Shown here piece after piece: positions 1 through 50,061 of a stretch of DNA of 50,061 bases. This DNA is from a virus. Position 1 is the stretch's first letter. The number at the start of each line of letters is the position of its first letter. Made by a program: the position numbers and the translations under genes. The stretch spans positions 1 to 50,061 of the IMG/VR virus record IMGVR_UViG_3300031963_000228; one strand, given 5' to 3'. Under the pieces are notes generated by a model, which was given only the letters and a program-made list of their open reading frames with translations, had not been told where the DNA came from and did no database searches.

Positions 1-104
1 GTATTAATATATTGTGCAAGCTTATCCTTTAGGGTGTCATTGCTAATATAATTCTCAAGAGAATCCGGTCTATATTTTTCAACCCACAACGTATGTTCAA
101 TCAT
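1..104 (-). CDS. 44: Sliding-clamp loader ATPase subunit (T4 gp44-like), N-terminal fragment
   Basis: This is the first 34 codons of a gene that runs off the window edge. The protein begins MIEHTLWVEKYRPDSLENYI. The W-V-E-K-Y-R-P signature a few residues from the start is the hallmark of clamp-loader AAA+ subunits (RFC small subunits, T4 gp44). The Walker motifs lie outside the window. It is the last gene of the replication block, two small genes downstream of the sliding clamp; in T4 genes 45 and 44 are also neighbours. The start is the ATG at 102-104, 17 bases after the preceding stop. The family is clear although only the N-terminus is visible. Confidence 0.85.
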   Translation of the reverse strand, partial: MIEHTLWVEKYRPDSLENYISNDTLKDKLAQYIN

Positions 105-121
105 ATTATGAAAAGTTAGAG

Positions 122-361
122 TTAATCTAAAAGTAACGAGCGTTGTGGATTTTGGGAAGGGGCAGATGCACTGGCTTCCTCTAATTTATACAATTGGTGT
201 CTATGATTATCTATTTCTTCGAACATAACATCTAATATAAGCGAAATCATATCTTTGTTTCTATTATCTTCCATAAGGCTTTGCCATCTGCAAAGCCTTT
301 CTGTCGTGTCTTCTAATGAACGCAAATATCCCTTTGCAAACTGTAATTCTGAATTATGCAT
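122..361 (-). CDS. Small protein of unknown function between clamp and clamp-loader genes
   Basis: This 79-residue protein is not one I recognise. It is charged and probably mostly alpha-helical (residues 1-60), with a Ser/Ala/Pro-rich tail. It has no cysteine, no membrane segment and no visible catalytic motif. Its ATG overlaps the stop of the upstream gene by one base (TAATG), which suggests translational coupling, and a GAGAG Shine-Dalgarno lies just upstream. Being sandwiched between clamp and clamp loader suggests a role around replication. T4 gp62 is much larger and follows gene 44, so this is not an obvious gp62. Confidence 0.65.
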   Translation of the reverse strand: MHNSELQFAKGYLRSLEDTTERLCRWQSLMEDNRNKDMISLILDVMFEEIDNHRHQLYKLEEASASAPSQNPQRSLLLD

Positions 362-612
362 TATATACTCTCTTTAAATAAGATTTTACTAATGGTTGTT
401 TCGTCTTCATCATCGGAGTATACATTAACGGTAAATGATTCCCCACCGAGCATATCTAGCACCTGCTTAAGTAGATTGGTTGCGTCATTAATATCATTAA
501 TATTGAATGTCATGGGACCATATCCTTCTAATTCAAACACTAACGCAACCTTTCCAGTTAGTTGTAGTCTAAGTCCAGGTTCTTCCGGTGTATTATTATC
601 CGACGATTCCAT
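361..612 (-). CDS. Small acidic protein of unknown function downstream of the sliding clamp
   Basis: This 83-residue acidic protein is not recognised. It starts with a Ser/Asp/Asn/Glu-rich stretch. A central region (residues 15-70) alternates hydrophobic and polar residues, as in a small alpha/beta fold, and includes the segment VNVYSDDEDETTISKILF. No cysteine or catalytic motif is apparent. It begins 3 bases after the clamp stop codon and ends in a TAATG junction with the next gene, so it is co-translated with the clamp and clamp-loader block. No function can be assigned. Confidence 0.65.
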   Translation of the reverse strand: MESSDNNTPEEPGLRLQLTGKVALVFELEGYGPMTFNINDINDATNLLKQVLDMLGGESFTVNVYSDDEDETTISKILFKESI

Positions 613-615
613 ATA

Positions 616-1320
616 TTAAATCTTAATTAGATAATAATTGGTAGTATATCCCTGTTCTTGAAACGATACGTGTGCAATACCCTTGGTGCTAATCTTCATA
701 ACACCCGACATTCCTTTATTGGCAACCAAGATTTCCTTAAGGAGTGATGCTGAAAAATTGGTATGCGATAGTGCCACGGCTTCGGTTGCCGTTACATTCA
801 GAGTAATTCGATGTGTGTTATTATTAGAATACCCAATAATCACTTGCGTCTTCTTACCATCGGAGACAACTGTAAACTCTCGCTCTTCACCTAGTGCAGA
901 CTTTGCCCGTAGAAATGATGTTACAAACTGCTGGTCGAGATCAATAGAAATTTCAAAATTTGGGAGATTCTTAAGTTCAGGAGTACCTGAGATAGCTGAC
1001 GGATCTGCCAGCACATACTCTGCCGTTGCATTTGAATCTGATAGAGTCAATGCGGTTACCTTCCCGTTGGTTTCGCGAGTAACTACATCTAGGGAATCGC
1101 CCATCACAGATAGCATAGATGATAACATCGATGTATCAAATACACCATACGTTCCCTTTGGAAGAACATCTTCTTTCATTGCAATCATCGCCAATACATT
1201 CTTATCATCGGTGGTGCATGATACGGAAAGCTCATTTCCATTTGATTGCCACTTAGCATTCTTAATAGAACCACCAAGATAATACTTGCTAATAAATCGT
1301 TCCAGCTTACTCTTTTCCAT
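616..1320 (-). CDS. 45: DNA polymerase sliding clamp (T4 gp45-like)
   Basis: This 234-residue protein is close in size to T4 gp45 (228). It would form the trimeric ring that tethers the polymerase to DNA. Evidence is the length, the pattern of repeated beta strands, and the central segment YVLADPSAI, which matches the position and wording of the gp45 segment with A-D-P-S. Two halves with similar architecture (about residues 1-115 and 120-234) are visible. A good Shine-Dalgarno (AAGAGG, 9 bases upstream) supports the ATG. It is co-oriented with the clamp loader, polymerase and ligase genes. It is too short for a bacterial DnaN (about 366 residues). Confidence 0.85.
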   Translation of the reverse strand: MEKSKLERFISKYYLGGSIKNAKWQSNGNELSVSCTTDDKNVLAMIAMKEDVLPKGTYGVFDTSMLSSMLSVMGDSLDVVTRETNGKVTALTLSDSNATAEYVLADPSAISGTPELKNLPNFEISIDLDQQFVTSFLRAKSALGEEREFTVVSDGKKTQVIIGYSNNNTHRITLNVTATEAVALSHTNFSASLLKEILVANKGMSGVMKISTKGIAHVSFQEQGYTTNYYLIKI

Positions 1321-1341
1321 AACCCTTAACCTCTTTATTGT

Positions 1342-1707
1342 TTAATATTGTTTATCTTCAAACCACATACGAGATAATCTACCGTCAGTAAACCGTGCAT
1401 GGTAATCTCTCCATACCCGATTAGTATTCAATTCTGGTTTACTACTATAAAATATAATATCACCGTGGAAGTCTGTCAAGTATTCACGACGATAACTACC
1501 TTCTATTTTTTCTAGGTATCCACCCAAAAATGCCGTTGCATCGCCCATCCACTCGTAATCCCAACGTTCTTCATATAACTGCCCCTTTCCAGTGACAACA
1601 TATCTAGTCATCGCATTATCGAACGATTTGGTTTGAAACCACTCATTAGTTATTTCGGTTCTGTCTGGGAGTAATACTTCCAGTCGAATTTCATCAAATA
1701 ATCCCAT
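1342..1707 (-). CDS. Conserved phage protein of unknown function (MGLFDEI family)
   Basis: This 121-residue protein has the N-terminus MGLFDEIRLEVLLPDRTEIT. That resembles a family of small phage and bacterial proteins beginning MG(L/M)F with a short acidic stretch and L-P-D. Its second half is rich in aromatic and charged residues (WRDYHARFTDGRLSRMWF). There is no membrane segment, signal peptide or metal-binding cysteines. It lies between an unknown 167-residue protein and the clamp gene. The similarity is remembered rather than searched, and no function is known to me. Confidence 0.65.
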   Translation of the reverse strand: MGLFDEIRLEVLLPDRTEITNEWFQTKSFDNAMTRYVVTGKGQLYEERWDYEWMGDATAFLGGYLEKIEGSYRREYLTDFHGDIIFYSSKPELNTNRVWRDYHARFTDGRLSRMWFEDKQY

Positions 1708-1713
1708 AATGAA

Positions 1714-2217
1714 TTAATCCCATAATCCTTCGTAGTATTTTCCGAATAGTCGGAATCCGTTGCTGATACGTGCTTGGTATGCGTCACGCGCTTCCCAATC
1801 ACAGTCGCCTTTAACCTTCCAACGAACAGGCACCGTCATCTGCCCTTCATCCTCGGGGTATTCAGTAAAATCAAGCTCGGGTTTTACTTTCCAGAATTGG
1901 TCTTCCCAATCCATCAATTTACTTTCAAAGGCAAAAATCATTTCATCCATAACCCAATCCCATCGCTTGAAATGGTTATCATCCGTATCCCATTCATTTT
2001 CGGTAGGCGGTGCTGCGGATTTACTAAGCTCTATGGGAACGTCTTCGTCATCAACAAATGGCGCTCCGTGTTTGGTTTCCTTCAATTGCTTGAGCATAGG
2101 AACAACGATGTGAGCTAACGTGGTATCCATACCCCACGTATCCCATGGATCAATCTTGACAGAAATTTTTTGTTCCTTCGATGAGTCTTTTGGGTATTTA
2201 CCAATCGTAACTTTCAT
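1714..2217 (-). CDS. Conserved phage hypothetical protein, Trp/Asp-rich
   Basis: This 167-residue soluble protein is strongly acidic and rich in Trp and Asp. It begins MKVTIGKYPKDS and contains the segments WDTWGMDTTLAHIVVPMLKQ, HGAPFVDDEDVP and EWDTDDNHFKRWDWVMDEMI, ending LFGKYYEGLWD. I recognise this as a family common in large marine and freshwater myoviruses, always annotated hypothetical. The conserved D-D-E-D and W-D-T-D-D clusters could bind metal, but that is inference. The start is the ATG three bases after the amidase stop, with a GGAAA Shine-Dalgarno. Confidence 0.75.
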   Translation of the reverse strand: MKVTIGKYPKDSSKEQKISVKIDPWDTWGMDTTLAHIVVPMLKQLKETKHGAPFVDDEDVPIELSKSAAPPTENEWDTDDNHFKRWDWVMDEMIFAFESKLMDWEDQFWKVKPELDFTEYPEDEGQMTVPVRWKVKGDCDWEARDAYQARISNGFRLFGKYYEGLWD

Positions 2218-2220
2218 AAA

Positions 2221-2736
2221 TTATTTCCATAATTGTATATTATATCGAAGTGTATCCCAGTTAAATAAAGGTCCAGGATCTATTTTTCTTCCCAGTGGGC
2301 GAGCTACATCTTGATGTCCAACCACAACAGTTGAAGTTGGATCGGGGAATCGTTTGTGTAGTTCATTAATTAACCAAGCAGAACTGTGATATTGGTCTTT
2401 TGTATATTCTGTTTTTCCATTATTTTCCAAGCATATTCCAATACTATATCTATTAATTCGAAACATACCATTCCAGTATGAGTATCCTACATGGGATGCT
2501 TGGTATCTTGGATCAAGTAATTTAATTACTGTTCCATCCTTTTTTATATAATAATGATAACTTAATCTTCGTTTAATTAAAGTGCGTCTTGCTATATTAT
2601 AATTACCACCACCGTCATTATGAATTATAATATAATTTTTTGTGGTGTCTCTAATTTGCTTGTTTCTAATCGGCAGCGGTGAATTTACTAAGCTTGGTGC
2701 GATTAACTGCGCCACAAGAAGTGTCATAGTTACCAT
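2221..2736 (-). CDS. Endolysin: N-acetylmuramoyl-L-alanine amidase (Amidase_2)
   Basis: This 171-residue protein would cleave the amide bond between MurNAc and L-Ala in peptidoglycan for host lysis. Amidase_2/T7-lysozyme-type motifs are present in order: IIIHND (His39), SYHYYIKKDG, ASHVGYS, SIGICLENNG, and VVGHQDVARPLGRKIDPGP with His141 and Asp153 as the other two zinc ligands. The first 22 residues (MVTMTLLVAQLIAPSLVNSP) are hydrophobic and could act as a signal or signal-arrest-release segment, allowing export without a classical holin. The ATG at 2734-2736 has a strong AGGAG six bases upstream. It follows directly after the tRNA-like RNA. Confidence 0.9.
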   Translation of the reverse strand: MVTMTLLVAQLIAPSLVNSPLPIRNKQIRDTTKNYIIIHNDGGGNYNIARRTLIKRRLSYHYYIKKDGTVIKLLDPRYQASHVGYSYWNGMFRINRYSIGICLENNGKTEYTKDQYHSSAWLINELHKRFPDPTSTVVVGHQDVARPLGRKIDPGPLFNWDTLRYNIQLWK

Positions 2737-2759
2737 TCATCTCTCCTATATTAATTTAG

Positions 2760-2882
2760 TGGCGGTGGGGGATTCGAACCCCACATAGGTTTCCCTAAGT
2801 CCTTGGCTAGCATAGTGTGGTTGTAACAATGGGTAGCGCCCGTATATCCACTCCTACCGTCGTCCCGACCGACTGCACCGCC
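2760..2882 (-). tRNA. Atypical tRNA-like RNA (about 123 nt), anticodon not identified
   Basis: The ends form a perfect 7-bp acceptor stem, GGCGGTG (2882-2876) with CACCGCC (2767-2761), followed by an A. A consensus T-arm is present: GGGG (2782-2779), loop TTCGAAT (2778-2772), CCCC (2771-2768). A 4-bp D-like arm GTCG/CGAC (2873-2859) with loop GTCGGGA follows the acceptor. In between are about 76 nt where an ordinary tRNA has 23-38: GGTAG/CTACC enclosing a 17-nt loop (2858-2832), and TAGG-GAAA-CCTA (2797-2786). I cannot place a 7-nt anticodon loop. The CCA end is not encoded. It may be a tRNA with an insertion, a degenerate tRNA or a tRNA-like processing element. Confidence 0.45.
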
Positions 2883-2891
2883 TATTACATA

Positions 2892-2993
2892 TTAAAAAAT
2901 AACTTTAATTACAGATACCCAAAATATAATTGTAAAGATAATTACAGATAGCCGTAGGGCAATTACATCCCAATGCTTTTTATAATCTGTCAT
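2892..2993 (-). CDS. 33-residue single-span membrane protein
   Basis: This short ORF encodes 33 residues, starting MTDYKKHWDVIALRLS, then a hydrophobic stretch of about 20 residues rich in Ile, Val and Phe (roughly residues 15-33), with the TAA at 2892-2894. The charged N-terminus followed by one membrane helix is typical of small phage membrane proteins. Its ATG shares a base with the ligase stop (TAATG at 2995-2991), the same coupling used by several genes here. It sits between ligase and the tRNA-like RNA, upstream of the endolysin. A role in lysis is possible but not shown. Confidence 0.55.
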   Translation of the reverse strand: MTDYKKHWDVIALRLSVIIFTIIFWVSVIKVIF

Positions 2994-4093
2994 TAGAATT
3001 CACCCCATTCCCGAATTGATACACCTACGGGAAAGATAGGAATACCATCCTTACTCAATTCAAAATAACGAACGGTCAAGTATTTACCGATAAGCTTCTT
3101 GCGGTTCTTATAAAGCTCACTACGATTTTCCTGCGAACCCTCTGGGCGACAATTGAACCGAGCACCAGAAGCAGTCTCCAATTCAAAAATTGCAAGACCG
3201 ACATCACTACCATCGCCATCAACAACATCAACAATACGATACTCTGCATCTGTAAAATCCTTTAGTTTCAAAAGTGAATACGAACGTTTCCCAACTTCAT
3301 ATAGTGCAGCGGGATCACGGACCATTGTTCCCTCAAATCCTTCGCTCACAAACTCACGATGGAACTTCGATACGTCCGCTTCGGTATCAGCCCGAATCGT
3401 GTTAACAATCTTGATATTCTCTGGAGCATTGCGACAAATATCTTCAATAATCTGGTATCGCTTGATGTATGGAAGATCCGTGTCTACAATATCATACACA
3501 TGGTAGAGTAATTTGGAAGACAGTTCTGGACGATACTTCTTGATTGCCTTCATACTTTCTTGTAGAAGCTGATTACCAGGAAGCATCAGTTCACCGTCAA
3601 GAATAAAACCCGCTGTATCAAAATTCAAATGCTTGATGACATCGGGAATAACCTGCTTATTTCCACGACTCCACCCTTCCATACCATCAAACAACATACG
3701 CATTCCGTTAAGCTTGGGCTGAACGAATACGGGGAACTCCATCTTGCCCTTGTGATCAGAAAACTTGTGGGCAAGCATCGGCATTGGATACATCTGACGA
3801 GTTTCCCCATCATATCCAAATCCCTTGTCTCGCTGCTTCTTCAGAATCGCATCAAACTCAAATTCTGCTTGCTCCTTACTATCACGAGCGTTTGCTCGAC
3901 CTTCGTTGGTTGGCGATGCATAATATGGTTCCGATAGCTGACGCTTAGTTTCTCGCCCCGTCTTGGTCAATTGATACCATTCGGTCTGCGTGAAATACTG
4001 GTCCGAATCACGCAGAATGTGAAGACGCCAGAACTTCTTCCCGCCATTCTTGTTTTCACCAATCAACCAATTGCTCGACTTAATGATTTTCAT
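2993..4093 (-). CDS. ATP-dependent DNA ligase
   Basis: This 366-residue enzyme would seal nicks at Okazaki-fragment junctions. Nucleotidyltransferase motifs are in order: motif I VQPKLNGMRM (adenylated Lys near residue 126; K-x-N-G in place of the usual K-x-D-G), motif III FILDGELM, motif IV EGFEGTMVRD, and motif V YSLLKLKDF. These are followed by a small OB-fold-like C-terminus. The first 100 or so residues form an extra N-terminal domain beginning with a WGR-like segment (KKFWRLHILRDS). Its start overlaps the preceding lipoprotein gene by 14 bases. The Asn in motif I is unusual but occurs in other phage ligases. Confidence 0.92.
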   Translation of the reverse strand: MKIIKSSNWLIGENKNGGKKFWRLHILRDSDQYFTQTEWYQLTKTGRETKRQLSEPYYASPTNEGRANARDSKEQAEFEFDAILKKQRDKGFGYDGETRQMYPMPMLAHKFSDHKGKMEFPVFVQPKLNGMRMLFDGMEGWSRGNKQVIPDVIKHLNFDTAGFILDGELMLPGNQLLQESMKAIKKYRPELSSKLLYHVYDIVDTDLPYIKRYQIIEDICRNAPENIKIVNTIRADTEADVSKFHREFVSEGFEGTMVRDPAALYEVGKRSYSLLKLKDFTDAEYRIVDVVDGDGSDVGLAIFELETASGARFNCRPEGSQENRSELYKNRKKLIGKYLTVRYFELSKDGIPIFPVGVSIREWGEF

Positions 4094-4292
4094 TTATAGT
4101 AGTCCTCACGGTACAAAAGGCAACGGGATAATAATTCTCATCGATGGCATATGATGTTTTCACATACCACAAATCCTCTTTAGTCACAATCGTGTCTACA
4201 GTAGTTTCTCTTGGAAATCTACAAGTAACGATATAAGTCTTTTCTACTGGCTTGCACCCAATTAATAGCAGTGCTAATGGTAACCATTTCAT
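4080..4292 (-). CDS. Small lipoprotein
   Basis: This 70-residue protein, beginning MKWLPLALLLIGCKPVEK, has a textbook lipoprotein signal: a Lys, a hydrophobic core and a lipobox (L-I-G-C) with Cys13. The mature part is about 58 residues with two more cysteines. An ATG at 4305-4307 would add five residues, but it falls at the predicted transcription start of the promoter at 4314-4342. I therefore chose the inner ATG at 4290-4292, which also gives a normal signal peptide. The 3' end overlaps ligase by 14 bases. An outer-membrane spanin (Rz1 type) is possible, but no partner is evident. Confidence 0.7.
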   Translation of the reverse strand: MKWLPLALLLIGCKPVEKTYIVTCRFPRETTVDTIVTKEDLWYVKTSYAIDENYYPVAFCTVRTTINENH

Positions 4293-4313
4293 ATGCGTCT
4301 CGATCATATATAA

Positions 4314-4342
4314 AATATATACGGTATGTAGTATTTTGTCAA
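4314..4342 (-). promoter_or_regulatory. Sigma-70 promoter upstream of the lipoprotein/ligase genes
   Basis: On the minus strand TTGACA (4342-4337) is followed by a 17-base spacer and TATATT (4319-4314). The -35 is a perfect match and the -10 is 5 of 6. It sits in one of the few real gaps, between the family B polymerase stop and the lipoprotein gene. It probably drives lipoprotein, ligase, the membrane protein, the tRNA-like RNA and the endolysin as an early host-RNA-polymerase transcript. Confidence 0.75.
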
Positions 4343-4345
4343 GTA

Positions 4346-6871
4346 TTAAAAACTAAACCACTCAGAAGCATTTTGATTTACTTCAGTTGGAATGTTTCCC
4401 CAAGATAATGCGCTATAAAAATCTTCCAGTTTTTTCTGCAACTCGTTTTCAAATAAGGCATCGTAATCCAAATATTCACTAATAAAATCTGTAATCTCCT
4501 TTGGATCATTGTATCCCTTGATTGCCAAGGATTCGATTTTTAATGAGTTTGGTTTTAAATATACATATTTAATTTTTGCACCATCCTCGATGCGTTCATA
4601 CTTTTTATCCAACCCAAGATGCTTCAGCATTCTATTATATGCAATCGCAGCTTTAACGTGAGCAGGAGTTCCCTTTTTAAAAGATACCATCGAAGTAACC
4701 GATGCATCATCAAACTTACTTAGATTTTTCACAGCAGTGTTTCGTGCAATATCAATAAATGCACAATCTTTTAAGTTAGATTTGAATTCTAATACATTTC
4801 TATCAATCGTATCTTTATCAGTTTTACGAAGAACATCTAACAAAAACTTATTCATAAATGTTCTGAACGCCGTTGGGAATGTAGACCGCACCACATCCAA
4901 TCCAGTAACTTTGATTTTACTCATATCGGAATTGGTTTCTAGATCATATACTTTATCTAGTGCGTATCTCTTCTTTGCAATCCAAATACCAGACTTAGCA
5001 ATAGACTCACCCTTAATATAAAATTTGTGTGAGTTACAAAAGAAAAATTCCTTAGCAAAGTCATCATAGTATGTATTTAGTTTAGACTCTACTGCATTTG
5101 CTAGTTTAATAGTAAACTGTTTCTTTTCTTCATCAGTGGTTTGATTTGTAAACAATTGAACGGATGAGAAATACAACGAGTCGGTGTCAATATAGATACA
5201 ATAGTCTTGTTCTTCTTGGCATCGCTTCACATACAAATCATTTACATATCGAGCACTGTTTTTGATAACATCCTGTCCACTAGCGGTAACCGCCAGCGCA
5301 TTATCGATATCATAGAATCTAAAGATAGGAAGTCCTAGCACACCATATAGTGAATTCAAGAAAATCTTCTGGATGTGCTGGCGGCGATTATAAAACTCCG
5401 CAAGCTTAGTATCACCTTCGTTGGTATACTTTTTCATAAGATCTTTGAATTCTTTTCGCTGTGCAAACCACACTTCAAGAACTTCTGGAATGATACCACG
5501 CTTTTTATTGCTATACAGAATACCATTGGTGCTAACACTAAGCATCTCAGAATCTATTAGCTTAAGCAGTTCATTCCGAGTAACTTGCATTGCCCCCGCA
5601 GTATTTTCAATAATCTCAAAGGTAGCACTTTCATTCTGCAATGCAGTTCTATCCCAATCAACAATCTTGCCGACTTTAGTTTCGGGAGAGATATTAAGGC
5701 TCATAATGATTGACGGATACAGCGATTGCAAGTCTAGAGAATACACCCATTCATACAATCCAGGCGTGGGTGGCTTGACGTATGCCCCCGCAAATCCTTC
5801 TTCATCTTCTTCAATCCGCTCTTCCATCTTTTCTCTGCCGTCTGCTGGCTTATCCGTAACAATAATATTCTTTCGATGGAGGTAGGTAATAATTGTTCCC
5901 TCCAAGAATCGGGAAGAATATCCGTAGTCTTCATACGGGACATGTCCAACGTGACAGATACCACGAACCAATTCAATCAGCTGGAGCTTTTGATCAAGTG
6001 CCACTACAATCTTTACGTCAGTCAAGTTGTAGTCAATAAATTTATCTAGATCCTCGTTGAATAGCATATCAAGAGAACCTTCGTATTCGACCTTTCCCAT
6101 ACCAACTTCAATCTTACCAATCGTATCTAGTCGATAGTTGGGCTGCTGGGTATATGTGAACTTCCTATACAAATCCAAGTAATCTAGACACGCCACACCG
6201 GCAATAGTCCACTGCTGTCTAAATTCTGAATACTTAAGCTTTCCGATAGGAGACAGTCTGGATGCTACGTTTCGTCCACATAGCTGAGAAATTCTATTAT
6301 AAAGATACGGAACGTCAAATCGATTGATGTTCCATCCAGTTAAAATATTGGGAGATACTTGCTCGTAGTAGTTGAGAAACGAATATAATAGATCCAGTTC
6401 ACTGTCAAAGAACTCAACAGTGACATCTTCTTTGGTGTAGTTAGTATACTTACTGCCCACCTCATTCAATACAAATACCATACTCTGATGACTGGCGTTA
6501 TCATAGCATGCGATAGATGTAATTTTATTATTAGGTTGTTCGGTGTTTGGAATACCGTTTTCCATTGACACTTCGATGTCAAAGAACAGTGTAACGTTTC
6601 CTTCCGAGGGCGTATCGTCATCGAGATACAAATCAGTGAGAACCCGTGTCTCTCTGGGGATATCGCTCTCAAATATACCAGGGGCACCCCGAGAGAATCT
6701 ACGAACCTTGTTAACTCTAACACCCGTCATAGTAATATACTTGCCAGTGCTAGATGCTTCGTATGCATAATTAAACTGTGCGTATGGGAAGGTAAGCAAC
6801 CCACGCTTATCATCCCATACATACACAGTTTGCGTTTCTTCACTACTATCAATGTAAATTGATTTATACAT
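4346..6871 (-). CDS. 43: Family B replicative DNA polymerase (T4 gp43-like)
   Basis: This 841-residue protein is slightly shorter than T4 gp43 (898). It carries the exonuclease motif Exo I FFDIEVS near residue 97, and TGWNINRFDVPYL of Exo II. Polymerase motifs follow: A, YSLDLQSLYPSIIM (about residue 378); B, KIFLNSLYGVLG (about 502); and C, YIDTDSLYF (about 562) with the two catalytic aspartates. Both proofreading and polymerase activities should be intact. No intein or split is visible. It sits upstream of ligase and clamp and downstream of the nucleotide-metabolism genes. It is the likely replicative polymerase; a second, family A-like polymerase lies at 16071-17396. Confidence 0.95.
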   Translation of the reverse strand: MYKSIYIDSSEETQTVYVWDDKRGLLTFPYAQFNYAYEASSTGKYITMTGVRVNKVRRFSRGAPGIFESDIPRETRVLTDLYLDDDTPSEGNVTLFFDIEVSMENGIPNTEQPNNKITSIACYDNASHQSMVFVLNEVGSKYTNYTKEDVTVEFFDSELDLLYSFLNYYEQVSPNILTGWNINRFDVPYLYNRISQLCGRNVASRLSPIGKLKYSEFRQQWTIAGVACLDYLDLYRKFTYTQQPNYRLDTIGKIEVGMGKVEYEGSLDMLFNEDLDKFIDYNLTDVKIVVALDQKLQLIELVRGICHVGHVPYEDYGYSSRFLEGTIITYLHRKNIIVTDKPADGREKMEERIEEDEEGFAGAYVKPPTPGLYEWVYSLDLQSLYPSIIMSLNISPETKVGKIVDWDRTALQNESATFEIIENTAGAMQVTRNELLKLIDSEMLSVSTNGILYSNKKRGIIPEVLEVWFAQRKEFKDLMKKYTNEGDTKLAEFYNRRQHIQKIFLNSLYGVLGLPIFRFYDIDNALAVTASGQDVIKNSARYVNDLYVKRCQEEQDYCIYIDTDSLYFSSVQLFTNQTTDEEKKQFTIKLANAVESKLNTYYDDFAKEFFFCNSHKFYIKGESIAKSGIWIAKKRYALDKVYDLETNSDMSKIKVTGLDVVRSTFPTAFRTFMNKFLLDVLRKTDKDTIDRNVLEFKSNLKDCAFIDIARNTAVKNLSKFDDASVTSMVSFKKGTPAHVKAAIAYNRMLKHLGLDKKYERIEDGAKIKYVYLKPNSLKIESLAIKGYNDPKEITDFISEYLDYDALFENELQKKLEDFYSALSWGNIPTEVNQNASEWFSF

Positions 6872-6876
6872 AACTT

Positions 6877-7269
6877 TTATTTAATGTTTATAAACTTTTT
6901 TATCTTAGACGATACTAGTTTTGTAGTAGCATTAATTTCCATCTCCCAAAGACATAGAAATTTATATCCTAACTGTTCTAACTCATCTTTTCGTTTCTTA
7001 TCGCGATCCCATATTTGTTGTGCTGTTTTTTTGACACCACGATTATAAAATGATCCGCTATATTTTATAGGATTGCAGTGCCAAAAATCTCCATAACATT
7101 CTATAATATACTTCCCGTCAACTAAAAAGTCAACTGTATATTTACCGATTGCTGTTTGGTCTTCGTATGGCAAATCCAATCTTTCTATAACTTCTTCTAC
7201 AATCTTTTCTATATTAGACTTTCTAGTTTCATTTCCCTTCTTAGCTGCATGTTTCTTCTTGCGTGACAT
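6877..7269 (-). CDS. Vsr/DUF559-type PD-(D/E)xK endonuclease
   Basis: This 130-residue nuclease starts MSRKKKHAAKKGNETRKSN. The core reads GKYTVDFLVDGKYIIECYG followed by DFWHCNP, then RDKKRKDELEQLGYKFLCLW. This is the arrangement of very-short-patch-repair-like nucleases: a V-D-F strand, an I-E-C strand and D-F-W-H, then a K-R-x-x-L-x-x-x-G-Y segment and a W-E pair. I chose the ATG at 7267-7269, which leaves one base after the Fe-S carrier stop. A longer frame to 7359 would overlap that gene deeply and add no conserved sequence. It could act in repair, recombination or degradation of competing DNA. Confidence 0.7.
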   Translation of the reverse strand: MSRKKKHAAKKGNETRKSNIEKIVEEVIERLDLPYEDQTAIGKYTVDFLVDGKYIIECYGDFWHCNPIKYSGSFYNRGVKKTAQQIWDRDKKRKDELEQLGYKFLCLWEMEINATTKLVSSKIKKFINIK

Positions 7270-7270
7270 A

Positions 7271-7624
7271 CTATGCGCTAAAGCTAGTTCCACATCCACA
7301 CCCACCAGTTGCATTTGGATTTTGAAAACTGAATCCAGATTGCATAGGTGTTCTAACATAATGAATTAATGTGCCATCTAAATATTGCATAGAAAATGGA
7401 TCAACTATTAAGTTTATATTTTCTTCTTGTGGAACAATAATATCATCTTCTGAAATTTCATCATCAGTGATAGCTAATATATTATATTTAAATCCACTAC
7501 AGCCACCAGGCATAACTTGTACTCTAAAGCTATTAGTATCTTCTGTTACTGAATAATTTTGTAATGCTAGTAATGCAGAAGGCGTTACGGTTAAGACATT
7601 AGTTTCCGGTTGAGCCAAACCCAT
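7271..7624 (-). CDS. A-type iron-sulfur cluster carrier (HesB/IscA/ErpA family)
   Basis: This 117-residue protein has the family signature: GGCSGFKYNI in the middle and GGCGCGTSF at the C-terminus, giving the three cluster-ligand cysteines (C-x(n)-C-x-C). It would deliver or hold a [2Fe-2S] or [4Fe-4S] cluster. Such carriers are known in cyanophages and other aquatic myoviruses. I chose the ATG at 7622-7624 because GGGAG lies eight bases upstream; ATGs at 7630 and 7657 are alternatives. Its start lies inside the dUTPase 3' end. A possible local client is the radical SAM/SPASM enzyme, which needs three clusters. Confidence 0.85.
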   Translation of the reverse strand: MGLAQPETNVLTVTPSALLALQNYSVTEDTNSFRVQVMPGGCSGFKYNILAITDDEISEDDIIVPQEENINLIVDPFSMQYLDGTLIHYVRTPMQSGFSFQNPNATGGCGCGTSFSA

Positions 7625-8024
7625 TTTCATTTCTCCCGTCTTCTGAAGTGATTTCATCTACTTTAATTACTGGAAAATTTGTGGTTAGCATCATAACCAT
7701 TTGGGCAACTTTATCGCCTGGTGCAAAGGCTTGAACATGTTCGGATGCGTTAAACAATGCAATTTGAATTGGGCCTGTATATCCGTTATCAATAACTCCT
7801 GCTACTGTGAAAACTTGTCGGCGGGTGGCTACAGATGAACGATCCTTCACAATGCCGCCCCACCCAGCAGGAAATTCAATAGCAATATCTGTCTGCAATA
7901 ATTTTGTTTCACCTGGATATATGCTGACTGGCTGTGCACAATATAAATCGTATCCTAGATCACCCTTATGTGATTTCGTTGGCAACTTTGCAGTTCTGCT
8001 CAATAATTTTACTTTTAGTTCCAT
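7599..8024 (-). CDS. dut: dUTP diphosphatase (dUTPase)
   Basis: This 141-residue trimeric dUTPase hydrolyses dUTP to dUMP, keeping uracil out of DNA and feeding dTMP synthesis. All five motifs are present: I, GDLGYDLY (Leu replaces the usual Ala); II, KDRSSVATR; III, GVIDNGYTGPIQIALFN with the catalytic Asp; IV, PGDKVAQMVM; and V, GRNENGFGSTGN. The start directly abuts the stop of the upstream thioredoxin-like gene. It belongs to the nucleotide-metabolism group with ribonucleotide reductase and the thioredoxins. Confidence 0.93.
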   Translation of the reverse strand: MELKVKLLSRTAKLPTKSHKGDLGYDLYCAQPVSIYPGETKLLQTDIAIEFPAGWGGIVKDRSSVATRRQVFTVAGVIDNGYTGPIQIALFNASEHVQAFAPGDKVAQMVMMLTTNFPVIKVDEITSEDGRNENGFGSTGN

Positions 8025-8393
8025 TTAAATCTTTACCCCAAAATTTGTATAAATATTATCAATTACAGACATTATAGCATTTTTTTGTGCAGCTGAATCC
8101 AATGCACCTGATGTCATCCATAAATTATTTCCATTAAAGAATCCAAAGAACGATGGAACTACCTTCACTCCCAACTCATGTCCAACGGGTCGATTTTCTT
8201 CTGCCCAAACATTTATATTATGAAAGTGAATCTTGGCATTCATTTTACCAAAATAATTAGCTACCATTTCGTATTTTGGTTTTGTATTTGCACATGGACC
8301 GCACCCCTGTCCATATGCAAATACAATGTGCAAATAATCTGAATTGTCACGTACGGTATCCCAAAAATTAGAAACTGTTAATTCATTAATCAT
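8025..8393 (-). CDS. Thioredoxin-like protein with CGPC active site
   Basis: This 122-residue protein has the thioredoxin active site CGPC within FAYGQGCGPCANTKP, followed by KIHFHNINVWAEENRPVGHE, V-V-P-S-F-F (the cis-Pro loop) and a C-terminal helix. The active site is the classical CGPC, but the surrounding sequence diverges from bacterial TrxA. It overlaps the other thioredoxin gene by 4 bases (ATGA). Two thioredoxins directly behind ribonucleotide reductase suggest they reduce that enzyme's active-site disulfide; which one does so is unclear. Confidence 0.85.
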   Translation of the reverse strand: MINELTVSNFWDTVRDNSDYLHIVFAYGQGCGPCANTKPKYEMVANYFGKMNAKIHFHNINVWAEENRPVGHELGVKVVPSFFGFFNGNNLWMTSGALDSAAQKNAIMSVIDNIYTNFGVKI

Positions 8394-8707
8394 TGTTTGA
8401 TTACCATATTAAGTTTTTTTTCTATTGTTTCTCTGGTGTTGTTACCATACACAAATCCTCGCATCTTTCCTTCGGAATAAATCATTAACATCGGAATCGC
8501 TTTGATTCTAGCACGTTCCATTAATTCAGGATGCTCATCGATATTAACTTTATAAAAAGGAATTGCTTCATATGATGAAGAAACCGACTCGACAACAGGT
8601 AACATTAATTCACAGGCTTTACACCAATCGGCGTAAAAATCTACAACAAATGTATCCCCCTTTGCCAATTCAACTTCAAACAATTCTTGTGTAATAGGTT
8701 GTAGCAT
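8390..8707 (-). CDS. Thioredoxin-like protein with CKAC active site
   Basis: This 105-residue thioredoxin fold begins MLQPITQELFEVEL. Its active site is FVVDFYADWCKACELMLPV (C-K-A-C instead of C-G-P-C), followed by FYKVNIDEHPEL and the cis-Pro segment IKAIPMLMIY. I chose the ATG at 8705-8707, which overlaps the reductase stop as TAATG. A frame open to 8776 would run 69 bases into the reductase gene and add residues unlike any thioredoxin. It is likely an electron donor for the adjacent class II reductase. Confidence 0.88.
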   Translation of the reverse strand: MLQPITQELFEVELAKGDTFVVDFYADWCKACELMLPVVESVSSSYEAIPFYKVNIDEHPELMERARIKAIPMLMIYSEGKMRGFVYGNNTRETIEKKLNMVIKQ

Positions 8708-10596
8708 TAGGTTACCTCGCATCCCACTGCTGGCTTTGATGTATCCGTAGTAGTGGATTGAGCACCGCCTCCACACGCAACTTCACCTTGCAAATCAGTA
8801 TTGTCTACCAATTCAACTACATCATTTAAATTGATGTCGTGCAACTTAACTTCCATTGCATCAAATTGTTCCTTGGTAATATCCTCGAATGGTGCTTGGA
8901 TATATGAATGGTCGTTATATGGCAATACAGATAATGCCGTGAAATTTTCTCTGTTGTTCCACATCCATTCGCCTACTTCTCCCCATTCATCTGGCTTGAT
9001 GGTAACGGTAGTGGATACATTATTTTTATTAGCACCCTTTCTATGTCCCACCTTTACCCATTCCTTCCATACCTTACTTACGCGAGCAAGAAGATCCAAT
9101 GCAGATTCTTGACGAGTTACGGCATCAGCGGGTGCTTTTTGTGGCACTTGAATTACTGCTTGCTGATTAGGCTTGAAGAATTCATCCTCTAGAAGCTCAG
9201 GATGTTCTAGTGAAAGATATTCATAGATGCTTTCATTCTTACCAACTCTAACTCTACGAACATAGTAATCATTGTGCCAAGCGTGAACTCCAGATGATGT
9301 ACCTAGCACAAGTGATGTAGTGCCTTCTGGCTTCACAGTAGTGCAACGTGATGCAGGATTAGTGCCAATCATTTCTGCTACTCTAGCGTTTTCTTCCTTG
9401 ACTACCGTAGCGGCTTCCTTCATATCAAGCTTTAATACTGGACCTGATGCGATGCCCGTCATACTTACACCAATTAATGCTTCCTTTTCGGTGGTGCGCT
9501 TCCAGATATCACGAAGATAATGGAAATTGGTATACGATGCTTGTAGTGTTCCAATGAACGCTGCTGCTTTAGCTCGCGCATTAAAATCATCTTGATCTAC
9601 TACATCACCAGCGTTGATAGTAGTTAGGTTACAGAATTGATATGGTCGCAGAGAAATTTCTGCACAAGGATTCAATCCCCATTCCGTGTCATTCGTGAAG
9701 AAGAATCCAGGTTCACCTGAACCTGACATTTCAATCTTCTTCCACAATTCAAGAAAAGTTTCTTTATCAATCTTGTGGCGAACAATAACTGCACTGTTGT
9801 TTGCACGGGCACGATGTGGATTTAGTTCCCACCAGTTACCAAACTTACACGTTAGCATATCATCGTCATCTAGATCGAACAGTGCAATCATAGCAGAGCG
9901 ACGAATACCACCTGCAAGAACCGCGTCTGCAATCGAACATAGAATGTCGTGCACTTCAATCGTAGTAAGCTTTTCTCCGTTCTGCTTGCGGTCTAACATC
10001 TTCTGAATATTATGCAAGCAATCCTTAAGCGGTTCTGGACCAGGCGCCTTACCACCTGACGTAATTAGTGCAGCGCCCTTTGGACGAATATCACTAAAAT
10101 CAAATACGGGGAGTGCCTTTCCGCGCATATATGCTGACATAAGAACCTTGACCGCATCAGCCCATCCCTCGATGCTATCTCCGATAAGATAACGCCGCGA
10201 CTTAGTTGGCTTATTAATTTCCGGAAGCTTCTCTACGTGATGACGTTGAACAGAATATCCTACGCCAGTACCTGAAAGCAGCAAGAACATTACTTCAGAA
10301 AATGCATCTGTGTGTTCAATAGGAAGAAAACAGCAATTGTATAGTCGTGCATTGTTAATAGAAATCGGTTTGCCAGCAAATTGTAGAGAACGCATTGATG
10401 GAAGAATTTTCTTATCATATACAAACTTATACGCAGACTCAATCTCATTTGATAGATTTGGGTATCGTTCGAGATGCATCTGTTTATTACGATCAATTAA
10501 CTCTTGCCAGTTTTCACGACGATTTTTTTCTGCATTAAATTTAGCATACTTCATAAAAACTGTAATATCACTCAAAATCTTTCCTGAAAGTTCCAT
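8707..10596 (-). CDS. Class II (adenosylcobalamin-dependent) ribonucleotide reductase
   Basis: This 629-residue reductase would make deoxyribonucleotides anaerobically or aerobically using vitamin B12 as radical source. Motifs include NNARLYNCCFLPIEHTDAFS, LLLSGTGVGYSVQ, GGIRRSAMIALFDLDD, and the active-site loop NPCAEISLRPYQFCNLTTIN (near residue 307) with C-x-E and C-N-L. The C-terminus has cysteines (VACGGGAQ and GCEVT) for re-reduction by thioredoxin. No beta subunit is encoded nearby, as expected for class II, and the length is close to the monomeric RTPR type. Shine-Dalgarno GGAG lies upstream of the ATG. The 65-base gap before it has a weak TTTCCA-17-TATACA promoter-like pair. Confidence 0.9.
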   Translation of the reverse strand: MELSGKILSDITVFMKYAKFNAEKNRRENWQELIDRNKQMHLERYPNLSNEIESAYKFVYDKKILPSMRSLQFAGKPISINNARLYNCCFLPIEHTDAFSEVMFLLLSGTGVGYSVQRHHVEKLPEINKPTKSRRYLIGDSIEGWADAVKVLMSAYMRGKALPVFDFSDIRPKGAALITSGGKAPGPEPLKDCLHNIQKMLDRKQNGEKLTTIEVHDILCSIADAVLAGGIRRSAMIALFDLDDDDMLTCKFGNWWELNPHRARANNSAVIVRHKIDKETFLELWKKIEMSGSGEPGFFFTNDTEWGLNPCAEISLRPYQFCNLTTINAGDVVDQDDFNARAKAAAFIGTLQASYTNFHYLRDIWKRTTEKEALIGVSMTGIASGPVLKLDMKEAATVVKEENARVAEMIGTNPASRCTTVKPEGTTSLVLGTSSGVHAWHNDYYVRRVRVGKNESIYEYLSLEHPELLEDEFFKPNQQAVIQVPQKAPADAVTRQESALDLLARVSKVWKEWVKVGHRKGANKNNVSTTVTIKPDEWGEVGEWMWNNRENFTALSVLPYNDHSYIQAPFEDITKEQFDAMEVKLHDINLNDVVELVDNTDLQGEVACGGGAQSTTTDTSKPAVGCEVT

Positions 10597-10661
10597 TCTT
10601 CTGCTCCAAAAAGTACTGTATAAGTTTGATGTTGTGGTATGGAAAAATAAATATAACGCTA

Positions 10662-12056
10662 CTAGTCTAAAATGTCATCGTCTGTGTCCATATTTCGCAG
10701 ACGATCTGCCAAGGTTTTCTTCATCAAGCTTTCGCTACTTTGCATCTGCTTCTTCAGAATAATACCATGTGTAGAATTTTCATCATAAATTTCAATTTTA
10801 CCAATAGAAGTATTCATAAAAACAGGTAATGTTTGACCATCTGCACCAAATCTGTTTTTAATAATATGTGCTCTACCAGTATGATTTTGCTTGTCTTCAA
10901 GCTTTCTGCTCAAAGAAATTACTACGTCGGCAGTCATAATTTTACTATATGATTCTGCAATCTTATCCGCTTGAATTACTTCATCTTGGATACTTGAACG
11001 CTGGGTTTGTGAAGCGGTCCAGCAAGGAATTTTATATTCCCCCGCAACTCCACGTAGTTCTTCATAAATAGCTCCGAGTTCTTGGTAACGAGCATCAGAT
11101 TTTTCTATAGAACGTAGTAGATCGGCATAGTCAACCAAAATAATATCAGGTTTAAATCCCGTAGAAATAATTTGTTGTAAGTGTGCACCGATAGTATTGC
11201 AGTTCGCAGACTTCGTTGGATAATATTTAATAATAATTTCACCAGTTACGGAGTCTACCATCTCACGAACTTTGTCTGGATGTTCAGGAATTCTTCCAGG
11301 TTCGATTCCGGTAAAAATTGTATCATAGCGAGTTCCAACATAATTTTCTTGCAACTCTAGTGTGTAATGAACAACTTTCTTTCCGTTGCGAAGTGCGTTG
11401 GCACCAATAGTTGCAAGTGCCCAACTCTTACCGATACCAGATGGCGCGGCAATAACACCTAGTTCACCTTCCGCCAATCCTCCGTTTAGCAATACATCAA
11501 TTGCACCCCACCCAGTGGCAACTGCATTTCGAGTTGACTTTGCTAGACGAACATCGATATCAGTTTTCCAATTATGCCCAATGTTCTTTGGTTGACCGGC
11601 GCGTAGTGCAGTATCTACTAATCCTTTAATTGCATCGTATTCTCCAACCTGTAGCAAATCTACTGACTTGATGATTGCGGATTTCAGTGTTTGATTCTTT
11701 GCAAAATCAAGCAAGCTATTTTTTACATACTCAAGATCTGTATCCTTAAGACTTTGATATACATTTCGGAGTTGTTCTTTAATAGCAGTTCGCATAACAT
11801 CATCAGTGACCGATTGAAGTTCTACTTTGAAAACTTCAAGCGTTGGTAGCTGACGATACTTTGTAAAGTATACTAGAGACTGCTTAACAATCCATCGCCC
11901 AGCATCAGTCTCAAAGAAGTTTGGATTGATGATATCGATTGATTGATTTAGAAAATCTGGCTTTTGCAAAATTGTTGCAATGGCTTTTGTTTGGAATGTT
12001 GGACCAAACCTTGCAAGATTATCTACATTTGTTTCGTAATTGTTATTTGTTTCCAT
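10662..12056 (-). CDS. 41: Replicative DNA helicase (DnaB/T4 gp41-like)
   Basis: This 464-residue hexameric helicase begins METNNNYETNVDNLARFG. An N-terminal helical domain (FQTKAIATILQKPDFLNQSI) is followed by the RecA-like motor: Walker A GVIAAPSGIGKSWAL (about residue 200), Walker B DIILVDYADLL (about 305), H3 region IPCWTASQTQRSS, and VVISLSRKLEDKQNHTGRAH. It would unwind the fork with the family B polymerase. I chose the ATG at 12054-12056 because the conserved domain starts right after it. A frame open to 12131 would overlap RNase H by 89 bases. The chosen start still overlaps by 14 bases. Confidence 0.92.
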   Translation of the reverse strand: METNNNYETNVDNLARFGPTFQTKAIATILQKPDFLNQSIDIINPNFFETDAGRWIVKQSLVYFTKYRQLPTLEVFKVELQSVTDDVMRTAIKEQLRNVYQSLKDTDLEYVKNSLLDFAKNQTLKSAIIKSVDLLQVGEYDAIKGLVDTALRAGQPKNIGHNWKTDIDVRLAKSTRNAVATGWGAIDVLLNGGLAEGELGVIAAPSGIGKSWALATIGANALRNGKKVVHYTLELQENYVGTRYDTIFTGIEPGRIPEHPDKVREMVDSVTGEIIIKYYPTKSANCNTIGAHLQQIISTGFKPDIILVDYADLLRSIEKSDARYQELGAIYEELRGVAGEYKIPCWTASQTQRSSIQDEVIQADKIAESYSKIMTADVVISLSRKLEDKQNHTGRAHIIKNRFGADGQTLPVFMNTSIGKIEIYDENSTHGIILKKQMQSSESLMKKTLADRLRNMDTDDDILD

Positions 12057-13092
12057 AGAACCGTTGTAATGGTAGAAATGAGAATGCAAGCCATTCGTCA
12101 TAATTAGAGAAGCTATCCATAATTCTAGCACGAACCATAGCTTTTGTCAAGTCAGATTTGTTGACGGTTGTTGGTTCAGATTTAAAGATAGATAAGATAT
12201 TAAGTTTAATATCGCCAGACATTTGCTGTTGCCGCAAATCCATAAGTTTTAAATTTCTATCAATGATATCTTGATTACTCAAAATACTTTCAATTAACTT
12301 TGGCTTCTTTTTTACATCACTGTATTTATTTTCTATAAACTTAACATCCACCGCAGCAGAAGATCCCGATAATTCTGGAATTAACTTGTGTAATGTTTTT
12401 TCTCCTGCGCCTCTAATACCATTAATGTTATCACTTTTATCGCCCATCAATGCTCTATAAAAAACAAAATTATTTGGATGGGTAAAATATTGTTCTTGTA
12501 CAGTTTCCGCAGTAAACGTTTTCTTTTTTACTGGATTATATACTTTAATATTATCTCCGACTAATTGTAAGAAATCTTTATCGGTAGAATATATAATTGC
12601 ATCGTTGTTAGTGTTTGCAACGTGTAATGCAATGTATGCCATAATATCATCTGCTTCTACACTATCAATTTGAATGGTAGTAATAGGAAGATGCTCTAAA
12701 ATTTGCATGAGCGAAACTAACTGAAATTTCATATTTTCCAGTTCTTGTTGCTCGCTTGCAAAGTCTTGTGGTCTGTTCAGTCGGGTGAATACTTTTCGTT
12801 GTGATTTGTATTCTGGGTATATGTGGCGTCGGCGTTGTGATCCTCCCTTGCCGTCGAATACCACAATAACTCTAGTAGGTTTAAAATTTCGAATGGTAAA
12901 CGCAAGCGATTTTAAAAACCCCGCCGTGCCACCGATATGATTACCATTTTCATCCATAGATGGAATAGCAGAGTAATTGCGTAAGAAGGTATTTAATCCA
13001 TCTACAATTAATACTCTGCTATTAAAGTGCATGCCTTCTTGTTTAACATCAAACTCCATATCATTAAAGAGTTTTTGTAAATCAGTAACCAT
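12043..13092 (-). CDS. rnh: RNase H / 5'-3' exonuclease (FEN-1 family, T4 Rnh-like)
   Basis: This 349-residue nuclease would remove RNA primers. Acidic metal-site motifs of the FEN family are present: RVLIVDGLNTFLR, VIVVFDGKGGSQRRRHIYPE, DSVEADDIMAYIA, AIIYSTDKDFLQLV, and the helix-hairpin-helix region MGDKSDNINGIRGAGEKTL. T4 RNase H is 305 residues; the extra length is at the C-terminus (SIFKSEPTTVNKSDLTKAM onwards). It sits between the helicase and an unknown gene in the replication block. An alternative name is phage 5'-nuclease; the reaction class is secure. Confidence 0.9.
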   Translation of the reverse strand: MVTDLQKLFNDMEFDVKQEGMHFNSRVLIVDGLNTFLRNYSAIPSMDENGNHIGGTAGFLKSLAFTIRNFKPTRVIVVFDGKGGSQRRRHIYPEYKSQRKVFTRLNRPQDFASEQQELENMKFQLVSLMQILEHLPITTIQIDSVEADDIMAYIALHVANTNNDAIIYSTDKDFLQLVGDNIKVYNPVKKKTFTAETVQEQYFTHPNNFVFYRALMGDKSDNINGIRGAGEKTLHKLIPELSGSSAAVDVKFIENKYSDVKKKPKLIESILSNQDIIDRNLKLMDLRQQQMSGDIKLNILSIFKSEPTTVNKSDLTKAMVRARIMDSFSNYDEWLAFSFLPLQRFYGNK

Positions 13093-13094
13093 AT

Positions 13095-13472
13095 TTAAAT
13101 TTCCATTGTTTGTTTGTTAGCTAGCACTCTCCAACCAACTGGCAATATACAATTTTCCGGTGCATTCTTAAACATAGGAGCAACATCGTGGTCTTCATAT
13201 CCCGCAAGCCCACATCCAATTCTAGTCACTTCGAATTTCATTTCTGGATTTAATATTGCAAATTTAATAAATACATCTACATATTGTTTAATTTTATGAA
13301 GTGGCAGTGTATTTATTTCTTCATCTTTGGTGGGAATTGCATAACTATTTCCCTGTAATCCCATGCCTTGCCCATAGATGGCACCGTGGTTCCGGTAAGC
13401 AGTGAGAGCGGCACCCTTTCCGTGCCGCCCCGCTAGATTGCTTCCGAAAACAAAAACCTTTTTATTGTTCAT
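13095..13472 (-). CDS. Conserved protein with VFGSNLAGRHGKGAA motif
   Basis: This 125-residue protein belongs to a family I recognise by its N-terminus (KKVFVFGSNLAGRHGKGAAL), followed by GAIYGQGMGLQGNSYAIPTK and RIGCGLAGYEDHDVAPMFK. The pattern of a glycine-rich loop at the first strand and a second G-x-G-L-A-G-Y loop resembles macro-domain-like ADP-ribose-binding folds, but I only infer that. It occurs in many phages and bacteria as an uncharacterised protein. A Shine-Dalgarno AAAGG lies seven bases before the ATG. It is flanked by uvsX and rnh, so a link to replication or NAD metabolism is possible. Confidence 0.75.
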   Translation of the reverse strand: MNNKKVFVFGSNLAGRHGKGAALTAYRNHGAIYGQGMGLQGNSYAIPTKDEEINTLPLHKIKQYVDVFIKFAILNPEMKFEVTRIGCGLAGYEDHDVAPMFKNAPENCILPVGWRVLANKQTMEI

Positions 13473-13482
13473 AATAAAACCT

Positions 13483-14628
13483 TTAGTCTTCAGTTACAGA
13501 ATCTTCTCTCTGAAAAAGATCAAAATCCTTGTCGTTTGTCTTATACTTCATAATTACTGCTTCGCAAATTCTATGATAGATTCGCTCCTTGCGTTCGGCA
13601 TCCTCTTCGACAAATGCCATAAAATCCTTTGATTGGAATTTAGATTCTGTGCCATTATCATCGTATACATACCAAGCGCCTGATTGCTTAATAAGTCCAT
13701 TCTCTTTCATTACAGAAAGCCACGATGGATAATCATCAATTCCGCGATCAAAGTATACATCAAATTCAGCTTCGCGCTGCGGCGGTCCCAATCGGTTCTT
13801 AATGATTTTAGCTTTTACCGTGGTGCCAATAACTTCGCCATCTTTATCTTTAATGTTTCCTACATTTGAAAGACGAAGGCGAGTTGATGCGTGGAATGCA
13901 ATTCCTTTACCACCCGAAGTAGTCCACGGATCTGAGAATGCAGGGGCATTAAGCTTCTGGCGAAGCTGATTAGTAAATACTAATGCAATTCGCTGACGAC
14001 CAAGAATTTCAGTAATCTTACGCATTGCTTTACTAATAATAATAGCCTTGTCAGTAGCGTAACCATCCTTCTCAAAGTCCGCGAGGATTTCCTTCTTAGT
14101 TGACGCGCCTGCTACAGAGTCAACTACGATAGTTACTAGCTTCTTCTTATCTTCTGGAACCGATCGTACCTTTTCAATGATATGCACGATGGAGTCGAAA
14201 ATTTCTTCTAGGCAGTTTGTGTTTACAACAAACAACTTGGTTAGATCAACGCCTTGTGCTTTTAGAAATTCTCTATTGGTCGCGGTTTCGGTATCAATCA
14301 AAACACCAAACCCACCCTTCAATTGTGTGTGCTTAATAAGAGAAGCGCCTAGCAAACTCTTACCGCTCCCTTCCAAACCAGTTAGTTCAGTGATTCTGCC
14401 CACAGCAATACCACCATTTGGTCTATTTGAAATAGCCAAATCTAAAATAGTATTTCCAGTGGAAATGAAATCATCCAAATCCATTGGGGTTTCTTCCGAC
14501 CCGTCTAGAAAAAATGCAATCTTATCTCCCTTAGACTTAAATAAAGTATTTAAACTAGCAGCAATAGTTTCTGCTAGTTCATCTCTATCGGGAGTAGTTA
14601 CATTTTTCTTTTTTGTTTCTTTTACCAT
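13483..14628 (-). CDS. uvsX: RecA-like recombinase (T4 UvsX-like)
   Basis: This 381-residue strand-exchange protein (T4 UvsX is 391) has Walker A GLEGSGKSLL (about residue 82), Walker B-like LVTIVVDSVAGAS, L1/L2 region ALVFTNQLRQKLNAPAFSDP, and WTTSGGKGIAFHASTRLRL. The N-terminus is Lys- and Thr-rich and probably disordered; the C-terminus is acidic. It would coat ssDNA and drive recombination-dependent replication together with the neighbouring gp32. An AGAGG Shine-Dalgarno lies seven bases before the ATG. A long stem-loop separates it from gp32. Confidence 0.92.
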   Translation of the reverse strand: MVKETKKKNVTTPDRDELAETIAASLNTLFKSKGDKIAFFLDGSEETPMDLDDFISTGNTILDLAISNRPNGGIAVGRITELTGLEGSGKSLLGASLIKHTQLKGGFGVLIDTETATNREFLKAQGVDLTKLFVVNTNCLEEIFDSIVHIIEKVRSVPEDKKKLVTIVVDSVAGASTKKEILADFEKDGYATDKAIIISKAMRKITEILGRQRIALVFTNQLRQKLNAPAFSDPWTTSGGKGIAFHASTRLRLSNVGNIKDKDGEVIGTTVKAKIIKNRLGPPQREAEFDVYFDRGIDDYPSWLSVMKENGLIKQSGAWYVYDDNGTESKFQSKDFMAFVEEDAERKERIYHRICEAVIMKYKTNDKDFDLFQREDSVTED

Positions 14629-14649
14629 AACTTAGCCTCTTAGTGGAAA

Positions 14650-14687
14650 TAATGGATTACAGGAATATTTCATCCTGTAATCCATTA
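14650..14687 (-). terminator. 15-bp perfect inverted repeat between gp32 and uvsX
   Basis: The two arms, 14650-14664 and 14673-14687, are perfectly complementary over 15 bp with an 8-base loop. The structure starts 12 bases after the gp32 stop. The minus-strand RNA has only TTT after the stem, so it is not a classical intrinsic terminator. It may be a partial terminator, or a stem that protects the abundant gp32 mRNA from 3' exonucleases or is cut by RNase III. Confidence 0.5.
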
Positions 14688-14699
14688 GTTTTAAATTAA

Positions 14700-15479
14700 T
14701 TAATCAAACAGTTCGTCAAATTGGTCCATGACCTCTGACTTATTAGGCTTCTTTGTTGTAGCGGTTGCACTAGGAGTATCTTCATCCTCCGAAGCAGATG
14801 CACTAGCCTTTGGCGATGCAGACGTTGCATCAGGATCCAAATACTTCTCTAGTGCGAGCTTAAGCTCTGCATACGTGGGTTCCGTGTAAATTTCATTTAC
14901 GTTTGGCTGTTCGCTAAGGAACTTCTTAGCCAATGCCACATCCGTAGATAGCGGAGTCTGTGAAGGCTTATACATAACCGTAGTCTTTGCAAAGCTAGTA
15001 TCAGACTTCTCTTGTGGAACGTAGGTGACCACTAGGTCACGACCGTTCTTGATATCCGTGATATCACCAATTTCCTCATCGCTGATGAACTCAAGGAGTT
15101 GCTTGAATACGGTCTTTCCAAACGACCAGAATCGAACTCCCTTATCTTCCTCACCCCGAACGATTACAGGAACGAGAGTGCGGGGCTTGGGGCGGAAGGG
15201 ACGTGCCTGTGCGTAATCTTCCTTAGTACCACCCGACGCAATTTCATCTGCAAACTCTGCAATGGGATCACGGTTTCCATTTGAAATGGGAGATAGATAG
15301 GTCTTGTTTCCTAGATAGTGAAAATAGAGTTCGATGAATGGATTTGATGGGTTATCCTTAAGTGGCACGATGCGAACCGTAGTCTTGCCCTCAGTGGGCT
15401 TCCAGAACGATTCAGTATTGGTTCCCGTCTTATTCATCTTATTAAGTTTAGCCTTTAGTGCATTCATATCCAACGCCAT
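14700..15479 (-). CDS. 32: Single-stranded DNA-binding protein (T4 gp32-like)
   Basis: This 259-residue protein has the three-part plan of gp32. The basic N-terminus (ALDMNALKAKLNKMNK) is for cooperativity. The OB-type core contains HYLGNKTYLSPISNGNRDP and VRFWSFGKTVFKQLLEFI. A low-complexity linker leads to an acidic tail ending VMDQFDELFD, used for protein contacts. There is no cysteine, so the zinc site of T4 gp32 is absent, as in other aquatic relatives. A strong AAGGAG lies upstream of the ATG. The leader resembles the T4 gene 32 operator (see 15491-15550) and a consensus promoter precedes it. Confidence 0.88.
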   Translation of the reverse strand: MALDMNALKAKLNKMNKTGTNTESFWKPTEGKTTVRIVPLKDNPSNPFIELYFHYLGNKTYLSPISNGNRDPIAEFADEIASGGTKEDYAQARPFRPKPRTLVPVIVRGEEDKGVRFWSFGKTVFKQLLEFISDEEIGDITDIKNGRDLVVTYVPQEKSDTSFAKTTVMYKPSQTPLSTDVALAKKFLSEQPNVNEIYTEPTYAELKLALEKYLDPDATSASPKASASASEDEDTPSATATTKKPNKSEVMDQFDELFD

Positions 15480-15490
15480 AATTATTCTCC

Positions 15491-15550
15491 TTAGAAATTT
15501 TAATAAAGTTAAAAATGTTAAAGTTTTAGTTTGCGCTAGCCGTGCTAACG
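15491..15550 (-). promoter_or_regulatory. gp32 mRNA leader: 5' hairpin plus G-free A/U tract, putative autoregulatory operator
   Basis: The predicted transcript starts near 15551. It opens with a 7-bp hairpin (arms 15544-15550 and 15534-15540, loop of three, one G-U pair). A 41-base stretch with no G at all follows (15533-15493), rich in TTTAAC/TTAAAA, and leads directly into the AAGGAG ribosome binding site (15492-15487). T4 gene 32 is repressed by its own protein binding an unstructured A/U-rich leader nucleated at a 5' structured element. The layout here is the same, but autoregulation is inferred. Confidence 0.5.
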
Positions 15551-15557
15551 TCTTTTA

Positions 15558-15586
15558 AGTATAACCTAATCACAGTTTGATGTCAA
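15558..15586 (-). promoter_or_regulatory. Strong sigma-70 promoter for gp32
   Basis: TTGACA (15586-15581), a 17-base spacer and TATACT (15563-15558) make a near-perfect promoter. It sits in a 110-base gap upstream of gp32 and gives a predicted leader of about 70 bases. It would allow high early expression of gp32, and of uvsX if the stem-loop at 14650 is read through. Confidence 0.8.
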
Positions 15587-15589
15587 GTG

Positions 15590-15991
15590 TCAATCTTCGA
15601 TTTTTATAATTTTATGTAGTTTAGTTCTAACTAACTTAATGCTTCCATATGCGGTGACTAAAATGGTATTTTTTAATTCAGACCAATCAATTTTATATGA
15701 TGTATCCAAATATCCAATTTTACCAATTATAAGCTTATTTATGGCATTTATTGTATAAATTGTATTTGTATGTTTTTTTCTATGAACGGAAATTGTAGAA
15801 TCTGGAATGTTCCCTCTGGGGGTTACGGAAGCATCTATATTATATGTTAATATTAATTGATTCGCATCCTCTACATTTTCTAAAACGTATATAGAATTAA
15901 ATACTAAATTGTATGCAGACTTAATATGATTTATTGTGGAATCCAATTGATCGGCGTCACAAAAGGTGCATAGTAACTGTGATTGGTTCAT
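15590..15991 (-). CDS. Conserved phage protein of unknown function (HRKKxTNTxYTINA family)
   Basis: This 133-residue protein carries the segments SQLLCTFCDADQLDSTINHI, FNSIYVLENVEDANQLILTY and STISVHRKKHTNTIYTINAI, ending IDWSELKNTILVTAYGSIKL. I recognise this wording from uncharacterised proteins of large aquatic phages, often near replication genes. No catalytic or binding motif is evident. The frame is open to a TTG at 16003, but the ATG at 15989-15991 gives the conserved start. Neither has a clear Shine-Dalgarno. It lies between gp32 and the family A polymerase-like gene. Confidence 0.75.
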   Translation of the reverse strand: MNQSQLLCTFCDADQLDSTINHIKSAYNLVFNSIYVLENVEDANQLILTYNIDASVTPRGNIPDSTISVHRKKHTNTIYTINAINKLIIGKIGYLDTSYKIDWSELKNTILVTAYGSIKLVRTKLHKIIKIED

Positions 15992-16026
15992 ATCTAATAC
16001 CAAGTAAAAAGTTCAACCTAATGAGC

Positions 16027-16055
16027 TTTAAATAAATATTAGATTATTGAGTCAA
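16027..16055 (-). promoter_or_regulatory. Possible weak promoter upstream of the 133-residue gene
   Basis: TTGACT (16055-16050) is followed by 17 bases and TTTAAA (16032-16027), 5 of 6 and 4 of 6 matches. A TATAAATA octamer identical to the T4 late promoter core also occurs just upstream on the same strand (16075-16068), at the very end of the polymerase-like gene. The region is A/T-rich, so chance matches are likely. Confidence 0.25.
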
Positions 16056-16070
16056 AGGATTATATTTTAT

Positions 16071-17396
16071 TTATATATCCAGTAGATTATCATAGTTGCT
16101 GCCCATAGATAACGTGATTGGAAATGTTGCTGTGTCAATGGACTTATAAATAATTTCCTTCACAATCTCCAACTCAGATATCTCCACATCAAACAACACA
16201 GAATCATATGTGTAGAGTGTAGCTTTGGATTGAATACCCTTTAGATTTTCCATAAGAGTATGCAGCATTTTGTATGTTGTTTCTGCCTCAAGAGATTGAA
16301 CGTAGTAATTGAATACCTTGTGCAATCCCCCGTCAATTTCCGTAATAAGCCTTCCTGACAGCGTTTGTAGTCTACGATGGGATTTGTATTCTTTGGTAAT
16401 AGTGGTGATATGTTTGTGAATGTTCCTCAATAGAACTGGCATATCATCCGTGGGTGTAACATTTCCATATAGGAACTGAAAGGTCATCTTCTTTCCTTCT
16501 TCGTATTGCTCCGACGTTAATTCAGATGTACCGAAGTATTCGTTTGCCAATACCTCGTGCAATGAATTAGAAGGTAATTTCATGCCCATTGCATTAGCAA
16601 GAAGTCGTAGGTGATATGCATCAAAATCTAGTTGCAGCAATACTCCAGAGCTACCAAATCTAGATTCAAATACCTCACGAGAACCATCCGACTTGTTCAA
16701 TGCGGCATAGTTAATTCCTTTATATGCGTTACTGGGTCTGCTGGTAAGTGTAAATGGATTGTAATTGGTATGCACCAGATCCTTATGAACGTTATGAATC
16801 TTATCGGGGAATGATGCTTCAAATTTAGTGGAATTCACATATAATCCATTCCGCTCGATAGATGCCAAAGACGGAATCACCACCGTATCAAAGAACGCGA
16901 ACGCAGAAGTCTCCAGTGGCATATCTTCCATAAGTTCCTTACAGAAGTTATTTAAAACCGTATACCAATTCGATAGTGGAATAATATTATTGATTCGGAT
17001 GGTCTTGTTTAATACCTTGAAATCCGAGAAGGTTTGAAAGAAATTATTAGTCCAAATATCATAATGCTTTGAGATATCCGGTAGTGGCTTACCCGCAGTA
17101 TACCATAGAGAATAGATATCCTTTAATTTTACCGCATCGCCAAACAGATGGGTGGCTTCCTTCTTGTTGACCACATACCCAATCTTTGGAAGTACAATAT
17201 CATATTTCACAAGTGTGTCGGTGTGTGTTACGCCTAGAATGTAAGATTCACCCGTATCAAAATAATAATATACAAAGGAAATTTTGTTGATGCTAGGGTG
17301 TGTGGAAGTGCTTGCTGGCACAAATACTACTATGCCAACCTCCGTATCGCACTTTTGAATTAAAGTATTATAATCCGTTATGGAATTTACAATCAT
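16071..17396 (-). CDS. Divergent family A DNA polymerase-like protein
   Basis: This 441-residue protein matches the polymerase half of DNA polymerase I. The primer/template loop is NPFTLTSRPSNAYKGINYAA (about 213-232). Motif A is LLQLDFDAYHLRLLANAMG (about 252), keeping the first catalytic Asp. The O-helix is EEGKKMTFQFLYG (about 297), with Lys, Phe and Tyr in the expected places. Motif C is LYTYDSVLFDV (about 392): the second Asp is kept but the usual H-D-E is Y-D-S. The first 150 residues do not look like a normal 3'-5' exonuclease. Similar proteins occur in environmental phages. Since a family B replicase is also encoded, this could be a repair or accessory polymerase. The start overlaps the upstream gene by 4 bases (ATGA). 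Confidence 0.75.
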   Translation of the reverse strand: MIVNSITDYNTLIQKCDTEVGIVVFVPASTSTHPSINKISFVYYYFDTGESYILGVTHTDTLVKYDIVLPKIGYVVNKKEATHLFGDAVKLKDIYSLWYTAGKPLPDISKHYDIWTNNFFQTFSDFKVLNKTIRINNIIPLSNWYTVLNNFCKELMEDMPLETSAFAFFDTVVIPSLASIERNGLYVNSTKFEASFPDKIHNVHKDLVHTNYNPFTLTSRPSNAYKGINYAALNKSDGSREVFESRFGSSGVLLQLDFDAYHLRLLANAMGMKLPSNSLHEVLANEYFGTSELTSEQYEEGKKMTFQFLYGNVTPTDDMPVLLRNIHKHITTITKEYKSHRRLQTLSGRLITEIDGGLHKVFNYYVQSLEAETTYKMLHTLMENLKGIQSKATLYTYDSVLFDVEISELEIVKEIIYKSIDTATFPITLSMGSNYDNLLDI

Positions 17397-17914
17397 GTCC
17401 CCTGCCAGAATTCGGTATAGTTGGTAATATACCGTCTTAGCCCTGGCATTGTCAAGTCTGCGTATTCAATTGCTTTTCTATTTTCGGTTTGTGTTCCGAA
17501 TCCAATGATATACCCGTTCGCTATAACTTTATCTTCTACTTTTTTAGGGATTGAGTTAAACTGTTGCGGGGTAACTACTTTACGTTGTCCTGTTTGTTCT
17601 ACTATTATAATTTCTCTATTCCCGCAACAATCTGGATTTACTACGAAGTCATATAGCTTACCCTTAATCTTCCAGACTACTTTAATTGTTTGATATAGCG
17701 GATTCTTCTTAATATTTTTATATGATGGCTCATTGACTTCTGTTATCGTAATACTGGATGCCGGTACGTATCTGGCAAAATATCTAGTAATAAATCCATC
17801 GGTTAAATTATCTTCCGTCAATACTGGAACATATGGTTTCACGCCTAATGTATATTTTACAAAATCTTTTTCTTTTTTTACCAAAGAATATAAATCGTTA
17901 ATATTTTCTGACAT
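17393..17914 (-). CDS. Unknown protein between baseplate and polymerase-like genes
   Basis: This 173-residue protein begins MSENINDLYSLVKKEKDFVK. Segments include LTDGFITRYFARYVPASSIT and YQTIKVVWKIKGKLYDFVVN, then DCCGNREIIIVEQTGQRKVV. The C-terminus ends NYTEFWQGT. I recognise no domain; the middle looks like a beta-rich fold. The ATG at 17912-17914 is one base from the preceding stop; the frame is open to 18049 but that part overlaps the baseplate gene. Given its position it could be a small baseplate or assembly factor. Confidence 0.65.
   Translation of the reverse strand: MSENINDLYSLVKKEKDFVKYTLGVKPYVPVLTEDNLTDGFITRYFARYVPASSITITEVNEPSYKNIKKNPLYQTIKVVWKIKGKLYDFVVNPDCCGNREIIIVEQTGQRKVVTPQQFNSIPKKVEDKVIANGYIIGFGTQTENRKAIEYADLTMPGLRRYITNYTEFWQGT
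17426..17455 (-). promoter_or_regulatory. Possible promoter for the family A polymerase-like gene
   Basis: TTGACA (17455-17450), an 18-base spacer and TATATT (17431-17426) lie in the last codons of the 173-residue gene, 30 bases before the next ATG (17396), which also has CAGGGG as Shine-Dalgarno. The match is good, but it lies in coding sequence and the spacer is one base long. Confidence 0.4.
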
Positions 17915-17915
17915 A

Positions 17916-20735
17916 TTATATATCCCGTAGTTGATCGACAATTTTTGGTGGGAGTGGCATGAATCTACACCGCACAGTAGTAATCCACCCATCCCCAGAA
18001 GATATCTTATCGGTAATTCCCATAATTTGCCATGCACCGCGACTTTCAAATAAACGTCTCGGCAATCTTCCCAATCTAACTAATTCACCAACTCGTATGC
18101 CGGATATTCCTGGCATCACCAAATTTGCTTCCAAAGGATTCAGTGAATACTTTAAATTATTGTTTACTGTATATGCTTCAACTTCTTTTGGTTCTCTGAG
18201 AAATTGTCTAGTCATTAATTGAGGAGCAAATTCGATTAAAGTAAATATAGGACGCAAATGTGGAAATCTATTTGCCGCGATTTGTGCTTGTGCTCCTGGA
18301 CTAATCACATTTGAAATTGTTGCCACATCGGATGATAATGCATTTATTTGTTTATCTATTTCCGCCGGATTACTACTTCCACTCCGTTGTGCTTCGAGTT
18401 GGGCAATCTGATTTTTCTTATAAGTAATTTGTGCTTCGTTCTGTGCTCTGCTTTGCCTTTCTGCCGTGTCTTGCACAGGATTCAACGATACCTGTGTAGC
18501 TTGAGTTGCCTGTCCTTCGATAACTCTACCGGCAGTAGTACTAGTTGCCCCTGCTTGCTGTGCCGCTGCACCAGCCGTCCCGCCTACAGTTCTTGTTTGG
18601 TTTTGTGCCTGTATACTTTTTCTAACAATATCTATGTCGATTAGAGATAAATCTCCATCGTTTGTTGGTTGGAATAAAGTTTGCATACTAGAATCATATC
18701 CACCCGCAACAACTCCTCTGGAGCCATTAACTGATGGTCTACTGAATGCTAGTTGTGTCATTAAAAGTGGAGGAGTATTTAATGCGACAGTAAAATCTAT
18801 TAATTCACTTCCAACTTGATTTTGTGAAGAGTAAAACTTATTAAATTTATAGATTGCATTATTTCTAAGATTATCAACGGTCCCTCTATATTTTCTGTCA
18901 ATTACAATATAATTGTCTATTGGATCTGTTGTCCCATGCTTGTATTCTTCTTTTTCAAAGTCCAACGTAAGTTCCCAATAATTGCACACAGAATTATTTA
19001 TTCTATTCAATAGATTTGCAATTCCATCGTGAATAGTATTTCCACTTAGCATAGATTGTCTAACCGCTGCTGCATTTAACCACAATCCTCTAGATAGCAA
19101 TCCTCTGTCATGCGTGTCATTTTCTGCAATGGAACCAAATTTTGCAAACTCTGATGGATTGTTATCTGCGGTTCTTGACAGATATTGATCTCCTAGTGCG
19201 GCTTTCCATGGAGAAGTTCCGTTTCTAATGGCTGATTCCGCAGCGGCATTATGTATGACACAAACAGATGGATCGGTTGATCGTAGGTATGTGTGACACC
19301 CGACGAACGGTTCGTCAGGATCGGGGTCATTAAGAGATAGTGGGTTTACCAATCGTATTTGATCGAGTTCTGCACCAGATGAAATTCCCGCATCTTTGAA
19401 TAATTTTTTTATTCCTACATTTGGATCATTCAATACTATGTTAATAAAAAACTTCCAACTAATAAATAAAGCATCACCATTTTCTTCTAACTGAGATAAA
19501 AATGTTGGTGAATTATCTTGCTCTTCTTTTAATTTTTGTTGTGCTTCTGGACTGTCTAATGGGCTTTCTGTGGGTTTAACTGCACCAACGGCAACTGTTC
19601 TGGCGATTTTTATAACGTGCTTCGCCCAATCCCCTCCTGCCAAAGAAGGTCTATTACACAAAACATCATAAAATGAGTTTGGTTTAAAATATTCAGATAC
19701 AGAACCGCCTGCAGCAACGGCAGTGGTATCCTCTTCAGGAACTACTGCTGAAACTGTTTCATATATTGAATATGCAAAGTTTTGCTCGCCTGGTCCTATT
19801 AATTTAATTGTCAGTATAAACTCACCTGTCTGCGACATTTTAGCTTCAAATGAAGATAACTTCCCAACAATGAAACAATATTTGCCATTGGATGGATATG
19901 CATAATCTTGAAATATTTCTAATGTCGCAGGACCAAATCCATTGTTTTTCATTAATATTTTGTTGATTTTCTCTAGATCATGCCACGGCAAAGTTTTTAA
20001 TGTATTTGTATTCTTTGCAGGTGCGCCGTTAGTCAACTCACGGATGGTGGTGGAACTCAGAGATCCCCATTCCAAAATCATCGTCACACCAGGAACGAAA
20101 AATATATCAGCTAATGCTTCAAATTGTGTTAGAGTTGGTATAACTACTTCAATTTGAGCAGAATTTATTTGACCATTGTTCTTTCGATCAATATCAATCG
20201 ATGTAATTCCAGGAGGAGGTGCAATTAAATTTTCAGTTGCTTGTTCTCCTGTTAATATATTATGTCCCGCTCTAACATATTCAGATACAGTTCCGCCATT
20301 TTGACCGGGACGCATAATAGTTCCTATAATTGGACCTATACCACCATCGGTTGGATTTAAAATATTATAGATTGAATCAAATGGATTATTATAATTAGTT
20401 AATCTGTTTCCATCACCTTCTGTTAATGTACCCACATCAAGTGGAGTACCAATAACTCCACCGACTCCGTTTGCCACTACTAATTGATTATGATTTTGTG
20501 TAGCATGAATCCCAACGGAAAAATACTTTCCCGATTTAGTAATTCTATTTTTTGTTCTTATACCTACATCAGATCCTAATTCAATAGCAGAGGTTAGTCT
20601 AACGAATGGAAACAACGTTTCTAATGACGCTCCTGACGTAGCTCTGGTTCTCAACTCATCAGTGATCGATGGATTTATTAATTTAATTGCATATGCGCCC
20701 AACTCATGTGGGTTTCTATCAGATAACTTTGGCAT
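17916..20735 (-). CDS. Large baseplate/tail structural protein
   Basis: This 939-residue protein has no enzymatic motif. Features typical of large myovirus baseplate proteins are the segment ADIFFVPGVTMILEWGSLSS (about residues 213-232) and a beta-rich body with many short polar loops. A Gln/Ala-rich stretch with coiled-coil character lies at about residues 710-800 (includes YKKNQIAQLEAQRSGS). The C-terminal domain, RVGELVRLGRLPRRLFESRG to the end, looks like a small beta-barrel. It follows the LysM-type gp53-like gene (TAATG overlap) and the gp48-like gene, so it belongs to the baseplate or hub. I cannot say which T4 protein it replaces. Confidence 0.65.
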   Translation of the reverse strand: MPKLSDRNPHELGAYAIKLINPSITDELRTRATSGASLETLFPFVRLTSAIELGSDVGIRTKNRITKSGKYFSVGIHATQNHNQLVVANGVGGVIGTPLDVGTLTEGDGNRLTNYNNPFDSIYNILNPTDGGIGPIIGTIMRPGQNGGTVSEYVRAGHNILTGEQATENLIAPPPGITSIDIDRKNNGQINSAQIEVVIPTLTQFEALADIFFVPGVTMILEWGSLSSTTIRELTNGAPAKNTNTLKTLPWHDLEKINKILMKNNGFGPATLEIFQDYAYPSNGKYCFIVGKLSSFEAKMSQTGEFILTIKLIGPGEQNFAYSIYETVSAVVPEEDTTAVAAGGSVSEYFKPNSFYDVLCNRPSLAGGDWAKHVIKIARTVAVGAVKPTESPLDSPEAQQKLKEEQDNSPTFLSQLEENGDALFISWKFFINIVLNDPNVGIKKLFKDAGISSGAELDQIRLVNPLSLNDPDPDEPFVGCHTYLRSTDPSVCVIHNAAAESAIRNGTSPWKAALGDQYLSRTADNNPSEFAKFGSIAENDTHDRGLLSRGLWLNAAAVRQSMLSGNTIHDGIANLLNRINNSVCNYWELTLDFEKEEYKHGTTDPIDNYIVIDRKYRGTVDNLRNNAIYKFNKFYSSQNQVGSELIDFTVALNTPPLLMTQLAFSRPSVNGSRGVVAGGYDSSMQTLFQPTNDGDLSLIDIDIVRKSIQAQNQTRTVGGTAGAAAQQAGATSTTAGRVIEGQATQATQVSLNPVQDTAERQSRAQNEAQITYKKNQIAQLEAQRSGSSNPAEIDKQINALSSDVATISNVISPGAQAQIAANRFPHLRPIFTLIEFAPQLMTRQFLREPKEVEAYTVNNNLKYSLNPLEANLVMPGISGIRVGELVRLGRLPRRLFESRGAWQIMGITDKISSGDGWITTVRCRFMPLPPKIVDQLRDI

Positions 20736-21004
20736 TATATATCTAATCTAGGTATTAGTAATTTTGTTCCTGGTTTAACTGTTATGGTTCCGTTTACTAA
20801 AGAATTTGCTTTTGCAATAACCCACCATAACATTGCATTATTATAATATCTATATGCCAACGAATCCAATCTATCATTTTCCCCAGCGTAATGCGTTATG
20901 GAAAATGTGGAATCAACTTGTATGGTCGTGGGCATTACTGTAGATAAATACCGCTTTCCTAATTCAGTATTTAATATTTGCAAATCGGTAGTATATCTAT
21001 TCAT
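20735..21004 (-). CDS. LysM-like baseplate protein (T4 gp53 / P2 gpX type)
   Basis: This 89-residue protein contains one LysM-like module: YAGENDRLDSLAYRYYNNAM, then LWWVIAKANSLVNGTITVKP and PGTKLLIP. The pattern (G-E-x-D-x-L-x-x-L-A, an aromatic-rich helix with W-W, P-G-x-x-L-x-I-P) is that of the baseplate LysM proteins of contractile tails (T4 gp53, P2 gpX). There it joins wedge components and does not necessarily bind peptidoglycan. The T-A-A-T-G junction with the following baseplate gene suggests coupled translation. The N-terminal 30 residues are an extension before the LysM fold. Confidence 0.75.
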   Translation of the reverse strand: MNRYTTDLQILNTELGKRYLSTVMPTTIQVDSTFSITHYAGENDRLDSLAYRYYNNAMLWWVIAKANSLVNGTITVKPGTKLLIPRLDI

Positions 21005-21005
21005 T

Positions 21006-22679
21006 TTAGAATCTCTCCATTACTGCGTGGAATGGTGATCTATGGAATACCGTTCCCTTTTCTAGTATTGCAAAGTTAACTGATACGTTTGCTCCCATAG
21101 GTAATTGATATTCCCATCCAACCGATGCACGGTCTCCTTTACCTTCTCCACGAATTTCCCATGAATATGGATATTCTATATTTAAGCTTTTAAAATATCC
21201 AGGCTGTCTAATGAATAAATCGCCAATTGTAATGTATGCAATAGGAGGTTGTAGTAACCCATGCAATGCATTCGTAGGAAATAGAGAACCAATTAAAAAG
21301 TTTAATCGAGAGTGCGTAGCCAACAATTCTTCCTGTGACATAGCTATTAATTGCAAAGTAAACGATAAATCACGTTTTGCGCCACCGTATGTAACAAATC
21401 GCTCGGTTCTTCCAATATAATCTTTTTCTGAGAATTGGCTATTAACTGTTTCTTTGATGTCTCTTATAAATGATCTAAATTGAACATCATATTCCCCAAC
21501 TTTAAATCTAGTAATAACATAATCGTCTCTACCAGAATTGTCCGCTAATGCTTGGTATACGTCTGATAATTTTTCATTTGGTGGTAACTTATTATTTGCT
21601 CTTACGGATGCACCAACTTCACCTGTTCCTAATTGATTTGTATCTCTTCTAATGAACGGAACTGGGTCATTAAAAGCATCAAGTTTTGTTCCATAATTTA
21701 ATGCGTCTAATATAGCAGCAGTATTATCAAATTGAGAGTCGTATTCGGTTAGATCGGAATTATCTGGAGAATTTAAATCTATTTTATTTAGTGTACGAAT
21801 ACCGCCGCCAAAGAACATATTATGTTCTCCGGTGAAATCTGCTGAGTATCCATATTGACTCTCTAGTGATCCTTCAATTCCACTATATGCACCAGTTCGT
21901 AATGTAAATGTATTTTCTCTTGTGCCATATGTTAATGGGAATGTAGATTTTAAATATAACTCTGCTAGCCCACCACTTTTAGTTGCACCGGTGCTTAATT
22001 TAACGGCATCTCTTACAGCGGATACAGGAGATTTTAATTTCTTAAATATATTCTTAGAAAAGAAATTCGAAGTTATTCTATTCGCACCATTTTTATTCAT
22101 ACCTCGATAGTTGTTTTCATTTGTTAAAAATCCACCGAGATTTTTAATAGTTTCTGCTTGAACTTTTCCAACCAATTCTTTGCTAGGTCCACCATCCTGT
22201 CCAAGCACAGTAACAGGTAATAATTGTCTTCTAAAATGAAAGAACGGTGCGGCGTTTCCAATTATAAACGCAGGATTAATAACTCTAGTAATTCCAAATG
22301 TGTTTCCAGTTTGCAGTAATGCTTGTGTTGCAAGAAACAATAATCCCTTACCGCTTGCTTGAAATTGAGCCAATCGCTTTACATCATCTATTGTGCTTAA
22401 TAGTGGTACTGATCTACCTTCTACATTTTTTAATAAAGAAGTATTCTTACCAACATTTCCTTTGGTTAACTTAGTCCAATTATATTGAACGTCACTAGGA
22501 TTAAAAAATACTTTCTGGGTATTGTATAACCAATCGACAGTTCCATCATATCGTTCTTTTATATTTTTATATGTTACAGTAGTCTTCTCACCTGGTGTGG
22601 TTGGTGGATTATAATTGGGTGGTTCATAAATACTTTCTACTGTTGCATTATATCTATCGATTAGTTTCTTAAATGCCAT
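21006..22679 (-). CDS. Baseplate tail-tube cap/initiator-like protein (T4 gp48-like C-terminal domain)
   Basis: This is a 557-residue protein. Its last 150 residues read IGRTERFVTYGGAKRDLSFT, then ELLATHSRLNFLIGSLFPTN, PIAYITIGDLFIRQPGYFKS and L-N-I-E-Y-P-Y-S-W-E-I. That is the wording of the tube-like domain of T4 gp48/gp54 relatives: a G-R-x-E strand, aromatic sheet, L-x-x-L-x-x-L helix, L-T-I-G-D strand and W-E-I end. The N-terminal 400 residues are extra and not recognised. Directly following the tape measure gene matches the T4 order 29-48. It likely caps the baseplate end of the tail tube. Confidence 0.6.
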   Translation of the reverse strand: MAFKKLIDRYNATVESIYEPPNYNPPTTPGEKTTVTYKNIKERYDGTVDWLYNTQKVFFNPSDVQYNWTKLTKGNVGKNTSLLKNVEGRSVPLLSTIDDVKRLAQFQASGKGLLFLATQALLQTGNTFGITRVINPAFIIGNAAPFFHFRRQLLPVTVLGQDGGPSKELVGKVQAETIKNLGGFLTNENNYRGMNKNGANRITSNFFSKNIFKKLKSPVSAVRDAVKLSTGATKSGGLAELYLKSTFPLTYGTRENTFTLRTGAYSGIEGSLESQYGYSADFTGEHNMFFGGGIRTLNKIDLNSPDNSDLTEYDSQFDNTAAILDALNYGTKLDAFNDPVPFIRRDTNQLGTGEVGASVRANNKLPPNEKLSDVYQALADNSGRDDYVITRFKVGEYDVQFRSFIRDIKETVNSQFSEKDYIGRTERFVTYGGAKRDLSFTLQLIAMSQEELLATHSRLNFLIGSLFPTNALHGLLQPPIAYITIGDLFIRQPGYFKSLNIEYPYSWEIRGEGKGDRASVGWEYQLPMGANVSVNFAILEKGTVFHRSPFHAVMERF

Positions 22680-22698
22680 TGGTGGTCACCATATTAAA

Positions 22699-25600
22699 TT
22701 ATCTAGAAGCGCCGTTTACTGCCGCAACATTTCTAGCTCTCATTGTTCCTGTTCCTACTTTATTACCATCTAGATTTACATCAAATGATATGTTATTAAG
22801 TCTGTTTGCGACTTCATTCATACGTTGATTGGTAACATTTAATGTATTAATTAATCTTGCCAAGTTCTCTGTTATTGCCGCTTGGTTTGTATTAATATTA
22901 GTTGCCGCATCAGTTGCTGTTGTGCCGCCTGGAGTTGATGATGTAGTTGGTGCGGCTGTAGGAGTTGCTAATGTTGCGGTAGCTGGTGGTTTAGGTGCTA
23001 TACCAAGGGCTGAACCGAGCTTATCTAACAATCCCGAACCTAAATTAGCAAATCCTTGAACCATCGTTGCGGCTGCTAATGCGGTTATACCTCCTGCGGC
23101 AGATACTAATGCAGGTCCAATTAATAATATATTACCCACATTAGCTTTGGATAACGTATCTACAAGTTTCGATACAGAATCATATGTGGTGCCTACAACT
23201 TTTGCTATCGCATCACCGATTGAAGTAATAATATCGCCCAATCCAGTGAACACGGTTTTAATGGTATTGCCAAAGCTTTCTAACATCTTACCGAATGGTA
23301 TAAACCCTGGCGATGCAATTTCGAATGCCTTTGCTATTCCCATCAATGCCAACGATACTAACCCTAATGCAGCGGCAAATCCTAATACTCCTATAATTTG
23401 TGGTCCTGTCATCAGTGCACCCACCACCCCTAATCCAACACCTATGCCTAATAACGCCGCACCAGCCATTCCAAGTTGTTCCCACTTGACGCCACTGAAT
23501 GATTTTAATGCAGTACCAAGTAATAGAACGCTACCCGATACAATTGCCATAGCAAGTGCACCCTTAATTAAATTAGCTGTAGGAATTTTACTTAGCGCAA
23601 ATACACCAGCAGTTAATCCCGCTAGCCCAGCACCCGCCATTGCAAGCTGCTCCCATTCAACTCCCTTATATTCTTGCAGTGCCTTTCCTAGCACATACAA
23701 TGATGCCGCTACAATTAACATCGCCGCTGCACCTTTCAATACATCATTCATAGAAAATCTACTTACTTGGCTAGCAGTTGATCCCATTCCTCCAGTATTA
23801 CCACTTGGCGTTTGTGGAGTTGCAGTACCACCGGGAACCGGGCTAGGACCACCACCAGGTGTTCTTGGTGTACCCTGTGGACCACCGAGCGGTTCGCGTC
23901 CCTTTCCGAACCCAAATTCTCCTGCCTTTTCCGCAAATGAACGTGCACCTCGAAGCGTTACATAAGCGCCTAATATGAAAGCCAATGTCTTGACGGTCTT
24001 ATCAAAAAACACCACCGCCTTTTCGAACATTATCTCACCTGGCGTTGGACCTTGAACCGCTGCTTTATCTAATACTTGAGTTACGGATCGAGCAGTTTCA
24101 GGAGCTTTTTGAATCTTAAGGATTTCTGATAATGGCTGTTTCATTGCGGTTTCTAATTGAATTCTCACCGCACGATTCATATTATTAGGATCGATATTTA
24201 ACCGTTGGAATTCACTTTGCAATGCATTCTTTAAGTCTTCGGTATTACCAGATAATGATGCTTCCGTTAACTTTTGAATATCAAAATCTATTCCCATCGC
24301 CGCAAGTGCGGTGAAGTCTGTTAGCGTTCCTTCGAAATCGGATACTAATCTATCACCGAAGCCTTCAATACCTTGTAAACTATATCCAGCTTTCTGTGCT
24401 TCAATAGCTGCTCTTGTTAATCCTGCGGCAAACCTATCGCCATTTCTAGCTAAGATTTCTGAATTTTCCGCAATAAATTTAGCCGCATCATTACCTTTAA
24501 GTCCTGACGCAATAAATGTGGATGCTATTGTTTTTAGTTTATCTTGTGCCTTTCCAATACTACCTGTGATGCCTGCTAATGGACGAAGTGCCGCAACATA
24601 TTGTTCGGGTGCAATGTTCAACATCTTAGCAGCCGTCATAAACGCACCGGCTGCTGAAGTGGAAAGTATACCACCAAATGCACTTCCAAATGATTCTTGC
24701 ATTTTCTTAATATCTTCTGTGGGCAAGAATACATTTTTGCTAAACATAGATTTAATGCTAGTAACGAATCGTTCACTTATAATACGTAAACTAGATCCAT
24801 AACTTGTCCCTAGCTGCTTCATATTATCTCGCAATAATTTATCGAACGCAGCTATTGTATTTGCGAATCTATCGAGTACACCAGCTATTGTCCCTAATAA
24901 TGATGTTAGAGCTTTACTCTTTCGTTCGTTTTCTCTTTCGATCTGTTCTGCTTGTTTTTTTGCATCCGCTGCTTGTTTTTTTGCATCCGCTTCACGTTTA
25001 GCATTAATTTGCTCATCCATTTGGATTGCTTGGGCTTGCAAATTTTGAAGATTAGTTTTCGCGGCTTCTTTATATGCACCGTCTAATATGTTAGCATTTT
25101 CTTTCAAACGATTCTTTGACTCGTTCAGCCCATTCAGTAATGATTCCGCAGCCGTTTTTTGTTCACCGGATAGTGTAGTAATATCTCCGAAATTAGCAAT
25201 TTGCCCTTCTAATTCCGCCACCGATGATTGCAATGCATCGCGTTCATTATCAATTAAAACCATTGTTTCTGAACGATCATCTACATTTGCTCGTTTTGTT
25301 GATACTGCCGATTCTCTTTCTACTCTACCAAGCAGTGATGCGGTGGTTCTATTGGATGCATCAACTTGAGCTTTTGCCGCTCCCGCTAATTTATTTAAAT
25401 AATCCGTATAAGATTTGGTTGCTTCTTCGTTATTGGTATACGTTGTAGATAAGTTTTTCGCATCTTCTACAAGTTGTTTATGTGATTCGGTAGCAGTTTG
25501 TAATTCCTTTTCTAACAAAGCTGCTTCCGATGCCATTGATGCCATAACAGAAGCTTCTTGCTGACGCAAATCTTTAATTTCTCGCTTAATAGCACCTTTT

Positions 25601-26001
25601 GTTCCTGGTTCTGCCTTTTCCTTACTTGCTTGTAATTCTGCAATTCTAGTACGTATTGGATCTAACATACCCACTTGCATTGCTTCTTTCTTCTTAGCAG
25701 CAAGTTCCGATTGCTTTTGCAATTCCGTAGCACTATTTGTAGCGGCGGCGTTAGCTTGTATAGCAGCCGCCTGAGATTTAGCAGCAGCACTTACTAAATT
25801 AACGTATCCAATCTGAGACAGTTTGGCTTGTGATAACTTTGAATCTGCTATCATTAGCCCACGCAAAGAATCTGTAGCAGAAGCGAACTCAGACGAGAGT
25901 ACTTCAACTCTAGCCTTAGTTCGCTCTATCTTTGAATTTAAATCTTTTATATTATTAGATAATTTTGCAAACGACTCAATATCTTCTGGGGCAAAATCCA
26001 T
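22699..26001 (-). CDS. 29: Tail tape measure protein
   Basis: This 1100-residue protein has the features of a tape measure. The long N-terminal coiled-coil and helical region (residues 1-380) is rich in Lys, Glu, Ala and Gln. A mid-section begins with LLGTIAGVLDRFANTIAAFD. A Gly/Pro-rich linker lies at about 700-740. Several hydrophobic helices follow at about 755-930 (AAAMLIVAASLYVLGKAL, GALAMAIVSGSVLLLGTAL, ALGLVSLALMGIAKAF), and the C-terminus is Thr/Ala-rich. It would set tail length and insert into the host membrane on ejection. The genes before it are gp26- and gp51-like, those after it gp48-like, as in T4. Confidence 0.88.
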   Translation of the reverse strand: MDFAPEDIESFAKLSNNIKDLNSKIERTKARVEVLSSEFASATDSLRGLMIADSKLSQAKLSQIGYVNLVSAAAKSQAAAIQANAAATNSATELQKQSELAAKKKEAMQVGMLDPIRTRIAELQASKEKAEPGTKGAIKREIKDLRQQEASVMASMASEAALLEKELQTATESHKQLVEDAKNLSTTYTNNEEATKSYTDYLNKLAGAAKAQVDASNRTTASLLGRVERESAVSTKRANVDDRSETMVLIDNERDALQSSVAELEGQIANFGDITTLSGEQKTAAESLLNGLNESKNRLKENANILDGAYKEAAKTNLQNLQAQAIQMDEQINAKREADAKKQAADAKKQAEQIERENERKSKALTSLLGTIAGVLDRFANTIAAFDKLLRDNMKQLGTSYGSSLRIISERFVTSIKSMFSKNVFLPTEDIKKMQESFGSAFGGILSTSAAGAFMTAAKMLNIAPEQYVAALRPLAGITGSIGKAQDKLKTIASTFIASGLKGNDAAKFIAENSEILARNGDRFAAGLTRAAIEAQKAGYSLQGIEGFGDRLVSDFEGTLTDFTALAAMGIDFDIQKLTEASLSGNTEDLKNALQSEFQRLNIDPNNMNRAVRIQLETAMKQPLSEILKIQKAPETARSVTQVLDKAAVQGPTPGEIMFEKAVVFFDKTVKTLAFILGAYVTLRGARSFAEKAGEFGFGKGREPLGGPQGTPRTPGGGPSPVPGGTATPQTPSGNTGGMGSTASQVSRFSMNDVLKGAAAMLIVAASLYVLGKALQEYKGVEWEQLAMAGAGLAGLTAGVFALSKIPTANLIKGALAMAIVSGSVLLLGTALKSFSGVKWEQLGMAGAALLGIGVGLGVVGALMTGPQIIGVLGFAAALGLVSLALMGIAKAFEIASPGFIPFGKMLESFGNTIKTVFTGLGDIITSIGDAIAKVVGTTYDSVSKLVDTLSKANVGNILLIGPALVSAAGGITALAAATMVQGFANLGSGLLDKLGSALGIAPKPPATATLATPTAAPTTSSTPGGTTATDAATNINTNQAAITENLARLINTLNVTNQRMNEVANRLNNISFDVNLDGNKVGTGTMRARNVAAVNGASR

Positions 26002-26020
26002 TTACAGTCTCATTTAAACA

Positions 26021-26266
26021 TTATCGTTTATATCCTTTTTCCATAGCCTTTTTTTCTTGTTCTACTGCATCAATAAATTGTTGCAAATAAAAGTTTCTCA
26101 AGTATACTGGCATTTGATATACATCATTAAAATTGAATCCACCTTTACCATAATAGACTATTGAAAAAATATTTTGATGTAACGACTTTTTATACTGCGG
26201 AGTCAGGCCAAAAAAAGTTGACGCCAATTGGCAACCTCGTTTTACTAGACGTTGAACAAGACTCAC
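26021..26266 (-). CDS. 51: gp51-like small tail/baseplate assembly protein, possibly made by frameshifting
   Basis: The open frame has 81 codons. The conserved part is YKKSLHQNIFSIVYYGKGGF and DVYQMPVYLRNFYLQQFI, the wording of small gp51-like baseplate hub assembly proteins found after gene 26. There is no ATG before the conserved part: the frame begins with a GTG (26264-26266) without a Shine-Dalgarno. A TTG at 26225-26227 has GAGG seven bases upstream. The frame overlaps gene 26 by 77 bases in the +1 frame and shares a T7 run with it, so it may be expressed as a gp26-gp51 fusion or from the TTG. It has lost most of the length of T4 gp51 (249). Confidence 0.7.
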   Translation of the reverse strand: MSLVQRLVKRGCQLASTFFGLTPQYKKSLHQNIFSIVYYGKGGFNFNDVYQMPVYLRNFYLQQFIDAVEQEKKAMEKGYKR

Positions 26267-26957
26267 AAATCAAATCAAACTCAAAATCAATATTTGGCAT
26301 TGCTCTGCTATACTCTTGACGAAGAAACTTTGCATCTTTTACTAATAAGTTCTCTACGAAAGTAGAAATTTTGAACTTATCTGTATCTCCATTCACCGAA
26401 GTTACAATCCAGCGTAAGAATGTGGTGTTATCTTTACCCATATCTTTGTTTAGCTTTTTCATACCCTCGATTTCAGCTTGCATTTTCTTTTCATCGCCGC
26501 GAGTTAAAATCTTAAAAGTTACGATACTCTTACTAGCTGGTAATTGTAATTCAAACTCACCATTATCATTACGTTTAATGTCAGTAGCTCCTTCGCTTTC
26601 TCCTAAATCGCTTAAATCAAAATCAATTTCCTGTTCCGTATTACATTTATTACATGTAACTTTGACGTTATAATCTTTTCCATACCCTAAAATACGCGCA
26701 GCAACCATTACTGCATTTAAATCGCCGGTTAATACATCATCCGGTTTTACACCTTTACTGACGATTAAACTTTCGAATAATCTATCCAAAACAATTCCTT
26801 TTTGAATAAGATTTGTGGAAGTTAAAATATCTTCTTCCTTAGCTGTCATAAATTTAAGCTCAATCTTACCACTTCTTAAAGGACTATTTTCTGGGTATAA
26901 TTTACCTTTGCTGGGTAAATCAATGGTTTCTGTGGGAAACAACTTTTGTTCTGACAT
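26190..26957 (-). CDS. 26: Baseplate hub subunit/assembly protein (T4 gp26-like)
   Basis: This 255-residue protein begins MSEQKLFPTETIDLPSKGKL, then YPENSPLRSGKIELKFMTAK and EEDILTSTNLIQKGIVLDRL. That is the conserved opening of the gp26-like family in large myoviruses. Two C-x-x-C pairs (VTCNKCNTEQEIDF and LICESCSTS) suggest a zinc ribbon. The ending GVNFFWPDSAV matches the usual F-F-W-P-D end of the family. A strong AAGGAG lies upstream of the ATG. It stands in the position where siphophages and P2-like phages have the tail assembly chaperone (G) just before the tape measure. Confidence 0.8.
   Translation of the reverse strand: MSEQKLFPTETIDLPSKGKLYPENSPLRSGKIELKFMTAKEEDILTSTNLIQKGIVLDRLFESLIVSKGVKPDDVLTGDLNAVMVAARILGYGKDYNVKVTCNKCNTEQEIDFDLSDLGESEGATDIKRNDNGEFELQLPASKSIVTFKILTRGDEKKMQAEIEGMKKLNKDMGKDNTTFLRWIVTSVNGDTDKFKISTFVENLLVKDAKFLRQEYSRAMPNIDFEFDLICESCSTSSKTRLPIGVNFFWPDSAV
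26210..26216 (-). other. T7 run in the gp26/gp51 overlap, candidate frameshift site
   Basis: The minus strand reads AAC TTT TTT TGG in the gene 26 frame and ACT TTT TTT GGC in the gene 51 frame. Skipping one T (+1, or slipping -2) converts the gene 26 ending N-F-F-W-P-D into N-F-F-G-L-T-P-Q-Y-K-K and continues into the gp51-like protein. The gene 26 stop is only 18 bases further on (26190-26192). The homopolymer could also just be chance or an assembly error. Confidence 0.4.
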
Positions 26958-26995
26958 AGTAACTCCTTAAACTGTTATGTTATATAGTATAAATA

Positions 26996-28882
26996 TCATT
27001 CTACAACGTTTTCTGCCGCAAAAAGCTCATTATACGCACTATTAATCTTAACCACAAATTCTTTGAAAAATGATTTATTAGTGTTTAATTGCAGCGACTG
27101 TCCATCAACAATCATACTAGCTATTTCTTGCTTCTCGCGCAGAATATCCCGCATATATTCGTCTATTGTACCTTCGCAGATCATATAATATATTTGAACC
27201 TTGTTGGTCTGTCCGATTCTATGCGTTCTATCTTCTGCCTGTTCGTGGTTAGCTGGAACCCAATCCATATCCAAAAACACCACCGTATCCATTACATGTT
27301 GCAATCCATCGATGCCCATACCGGCGGCTTTTAGTGAAAACAATCCAATCTTTGCCTTGCCAGAAGTTAATGCATCAATACTAGCTTGCCGCTTATCTTT
27401 ATTCATTTCGCCCGTTAATATCACAGATTGATCTTTGTAATGTTCTAACAGCTTTTTTAACGGAGCAATATAACAACTAAAAATAAGAATTGGTCGGTCG
27501 TTATCTAAAAATTCATCGATAAGTTCTATAACCCGTGGCAATTTCTTATCGATTAGAAATCCCTGTAGCTTGGGCATATGTTGAACGGATGGCTTACCTT
27601 CTAGCTTCCATTTACCAAACATTTCCTTCAACAACTCTCCGTATGTTCTATTCTCTTCTTTGTTTAGTTCAACATACAGTTCGTTTCTTTGCTTGGATGG
27701 TAGTTCTGTTAATACTTCTTCTTTCTTTCGTCGGATAACTAAATCTTTAGTTCGCTCATGCAAATCTTTTAAATTCTTTGCTGGCTCGCCCTTCCATCCA
27801 CCATATCGTTGAGTAAAGTGAAAAAAGTTATTGAAGCGTTGATTATCCAAAAAATTTAATAGAGAAAACGCTTCGATGGGGCGAGACATAACAGGGGTTC
27901 CTGTTAGGAAGATGCAATATTTGGTTTTAATACCAGGATACTTTCTTCGTTCTTTATATGACCCCAGAATACTTTTTGCCCGAATTGTTTGTCTATTTTT
28001 TAAATACGTAGCTTCATCACAGACTAATAAATCAAAATCTTGCTTTCGCAGATCACTAACAACCTTTCCAACGGCATCGTAGTGAACAATATGAAATTGA
28101 TTACTTAGCTTACCTTCGTATGATTTAGAATCCCATATTGTAGCGTTTTTACCTGTAAACTTTTTAATTTCACGTTTCCAGTTTAAGACTACCGATAACG
28201 GACATACAATAATAGTTTTTAAATTATGTAATTGAGCATAGGCAATGGCTTGCATAGTTTTACCCAACCCAGGCGCATCAGCAATTAAACATCGTCCTCC
28301 CGCTCTATCAACAAACTGAACGCCAACTTTTTGATAGGGATATGGTTGAATTTTCATGCCGGGGATAGCAAATTCGGTATCGTCTTGTACACGAATTTCA
28401 TCTAACTCTACACGCCGCTCAGTTAACTTTGCCAATGCTTTAATAACGGCTTCGTCGCATTTAATATTTTCTTTCCCAAATAGTTTAAATACCGCCGGTA
28501 GATGTACTATAGGAAATTCCCAATATTTTTCTTCACCATTCCATTTACGTCCATCTATCTCATATTTGAACTTATCTAACAAATCTCTATTGAATGGCAT
28601 GATTATTGCCGCAGTATTTTTATTCTTAACAAATACTTCTACTTGAGATGATTTAGATTGTTCTGCTTTTGTTGCGGATGCGTATTTTACTTTGGGTAAA
28701 CTTAATTTACTTATGTCTTTGTTTTGCAAAGCCAACTTAGCGGCAGACCGCCATACTTCAGGAATAGTTTCTGATTTACAGATCCATTCTAAGTATGACG
28801 GTGCCGTGTCTAATACATGTTGTAAAGTATATCCCTTATATCTTCCCCAAGTAAATACTATAGAATTATATGAGACAGTAAT
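26996..28882 (-). CDS. SNF2-family helicase, SMARCAL1-like, with ExoX-C/DUF3820-like N-terminal domain and non-ATG start
   Basis: The motor is clear: Walker A LIADAPGLGKTMQAIAYA, motif II LLVCDEATYLKN, motif III FLTGTPVMSRP, and motif VI AEDRTHRIGQTNKVQ. Before it, PFNRDLLDKFKYEIDGRKWN resembles the HARP substrate-recognition domain of SMARCAL1. The first in-frame ATG/GTG/TTG is a TTG at 28735. However, the frame continues upstream with VFTWGRYKGYTLQHVLDTAP and SYLEWICKSETIPEVW, a DUF3820/ExoX-C-like domain that should belong to the protein. The likeliest start is ATT at 28880-28882, with GAGG eight bases upstream, giving 628 residues. An ATG at 28896-28898 is out of frame by one base. It probably acts in fork repair, like T4 UvsW. 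Confidence 0.85.
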   Translation of the reverse strand: MTVSYNSIVFTWGRYKGYTLQHVLDTAPSYLEWICKSETIPEVWRSAAKLALQNKDISKLSLPKVKYASATKAEQSKSSQVEVFVKNKNTAAIIMPFNRDLLDKFKYEIDGRKWNGEEKYWEFPIVHLPAVFKLFGKENIKCDEAVIKALAKLTERRVELDEIRVQDDTEFAIPGMKIQPYPYQKVGVQFVDRAGGRCLIADAPGLGKTMQAIAYAQLHNLKTIIVCPLSVVLNWKREIKKFTGKNATIWDSKSYEGKLSNQFHIVHYDAVGKVVSDLRKQDFDLLVCDEATYLKNRQTIRAKSILGSYKERRKYPGIKTKYCIFLTGTPVMSRPIEAFSLLNFLDNQRFNNFFHFTQRYGGWKGEPAKNLKDLHERTKDLVIRRKKEEVLTELPSKQRNELYVELNKEENRTYGELLKEMFGKWKLEGKPSVQHMPKLQGFLIDKKLPRVIELIDEFLDNDRPILIFSCYIAPLKKLLEHYKDQSVILTGEMNKDKRQASIDALTSGKAKIGLFSLKAAGMGIDGLQHVMDTVVFLDMDWVPANHEQAEDRTHRIGQTNKVQIYYMICEGTIDEYMRDILREKQEIASMIVDGQSLQLNTNKSFFKEFVVKINSAYNELFAAENVVE

Positions 28883-28897
28883 TTGTATATCCTCGCA

Positions 28898-29137
28898 TTA
28901 CTCAGAAGCGTCTACCACTTCTTCCTGTTGAGGTTGTTCTTCTTCGAGTTTAACATATTCCATATTTTCATAATCAAGACGCCATCCTGTTTCGGTTGAA
29001 ATACCTAACAATTTCATTTGCTCTAGGCTTGATTCGGTAACAATCTGTAATAGCTCTGCTTGTTTACGTTGCAGTTCAATATTAACAAATTCGATTACAT
29101 TTTTTAATGTTGCCGTAACTGGGATTCTTTTTTGCAT
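28898..29137 (-). CDS. Small acidic protein of unknown function
   Basis: This 79-residue protein has helices at IPVTATLKNVIEFVNIELQR and QAELLQIVTESSLEQMKLLG, followed by an acidic Glu/Gln tail ending EVVDASE. No motif is recognised. The stop TAA overlaps an ATG (TAATG) that opens only a 10-codon frame. The SNF2 gene itself lies in the same frame as this gene just beyond the stop. It could be a partner of the helicase. A promoter-like sequence lies upstream at 29164-29191. Confidence 0.65.
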   Translation of the reverse strand: MQKRIPVTATLKNVIEFVNIELQRKQAELLQIVTESSLEQMKLLGISTETGWRLDYENMEYVKLEEEQPQQEEVVDASE

Positions 29138-29143
29138 AATAAA

Positions 29144-30691
29144 TTAACCTCTTTTCTTAAATAATTGTACAGAAACTTCGCTATTTGTCAACAGTTCCGA
29201 GCACGGTTCCCAATCTACATCTAAGCCAGTTTGGGCTACTACAGAATCCAATGTAGTTTGTTCCATTATATCGCTTGTAAGATATAGCAATAAATGTGTA
29301 CCTGACTTTGTTAATCCTGCCTTGAGTGCATCTACATCAGATGGAATATTGTGTTCTAACAATCTACCTGGCATTAGTGCAATTATTCCATATTTTTCTA
29401 ATTCCCAAGTATTTTGTGCAAATATATCTGCCCACCATACCTTACCAAAATACAGTCTTTCCATCGCAGATTTAAATCTATTTTCTGCTAATTCAACTCC
29501 ACATGGAAGTGATGCGAGATCATCATTATATTTTTGTGTGATTAACTTATAAAGTTTTTCAACAAATATTCCGTTTCCACATCCAAGATCTAGCACATCG
29601 CCGCGTGGTAAATCAATAGAATTTGCTGCCTCTAACATCAACGAATGCGCTAATTCCATAGATTCTTTATTCATGTATCCATTTTCTTCCCACTCTGAAT
29701 TATCAACTAATGATAATTTAAATGATTTAGATTCTGATACTTTATTCTTCTTGGTCTTAAATGGGAATCTAGCTCCACGAGATCCGTTTTCTGGAAATAC
29801 ATCGCTATGCTTTTCTACTACATATTTGTCTGTGGTGCAATCTCCTCTAGTGAATACTCTGAAGCATGGCGTATATAATTCTACAATTCCATGCATAACT
29901 GACCATTCAACAGGCCATTGCTGCATTTGATATATTTCTTCAATTATATCCGTGTGGATAGATTGATGTCTAAATTCATACACTTCCCGTGCCATTTGCA
30001 AGCTATGTTCACAGTCAAATTTACAAGGTAGGTGTGGAACTAATCTAACACCAACCCATCTCAACATTGTATGTGCTTCGAATGGCATGGTCTTTGGTAA
30101 CACAATTTTCCAAGTTTCTTCTACGGTAGTATCTGTATTTGGCATCTTTGTCATTCGATTTTGCACTTCCATATCTGGAATGTCTACCGATTGATCAAAT
30201 GTAGGATCAATTGATTGCTCATCAATCCATCGTTTTACGAACGCATCTACGCAGCACTTAGGATACCCCAACAATTCACCGCATAATCTATCTAATTGTT
30301 CTGCGGTCATATTTCTTTCTGCTACACGAATCCATTCGTTTACATCGGATTCGTTTCTAGTAACAGCTACTCGAAATACATATGGATCTCCTTCGGAATA
30401 TTCCTGAATAGCTCCATAGAATCCTAACGTATTAATTTTATTCTTTCCAATAATAACAGAATATAATTTATGCTTAATAAATAAATCTTCTTTGAATTCA
30501 TTATAAATTTCAGGAGGACATGTGGTGATAAATGCCCTTCTGTGTCCTGCGATAGTAAGTTCTAAATCTAATTGTCCAGATGTTACCTTTTGAATTTTTG
30601 GTAATAGTTCTGAATATTTTGATTTATTGTCAGGACTAGAATACTGAATTCTAGTGAATTCATGCATGTAATTTGGTGTCATTCTAAACAT
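29144..30691 (-). CDS. DUF483-like Cys-rich domain fused to a SAM-dependent methyltransferase
   Basis: This 515-residue two-domain protein has an N-terminal part with LCGELLGYPKCCVDAFVKRW (about residue 135) and HLPCKFDCEHSLQMA (about 220). The paired G-Y-P-x-C-C and P-C-x-x-x-C-x-x-S motifs resemble DUF483-type proteins and could bind a metal or Fe-S cluster. The C-terminal part (about 365-515) is a class I methyltransferase with the SAM loop GDVLDLGCGNGIFVEKL and a second acidic strand LPCGVELAENRF. The methyl acceptor is unknown. It lies two genes behind the radical SAM/SPASM gene. GAGG precedes the ATG by seven bases. Confidence 0.75.
   Translation of the reverse strand: MFRMTPNYMHEFTRIQYSSPDNKSKYSELLPKIQKVTSGQLDLELTIAGHRRAFITTCPPEIYNEFKEDLFIKHKLYSVIIGKNKINTLGFYGAIQEYSEGDPYVFRVAVTRNESDVNEWIRVAERNMTAEQLDRLCGELLGYPKCCVDAFVKRWIDEQSIDPTFDQSVDIPDMEVQNRMTKMPNTDTTVEETWKIVLPKTMPFEAHTMLRWVGVRLVPHLPCKFDCEHSLQMAREVYEFRHQSIHTDIIEEIYQMQQWPVEWSVMHGIVELYTPCFRVFTRGDCTTDKYVVEKHSDVFPENGSRGARFPFKTKKNKVSESKSFKLSLVDNSEWEENGYMNKESMELAHSLMLEAANSIDLPRGDVLDLGCGNGIFVEKLYKLITQKYNDDLASLPCGVELAENRFKSAMERLYFGKVWWADIFAQNTWELEKYGIIALMPGRLLEHNIPSDVDALKAGLTKSGTHLLLYLTSDIMEQTTLDSVVAQTGLDVDWEPCSELLTNSEVSVQLFKKRG
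29164..29191 (-). promoter_or_regulatory. Possible promoter at the end of the methyltransferase gene
   Basis: TTGACA (29191-29186), a 16-base spacer and TACAAT (29169-29164) lie over the last codons of the methyltransferase gene, 27 bases before the next ATG at 29137. It could drive the 79-residue gene and the SNF2 helicase independently of the modification cassette. It overlaps coding sequence, so this is moderate evidence only. Confidence 0.45.
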
Positions 30692-30700
30692 TTTATATCC

Positions 30701-31087
30701 TCATTTAGTAAACGGATCATCTTCTAAAATTAGAAGAGGATTATCTTTAATTTGTTGTATCATTGGTATTAATCGCTGTTCTATTTGCTTTTCCTTTGTA
30801 GTTAATTGCCTATCGGCATAAACCCCAGGGGCAATTTCTTGTCGGTGTTCGTTTTTCTTATTTAAATTAAAAATAGGATCATTTGGATGATTGGAAAGAG
30901 GTTCATTTTCAAACCGCCTATTTAATTCTTGGTTTTGAAATGTATGACAATTATCTTTTACAATCTCTGCATCTACTCTGGTTACATTTTGTGATACCGA
31001 TGCGATTCGTTGTAATGCAACGTCGATAACATCTCGTAAATCTCGCAACACTAACATCAACTCTTTTCTTTCTATATAATCACTCAT
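30701..31087 (-). CDS. Unknown protein between radical SAM and methyltransferase genes
   Basis: This 128-residue charged protein has an N-terminal helix MSDYIERKELMLVLRDLRDV, then a polar middle rich in Asn, Asp and Glu (CHTFQNQELNRRFENEPLSN), and the C-terminal segment EQRLIPMIQQIKDNPLLILE. No domain is recognised, and there is one cysteine. AAGGAAA precedes the ATG. Its place inside the cassette, nine bases downstream of the radical SAM gene, suggests an accessory role, for example as an adaptor, but nothing in the sequence shows it. Confidence 0.65.
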   Translation of the reverse strand: MSDYIERKELMLVLRDLRDVIDVALQRIASVSQNVTRVDAEIVKDNCHTFQNQELNRRFENEPLSNHPNDPIFNLNKKNEHRQEIAPGVYADRQLTTKEKQIEQRLIPMIQQIKDNPLLILEDDPFTK

Positions 31088-31096
31088 AACATTTCC

Positions 31097-32461
31097 TTAT
31101 TTTTTAAGATGACTTGGACGTTCACCAAAACTCAATCCCTTGTATTTTTTCCAATATTCCATTGCATTCGGGAATGCGGTAAGCTTGCGTTTAATATCTC
31201 CATTAGAATCCGAATGATCTAAGTGGTTTGGATTATTCTGCGGATTTGAATTTTTTATTACTTCGATGAAACCAAGATATTCATTAACTGGAACATCATT
31301 TTCAATTATAGACAGCGCATCTTTCATGTAAATATTGATCCCTCGTTTCCACATCTCTACCGTAAGTTCTTCAATTTCTTTTCTGCGAGGGTGTAGTGAT
31401 ATTGGCGTTTGTCCATTTTCCACCATAACCTTTTCATATAGAGAAAATAAAACTTTCCAGTGTAAACATTCTACAGTTCTATTTCTAAAATCCGCATCAA
31501 TTACTGTACCAGGACAGTTTGATTTACATGCAAGGAAAAATCTACAGTCTTTACATCCTCGATGTTCTTGTGGAGTATTGTATAACATTACATATCGTTC
31601 CCATCCATGATCATCTGTTTTGATCCAGTCAACACCTTCTTTACTAATTCGCCCACAGTTAGTTTTATTTCCCTGTCCATCAATACCTTGTACAGAATCT
31701 GTAGTGAAAATATCACATACGTTAAATATGCATGAGGTGGTGCCATCTAGTCCTGCTAGATTTTTTGATACGTCATCGAACATATCAAACACGATATTTT
31801 TTAATTGAGTTGACTGAAATTCCCAGATATCCAATGCAAATTCAACCGCATCTTCGGTTGATACGCCAACGGTTTCTTCAACAGATTTATAATCCATCTG
31901 CTGCAAATGCAATCGAATAGATCTTACGCCTAAATCATCCAACCATTTCAACCATTCTTTGAATCGCGTTCTATTCTTTTTTGCTACATTTCCGCGCCAC
32001 ATAGTAATAATAAGACCAGGTGGTCTTCCAAGTTTTGATAGCTTTTCAATATTAGCCATTGTTTTTTTGGTAGATTCTCTAGTTTTTTCTAGAGTTCCAG
32101 CCCATCGACTATCGTTAAGATCATCAGGACCGTCACAAGAAATGCCTGGGAATACATTATATTTTCCCATAAGTTCGATGTGTTCGTCTGTCATCAGCAC
32201 TGCATTTGTTTGCATTCCTGACATACCAAACTTTTCATGTCCCCATTTCCACATGATTTCTAGATCTTTAATATCGGTGAGTAATGCCTCCCCACCAAAA
32301 AAATTAAATCGTTGATTGTATGATTCAATCGCCGCAATCATCTTATCTACATCATATGGTTTATTGTTACCAAAGTTTCCACCATCTCTTAGTGGATGTT
32401 CATAACAATACGGGCAACTTAAATTACATACAACTCCAACTGGCGTAACTTCAATTGTCAT
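31097..32461 (-). CDS. Radical SAM/SPASM peptide- or protein-modifying enzyme
   Basis: This 454-residue enzyme starts MTIEVTPVGVVCNLSCPYCY, with the radical SAM C-x3-C-x2-C at Cys12, Cys16 and Cys19, followed by FNFFGGEALL (the GGE motif). The C-terminal SPASM domain fits the consensus fully: C-x(14)-G-x4-C in CDIFTTDSVQ...GNKTNC, then GCKDCRFFLACKSNCPG (C-x2-C-x5-C-x3-C) and a final Cys in VECLHW. Three [4Fe-4S] clusters are expected. SPASM enzymes modify ribosomally made peptides or proteins (RiPP maturases, anaerobic sulfatase maturases). It lies 14 bases downstream of the TPF-repeat gene, its most likely substrate. No peptide-binding RRE domain is visible. Confidence 0.9.
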   Translation of the reverse strand: MTIEVTPVGVVCNLSCPYCYEHPLRDGGNFGNNKPYDVDKMIAAIESYNQRFNFFGGEALLTDIKDLEIMWKWGHEKFGMSGMQTNAVLMTDEHIELMGKYNVFPGISCDGPDDLNDSRWAGTLEKTRESTKKTMANIEKLSKLGRPPGLIITMWRGNVAKKNRTRFKEWLKWLDDLGVRSIRLHLQQMDYKSVEETVGVSTEDAVEFALDIWEFQSTQLKNIVFDMFDDVSKNLAGLDGTTSCIFNVCDIFTTDSVQGIDGQGNKTNCGRISKEGVDWIKTDDHGWERYVMLYNTPQEHRGCKDCRFFLACKSNCPGTVIDADFRNRTVECLHWKVLFSLYEKVMVENGQTPISLHPRRKEIEELTVEMWKRGINIYMKDALSIIENDVPVNEYLGFIEVIKNSNPQNNPNHLDHSDSNGDIKRKLTAFPNAMEYWKKYKGLSFGERPSHLKK

Positions 32462-32475
32462 AACTATAATTCCTC

Positions 32476-34266
32476 TTATGGACCGACGTAAACTGGCTGA
32501 TCTACGTGCGGGGTTTGGTTAAATAAAGTATTAGCAAACGGCGTCTGGGCAAATGGCGTTTGTGCAAACGGCGTCTGGGCAAATGGTGTTTGTGCAAATG
32601 GCGTTTGTGCAAACGGTGTACTTGCAAATGCAGTATTGACGAATCCGGTATTGACGAATCCGGTGTTGACGAATCCGGTATTTGCAAATGGTGTTTGTGC
32701 AAAATTTACGAATGGTGTTTGTGCAAAGTTGACGAATGGTGTTTGAGCAAAGTTGACGAATGGTGTTTGAGAAAAATTTGCAAACGGTGTTTGAGCAAAT
32801 GGAGTTTGTCCAAAGCTTGCAAACGGTGTTTGGGCAAAGTTTGCAAACGGAGTTTGAGCAAAATTGACGAATGGCGTTGATGAAAAACTAACAAAAGGAG
32901 TTTGTCCAAAATTAGCAAACGGTGTTTGTGAAAATGGAGTTTGTGCGAAGCTACTAAAAGGAGTAGAACCGAAACTTGAAAATGGTGTTTGTGAAAAACT
33001 TGCAAATGGTGTAGAACCAAAACTACCAAATGGGGTTTGTCCAAAGCTTGCAAATGGAGTTGATGAGAAACTCACAAACGGTGTATTTCCAAATGGAGTT
33101 TGACCAAACGGAGTTAGTACAAATGGTGTATTTCCAAAGTTTGCAAATCCAGGAGTTGACGCAAAGAACGGTGCGGTATAATCACAGAATCCCATAAAAT
33201 CAGGTTCAAATGCTTCACAGCCGCTCGGTGAATATGTACCACCACTCGAAAAACTTGAAAACGGGCTTTCTGCATAGTCCTGAAATGCCTGGTTATAAAA
33301 TCCCGTATTATCAAACGGAGTTTGACCGAATGCGGTATTTCCGAAACTACTACCGAATGCGGTATTTCCGAACGAATTCGTAAATGGAGTATTACCAAAT
33401 GTACTATTGAATCCTGTATTCCCGAATGAATCACCAAACGGTGTATTACCAAATGTACTGGTAAATGGTGTACTACCGAATGAATTGGTAAATGCTGTAG
33501 TTTTTCCTGCGGTATTGCCGAACGTATCAGTAAATGGCGTATTTCCAAACGTACTAGCAAATGGCGTATTTCCAAATGTACTGGTAAATGGTGTACTGCC
33601 GAATGTACTGGTAAATGGTGTACTGCCGAATGTATTTGTAAATCCCGTATTGACGAATGCTGTATTTCCAAATGTGCTTGCAAACGGCGTGTTTCCAAAC
33701 GTACTGGCGAATGGAGTATTACCAAAGGTGCTAGCAAACGGAGTATTTCCAAACGTACTGGTGAACGGAGTTTGTGCGAACGGAGTTTGTCCAAATGGTG
33801 TCTGGGCGAATGGTGTCTGAGCGAATGGCGTTTGTGCAAATGGTGTATTTGCAAACGCCGTATTCACGAACCCCGTATTCACGAACCCCGTATTCACGAA
33901 CCCCGTATTTAAAAATGGAGTTTGGGCAAATGGAGTTTGAGCAAATGCCGTATCAGAATGCCCTTGTTCTTTTGTAGTAGTTGAAGATACCCAATTCAAC
34001 TTTGAACTTTCTACCCACAATGATCCTGCAATTGCACCTGCGGGTAGTGCACCTAAGCTAGATCTGGGGACTTGACGAATATTTTTTGAAGAATCTACAT
34101 AATATAAATTAGAGCCATCCACCCACACAGAACCTTCGTTAATAGTGGGTGGATTACTTGGTGCCGCTGATGTTATTGATCCGCTATAATAATATTCATT
34201 TCCTGATGCGTCTACAAAGTGAAATTGACTTCCACTCACCCATATAGACCCTGCAAGTTTTGGCAT
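32476..34266 (-). CDS. TPF-repeat virion protein, candidate substrate of the radical SAM enzyme
   Basis: This is a 596-residue protein. The N-terminus has three similar beta units: AGSIWVSGSQFHFVDASGNE, EGSVWVDGSNLYYVDSSKN and AGSLWVESSKLNWVSS. From about residue 105 to 587 it consists of short Phe-centred repeats: five-residue (FAQTP, FVNTG), eight-residue (FVNFAQTP) and nine-residue (FASTFGNTP) units, with about 46 copies of TPF by hand count. A short non-repeat island near residue 345 carries the only two cysteines (SGCEAFEPDFMGFCDY). Apart from the island the repeats have almost no charged residues. F-x-N/Q/S recurs throughout. A GGAG Shine-Dalgarno supports the ATG. It may be a fibre or solenoid, and is a likely target of crosslinking by the next gene product. 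Confidence 0.8.
   Translation of the reverse strand: MPKLAGSIWVSGSQFHFVDASGNEYYYSGSITSAAPSNPPTINEGSVWVDGSNLYYVDSSKNIRQVPRSSLGALPAGAIAGSLWVESSKLNWVSSTTTKEQGHSDTAFAQTPFAQTPFLNTGFVNTGFVNTGFVNTAFANTPFAQTPFAQTPFAQTPFGQTPFAQTPFTSTFGNTPFASTFGNTPFASTFGNTPFASTFGNTAFVNTGFTNTFGSTPFTSTFGSTPFTSTFGNTPFASTFGNTPFTDTFGNTAGKTTAFTNSFGSTPFTSTFGNTPFGDSFGNTGFNSTFGNTPFTNSFGNTAFGSSFGNTAFGQTPFDNTGFYNQAFQDYAESPFSSFSSGGTYSPSGCEAFEPDFMGFCDYTAPFFASTPGFANFGNTPFVLTPFGQTPFGNTPFVSFSSTPFASFGQTPFGSFGSTPFASFSQTPFSSFGSTPFSSFAQTPFSQTPFANFGQTPFVSFSSTPFVNFAQTPFANFAQTPFASFGQTPFAQTPFANFSQTPFVNFAQTPFVNFAQTPFVNFAQTPFANTGFVNTGFVNTGFVNTAFASTPFAQTPFAQTPFAQTPFAQTPFAQTPFANTLFNQTPHVDQPVYVGP
32506..33954 (-). repeat. Degenerate 15/24/27-bp coding repeats of the TPF protein
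   Basis: The coding repeats appear at DNA level as 15-, 24- and 27-bp units. The two ends of the array carry nearly the same block (three FVNTG units followed by FAQTP units), at about 32550-32700 and 33780-33920, like a duplication or homogenisation by recombination. Synonymous differences among the units (NTG, QTP and STF codons vary) show they are old enough to diverge while the protein pattern is kept. Confidence 0.75.
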
Positions 34267-34313
34267 CTAGTTACTCCAATTTAATTTTTACTCTTACAAT
34301 AAATATTCATATT

Positions 34314-35030
34314 TCATCGCAAGTCTTTAAAAGATGGCACCTTAATCTTCGTAACGTGGCTATCTTCTTTAATTTCATCAGTATGTGGATGTGTTCCCCG
34401 CATGTAATTTTTCTGCCATCCAGTTCCGCGATTTGGATTACTTAAAAATTCTGCTCGGCGGGTTGACCATTCTGTATAATCTGCTTTGAATTGTGGGTCG
34501 GAATCTAGTCGCTTTAACTCCACTTCCACATTATTAAACATTTCAAGATCCACAGGGAAAATCTGACAAATCACATCCCCTTCAGTAAATCTTACAGTTC
34601 CTGGCTGGGTAAATCGCCAATTCATAGTAAAAGTAAATGGCAACCAATGCGTCTCAACTACCCCAGACAATGGAATAATATTTGGCTTTGGATTATTTGG
34701 AGCACCCGATACATACAATCCATATGGATATTCTGTTTTAAAAATATATCCAGTATGCCACGTAATAGTTCCTTCTCCAAAATGACTCTTGGGAAGATAT
34801 AGTGGTGGTCCTGAAATGTGTTTAAATGTAATATCGCCCAATGCATTTCCTCCATTCCACGTAACATCGAAGGAAGCCATAGATAGAACCTCCCACCCCC
34901 ATTGATTTGCAATGGAAAGTGGAAGGCATCTATATGGATTTCTTACTAATGCTTCGTTCATCCATTCTCTGGATGGGGAAGCGGGACGCATTACGTGGGG
35001 AGTTCCTACTTCATACGCAGTAATTTTCAT
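34314..35030 (-). CDS. DUF6065-like protein, first gene of the modification cassette
   Basis: This 238-residue protein contains NPYRCLPLSIANQWGWEVLS, SFDVTWNGGNALGDITFKHI, SHFGEGTITWHTGYIFKTEY, VVETHWLPFTFTMNWRFTQP and VRFTEGDVICQIFPVDL. This is the pattern of the DUF6065 family of bacteria and phages. The all-beta look with conserved His (SHFG, THW) and acidic residues suggests a cupin-like fold; an oxygenase function would be inference. It is the first gene behind the promoter at 35066-35094. The TPF-repeat gene follows 47 bases later. Confidence 0.7.
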   Translation of the reverse strand: MKITAYEVGTPHVMRPASPSREWMNEALVRNPYRCLPLSIANQWGWEVLSMASFDVTWNGGNALGDITFKHISGPPLYLPKSHFGEGTITWHTGYIFKTEYPYGLYVSGAPNNPKPNIIPLSGVVETHWLPFTFTMNWRFTQPGTVRFTEGDVICQIFPVDLEMFNNVEVELKRLDSDPQFKADYTEWSTRRAEFLSNPNRGTGWQKNYMRGTHPHTDEIKEDSHVTKIKVPSFKDLR

Positions 35031-35065
35031 ATATAGAATAACCTCTTAAAATTAAAACTTTATTT

Positions 35066-35094
35066 AGTATAATACGTTTATGTAAAAATGTCAA
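35066..35094 (-). promoter_or_regulatory. Strong sigma-70 promoter of the modification cassette
   Basis: TTGACA (35094-35089), a 17-base spacer and TATACT (35071-35066) form a near-perfect promoter in the 69-base gap between the third collagen-like gene and the DUF6065-like gene. The leader is about 30 bases, with AGAGG before the ATG. It would uncouple the cassette from the tail-fibre genes upstream. Confidence 0.78.
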
Positions 35095-35099
35095 GAGTA

Positions 35100-36488
35100 T
35101 TATACAAATTGACAATTTGTAAAATCTAATTGCTGCCCTTCAGGACAACTGTTGGTTACGCAGAATCCTGCGGCAGGAACATACGATCCCGCAATACATG
35201 CATTTGGTCCTGCTGGTCCTGGGGGTCCTGGGGGTCCTGCTGGTCCTGCTGGTCCTGCCGGTCCTTCTGGACCTTGTGCGCCAATTGGTCCTGGGGGTCC
35301 TGCGGGTCCTGGCGTAGTTGATGCTGGTCCTGGGGGTCCTGCTGGTCCTACTGCTCCGCCAGGTGCGTCTGCACCTGCGGGTCCTTGCGGTCCTGGAGGT
35401 CCAGGTGGTCCTGCCACTGTGCCTGGGGGTCCTGCTGGTCCTGGTGTAGTTGACGCTGTGCCTGGAGGTCCTGGAGGTCCTGGGGGTCCTGCCGCCCCCG
35501 CTGGTCCTGGGGGTCCTGCTAATTGACTTCCTGGAGGTCCTGGAGGTCCTGGAGGTCCCGCTACACCTGCCGGACCTGCAACGGATGCAGGTCCTGGCGG
35601 TCCTGGAGGTCCTGCGGTTCCGGGCGATGCTGGTCCCGGTGGTCCTGGGGGTCCTAATGTATTCGATCCTGGAGGTCCTGGAGGTCCTGTGATTGATGCT
35701 CCAATCGGTCCCGTTGCACCAAGTGTATTAGGTCCTGGAGGTCCTGGAGGTCCTGCGGTGCCTGCTGTTCCGGCATCTCCTGATGTACCTGTAGTTCCTT
35801 GTGGGCCTGTTGTGCCTTGCGGTCCTGCCGGACCAGCAGGACCGAATAAATTAGCCCCAGCAGAACCCGCCACACCGGCTGCTCCTGTAGGACCTCTTTC
35901 GCCTTGTGCTCCGGTTGGTCCGGTTATTCCTAGACTACCTTGTGCCCCAGTGGGTCCAGTGGTTCCCAATGTAGAGCTTCCTTGTGTACCTGTAGGTCCT
36001 GTGGTTCCTATGATGCCCGTAGGTCCTACTGCTCCTGTTGGGCCTGATATTCCTCTTGGTCCCGTAACTCCAGAGGGTCCAATAATACCCGTTGGGCCTG
36101 ACGTACCTTGAATTCCTGTTACTCCCGTTATTCCCGTCACACCTGTAGGACCTGTGACGCCGGTTGGGCCTGTAGGACCGAATACTCCAGATGGTCCTGT
36201 TATGCCCGTGAGTCCTGGCGGTCCTTGATCTCCACCAGGACCAGTTACACCAGTAGGTCCTTGTATTCCAGTTATGCCCTGTGGTCCTGTTGGGCCTGTT
36301 GGGCCTGTAGGTCCTGCCACTCCGGTAACACCTCTTGGGCCTGTTGGTCCTGTGCTTCCAGAGGGACCGCTTGCAGCAAATACAGCACTAGAAGCAGTAC
36401 CTGCAACGGCTAACGATGCAGATACTACAACTATGCTTTGCGATGCCCATCCAACGGTTCTTGGAAATCCAAACGGAAAATATCTCAT
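35100..36488 (-). CDS. Collagen-like tail fibre protein (third of three)
   Basis: This 462-residue protein begins [20 protein letters not shown], then an Ala/Ser-rich stretch to residue 39. From there to about residue 428 it is an almost unbroken Gly-x-y triple helix. The first half is dominated by GPTG/GVTG triplets and the second by [11 protein letters not shown] short Cys-containing C-terminal cap follows ([20 protein letters not shown] and onward, four cysteines). Such proteins form rod-like trimeric fibres on phage tails or heads. The short N-terminal anchor is shared with the two genes upstream. The opposite strand also has long open frames, which are only shadows of the repeat. Confidence 0.9.
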
Positions 36489-36515
36489 ATTAATTAAATA
36501 TCTCTATAAACAAGG

Positions 36516-37817
36516 TTAACTTCCAGCCGGAGGTCCTGGGGGTCCTGGGGGTCCTGGGGGTCCTGCAGGTCCTTGCGGTCCCGGTGGTCCTGCGGGTCCT
36601 ACGGGCGATGATCCTTCGGGTCCTGGGGGTCCTGTTACACCTGGTGGTCCTGCGGGTCCTGGAGGCCCTTGCGTACCTGGAGAGCCTGCGGGTCCTGGTG
36701 GTCCTGGAGGTCCTGCAGGACCCGCAGGTCCTTGTCCACCGGTTGGTCCTGGCGGTCCTGCGCTACCCGCAGGTCCTTGTGGGCCTGCTGCACCTGCAGG
36801 TCCTTGCGGTCCCGGTGGTCCTGGAGGCCCAGAACTATTTGCCCCTGGCGGTCCTGGCGGTCCTACTGGTCCTGCTGGTCCTGGAGGTCCTTGAGCAGGC
36901 TGAATTCCTGCAGGCCCTTGTGGGCCTGTTGCACCAACTGGTCCTGGAGGTCCTGCTGGTCCTGGCGGTCCTGCCGTACCTGCTGGTCCTGCTGGTCCTG
37001 GTGGTCCTGGTGGGCTTGATGTTCCTATTACTCCCGTTGCACCGGGTGGTCCTGCGGGTCCGGCGGGTCCTTGTGGTCCTGCAGGACCTGCCGATCCCGG
37101 AGGTCCCTTTGGTCCTGTGCTACCTTGGCTACCTTGTGATCCTTGTGGACCAGGTGGTCCTGGTGGTGCAGTTCCTGTGGCTGGGGGTCCTGGGGGTCCT
37201 GCTGGTCCTGTTGTTCCTTGTGGTCCAGTAGCACCTCTTGGAGATACACCCGTTGCTCCTTGTATACCTTGTGTTCCTGTAGTGCCTTGTGGTCCTGGGG
37301 GTCCTGCAGGTCCTTGTATACCTACACTACCTTGCACACTACCAGCCGCTCCGGTAGGTCCTTGATTTCCAGTGATACCAGTAATTCCAGTAGGTCCTTG
37401 TATTCCCGCTACGCTACTTGCAGGCCCAGTAGGTCCAGTTGCACCACGAGGTCCAGTAACACCAGTAACACCAGGTATACCAGTAGGACCAGTTACACCC
37501 GTTGGTCCAATTGCTCCAGTAGGTCCTAGTGGACCAGTTGGTCCTGTAGTTCCACGCAATCCAGTAATACCAATAAAATTATTAAATCCAATAATACCAG
37601 TTGGTCCGGTAGGTCCTGTTGATCCAGATGCTATTGGTCCGGTAGAACCTGTAGGGCCTGTAGGTCCTAAAGTTCCTTGGGGTCCTGTGGGACCTGGGGC
37701 ATTAAATGAATACGATACATTACCTGTAGCGGCAATTATACTTGCACTTACCGCTACAGATGATGATACCGCATATGATGCCGATGATGGTACGCCCAAC
37801 GGAAAAAATCTTGTCAT
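36516..37817 (-). CDS. Collagen-like tail fibre protein (second of three)
   Basis: This 433-residue protein has the same plan as its neighbours: an anchor [20 protein letters not shown], an Ala/Ser coil to about residue 40, then Gly-x-y repeats to the very end (…[11 protein letters not shown]) with few breaks such as [10 protein letters not shown]. Thr-rich triplets come first, GPP/GPAG triplets later. Unlike the third copy it has no C-terminal Cys cap and ends in the repeat. It would form a trimeric collagen rod. The three paralogues probably arose by tandem duplication and then diverged, since the repeat registers and breaks differ. Confidence 0.9.
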
Positions 37818-37836
37818 TTAATAAATTCCCTAAATA

Positions 37837-39201
37837 TTAAACTGGAGGAGGTGAATCAGGAGGAGGTCCTGGGGGTCCTGGGATAGGAACACACCCGCAT
37901 GATGCAGCAGGTATAAATGATCCAGGTGGTCCTGCAGGCCCTGCAGGCCCTTGTGGTCCTGGTGGTCCTGTAACCGATCCTGCTGGTCCTGGTGGTCCTG
38001 GATTTGCTGGTCCCGGTGGTCCTGCTGGTCCATTTGATCCTGGTGGTCCTGGTGGTCCTGCCGGTCCTACACCACCGTCGTTACCTGGGGGACCTGCAAT
38101 TCCCGCAGGACCAAATGGACCAGCGGGTCCTGGGGGTCCTGGTGGTCCTACAGGTCCATTTGCTCCTGCAGGTCCTGGTGGTCCGGCGGGGCCTGGTGGT
38201 CCGGTAACTGTTCCTGGTGGTCCTACTATATTAGATGGAGATGCTGCCGTTCCTGCTGGTCCTGCTGGTCCTGGAGGTCCTGGAGGTCCTGCGACAATTG
38301 TGCCAGCAGGTCCTTGTGGTCCTGGAGGTCCTTGTGGAGACGCACCGGCAGGTCCTGGGGGTCCTGTTAGTGAACTTCCTGGAGGTCCCACGGGTCCTAC
38401 TGGTCCTGGTGTGGTGTTTGCAGGACCAGTAACACCTGTTATGCCCACACCGGCAGGACCAACAGGTCCTGGGGGACCAGGAGGTCCACTACTTCCAGCA
38501 CTTCCTTGTGCGCCGGTAGGGCCTGTTGCCCCGATGGGTCCTGGCGGTCCTGCTGTTCCCGGTAGTAATGAACCTATAGTTCCTGCAGGACCAGCAGGAC
38601 CAGTTACTCCTACTAATCCAGAAATTCCAATTACGCCTGATGGGCCTGTATTACCAATAATTCCTGTAGGTCCCGTGGCACCTGTCAACGATAATCCCAC
38701 AGGTCCAGTAGGCCCAGTAGCACCGGCACCTCCTTGTGTGCCTGCAGGCCCAGTGACACCTTGTGCACCAGTTGCCCCTACTGCACCGGTTGGTCCTGTT
38801 GCGCCTGTTGCGCCTTGTGGGCCTGTTGTGCCGATAATTCCAGAAGGTCCTAATATACCTGTTGGACCTACTATACCCGTTATACCCGTGATTTGTGGTC
38901 CGGTAGGTCCTGTAGTTCCTTGTGCACCTGTTACACCCGTTGCCCCCGTTGGTCCTTGAGGTCCAGTGGGTCCTTGAGGTCCAGTGGGTCCGATAATTCC
39001 AGTGGCACCTGGTCTGTTTACACCGGTTGGTCCTGAGGCTCCTTGCAATATACCGGTAGCACCAACAGGACCCGTAGGCCCACCACCAGATAACGTACTA
39101 GCCGCATAACTACCCGTGATTGCATAGCTTGAGGTAGCAGCGAACGAAGCACTAGTTGCATTTGAAGCGGTACTAAAAAATCCAAACGGAAATAAACGCA
39201 T
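37837..39201 (-). CDS. Collagen-like tail fibre protein (first of three)
   Basis: This 454-residue protein has the anchor [20 protein letters not shown], continuing with [14 protein letters not shown], the Ser-Tyr-Ala pattern common near the attachment point of phage fibres. Collagen repeats run from about residue 40 to 450, again Thr-rich then Pro-rich. A small break near the C-terminus carries two cysteines (SCGCVPIPG) and could link or register the three chains. It starts three bases after the stop of the preceding 307-residue virion protein. A TTGACA upstream (39228-39223) has no usable -10. Confidence 0.9.
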
Positions 39202-39203
39202 AG

Positions 39204-40127
39204 TTAATCTTCTAATGAATAAATGTCAATTTCAATATTATGTTGTGATGCGGCAGATTCTAAACTGTCAACTATGTAATATATAGTATTTGATACAGGA
39301 GTATCCAATAAATTTTGTGAAGTTAATACTGTTTCCACATTTGCCCCAAATGAAATTGGTTGAAACGGAACTTTTATTGATCCGCTTTCCATTAAAAAGT
39401 CAACAATCAGTCCACTTCCTGTATTAGGTAATTCCGAAAAACTTCGGGTAATTTCTGATTGTGGTAGTCCTGTAGTCGGTATAGAATACAATCTTACTCT
39501 ACAGCTTTGACTTGCAATATTTGGGAACGACGATGCACTTAATAATAAGTATGACTTTGGTGCACTGGTCGTGATTTTTGTTGCTCCACTCGATGCAGAA
39601 ACTATACTTGCACTATTGATATATCGTGATGCGGATGGAAGTGTAGTAGTTTGAATTTTTATAGTTCTTCTATTAGAAATGGAATATTGTGATGTGGGAT
39701 CCGATTCTAATTCATCTTCCAATAAGAATGTGCTAAATGTAATACTGTTCGCGACATTACCCGGCGTTTCTATCGTATAATAAATTTTATATCCAGGATC
39801 TAATGATGCGCCGTATAACATAGGATCAAATCCGAATGCAACATTTCCATTTGCACTAAAACTTACATCGGCAATTAATCCCACATAATCATTAATAGAT
39901 TTAGTTTCAAATGATCTACTAATTTCCGATATCAAATTTCTACTAGATGAGTTCATATATAAACGAACTCGGCTTGGATATATGGAAGGAGCGGCATTTA
40001 ATAAAATAAATGTTCTCTTGAAATCCGGTGTTGATCCTGTATAGTATTTGTATCCGGCGGTAGATGTGATAGTTACTGAATTTCTTCCTACAGCAGCGCC
40101 GGCTTCTTGATGTTCAATTAATCCCAT
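39204..40127 (-). CDS. Virion/tail-fibre protein with internal duplication
   Basis: This 307-residue beta-rich protein consists of two related halves. The first has the segments [20 protein letters not shown] and [15 protein letters not shown]. The second has [20 protein letters not shown] and [20 protein letters not shown]. Both halves also share an I-x-Y-T-I-E / I-Y-Y-I-V-D strand near the end. Each half is about 145 residues and probably one jelly-roll or Ig-like domain. No enzymatic motif is present. It sits between collagen fibres and small virion genes and is probably a tail or fibre component. Not recognised beyond this. Confidence 0.7.
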
Positions 40128-40130
40128 ATA

Positions 40131-40481
40131 TTATGTCGCATATAAGTTAGTGCCCACAGGTACAACTAGTCGATATGATCCACTACCAGAAACTTTACCA
40201 CCAAAGTTTGTATTACTTCCCGTGACGGTCACCGCAGAAGATCCATATGTGCCCATTACTACACGGTTATCACTGAACACCTCCAATATTGGCAATCCAG
40301 AAATATCGTTCACACTCATAAGTGACCCCGATAAACTATCTGTTATACCAAACAAGGTGCCGCTAGAACCATAGAATGCAATACTACCCGATGGTTCAAC
40401 TTGCAAACGAATAGTATTTGCAGATGACCCACTGAATTGTATACTAGCACTTCCTGGTGTTATAAGAATATTATTGGGCAT
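40131..40481 (-). CDS. Small phage fibre/virion protein
   Basis: This 116-residue protein is rich in Ser and Gly. The segments are LITPGSASIQFSGSSANTIR, LFGITDSLSGSLMSVNDISG and LPILEVFSDNRVVMGTYGSS. The S-G-L-P-I-L-E-V-x-S-D-x-R-V-V-M-G pattern is widespread at the ends of phage tail fibre proteins as a beta-repeat unit, here encoded as a free-standing gene. No cysteine or signal is visible. It probably assembles with the neighbouring fibre proteins. Confidence 0.7.
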   Translation of the reverse strand: MPNNILITPGSASIQFSGSSANTIRLQVEPSGSIAFYGSSGTLFGITDSLSGSLMSVNDISGLPILEVFSDNRVVMGTYGSSAVTVTGSNTNFGGKVSGSGSYRLVVPVGTNLYAT

Positions 40482-40514
40482 ATATTAATTAATTAAATTT
40501 GCTCTCTATAAATA

Positions 40515-40742
40515 TCAATTTCCACAATTAATACAACCAATATCTGTCTCAGAAATCACAAATAATTCTGTATCTGAATTTTGAAATGTATAATTTGTCA
40601 ATAAATGTCCATATATTTCCGATACATAACTTTTTGCATCATTTATGGTAATTATATTTCTATTTTTAGAACTATCTCGATTAAATACATCTGCCCACGT
40701 TCCGGTTAAATCTATATTAACCATCATTAAAATTTTATACAT
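40515..40742 (-). CDS. Small protein of unknown function with C-terminal CxxC
   Basis: This 75-residue protein begins MYKILMMVNIDLTGTWADVF, contains ITINDAKSYVSEIYGHLLTN, and ends SETDIGCINCGN with one C-x-x-C. There is no good Shine-Dalgarno; a start at the ATG pair around residue 6-7 is possible. It lies in a run of adhesin genes with 3 bases to the gene before it. Function unknown; the Cys pair might bind zinc. Confidence 0.55.
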   Translation of the reverse strand: MYKILMMVNIDLTGTWADVFNRDSSKNRNIITINDAKSYVSEIYGHLLTNYTFQNSDTELFVISETDIGCINCGN

Positions 40743-40745
40743 ATA

Positions 40746-41402
40746 TTAATTTGCCCAAATAATTAATTTAGAAGCTCTATCTACGGGACATGCACAGCAA
40801 TGATTGTATGCAGGCGCACCTTCACATCCAGCAAACCATGAAACTACACAACTTTGTTCATAATAATTACTCCATCCACCTACTGCACCGGAACAACCAC
40901 CACCCGTAGATGTGATCCAATCCGTATATGCCCCCGATGGACCTTGTCTTCTTTTATAGCGTTGCCCCGAACTACTTGATGTGCTATTCCATTGACTTGG
41001 ATTTTCAAAAATATTAAACATCGTGCTGCTATTACTTAATGATCCGTCAGCCCACACAGTACTATCTGCTTCTGATGTATGAAACCATTGAGTTCGTGTG
41101 GTTTTTGCACCAATATTTAATATAGTTTGTATGGCAGTATCAGATAATTTTGTCATTGATGAATCATTTGGATTGGGCGAATCGCTTCCAACCGCCGATG
41201 CATTATATGGAGTAGTTACACGAGGATATGCCATAAACGTTAAAAACCATCCTGTGGTTGAGTCTGATGTTACATCTGCCCATACTCTAGGCACCGCAAC
41301 TTCACCGGATGATCCATTTCGCAACGCAACATATTGATTAGATGGAACTCTATCTTTTGCACTAGGTCCATCATACACGACTGGTCCCGCGAAGACTCCC
41401 AT
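40746..41402 (-). CDS. Putative adhesin, fibrinogen-like
   Basis: This 218-residue protein has segments like a fibrinogen-type recognition domain: TTGWFLTFMAYPRVTTPYNA, TKLSDTAIQTILNIGAKTTR, QWFHTSEADSTVWADG, GGWSNYYEQSCVVSWFAGCE and NHCCACPVDRASKLIIWAN. The last 60 residues hold six cysteines (GGGCSG, QSCVVS, AGCEGA, HCCAC), unusual among these genes and probably disulfide- or metal-linked. An AAGGAG Shine-Dalgarno is present. It probably binds a host surface glycan. The fibrinogen-like assignment is tentative. Confidence 0.6.
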   Translation of the reverse strand: MGVFAGPVVYDGPSAKDRVPSNQYVALRNGSSGEVAVPRVWADVTSDSTTGWFLTFMAYPRVTTPYNASAVGSDSPNPNDSSMTKLSDTAIQTILNIGAKTTRTQWFHTSEADSTVWADGSLSNSSTMFNIFENPSQWNSTSSSSGQRYKRRQGPSGAYTDWITSTGGGCSGAVGGWSNYYEQSCVVSWFAGCEGAPAYNHCCACPVDRASKLIIWAN

Positions 41403-41413
41403 ATGATTTCTCC

Positions 41414-42769
41414 TTATATTGAATATCTAGATCTAATTGCGTTAAAATTTTGTATAACCTCGGTAGCAGAAAGTGCTCTATTATATAAAAATACGTTTGA
41501 TATATTTCCTGGAAAATACTGAGAATTAAGCGTTCCTGCTCCTATAATTTTTGCATCACTGTTGTTGGATATTGTATATGCGGTTGTAGTTGCAGGTGTT
41601 AATAACTGTCCATTTAAATACATACTGCCCGCATCTGAATTGTTTGTCCTTACAAAGCATATATTATACCAAGTATTTGATGCTATAACACTATTGGAAG
41701 ATTCCCATATCCAAGTACCAATTCCAGTAACGGCAACTCTACCGGTTCCTCCGTTTCCGGTTCCAACTTCTAATTGCCAACACCCAGTAGAATTTGCTAT
41801 TCTTGTAGAAAATATACCATATCTAGAATTTAAATTTGATGCGTTAAACCAAGCAGATATGGTAAACGTTGCACCCACTTGCAATGAATTACTATTTGCT
41901 ATATTTACGTAATCCATAACACCATCAAATGTTATGATACCTCTATTGGTTGATGCAAATGATTGTCCTCTAAATAAACTGGCGTCATTTGCATTTCCAG
42001 ATAAATCTTTAAATCCGTATGCTCTACCCGTTAGTAAATCATTTAAAGTAGGTTCGGTCCCATCAATCAAATCTATTCTAGGTCCAAATAACTGCAATCT
42101 AGTAGTTGAATCGGCACAATAGTAATGATATGTTCTGTGTAATGTGGATGTGGTAGTAGATGCCCACTTTACATCGTTACCAATATTACAACCATTAACT
42201 GTATCAACTTTTGTGGTTCCTCCTGCTACCGTATATATTCCTGTATTTGGATGGCGTATTGCACCGGATTGTGTATACGGATAACAATGTCCAACCACCA
42301 AATACCAAACATTTTGTGTATATTTACTGGTTCCCGCACATTCCCAATATGGGTTTCCTTCCGCAGCATCATTGTCTGTTCTAATTACTGCACTCGGATT
42401 TCCATATAATCCTAGATAAAAGGTACCACCGGATGTCGATGATGTTCGTTTTACCCAAATAGAGAATCTATATAATTTTGTATTATCAATTGAATAATAA
42501 TCAGTATTCCATCCACCATCCGCATCCGCTCCACCCGATGCTCTAGTTTCCCATAACACTGATGTTCTTCCGAATGGGTTGGTTCCTATTACTCGTTCAT
42601 TTTCAACAGTAGCACCATTTTGTCCATATCCAGATGTTCCACCAGATCCAGTGGACCATGCATTCATACTAGTTAATGATGAATACGGTGCATATGAATT
42701 TATATTTGCTGTGTCGTAGGATAATACTAAATTTGAATTAATAACTCGTGGGCTTTGATAAAATGCCAT
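41414..42769 (-). CDS. LamG/concanavalin-like tail adhesin
   Basis: This 451-residue protein begins MAFYQSPRVINSNLVLSYDT, a short attachment motif also seen in the next gene (MATLYSPRISTDGLILYLDA). A first carbohydrate-binding-like domain spans about 40-230 (LYRFSIWVKRTSSTSGGTFY). A LamG domain spans about 255-450, with the pattern FKDLSGNANDASLFRG, IITFDGVMDYVNIAN, TFTISAWFNAS and ISNVFLYNRALSATEVIQNF. It is likely a receptor-binding protein. Confidence 0.82.
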   Translation of the reverse strand: MAFYQSPRVINSNLVLSYDTANINSYAPYSSLTSMNAWSTGSGGTSGYGQNGATVENERVIGTNPFGRTSVLWETRASGGADADGGWNTDYYSIDNTKLYRFSIWVKRTSSTSGGTFYLGLYGNPSAVIRTDNDAAEGNPYWECAGTSKYTQNVWYLVVGHCYPYTQSGAIRHPNTGIYTVAGGTTKVDTVNGCNIGNDVKWASTTTSTLHRTYHYYCADSTTRLQLFGPRIDLIDGTEPTLNDLLTGRAYGFKDLSGNANDASLFRGQSFASTNRGIITFDGVMDYVNIANSNSLQVGATFTISAWFNASNLNSRYGIFSTRIANSTGCWQLEVGTGNGGTGRVAVTGIGTWIWESSNSVIASNTWYNICFVRTNNSDAGSMYLNGQLLTPATTTAYTISNNSDAKIIGAGTLNSQYFPGNISNVFLYNRALSATEVIQNFNAIRSRYSI

Positions 42770-42772
42770 ATA

Positions 42773-43381
42773 TTAAACTCCAAATCTAGAACGTAATGCG
42801 TTGAAATTTGTCAAAGATTGATTTGCAGTTAATGCGTAATTATACACCATAATAACTGCAACTTCTCCCAACAAAAACCAAGGATCGGGATACTGGAACC
42901 ATTCAAAATATGTCCATCCAGTAAAATCTACGTTCTTAGCCTCCCACATATGATACGCATTGTTTCTATAATTTACAGGAGTTGTTGGATTTGTAACAGT
43001 ATTCAGATCAACATAATTTGTAGGAGATCCAACGCTACTGTGATAATATGCATTTCCTGAACTGGCACTTAAATATGTTCCGTTATTTTGGTTTCCTCTA
43101 ACCCACAATTCAGTATCATTATTGGATTTATACCAAAGCACAACTGTACACGTGGAAGTAGCTCCGGTCAATGCAGATGATTTAGTAAATCCCATTGATG
43201 TATTATTAAATGTAAATTTTCCACCAGAAAACGTAGGAGAATTTACAATCGTATGATCATTTCCACGACCACTTAAATCGGTAAAAGTTGTTCCGGTGCC
43301 TCTATATGATTTTACATTGCCTGCATCGAGATATAAAATTAATCCGTCTGTTGATATTCGTGGGCTATATAGTGTTGCCAT
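42773..43381 (-). CDS. Short LamG-like tail adhesin
   Basis: This 202-residue protein has a single LamG-like domain after the attachment motif MATLYSPRISTDGLILYLDA: TFTDLSGRGNDHTIVNSPTF, CTVVLWYKSNND, and the ending VMVYNYALTANQSLTNFNAL with R-S-R-F-G-V. Its ends match those of the following 451-residue protein (N-F-N-A-I-R-S-R), so the two are paralogues, this one lacking the first domain. The ATG is three bases before the next gene's stop region. It is likely a host-binding or decoy adhesin. Confidence 0.8.
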   Translation of the reverse strand: MATLYSPRISTDGLILYLDAGNVKSYRGTGTTFTDLSGRGNDHTIVNSPTFSGGKFTFNNTSMGFTKSSALTGATSTCTVVLWYKSNNDTELWVRGNQNNGTYLSASSGNAYYHSSVGSPTNYVDLNTVTNPTTPVNYRNNAYHMWEAKNVDFTGWTYFEWFQYPDPWFLLGEVAVIMVYNYALTANQSLTNFNALRSRFGV

Positions 43382-43393
43382 ATTACATTATCC

Positions 43394-44704
43394 TCATGTA
43401 GCCCGACCAATTATTCTTCCACGATTTCCAGTAGAAGACCATCTAAATGTATTTGTTACACTTCTCGCAATAAAATTATCTATACGACTACCGCCGGTGT
43501 TTCCTCTACTATAAAATAATCCCGGCTGTCCACTTGAATATGTGTTGTCTATTACAGAATCCACTAATACACCGTTTCTGTAGGCAGATATTCTATTCCC
43601 TACCGCACGAAGTGACCAAATATCTCCAGAAACCGCAGTCAAAATTACCGAACCGATTGTCGTGGACGTACTGCCGTTTATTCTAATGATTCGTCTATTA
43701 CCAGCAATATTTGTATCTAAAAATATTGCATAGCATGTTGCATTTGCAGGATTCACACGTACTGCTGGACCTATTATATCGCTATTATTAGATACTGCAA
43801 CTGTAATCTGTGATTCTTGGTCTGCTGGAAATAATATTGAACCTGTCGATACACAATTTACTTGTAATGAATCCGTGAGTGTAGTGTATACTTGATTGCT
43901 TATAATTTGCATAATTGCCGAACCGGATGCTACTTGATAATTACTTCCAATTGACCCGTTTGCTCTATTAAAATCATCACTAAATAAAATATTTTGTGTA
44001 TTATCGATATTTCTTACGATGTTAGACGGTCTGCTGTATGGGGCAAATGCCGCATATATATGAATGATTGGTTGTCCACCTGTTAATGTAGTATTATAGC
44101 TCCACGACACTTCCGTGGTTCCAGATTGAGAAACTATACCATATCCACCTGCCACTCTAATTGCTCCGGTAGCAGTAAGGTCATAAGCTTCTATCCGAGA
44201 TGCAGTTGGTTGGAATATGTTGGTTGACTGTGCATGACTTATAACATCCACGACCAAAGAATTTGGGGTTGTGGTAGTTATACTACTACTGTATGCCGTT
44301 GCACTGTTTACTCCAAGTCTACTACTGGAGCCAATTACATCAGGAGGTGCTTGTTTTACTCCATATAATGATATAGCACCAATTACCGCTCCGCGAGGTT
44401 GTACTGTATTGAATGTAGTTGATAATATGTTAGATCCAACTGGGGGAGCTATAAGATACCATAATTCAGTAACATCATATGCATTTGCAGCATCTCCGGC
44501 AGCAATTGATCCAATTTTTGACAACGATTGCCCCGCGTATGTAATACTTGACGCGGACACATATGGTAAACTTGCTACTTCACCGCCTAATCCTACCACA
44601 AGCATGCGATTTTGATTATTGGCAACAGGAACCGTAAAATTAAATGTAGTAAACCCTCCCGCAGTGGACGCACTTGCAACTGTCGTATCTATCAATATTG
44701 ACAT
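43394..44704 (-). CDS. Two-domain tail adhesin with concanavalin-like C-terminal domain
   Basis: This 436-residue protein has an N-terminal part (1-225) beginning MSILIDTTVASASTAGGFTT, a beta-sandwich with QNRMLVVGLGGEVASLPYVS and VTELWYLIAPPVGSNILS. The pattern is common in secreted and phage proteins. The C-terminal half starts LFSDDFNRANGSIGSNYQVA and contains IWSLRAVGNRISAYRNGVLV with DSVIDNTYSSGQPGLFY, a concanavalin-like fold often found in carbohydrate-binding proteins. It starts right after the long fibre gene. It may be a receptor-binding tip attached to the fibre. Confidence 0.75.
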   Translation of the reverse strand: MSILIDTTVASASTAGGFTTFNFTVPVANNQNRMLVVGLGGEVASLPYVSASSITYAGQSLSKIGSIAAGDAANAYDVTELWYLIAPPVGSNILSTTFNTVQPRGAVIGAISLYGVKQAPPDVIGSSSRLGVNSATAYSSSITTTTPNSLVVDVISHAQSTNIFQPTASRIEAYDLTATGAIRVAGGYGIVSQSGTTEVSWSYNTTLTGGQPIIHIYAAFAPYSRPSNIVRNIDNTQNILFSDDFNRANGSIGSNYQVASGSAIMQIISNQVYTTLTDSLQVNCVSTGSILFPADQESQITVAVSNNSDIIGPAVRVNPANATCYAIFLDTNIAGNRRIIRINGSTSTTIGSVILTAVSGDIWSLRAVGNRISAYRNGVLVDSVIDNTYSSGQPGLFYSRGNTGGSRIDNFIARSVTNTFRWSSTGNRGRIIGRAT

Positions 44705-44705
44705 A

Positions 44706-47700
44706 TTACTCCACCGTAATCAAGTTTGGTACATCCTTACGAGTTGCGTGAACAATATAATAGCAATTAACATTACTATTAAATAGATTTTCATTGCCCA
44801 CGGTTATAGTGAAATTATCAATACTCTTCACATATAGTTTTTGGTGTGAACCTATTGGAGTAAGTTGAACCGTTACACTATCCATATCTACTAACCATTC
44901 CCATTCTTCTGGGAGAATAATGATGTTACTATCTGTTAATTTTCCACGGGCATACACGGCATGTTCAGGACCTTCGAGAACACCGTAAATTAAACTCTTA
45001 CCTTCTTCTCGTTGATGTTTAATCTTAAAGCTCTTGGTAACGGCGGTAAATGCTCCATTTACATTTGCTGTTCCATTGACATCTAGTTTGTATGCAGGAC
45101 TTGTTGTAGCAATACCGACATTTCCATTATCTAGTAAATGCATAGTTGATGTAAATGTGCCACCTGTACCTGTCCATGCAGTTCCGCCACCAAATGATAA
45201 TGCCCCATTTGCAGCTTGTATTACAGAAGGATTATTTACACCTACTGAATCTTGATTACCCATCAACAAATATTGTGCACCTGCGCTATTTGTTACAGAT
45301 AATGTATCCAATACCGTTAATTTTTGTGATGGGCTAGTGGTACCGATACCCACTCTATCATTTGTAGCATCTACATACAGAGTATTTGTATCAACCGTTA
45401 ATCCTGCGAACGTTGGGCTACTTGTAGTTTGCAAAGTAGTAACGTTGATATTGGTACCGTTGACCTTGATTTGACCTTGTGAATCGCCGGCAATTGAACT
45501 GGAAACTACGCCGTCAGTATTAAGTTTCGCTTTAACCCCATTTGTGAAATGTGCCGACGCAGTATCAAGTGTTAATGTGCGAGTGGCACTAATATCACCG
45601 CCACCAGACATACCTGATCCTGCACTAATAGATACGCTGGTGTGATTAATATGCTCGTTGGCTACATACCCCGATGTTGACCCGTGAGTGACTTGACCCG
45701 ATGAACTAAACAATGCCAGTGCATTTACTTGTTTAGTTACACCCCCAGTAAAGTGGGTAGAGCCTGTATCAAGCGTTAAAGTTCGTGTAGCACTAATGTC
45801 ACCACCACCTGTCATACCACTACCGGCACTAATCGATACGCTAGTATGGTTGATATGTTCGTTTGCTACATATCCAGAGGTTGATCCATGTGTCACTTGA
45901 CCAGATGAACTGTATAATGCTAAGGCATTTACTTGTTTAGTTACACCCCCAGTAAAGTGGGTAGAGCCTGTATCGAGTGTTAATGTTCTGGTTGCGGATA
46001 TATCACCGCCACCTGTCATACCGGATCCAGCACTAATTGATACGCTAGTGTGATTGATATGTTCATTCGCAACGTATCCGGATGTAGATCCATGCGAAAC
46101 TTGACCAGAACTACTGTATACACCCTTGGTATTTAATACATTAACAATTGACCCCGATACGAAATGTACCGATCCTGTGTCAAGATTGGTTGTTACCGCG
46201 CCACTTCCATTATATGAAGTTCCAGTTAATCCATTACCAAGAGTTAACGCATTCGTTGCTGTGGCGGTCACTGTTGCCGACCCGCCTAATGAAATTGCGC
46301 TACCGTTTACTGTAATAGAACTGTTTAACAAGCTAGCAGATATATTTCCTGTTGTTTGATTATAGCTTAGAGTAATGCCGCTTGCACCAGTTGTATTGGA
46401 ACCGGTAATTTCTTTTCTTACACCTGATTCAAAATGCAATGATCCTGTATCCAATGTAAGCGTTCTAGTTGTGGATATATCACCACCACCAGTCATACCA
46501 CTACCGGCACTAATTGATACACTGGTATGATTGATATGTTCGTTTGCTACATATCCAGATGTCGAGCCATGCGATACTTGTCCAGAGCTACTATACACGC
46601 CCTTCACATTCAATACGTTTGTTACAGATCCGGTAATGAAATGTGCAGATCCAGTATCTAATGTTAGGGTTCTGGTAGTTGTAATATCACCACCACCAGT
46701 TAATCCACTACCCGCAGAGATTGAAACTGATGTGTGATTAATATGTTCGTTGGCAACATATCCTGATGTTGACCCATGCGATACTTGACCGGATGAACTA
46801 TACACACCCTTTGTATTTAATACGTTAACAATAGATCCAGATACAAAATGCACTGATCCGGTATCAAGATTAGTTGTTACAGCACTTCCACCATTGAATG
46901 ATGTACCAGTTAATCCATTACCAAGTGTTAATGTATTTGTAGTATTTGCAGTAATTGTATGTGTTCCGCCCAAATTAATAGTAGTTCCATTAATTGATGC
47001 GGATGGAGTCAATAGCGATGCAGAAATATTTCCGGTCGTTTGATTATAATTTAATGTGATACCCGAAGCGCCAACAGTATTTGATCCTGTTATTTCGTTT
47101 CTTACACCACTTTCAAAATGTAATGATCCAGTATCTAATGTTAGGGTTCTGGTAGTTGTAATATCACCACCACCAGTTAATCCACTACCCGCAGAAATAG
47201 ATACCGAGGTGTGATTGATGTGCTCATTGGCAACATATCCAGATACAGAACTTAATGTTACTTGCCCAGAGCTACTATATACTCCCTTCACATTTAATAC
47301 GTTTGTTACGGATCCGGTAATGAAATGTGCGGATCCTGTATCGAGTGTTAATGTTCTGGTTGTGGATATATCACCACCGCCTGTCAATCCACTACCTGCG
47401 GAAATAGAAACCGAGGTGTGATTAATATGTTCGTTCGCTACATACCCAGACGTTGAATTATGAGATACTTGTCCAGATGATGAATACACACCCTTCGTGT
47501 TTAATACATTGACAATAGATCCAGATACAAAGTGTACAGATCCTGTATCGAGTGTTAATGTTCTGGTTGCTGCAATGGTTCCACCGCCAGTTAATCCACC
47601 ACCAGCAGATATAGATACCGACGTATGGTTGATATGTTCATTCCCAACATATCCTGAGGTTGAACTATGTGCAACTTGTCCAGAGCTACTATACACACCC

Positions 47701-50061
47701 TTCGTGTTTAATACATTGACAATAGATCCAGATACAAAGTGTACCGATCCGGTATCAAGATTGGTCGTTACTGCACCACTTCCATTAAATGATGTGCCTG
47801 TTAATCCGTTGCCTAACGTTAACGTATTTGTTGTGGTGGCACTTACATTTGTTAGCCCACTACCATTTCCACTAAATCCTACGGATGATGATATCGATCC
47901 GGTAGTATATAATCCACTTTCTACGTGAACAACTAAATTATCCATTCTCAATCTAGATACATTTGTATTGGTATCTATGTGATCGGTTCCTGTGGATACT
48001 GGGAATCTATTGGCAGTTAATGTTGGTTCATTGCCCAACGATGCCGTATTTTTTGGACCGGCAATTAATATAGCAGAGTTGTATGCGGAGCCACTTAGAT
48101 TTTCGTATAAGAATACGTGATTTAGACTATCCCAGTAAATAGAAGCTGTAGTTGGGGATATCGATCCAGAATCAATAATCGATATTCCACCAAATCTAAC
48201 AAGATCATCATCATTAACAATAATTCTATTATCACCAACAACATATTGTGAAGATGTAACATACTGCGTTGACATTGATACTGCTGTGAGTAGCCCCGTT
48301 ACTGTTAAGCTTCCACTTATATTTACATCTTTAGCAACTCCCATACCACCTTGAACTATTAATGCACCGTTGTTAAATGCAGTACTGTTCGTTGTGTTAG
48401 AAATTGTTTGTATGCCAGTTAGTGTATTTGATCCGGTGGTTGCAAGTACCGTAGAGTCCAATCCATCTAATAAATCTGCATTTAAATTAGTAACAAGTGT
48501 TCTGCTTGCTACGGTAAATGGTGCCGTTCCTGTTGCTTGAGTTGACGTAAGTGTTACAAATGACGGACTATTACTTGTGCCTAGGTTTTGATTGATGGTA
48601 TATGCGGTAATATTTGCGGCATTGCCCGTAATATTACCAGAAATCTTACTACCCGTTAAACTAGTTATCCACGTTGGGTCACTATAACTTCCATTGGTGT
48701 AAACTCCATTTGTTACTGTAGATGCATTTCCTGATAATGATCCTGTGAAGGAACTTGCGGATACATTACCTTGAACATGTAGTAGTGCACCAGGCGTGAT
48801 AGTTCCAATACCGACACCCGTTGCATTAGAGTAAATAACTTGACCACCACTTCCTAGTTTAATTGCACCAACCGTACTATCTTGCACACCATACACACCT
48901 AACGTATTTGCTACGTTTATATCGTGTAATGCCGAATCATCACCACCTTGTAAAAATTTTGCATTATTTGTACTAATTGCTAAAACTGTTCCATCAAATG
49001 TAAGATTGGCTTCAGCGTCTATTCCCCCCGCACCTGTTGATGTTATTACACGATTATCGGTTGCATTTGTATAGGTGGAAACAGCAGAAGCTGCTGCCTG
49101 TAAGTTTGTTCCCGCCGATGTGGAACCGGAAGTCATATCTATGAAGAATCCACGAGCACTGCCACCTTGTTCAAAAAATCGTAATTTATTTTGAAAAACG
49201 TCAATCGTTACGCCAGTTCCAGCTATTCCAGTATTGGTTTGAGGTTTTGCTAGTAAAATTTCTCCACCTTCATCACCAATTGAATTATTCGATACAAGGT
49301 TTGTACCAGCAGCTATATTTCCAGACGCAGAAACACTTTGATTTAATGTATTAACAAATGATGCAGTTAATGAGGAAGATGCTACACTTGCAGTTCCAAC
49401 TAATGCACCAGTAAATGTAGTAGATGTTACCGATGTTAATCCTGTTAATGTAGTCGCGGAAGTTCCTAATGAAATTGCCGTTGTACCTACCGTTACACTA
49501 CTGCTCAATAATGTTGCAGATAATACTCCAGTTCCATTATTATACGTTAAATCAATTCCACTAGAACCAGCAGTGTCTGTCACTGATATAGATTTACGAG
49601 ATCCAGACAAGAAGTGTGCCGAGCCTGTATCAAGTGTTAAGGTTCTAGTAGCAGAGATGTCACCGCCGCCAGTTAGGCCACTACCCGCAGAGATAGATAC
49701 ACTAGTATGATTGATATGTTCATTTGCAACATATCCATTAGTAGAACTATGTGTTATTTGTGAAGATGCAGATACCAATCCGGGAGTATTTGGGCCTGTT
49801 GCACCTTGAGGGCCTGTGGGGCCTGTAACACCTTGAGGGCCTGTAACTCCTGTAGGTCCTGTAGTGCCTTGTAAACCAGTGGGTCCTGTGGTACCTGTTA
49901 ATCCTTGAACACCAGTAGGTCCTGTTATGCCGATGGGTCCTGTTGGGCCTGTGGTGCCTTGTACTCCGGTAGGCCCAGTGGTTCCTTGAACGCCAGTTGG
50001 GCCTGTTATTCCCTGTGGTCCAGTTGGACCTGTTGTTCCTTGGATACCAGTGGGACCAGTT
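44706..50061 (-). CDS. Very long tail fibre: collagen-like stem, tandem repeats and conserved C-terminal domain (5' end outside window)
   Basis: The frame is open through the window edge, so at least 1785 residues are present and the start is missing; a TTG at 49776-49778 is internal. From the edge come about 95 residues of collagen repeat ([14 protein letters not shown] type). Nine copies of a module containing [15 protein letters not shown] and [19 protein letters not shown] follow, one near 49706 and eight at 45641-47624. The C-terminal 90 residues ([50 protein letters not shown]) are the conserved end domain of long tail fibres in aquatic myoviruses, probably for folding or trimerisation. 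Confidence 0.88.
45600..47960 (-). repeat. Tandem 204-207 bp and about 477 bp modules of the tail fibre gene
   Basis: The conserved TGTGATTGATATG-like plus-strand marker occurs at about 45641, 45845, 46049, 46525, 46733, 47210, 47417, 47624 and, far away, 49706. Short spacings of 204-208 bp alternate with about 477 bp, where a second module ([12 protein letters not shown] plus T-L-G-N-G-L-T-G-T) is inserted. Sequence identity between neighbours is high, so recombination could easily change the copy number. Confidence 0.8.

Follow-up and report, generated by a model that had tools for sequence, protein, structure and literature searches.

A viral repeat fibre as the candidate substrate of an adjoining radical SAM/SPASM enzyme

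Triceptide enzymes link the aromatic ring of residue i to the beta-carbon of residue i+2, and the published i/i+2 pairs include Phe-Asn, Phe-Ser, Tyr-Asp, Trp-Asn/Asp and His-Ala (PMC11002830). ChlB is a multiple cyclophane synthase that forms several cyclophanes per peptide, in which Asp and His are later hydroxylated by an aKG-HExxH partner (PMC12636437). TvgB, a radical SAM/SPASM polycyclopropylglycine maturase, acts on every TVGG repeat (PMC11002830). Among phages, a trio comprising a radical SAM gene, a gene for an unknown protein and a DUF483 gene was described in Cumys and phiMa; DNA modification was proposed for it, and similar prophage loci and DUF483 fusions were mentioned (PMC11437467, 2024).

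The DNA analysed here (the window) is the IMG/VR virus record IMGVR_UViG_3300031963_000228 of 50,061 bases, whose other ORFs encode a phage DNA polymerase, a ribonucleotide reductase, a helicase and a tape measure protein. On the minus strand, where all features given below are located, a gene for a repeat (fibre) protein of 596 aa (32476..34266), the candidate substrate, is followed by a gene for a radical SAM/SPASM enzyme of 454 aa (31097..32461). The fibre stop lies 14 bases before the enzyme ORF, and a ribosome-binding-like GAGG precedes the ATG of the latter. The fibre is recognised by its ORF and motif counts and by N-terminal homologues that adjoin a homologous enzyme in Thermus phages, and the neighbouring tail genes suggest that it belongs to the virion tail. 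The third cassette gene (29144..30691) encodes a 515-aa protein with a DUF483 region and a C-terminal class I methyltransferase domain. Fibre, radical SAM and DUF483 genes are adjacent and in conserved order in the window and in Cumys/phiMa, with the window adding a 128-aa gene without family match (30701..31087) between the latter two; sister phages have a different protein of 118-132 aa at this position, bearing HADHVDETG motifs. The operon of the fibre also contains genes for collagen-like proteins, which do not neighbour the Thermus or haloarchaeal cassettes.

The locus resembles each of the described systems in part. As with the triceptide enzymes XncB, OscB, MscB, YxdB, HaaB and YhhB, a SPASM radical SAM gene adjoins an aromatic-x-polar substrate. 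However, the candidate substrate in the window family is a viral fibre of 180-870 aa in place of a small peptide, His-x-Asp prevails in the relatives, and leader cleavage or export genes were not seen with the viral cassette. ChlB shares a near fold, several cyclophanes on one substrate (as proposed for the fibre) and, in some family phages, HExxH-like proteins, but it is only 16-18% identical and its substrate is a short RiPP precursor. Furthermore, no HExxH partner was found in the window, where the motif is absent from ORFs longer than 150 codons; the HExxH-like proteins of the family phages all fall below cut-off, with one (locus L020) encoded inside the cassette region. TvgB is comparable to the proposed system in that a radical SAM/SPASM enzyme modifies each repeat unit, although its intra-residue valine chemistry and its bacterial peptide cluster differ. 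A further precedent is the radical SAM module of Cumys/phiMa, with a 42% identical enzyme, a DUF483 gene and an 'unknown' protein that corresponds to the fibre; its repeats are H-x-D, whereas those of the window are Phe-based. The preliminary description of the window was not aware of any comparable system reported from a phage, which was inaccurate for the trio itself but holds for the repeats, which go unmentioned in that report (PMC11437467). No link between the enzyme and repeats or virion fibres was found in the literature search, which is weak evidence given that the search mostly covered papers outside subscription.

The fibre begins with a domain of three tandem G-S-x-W units (residues 1-102; 33961..34266). 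Across 14 aligned fibres this domain is 27-50% identical to that of the window and retains G6 S7 W9, G45 S46 W48 and G81 S82 W84 without exception; attachment or enzyme recognition is a possible role. The first triplet, H103-S-D105 (33952..33960), is invariant in 14/14 aligned fibres and is retained in the window despite the Phe-based character of its remaining repeats. The repeat region (32509..33951), for which no close relative was found in the viral collection searched, contains approximately 100 F-x-(N/Q/S/D) triplets at spacings of 3, 4 or 5 by motif counts. It is closed by H587-V-D589 (32500..32508), which sits within an HxDQPV ending; this ending or a near variant terminates most of the relatives' fibres (e.g., PHSDQPVFVGP, HADQPVRG and HNDQPVYVG).

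Within residues 105-596, N/Q/S/D stands at position +2 for 99/103 Phe (26 +/- 4, maximum 39, in 2000 shuffles), and an aromatic residue stands at -2 for 67/71 N/Q in the repeats. The preliminary description was exact as to the 596-aa ORF, the distance to the radical SAM gene and the number of TPF (46); the other listed motifs number 18 (FAQTP), 5 (FVNTG), 3 (FASTFGNTP) and 4 (FVNFAQTP). The repeat is better described by a triplet than by TPF or a pentapeptide. Spacing mixes 5 (61 of 99 intervals), 3 (17) and 4 (15), and thus the unit is the triplet F-x-(N/Q/S). Synonymous codons for Phe and Gln are mixed, which argues that the repeat is not merely one copied DNA unit.

The fibre matches Pentapeptide_2 above cut-off (34.7 vs 26.4 bits), although the best stretch covers only 22 residues and the continuous five-residue period of pentapeptide-repeat proteins is lacking. 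This match favours an explanation in which the repeats form an unmodified fold (a beta-solenoid, a pentapeptide-like fold or a metal-binding HxD fibre) while the enzyme acts elsewhere in the virion or the cell, as do the collagen-like proteins of the operon and the precedent of T4 gp37, a metal-binding HxH fibre. Such an explanation is nevertheless improbable, given that the irregular spacing (3 to 9 in relatives) is unlike a fixed-period solenoid, and that Phe-Asn is no substitute for His-Asp as metal ligands. In addition, the Thermus and haloarchaeal cassettes do without the collagen-like neighbour, the enzyme is paired with such fibres in distant viruses, and enzyme tails bear the same triplets.

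Fibres of the relatives are 180-870 aa long, with tens to about 100 triplets. Pooling of 40 non-redundant fibres gave 1301 His residues, which are followed at +2 by D in 75% and by N in 23% (98% D/N), and roughly 85% of Phe residues have N, S, Q or D there; no comparable preference was seen for Tyr or Trp in the pooled fibres. Cumys/phiMa fibres (343 aa, 54 HxD) have H-x-D repeats (e.g., SHGDSHGDHADHSD), and the closest sisters of the window mix His and Phe triplets within one protein (e.g., HTDNTTPFSNIAFSN), among which the window fibre is the Phe extreme. Selection was examined in the four close pairs showing amino-acid differences, because diverged fibre pairs align ambiguously. Changed codons were found at 4/323 of triplet positions 1 and 3 and at 54/685 of middle positions and linkers (Fisher p=4e-6). 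All fifteen pairs showed the same trend more weakly: positions 1 and 3 had changed in 8.7% and 11.0%, as against 17.6% and 17.9% for position 2 and the linkers. This pattern indicates that two residues are held by selection at a fixed distance, as a bond between them would need.

The same observations bear on the possibility that the triplets are modified by another radical reaction without a crosslink, such as epimerisation or a change to one residue (the polar beta-carbon or the aromatic). SPASM enzymes perform many reactions, and the aKG-HExxH-like proteins of some family phages and of Plesiocystis would fit one-residue oxidation in the wider system. However, a one-residue change needs no fixed pair, whereas here i and i+2 are both constrained with i+1 free, and the rule is obeyed by His and Phe only, not by Tyr or Trp; a reaction of this type is therefore considered rather unlikely. 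The geometry of the triplet rule is that of the triceptide enzymes, for which reason i/i+2 cyclophanes were chosen as the proposed product. By this analogy, a triceptide-like i/i+2 crosslink is most likely the best-fitting chemistry, with epimerisation fitting less well. His-Asp and Phe-Gln cyclophanes were not among the published pairs found in the literature search.

The enzyme matches Pfam PF04055 (E=9.7e-15) and was aligned with 26 relatives. The radical SAM motif C12xxxC16xxC19 (32405..32428) is invariant in 24 relatives, as are the eight Cys of the SPASM region from C244 to C332 (31466..31732; alignment to anSME 4k36). The latter are arranged as C249-x14-G264-x4-C269 ... C303-x2-C306-x5-C312-x3-C316 ... 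C332, plus C244; the intact C-x3-C-x2-C and full SPASM pattern reported earlier are thus borne out at every Cys listed. The tail of the enzyme carries H413-L-D-H-S-D (31208..31225), made of substrate-like HxD triplets, with H413 and D415 invariant in a 4-sequence alignment; tails of relatives carry HADHTD or many copies of HGDHTD. Features of triceptide enzymes are present, namely CxxxCxxC with SPASM and an adjoining candidate ribosomal substrate with aromatic-x-polar triplets.

All 24 members matched models of cyclophane-forming and of other peptide maturases, with the cyclophane-forming AmcB as the best model (best 3e-28). The window enzyme missed all curated maturase cut-offs (e.g., YhhB, 51 vs 445 bits; AmcB, 50.6 vs 425), and no family member passed any of them with the models tested for the window protein. 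Its structure was predicted with a pLDDT of 77, without the Thermus sequences. In structural comparison anSME (Z 27.0) tied with ChlB (Z 26.2) as the nearest, and CteB, TigE and SuiB came next; ChlB was the top Foldseek match, and the nearest solved sequence was anSME (E 3e-27). The equal nearness in fold of anSME and ChlB and the missed curated cut-offs count against the crosslink reading. The window enzyme shares the auxiliary-cluster Cys of anSME but differs directly after the third of them, where Gly270 aligns with an Asp of anSME 4k36 that we take to be its catalytic Asp. It scored 64 bits against an anSME cut-off of 349.

A single-protein search of viral contigs yielded no close relatives of the enzyme, and a profile search yielded 24 loci. 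Human faecal 'phage' matches (L005) were rejected as bacterial sulfatase-maturase loci. The Thermus phages Cumys, phiMa and phiLo encode enzymes 42-44% identical to that of the window. In Cumys and phiMa the gene immediately upstream has the homologous fibre N-terminal domain, whereas the phiLo fibre gene is on the opposite strand, over 4 kb downstream. Enzyme and homologous fibre are paired in about 15 distinct metagenomic viruses from several viral clades, and in nearly all viral loci the enzyme gene is immediately preceded by at least one fibre gene. Among cellular genomes, Chengkuizengella, Plesiocystis and a Halanaerobiaceae MAG were found by the profile search to encode relatives. In Chengkuizengella, enzyme and fibre are in a phage region. 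The 39%-identical Plesiocystis enzyme accompanies a DUF483 gene, an NHLP-leader RiPP precursor (E=8.7e-13, narrowly missing the cut-off) and an aKG-HExxH hydroxylase (E=8.8e-19). Within the Chengkuizengella order (346 genomes) and the Plesiocystis phylum (331 genomes), only the respective query genome had the family, and thus the family is sporadic in cells. A plasmid search found fibre (GSIWVEG ... HSDQPLAV), enzyme and DUF483 genes next to a baseplate J gene on a haloarchaeal plasmid; a second haloarchaeal match, in Halorussus, had no adjacent fibre. Judging from these sequences, the fibre-enzyme pair is shared by unrelated bacterial viruses and probably by archaeal viruses as well.

Whether repeat gene and enzyme always occur together, a question raised by the preliminary description, was followed in both directions. 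Dense [HF]-x-[DN] ORFs were present at 29/30 family loci, many of which are near-duplicates (about 20 distinct), and in 0/2711 ORFs at 77 control loci with other radical SAM genes (density thresholds of 0.15 and 0.2, respectively, with only L027 falling between them). The sole family locus without a fibre-type ORF, L017, encodes an enzyme sister to that of phiLo, and a phiLo-type fibre position would lie beyond its contig end. In the converse search, a 14-sequence profile of the fibre N-terminal domain was too divergent for scanning, so three sub-clade profiles were used; the enzyme was found in 18/22 contigs. The remaining 4/22 are fragments that appear to have been cut close to the fibre, which is located near one end of the contig. 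The case named earlier as contrary to the pairing, a repeat gene without a radical SAM neighbour, was accordingly not seen outside such fragments. The proposal that the repeat protein is the SPASM substrate gains support from this co-occurrence and from the relatives, whose H-x-D/N repeats keep the aromatic-x-polar triplet. That the fibre is the substrate, whatever the reaction, appears highly probable; the joint claim that it is the substrate and is joined by i/i+2 crosslinks is likely.

The preliminary description had limited the candidate system to fibre and enzyme, which stand, and had omitted the DUF483-methyltransferase gene. A DUF483 homologue is present in 28 family loci, LGYPxCC is invariant in these proteins, and the sequences indicate that the DUF483 protein is a partner in the cassette. 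The DUF483 assignment of the 515-aa protein (E=9.9e-5) is below the Pfam cut-off, and its fold match is to methyltransferase folds, in the C-terminal half only. The radical SAM and DUF483 trio might instead modify phage DNA, as suggested for Cumys/phiMa, and in Geitlerinema and other cyanobacteria, homologues are described near deazapurine genes (PMC11437467). This is very improbable, given that the best sequence and structure matches are peptide and protein maturases, that the genes lie within the tail-fibre region, and that the repeat protein does not look like a DNA-binding protein.

In the proposed mechanism of fibre crosslinking, the SPASM enzyme would recognise the fibre, perhaps through the N-terminal domain and the first HxD triplet, and would then travel along the repeats, modifying every aromatic-x-polar triplet. 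The likeliest reaction would be a C-C bond connecting the aromatic ring at i with the beta-carbon at i+2, joining Phe to Asn, Gln or Ser in the window and mostly His to Asp or Asn in the relatives. The outcome would be a row of small cyclophanes that makes the fibre stiffer, and perhaps protease-resistant as the preliminary description supposed; the fibre may then contribute to host attachment or to the stability of the particle. A broader reading is slightly favoured, in which a general virion-maturation system of tailed viruses of bacteria and archaea uses a RiPP-type enzyme to install dozens to ~100 cyclophanes on a fibre, while the residues of the triplet (His-Asp, His-Asn, Phe-Asn, Phe-Gln and Phe-Ser) evolve freely. 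To our knowledge, no radical-SAM-crosslinked virus structural protein has been reported earlier, and none as highly cyclophane-crosslinked as this fibre would be if the reading is true.

The reading is directly testable, since Cumys, phiMa and phiLo are Thermus phages that can be cultivated. If it is true, triceptide motifs would be widened to His-Asp and Phe-Gln, and the enzyme-substrate pair would be usable for stapled-fibre design. It would also account for an unexplained conserved phage gene trio, and would mean that the chemistry of small-peptide natural products also builds virus particles, with one enzyme stapling a structural protein many times.

The fibre (the 596-residue repeat protein) shares its operon with three collagen-like proteins (window 35100-39201), from which it is separated by a DUF6065 gene (window 34314-35030; E=6.6e-77), the whole interval covering window 34314-39201. 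Sister phages encode collagen-like proteins whose C-terminal portion includes a segment of H-x-D/N triplets (L006:2243-3364, L008:1968-3089, L009:4510-6186 and L012:3522-5084). These collagen-triplet chimeras may be further substrates of the radical SAM (rSAM)/SPASM enzyme. Additionally, in three sister phages a protein of 118-132 residues is encoded 3' of the enzyme (L012:9335-9691, L009:9322-9690, L008:9333-9710). It contains two HADHVDETG-like motifs, which recur in the tail of the enzyme, and is possibly a scaffold or recognition partner.

Thermus phage phiLo encodes a second triplet protein of 782 residues with 104 H-x-D/N triplets (L004:19253-21601), which adjoins its 474-residue fibre; both lie on the opposite strand from the enzyme. 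In one virus clade, rSAM paralogues are paired in tandem (L020:6491-9941, L021:8001-11129, L022:8001-11390), and the fibres contain both His and Phe triplets. Perhaps each enzyme serves one triplet type.

In the Chengkuizengella phage region, two tandem proteins are encoded 5' of the fibres (L031:5164-6599); by eye, a W-H-I-D motif and a later H make them look like candidate 2-oxoglutarate/iron oxygenases. Plesiocystis pacifica has an uncharacterised RiPP-like cluster (L030:7366-10917; NHLP-leader precursor, rSAM/SPASM, DUF483 and aKG-HExxH genes), in which no triplet core was seen.

Between the cassette (fibre, enzyme and DUF483 gene) and a baseplate-type gene lies a helicase gene (window 26996-28735). 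The helicase is about 70% identical between the window and the sister phages, but identity falls to about 49% for the enzyme, so the cassette appears to be diverging more rapidly than the genes around it.
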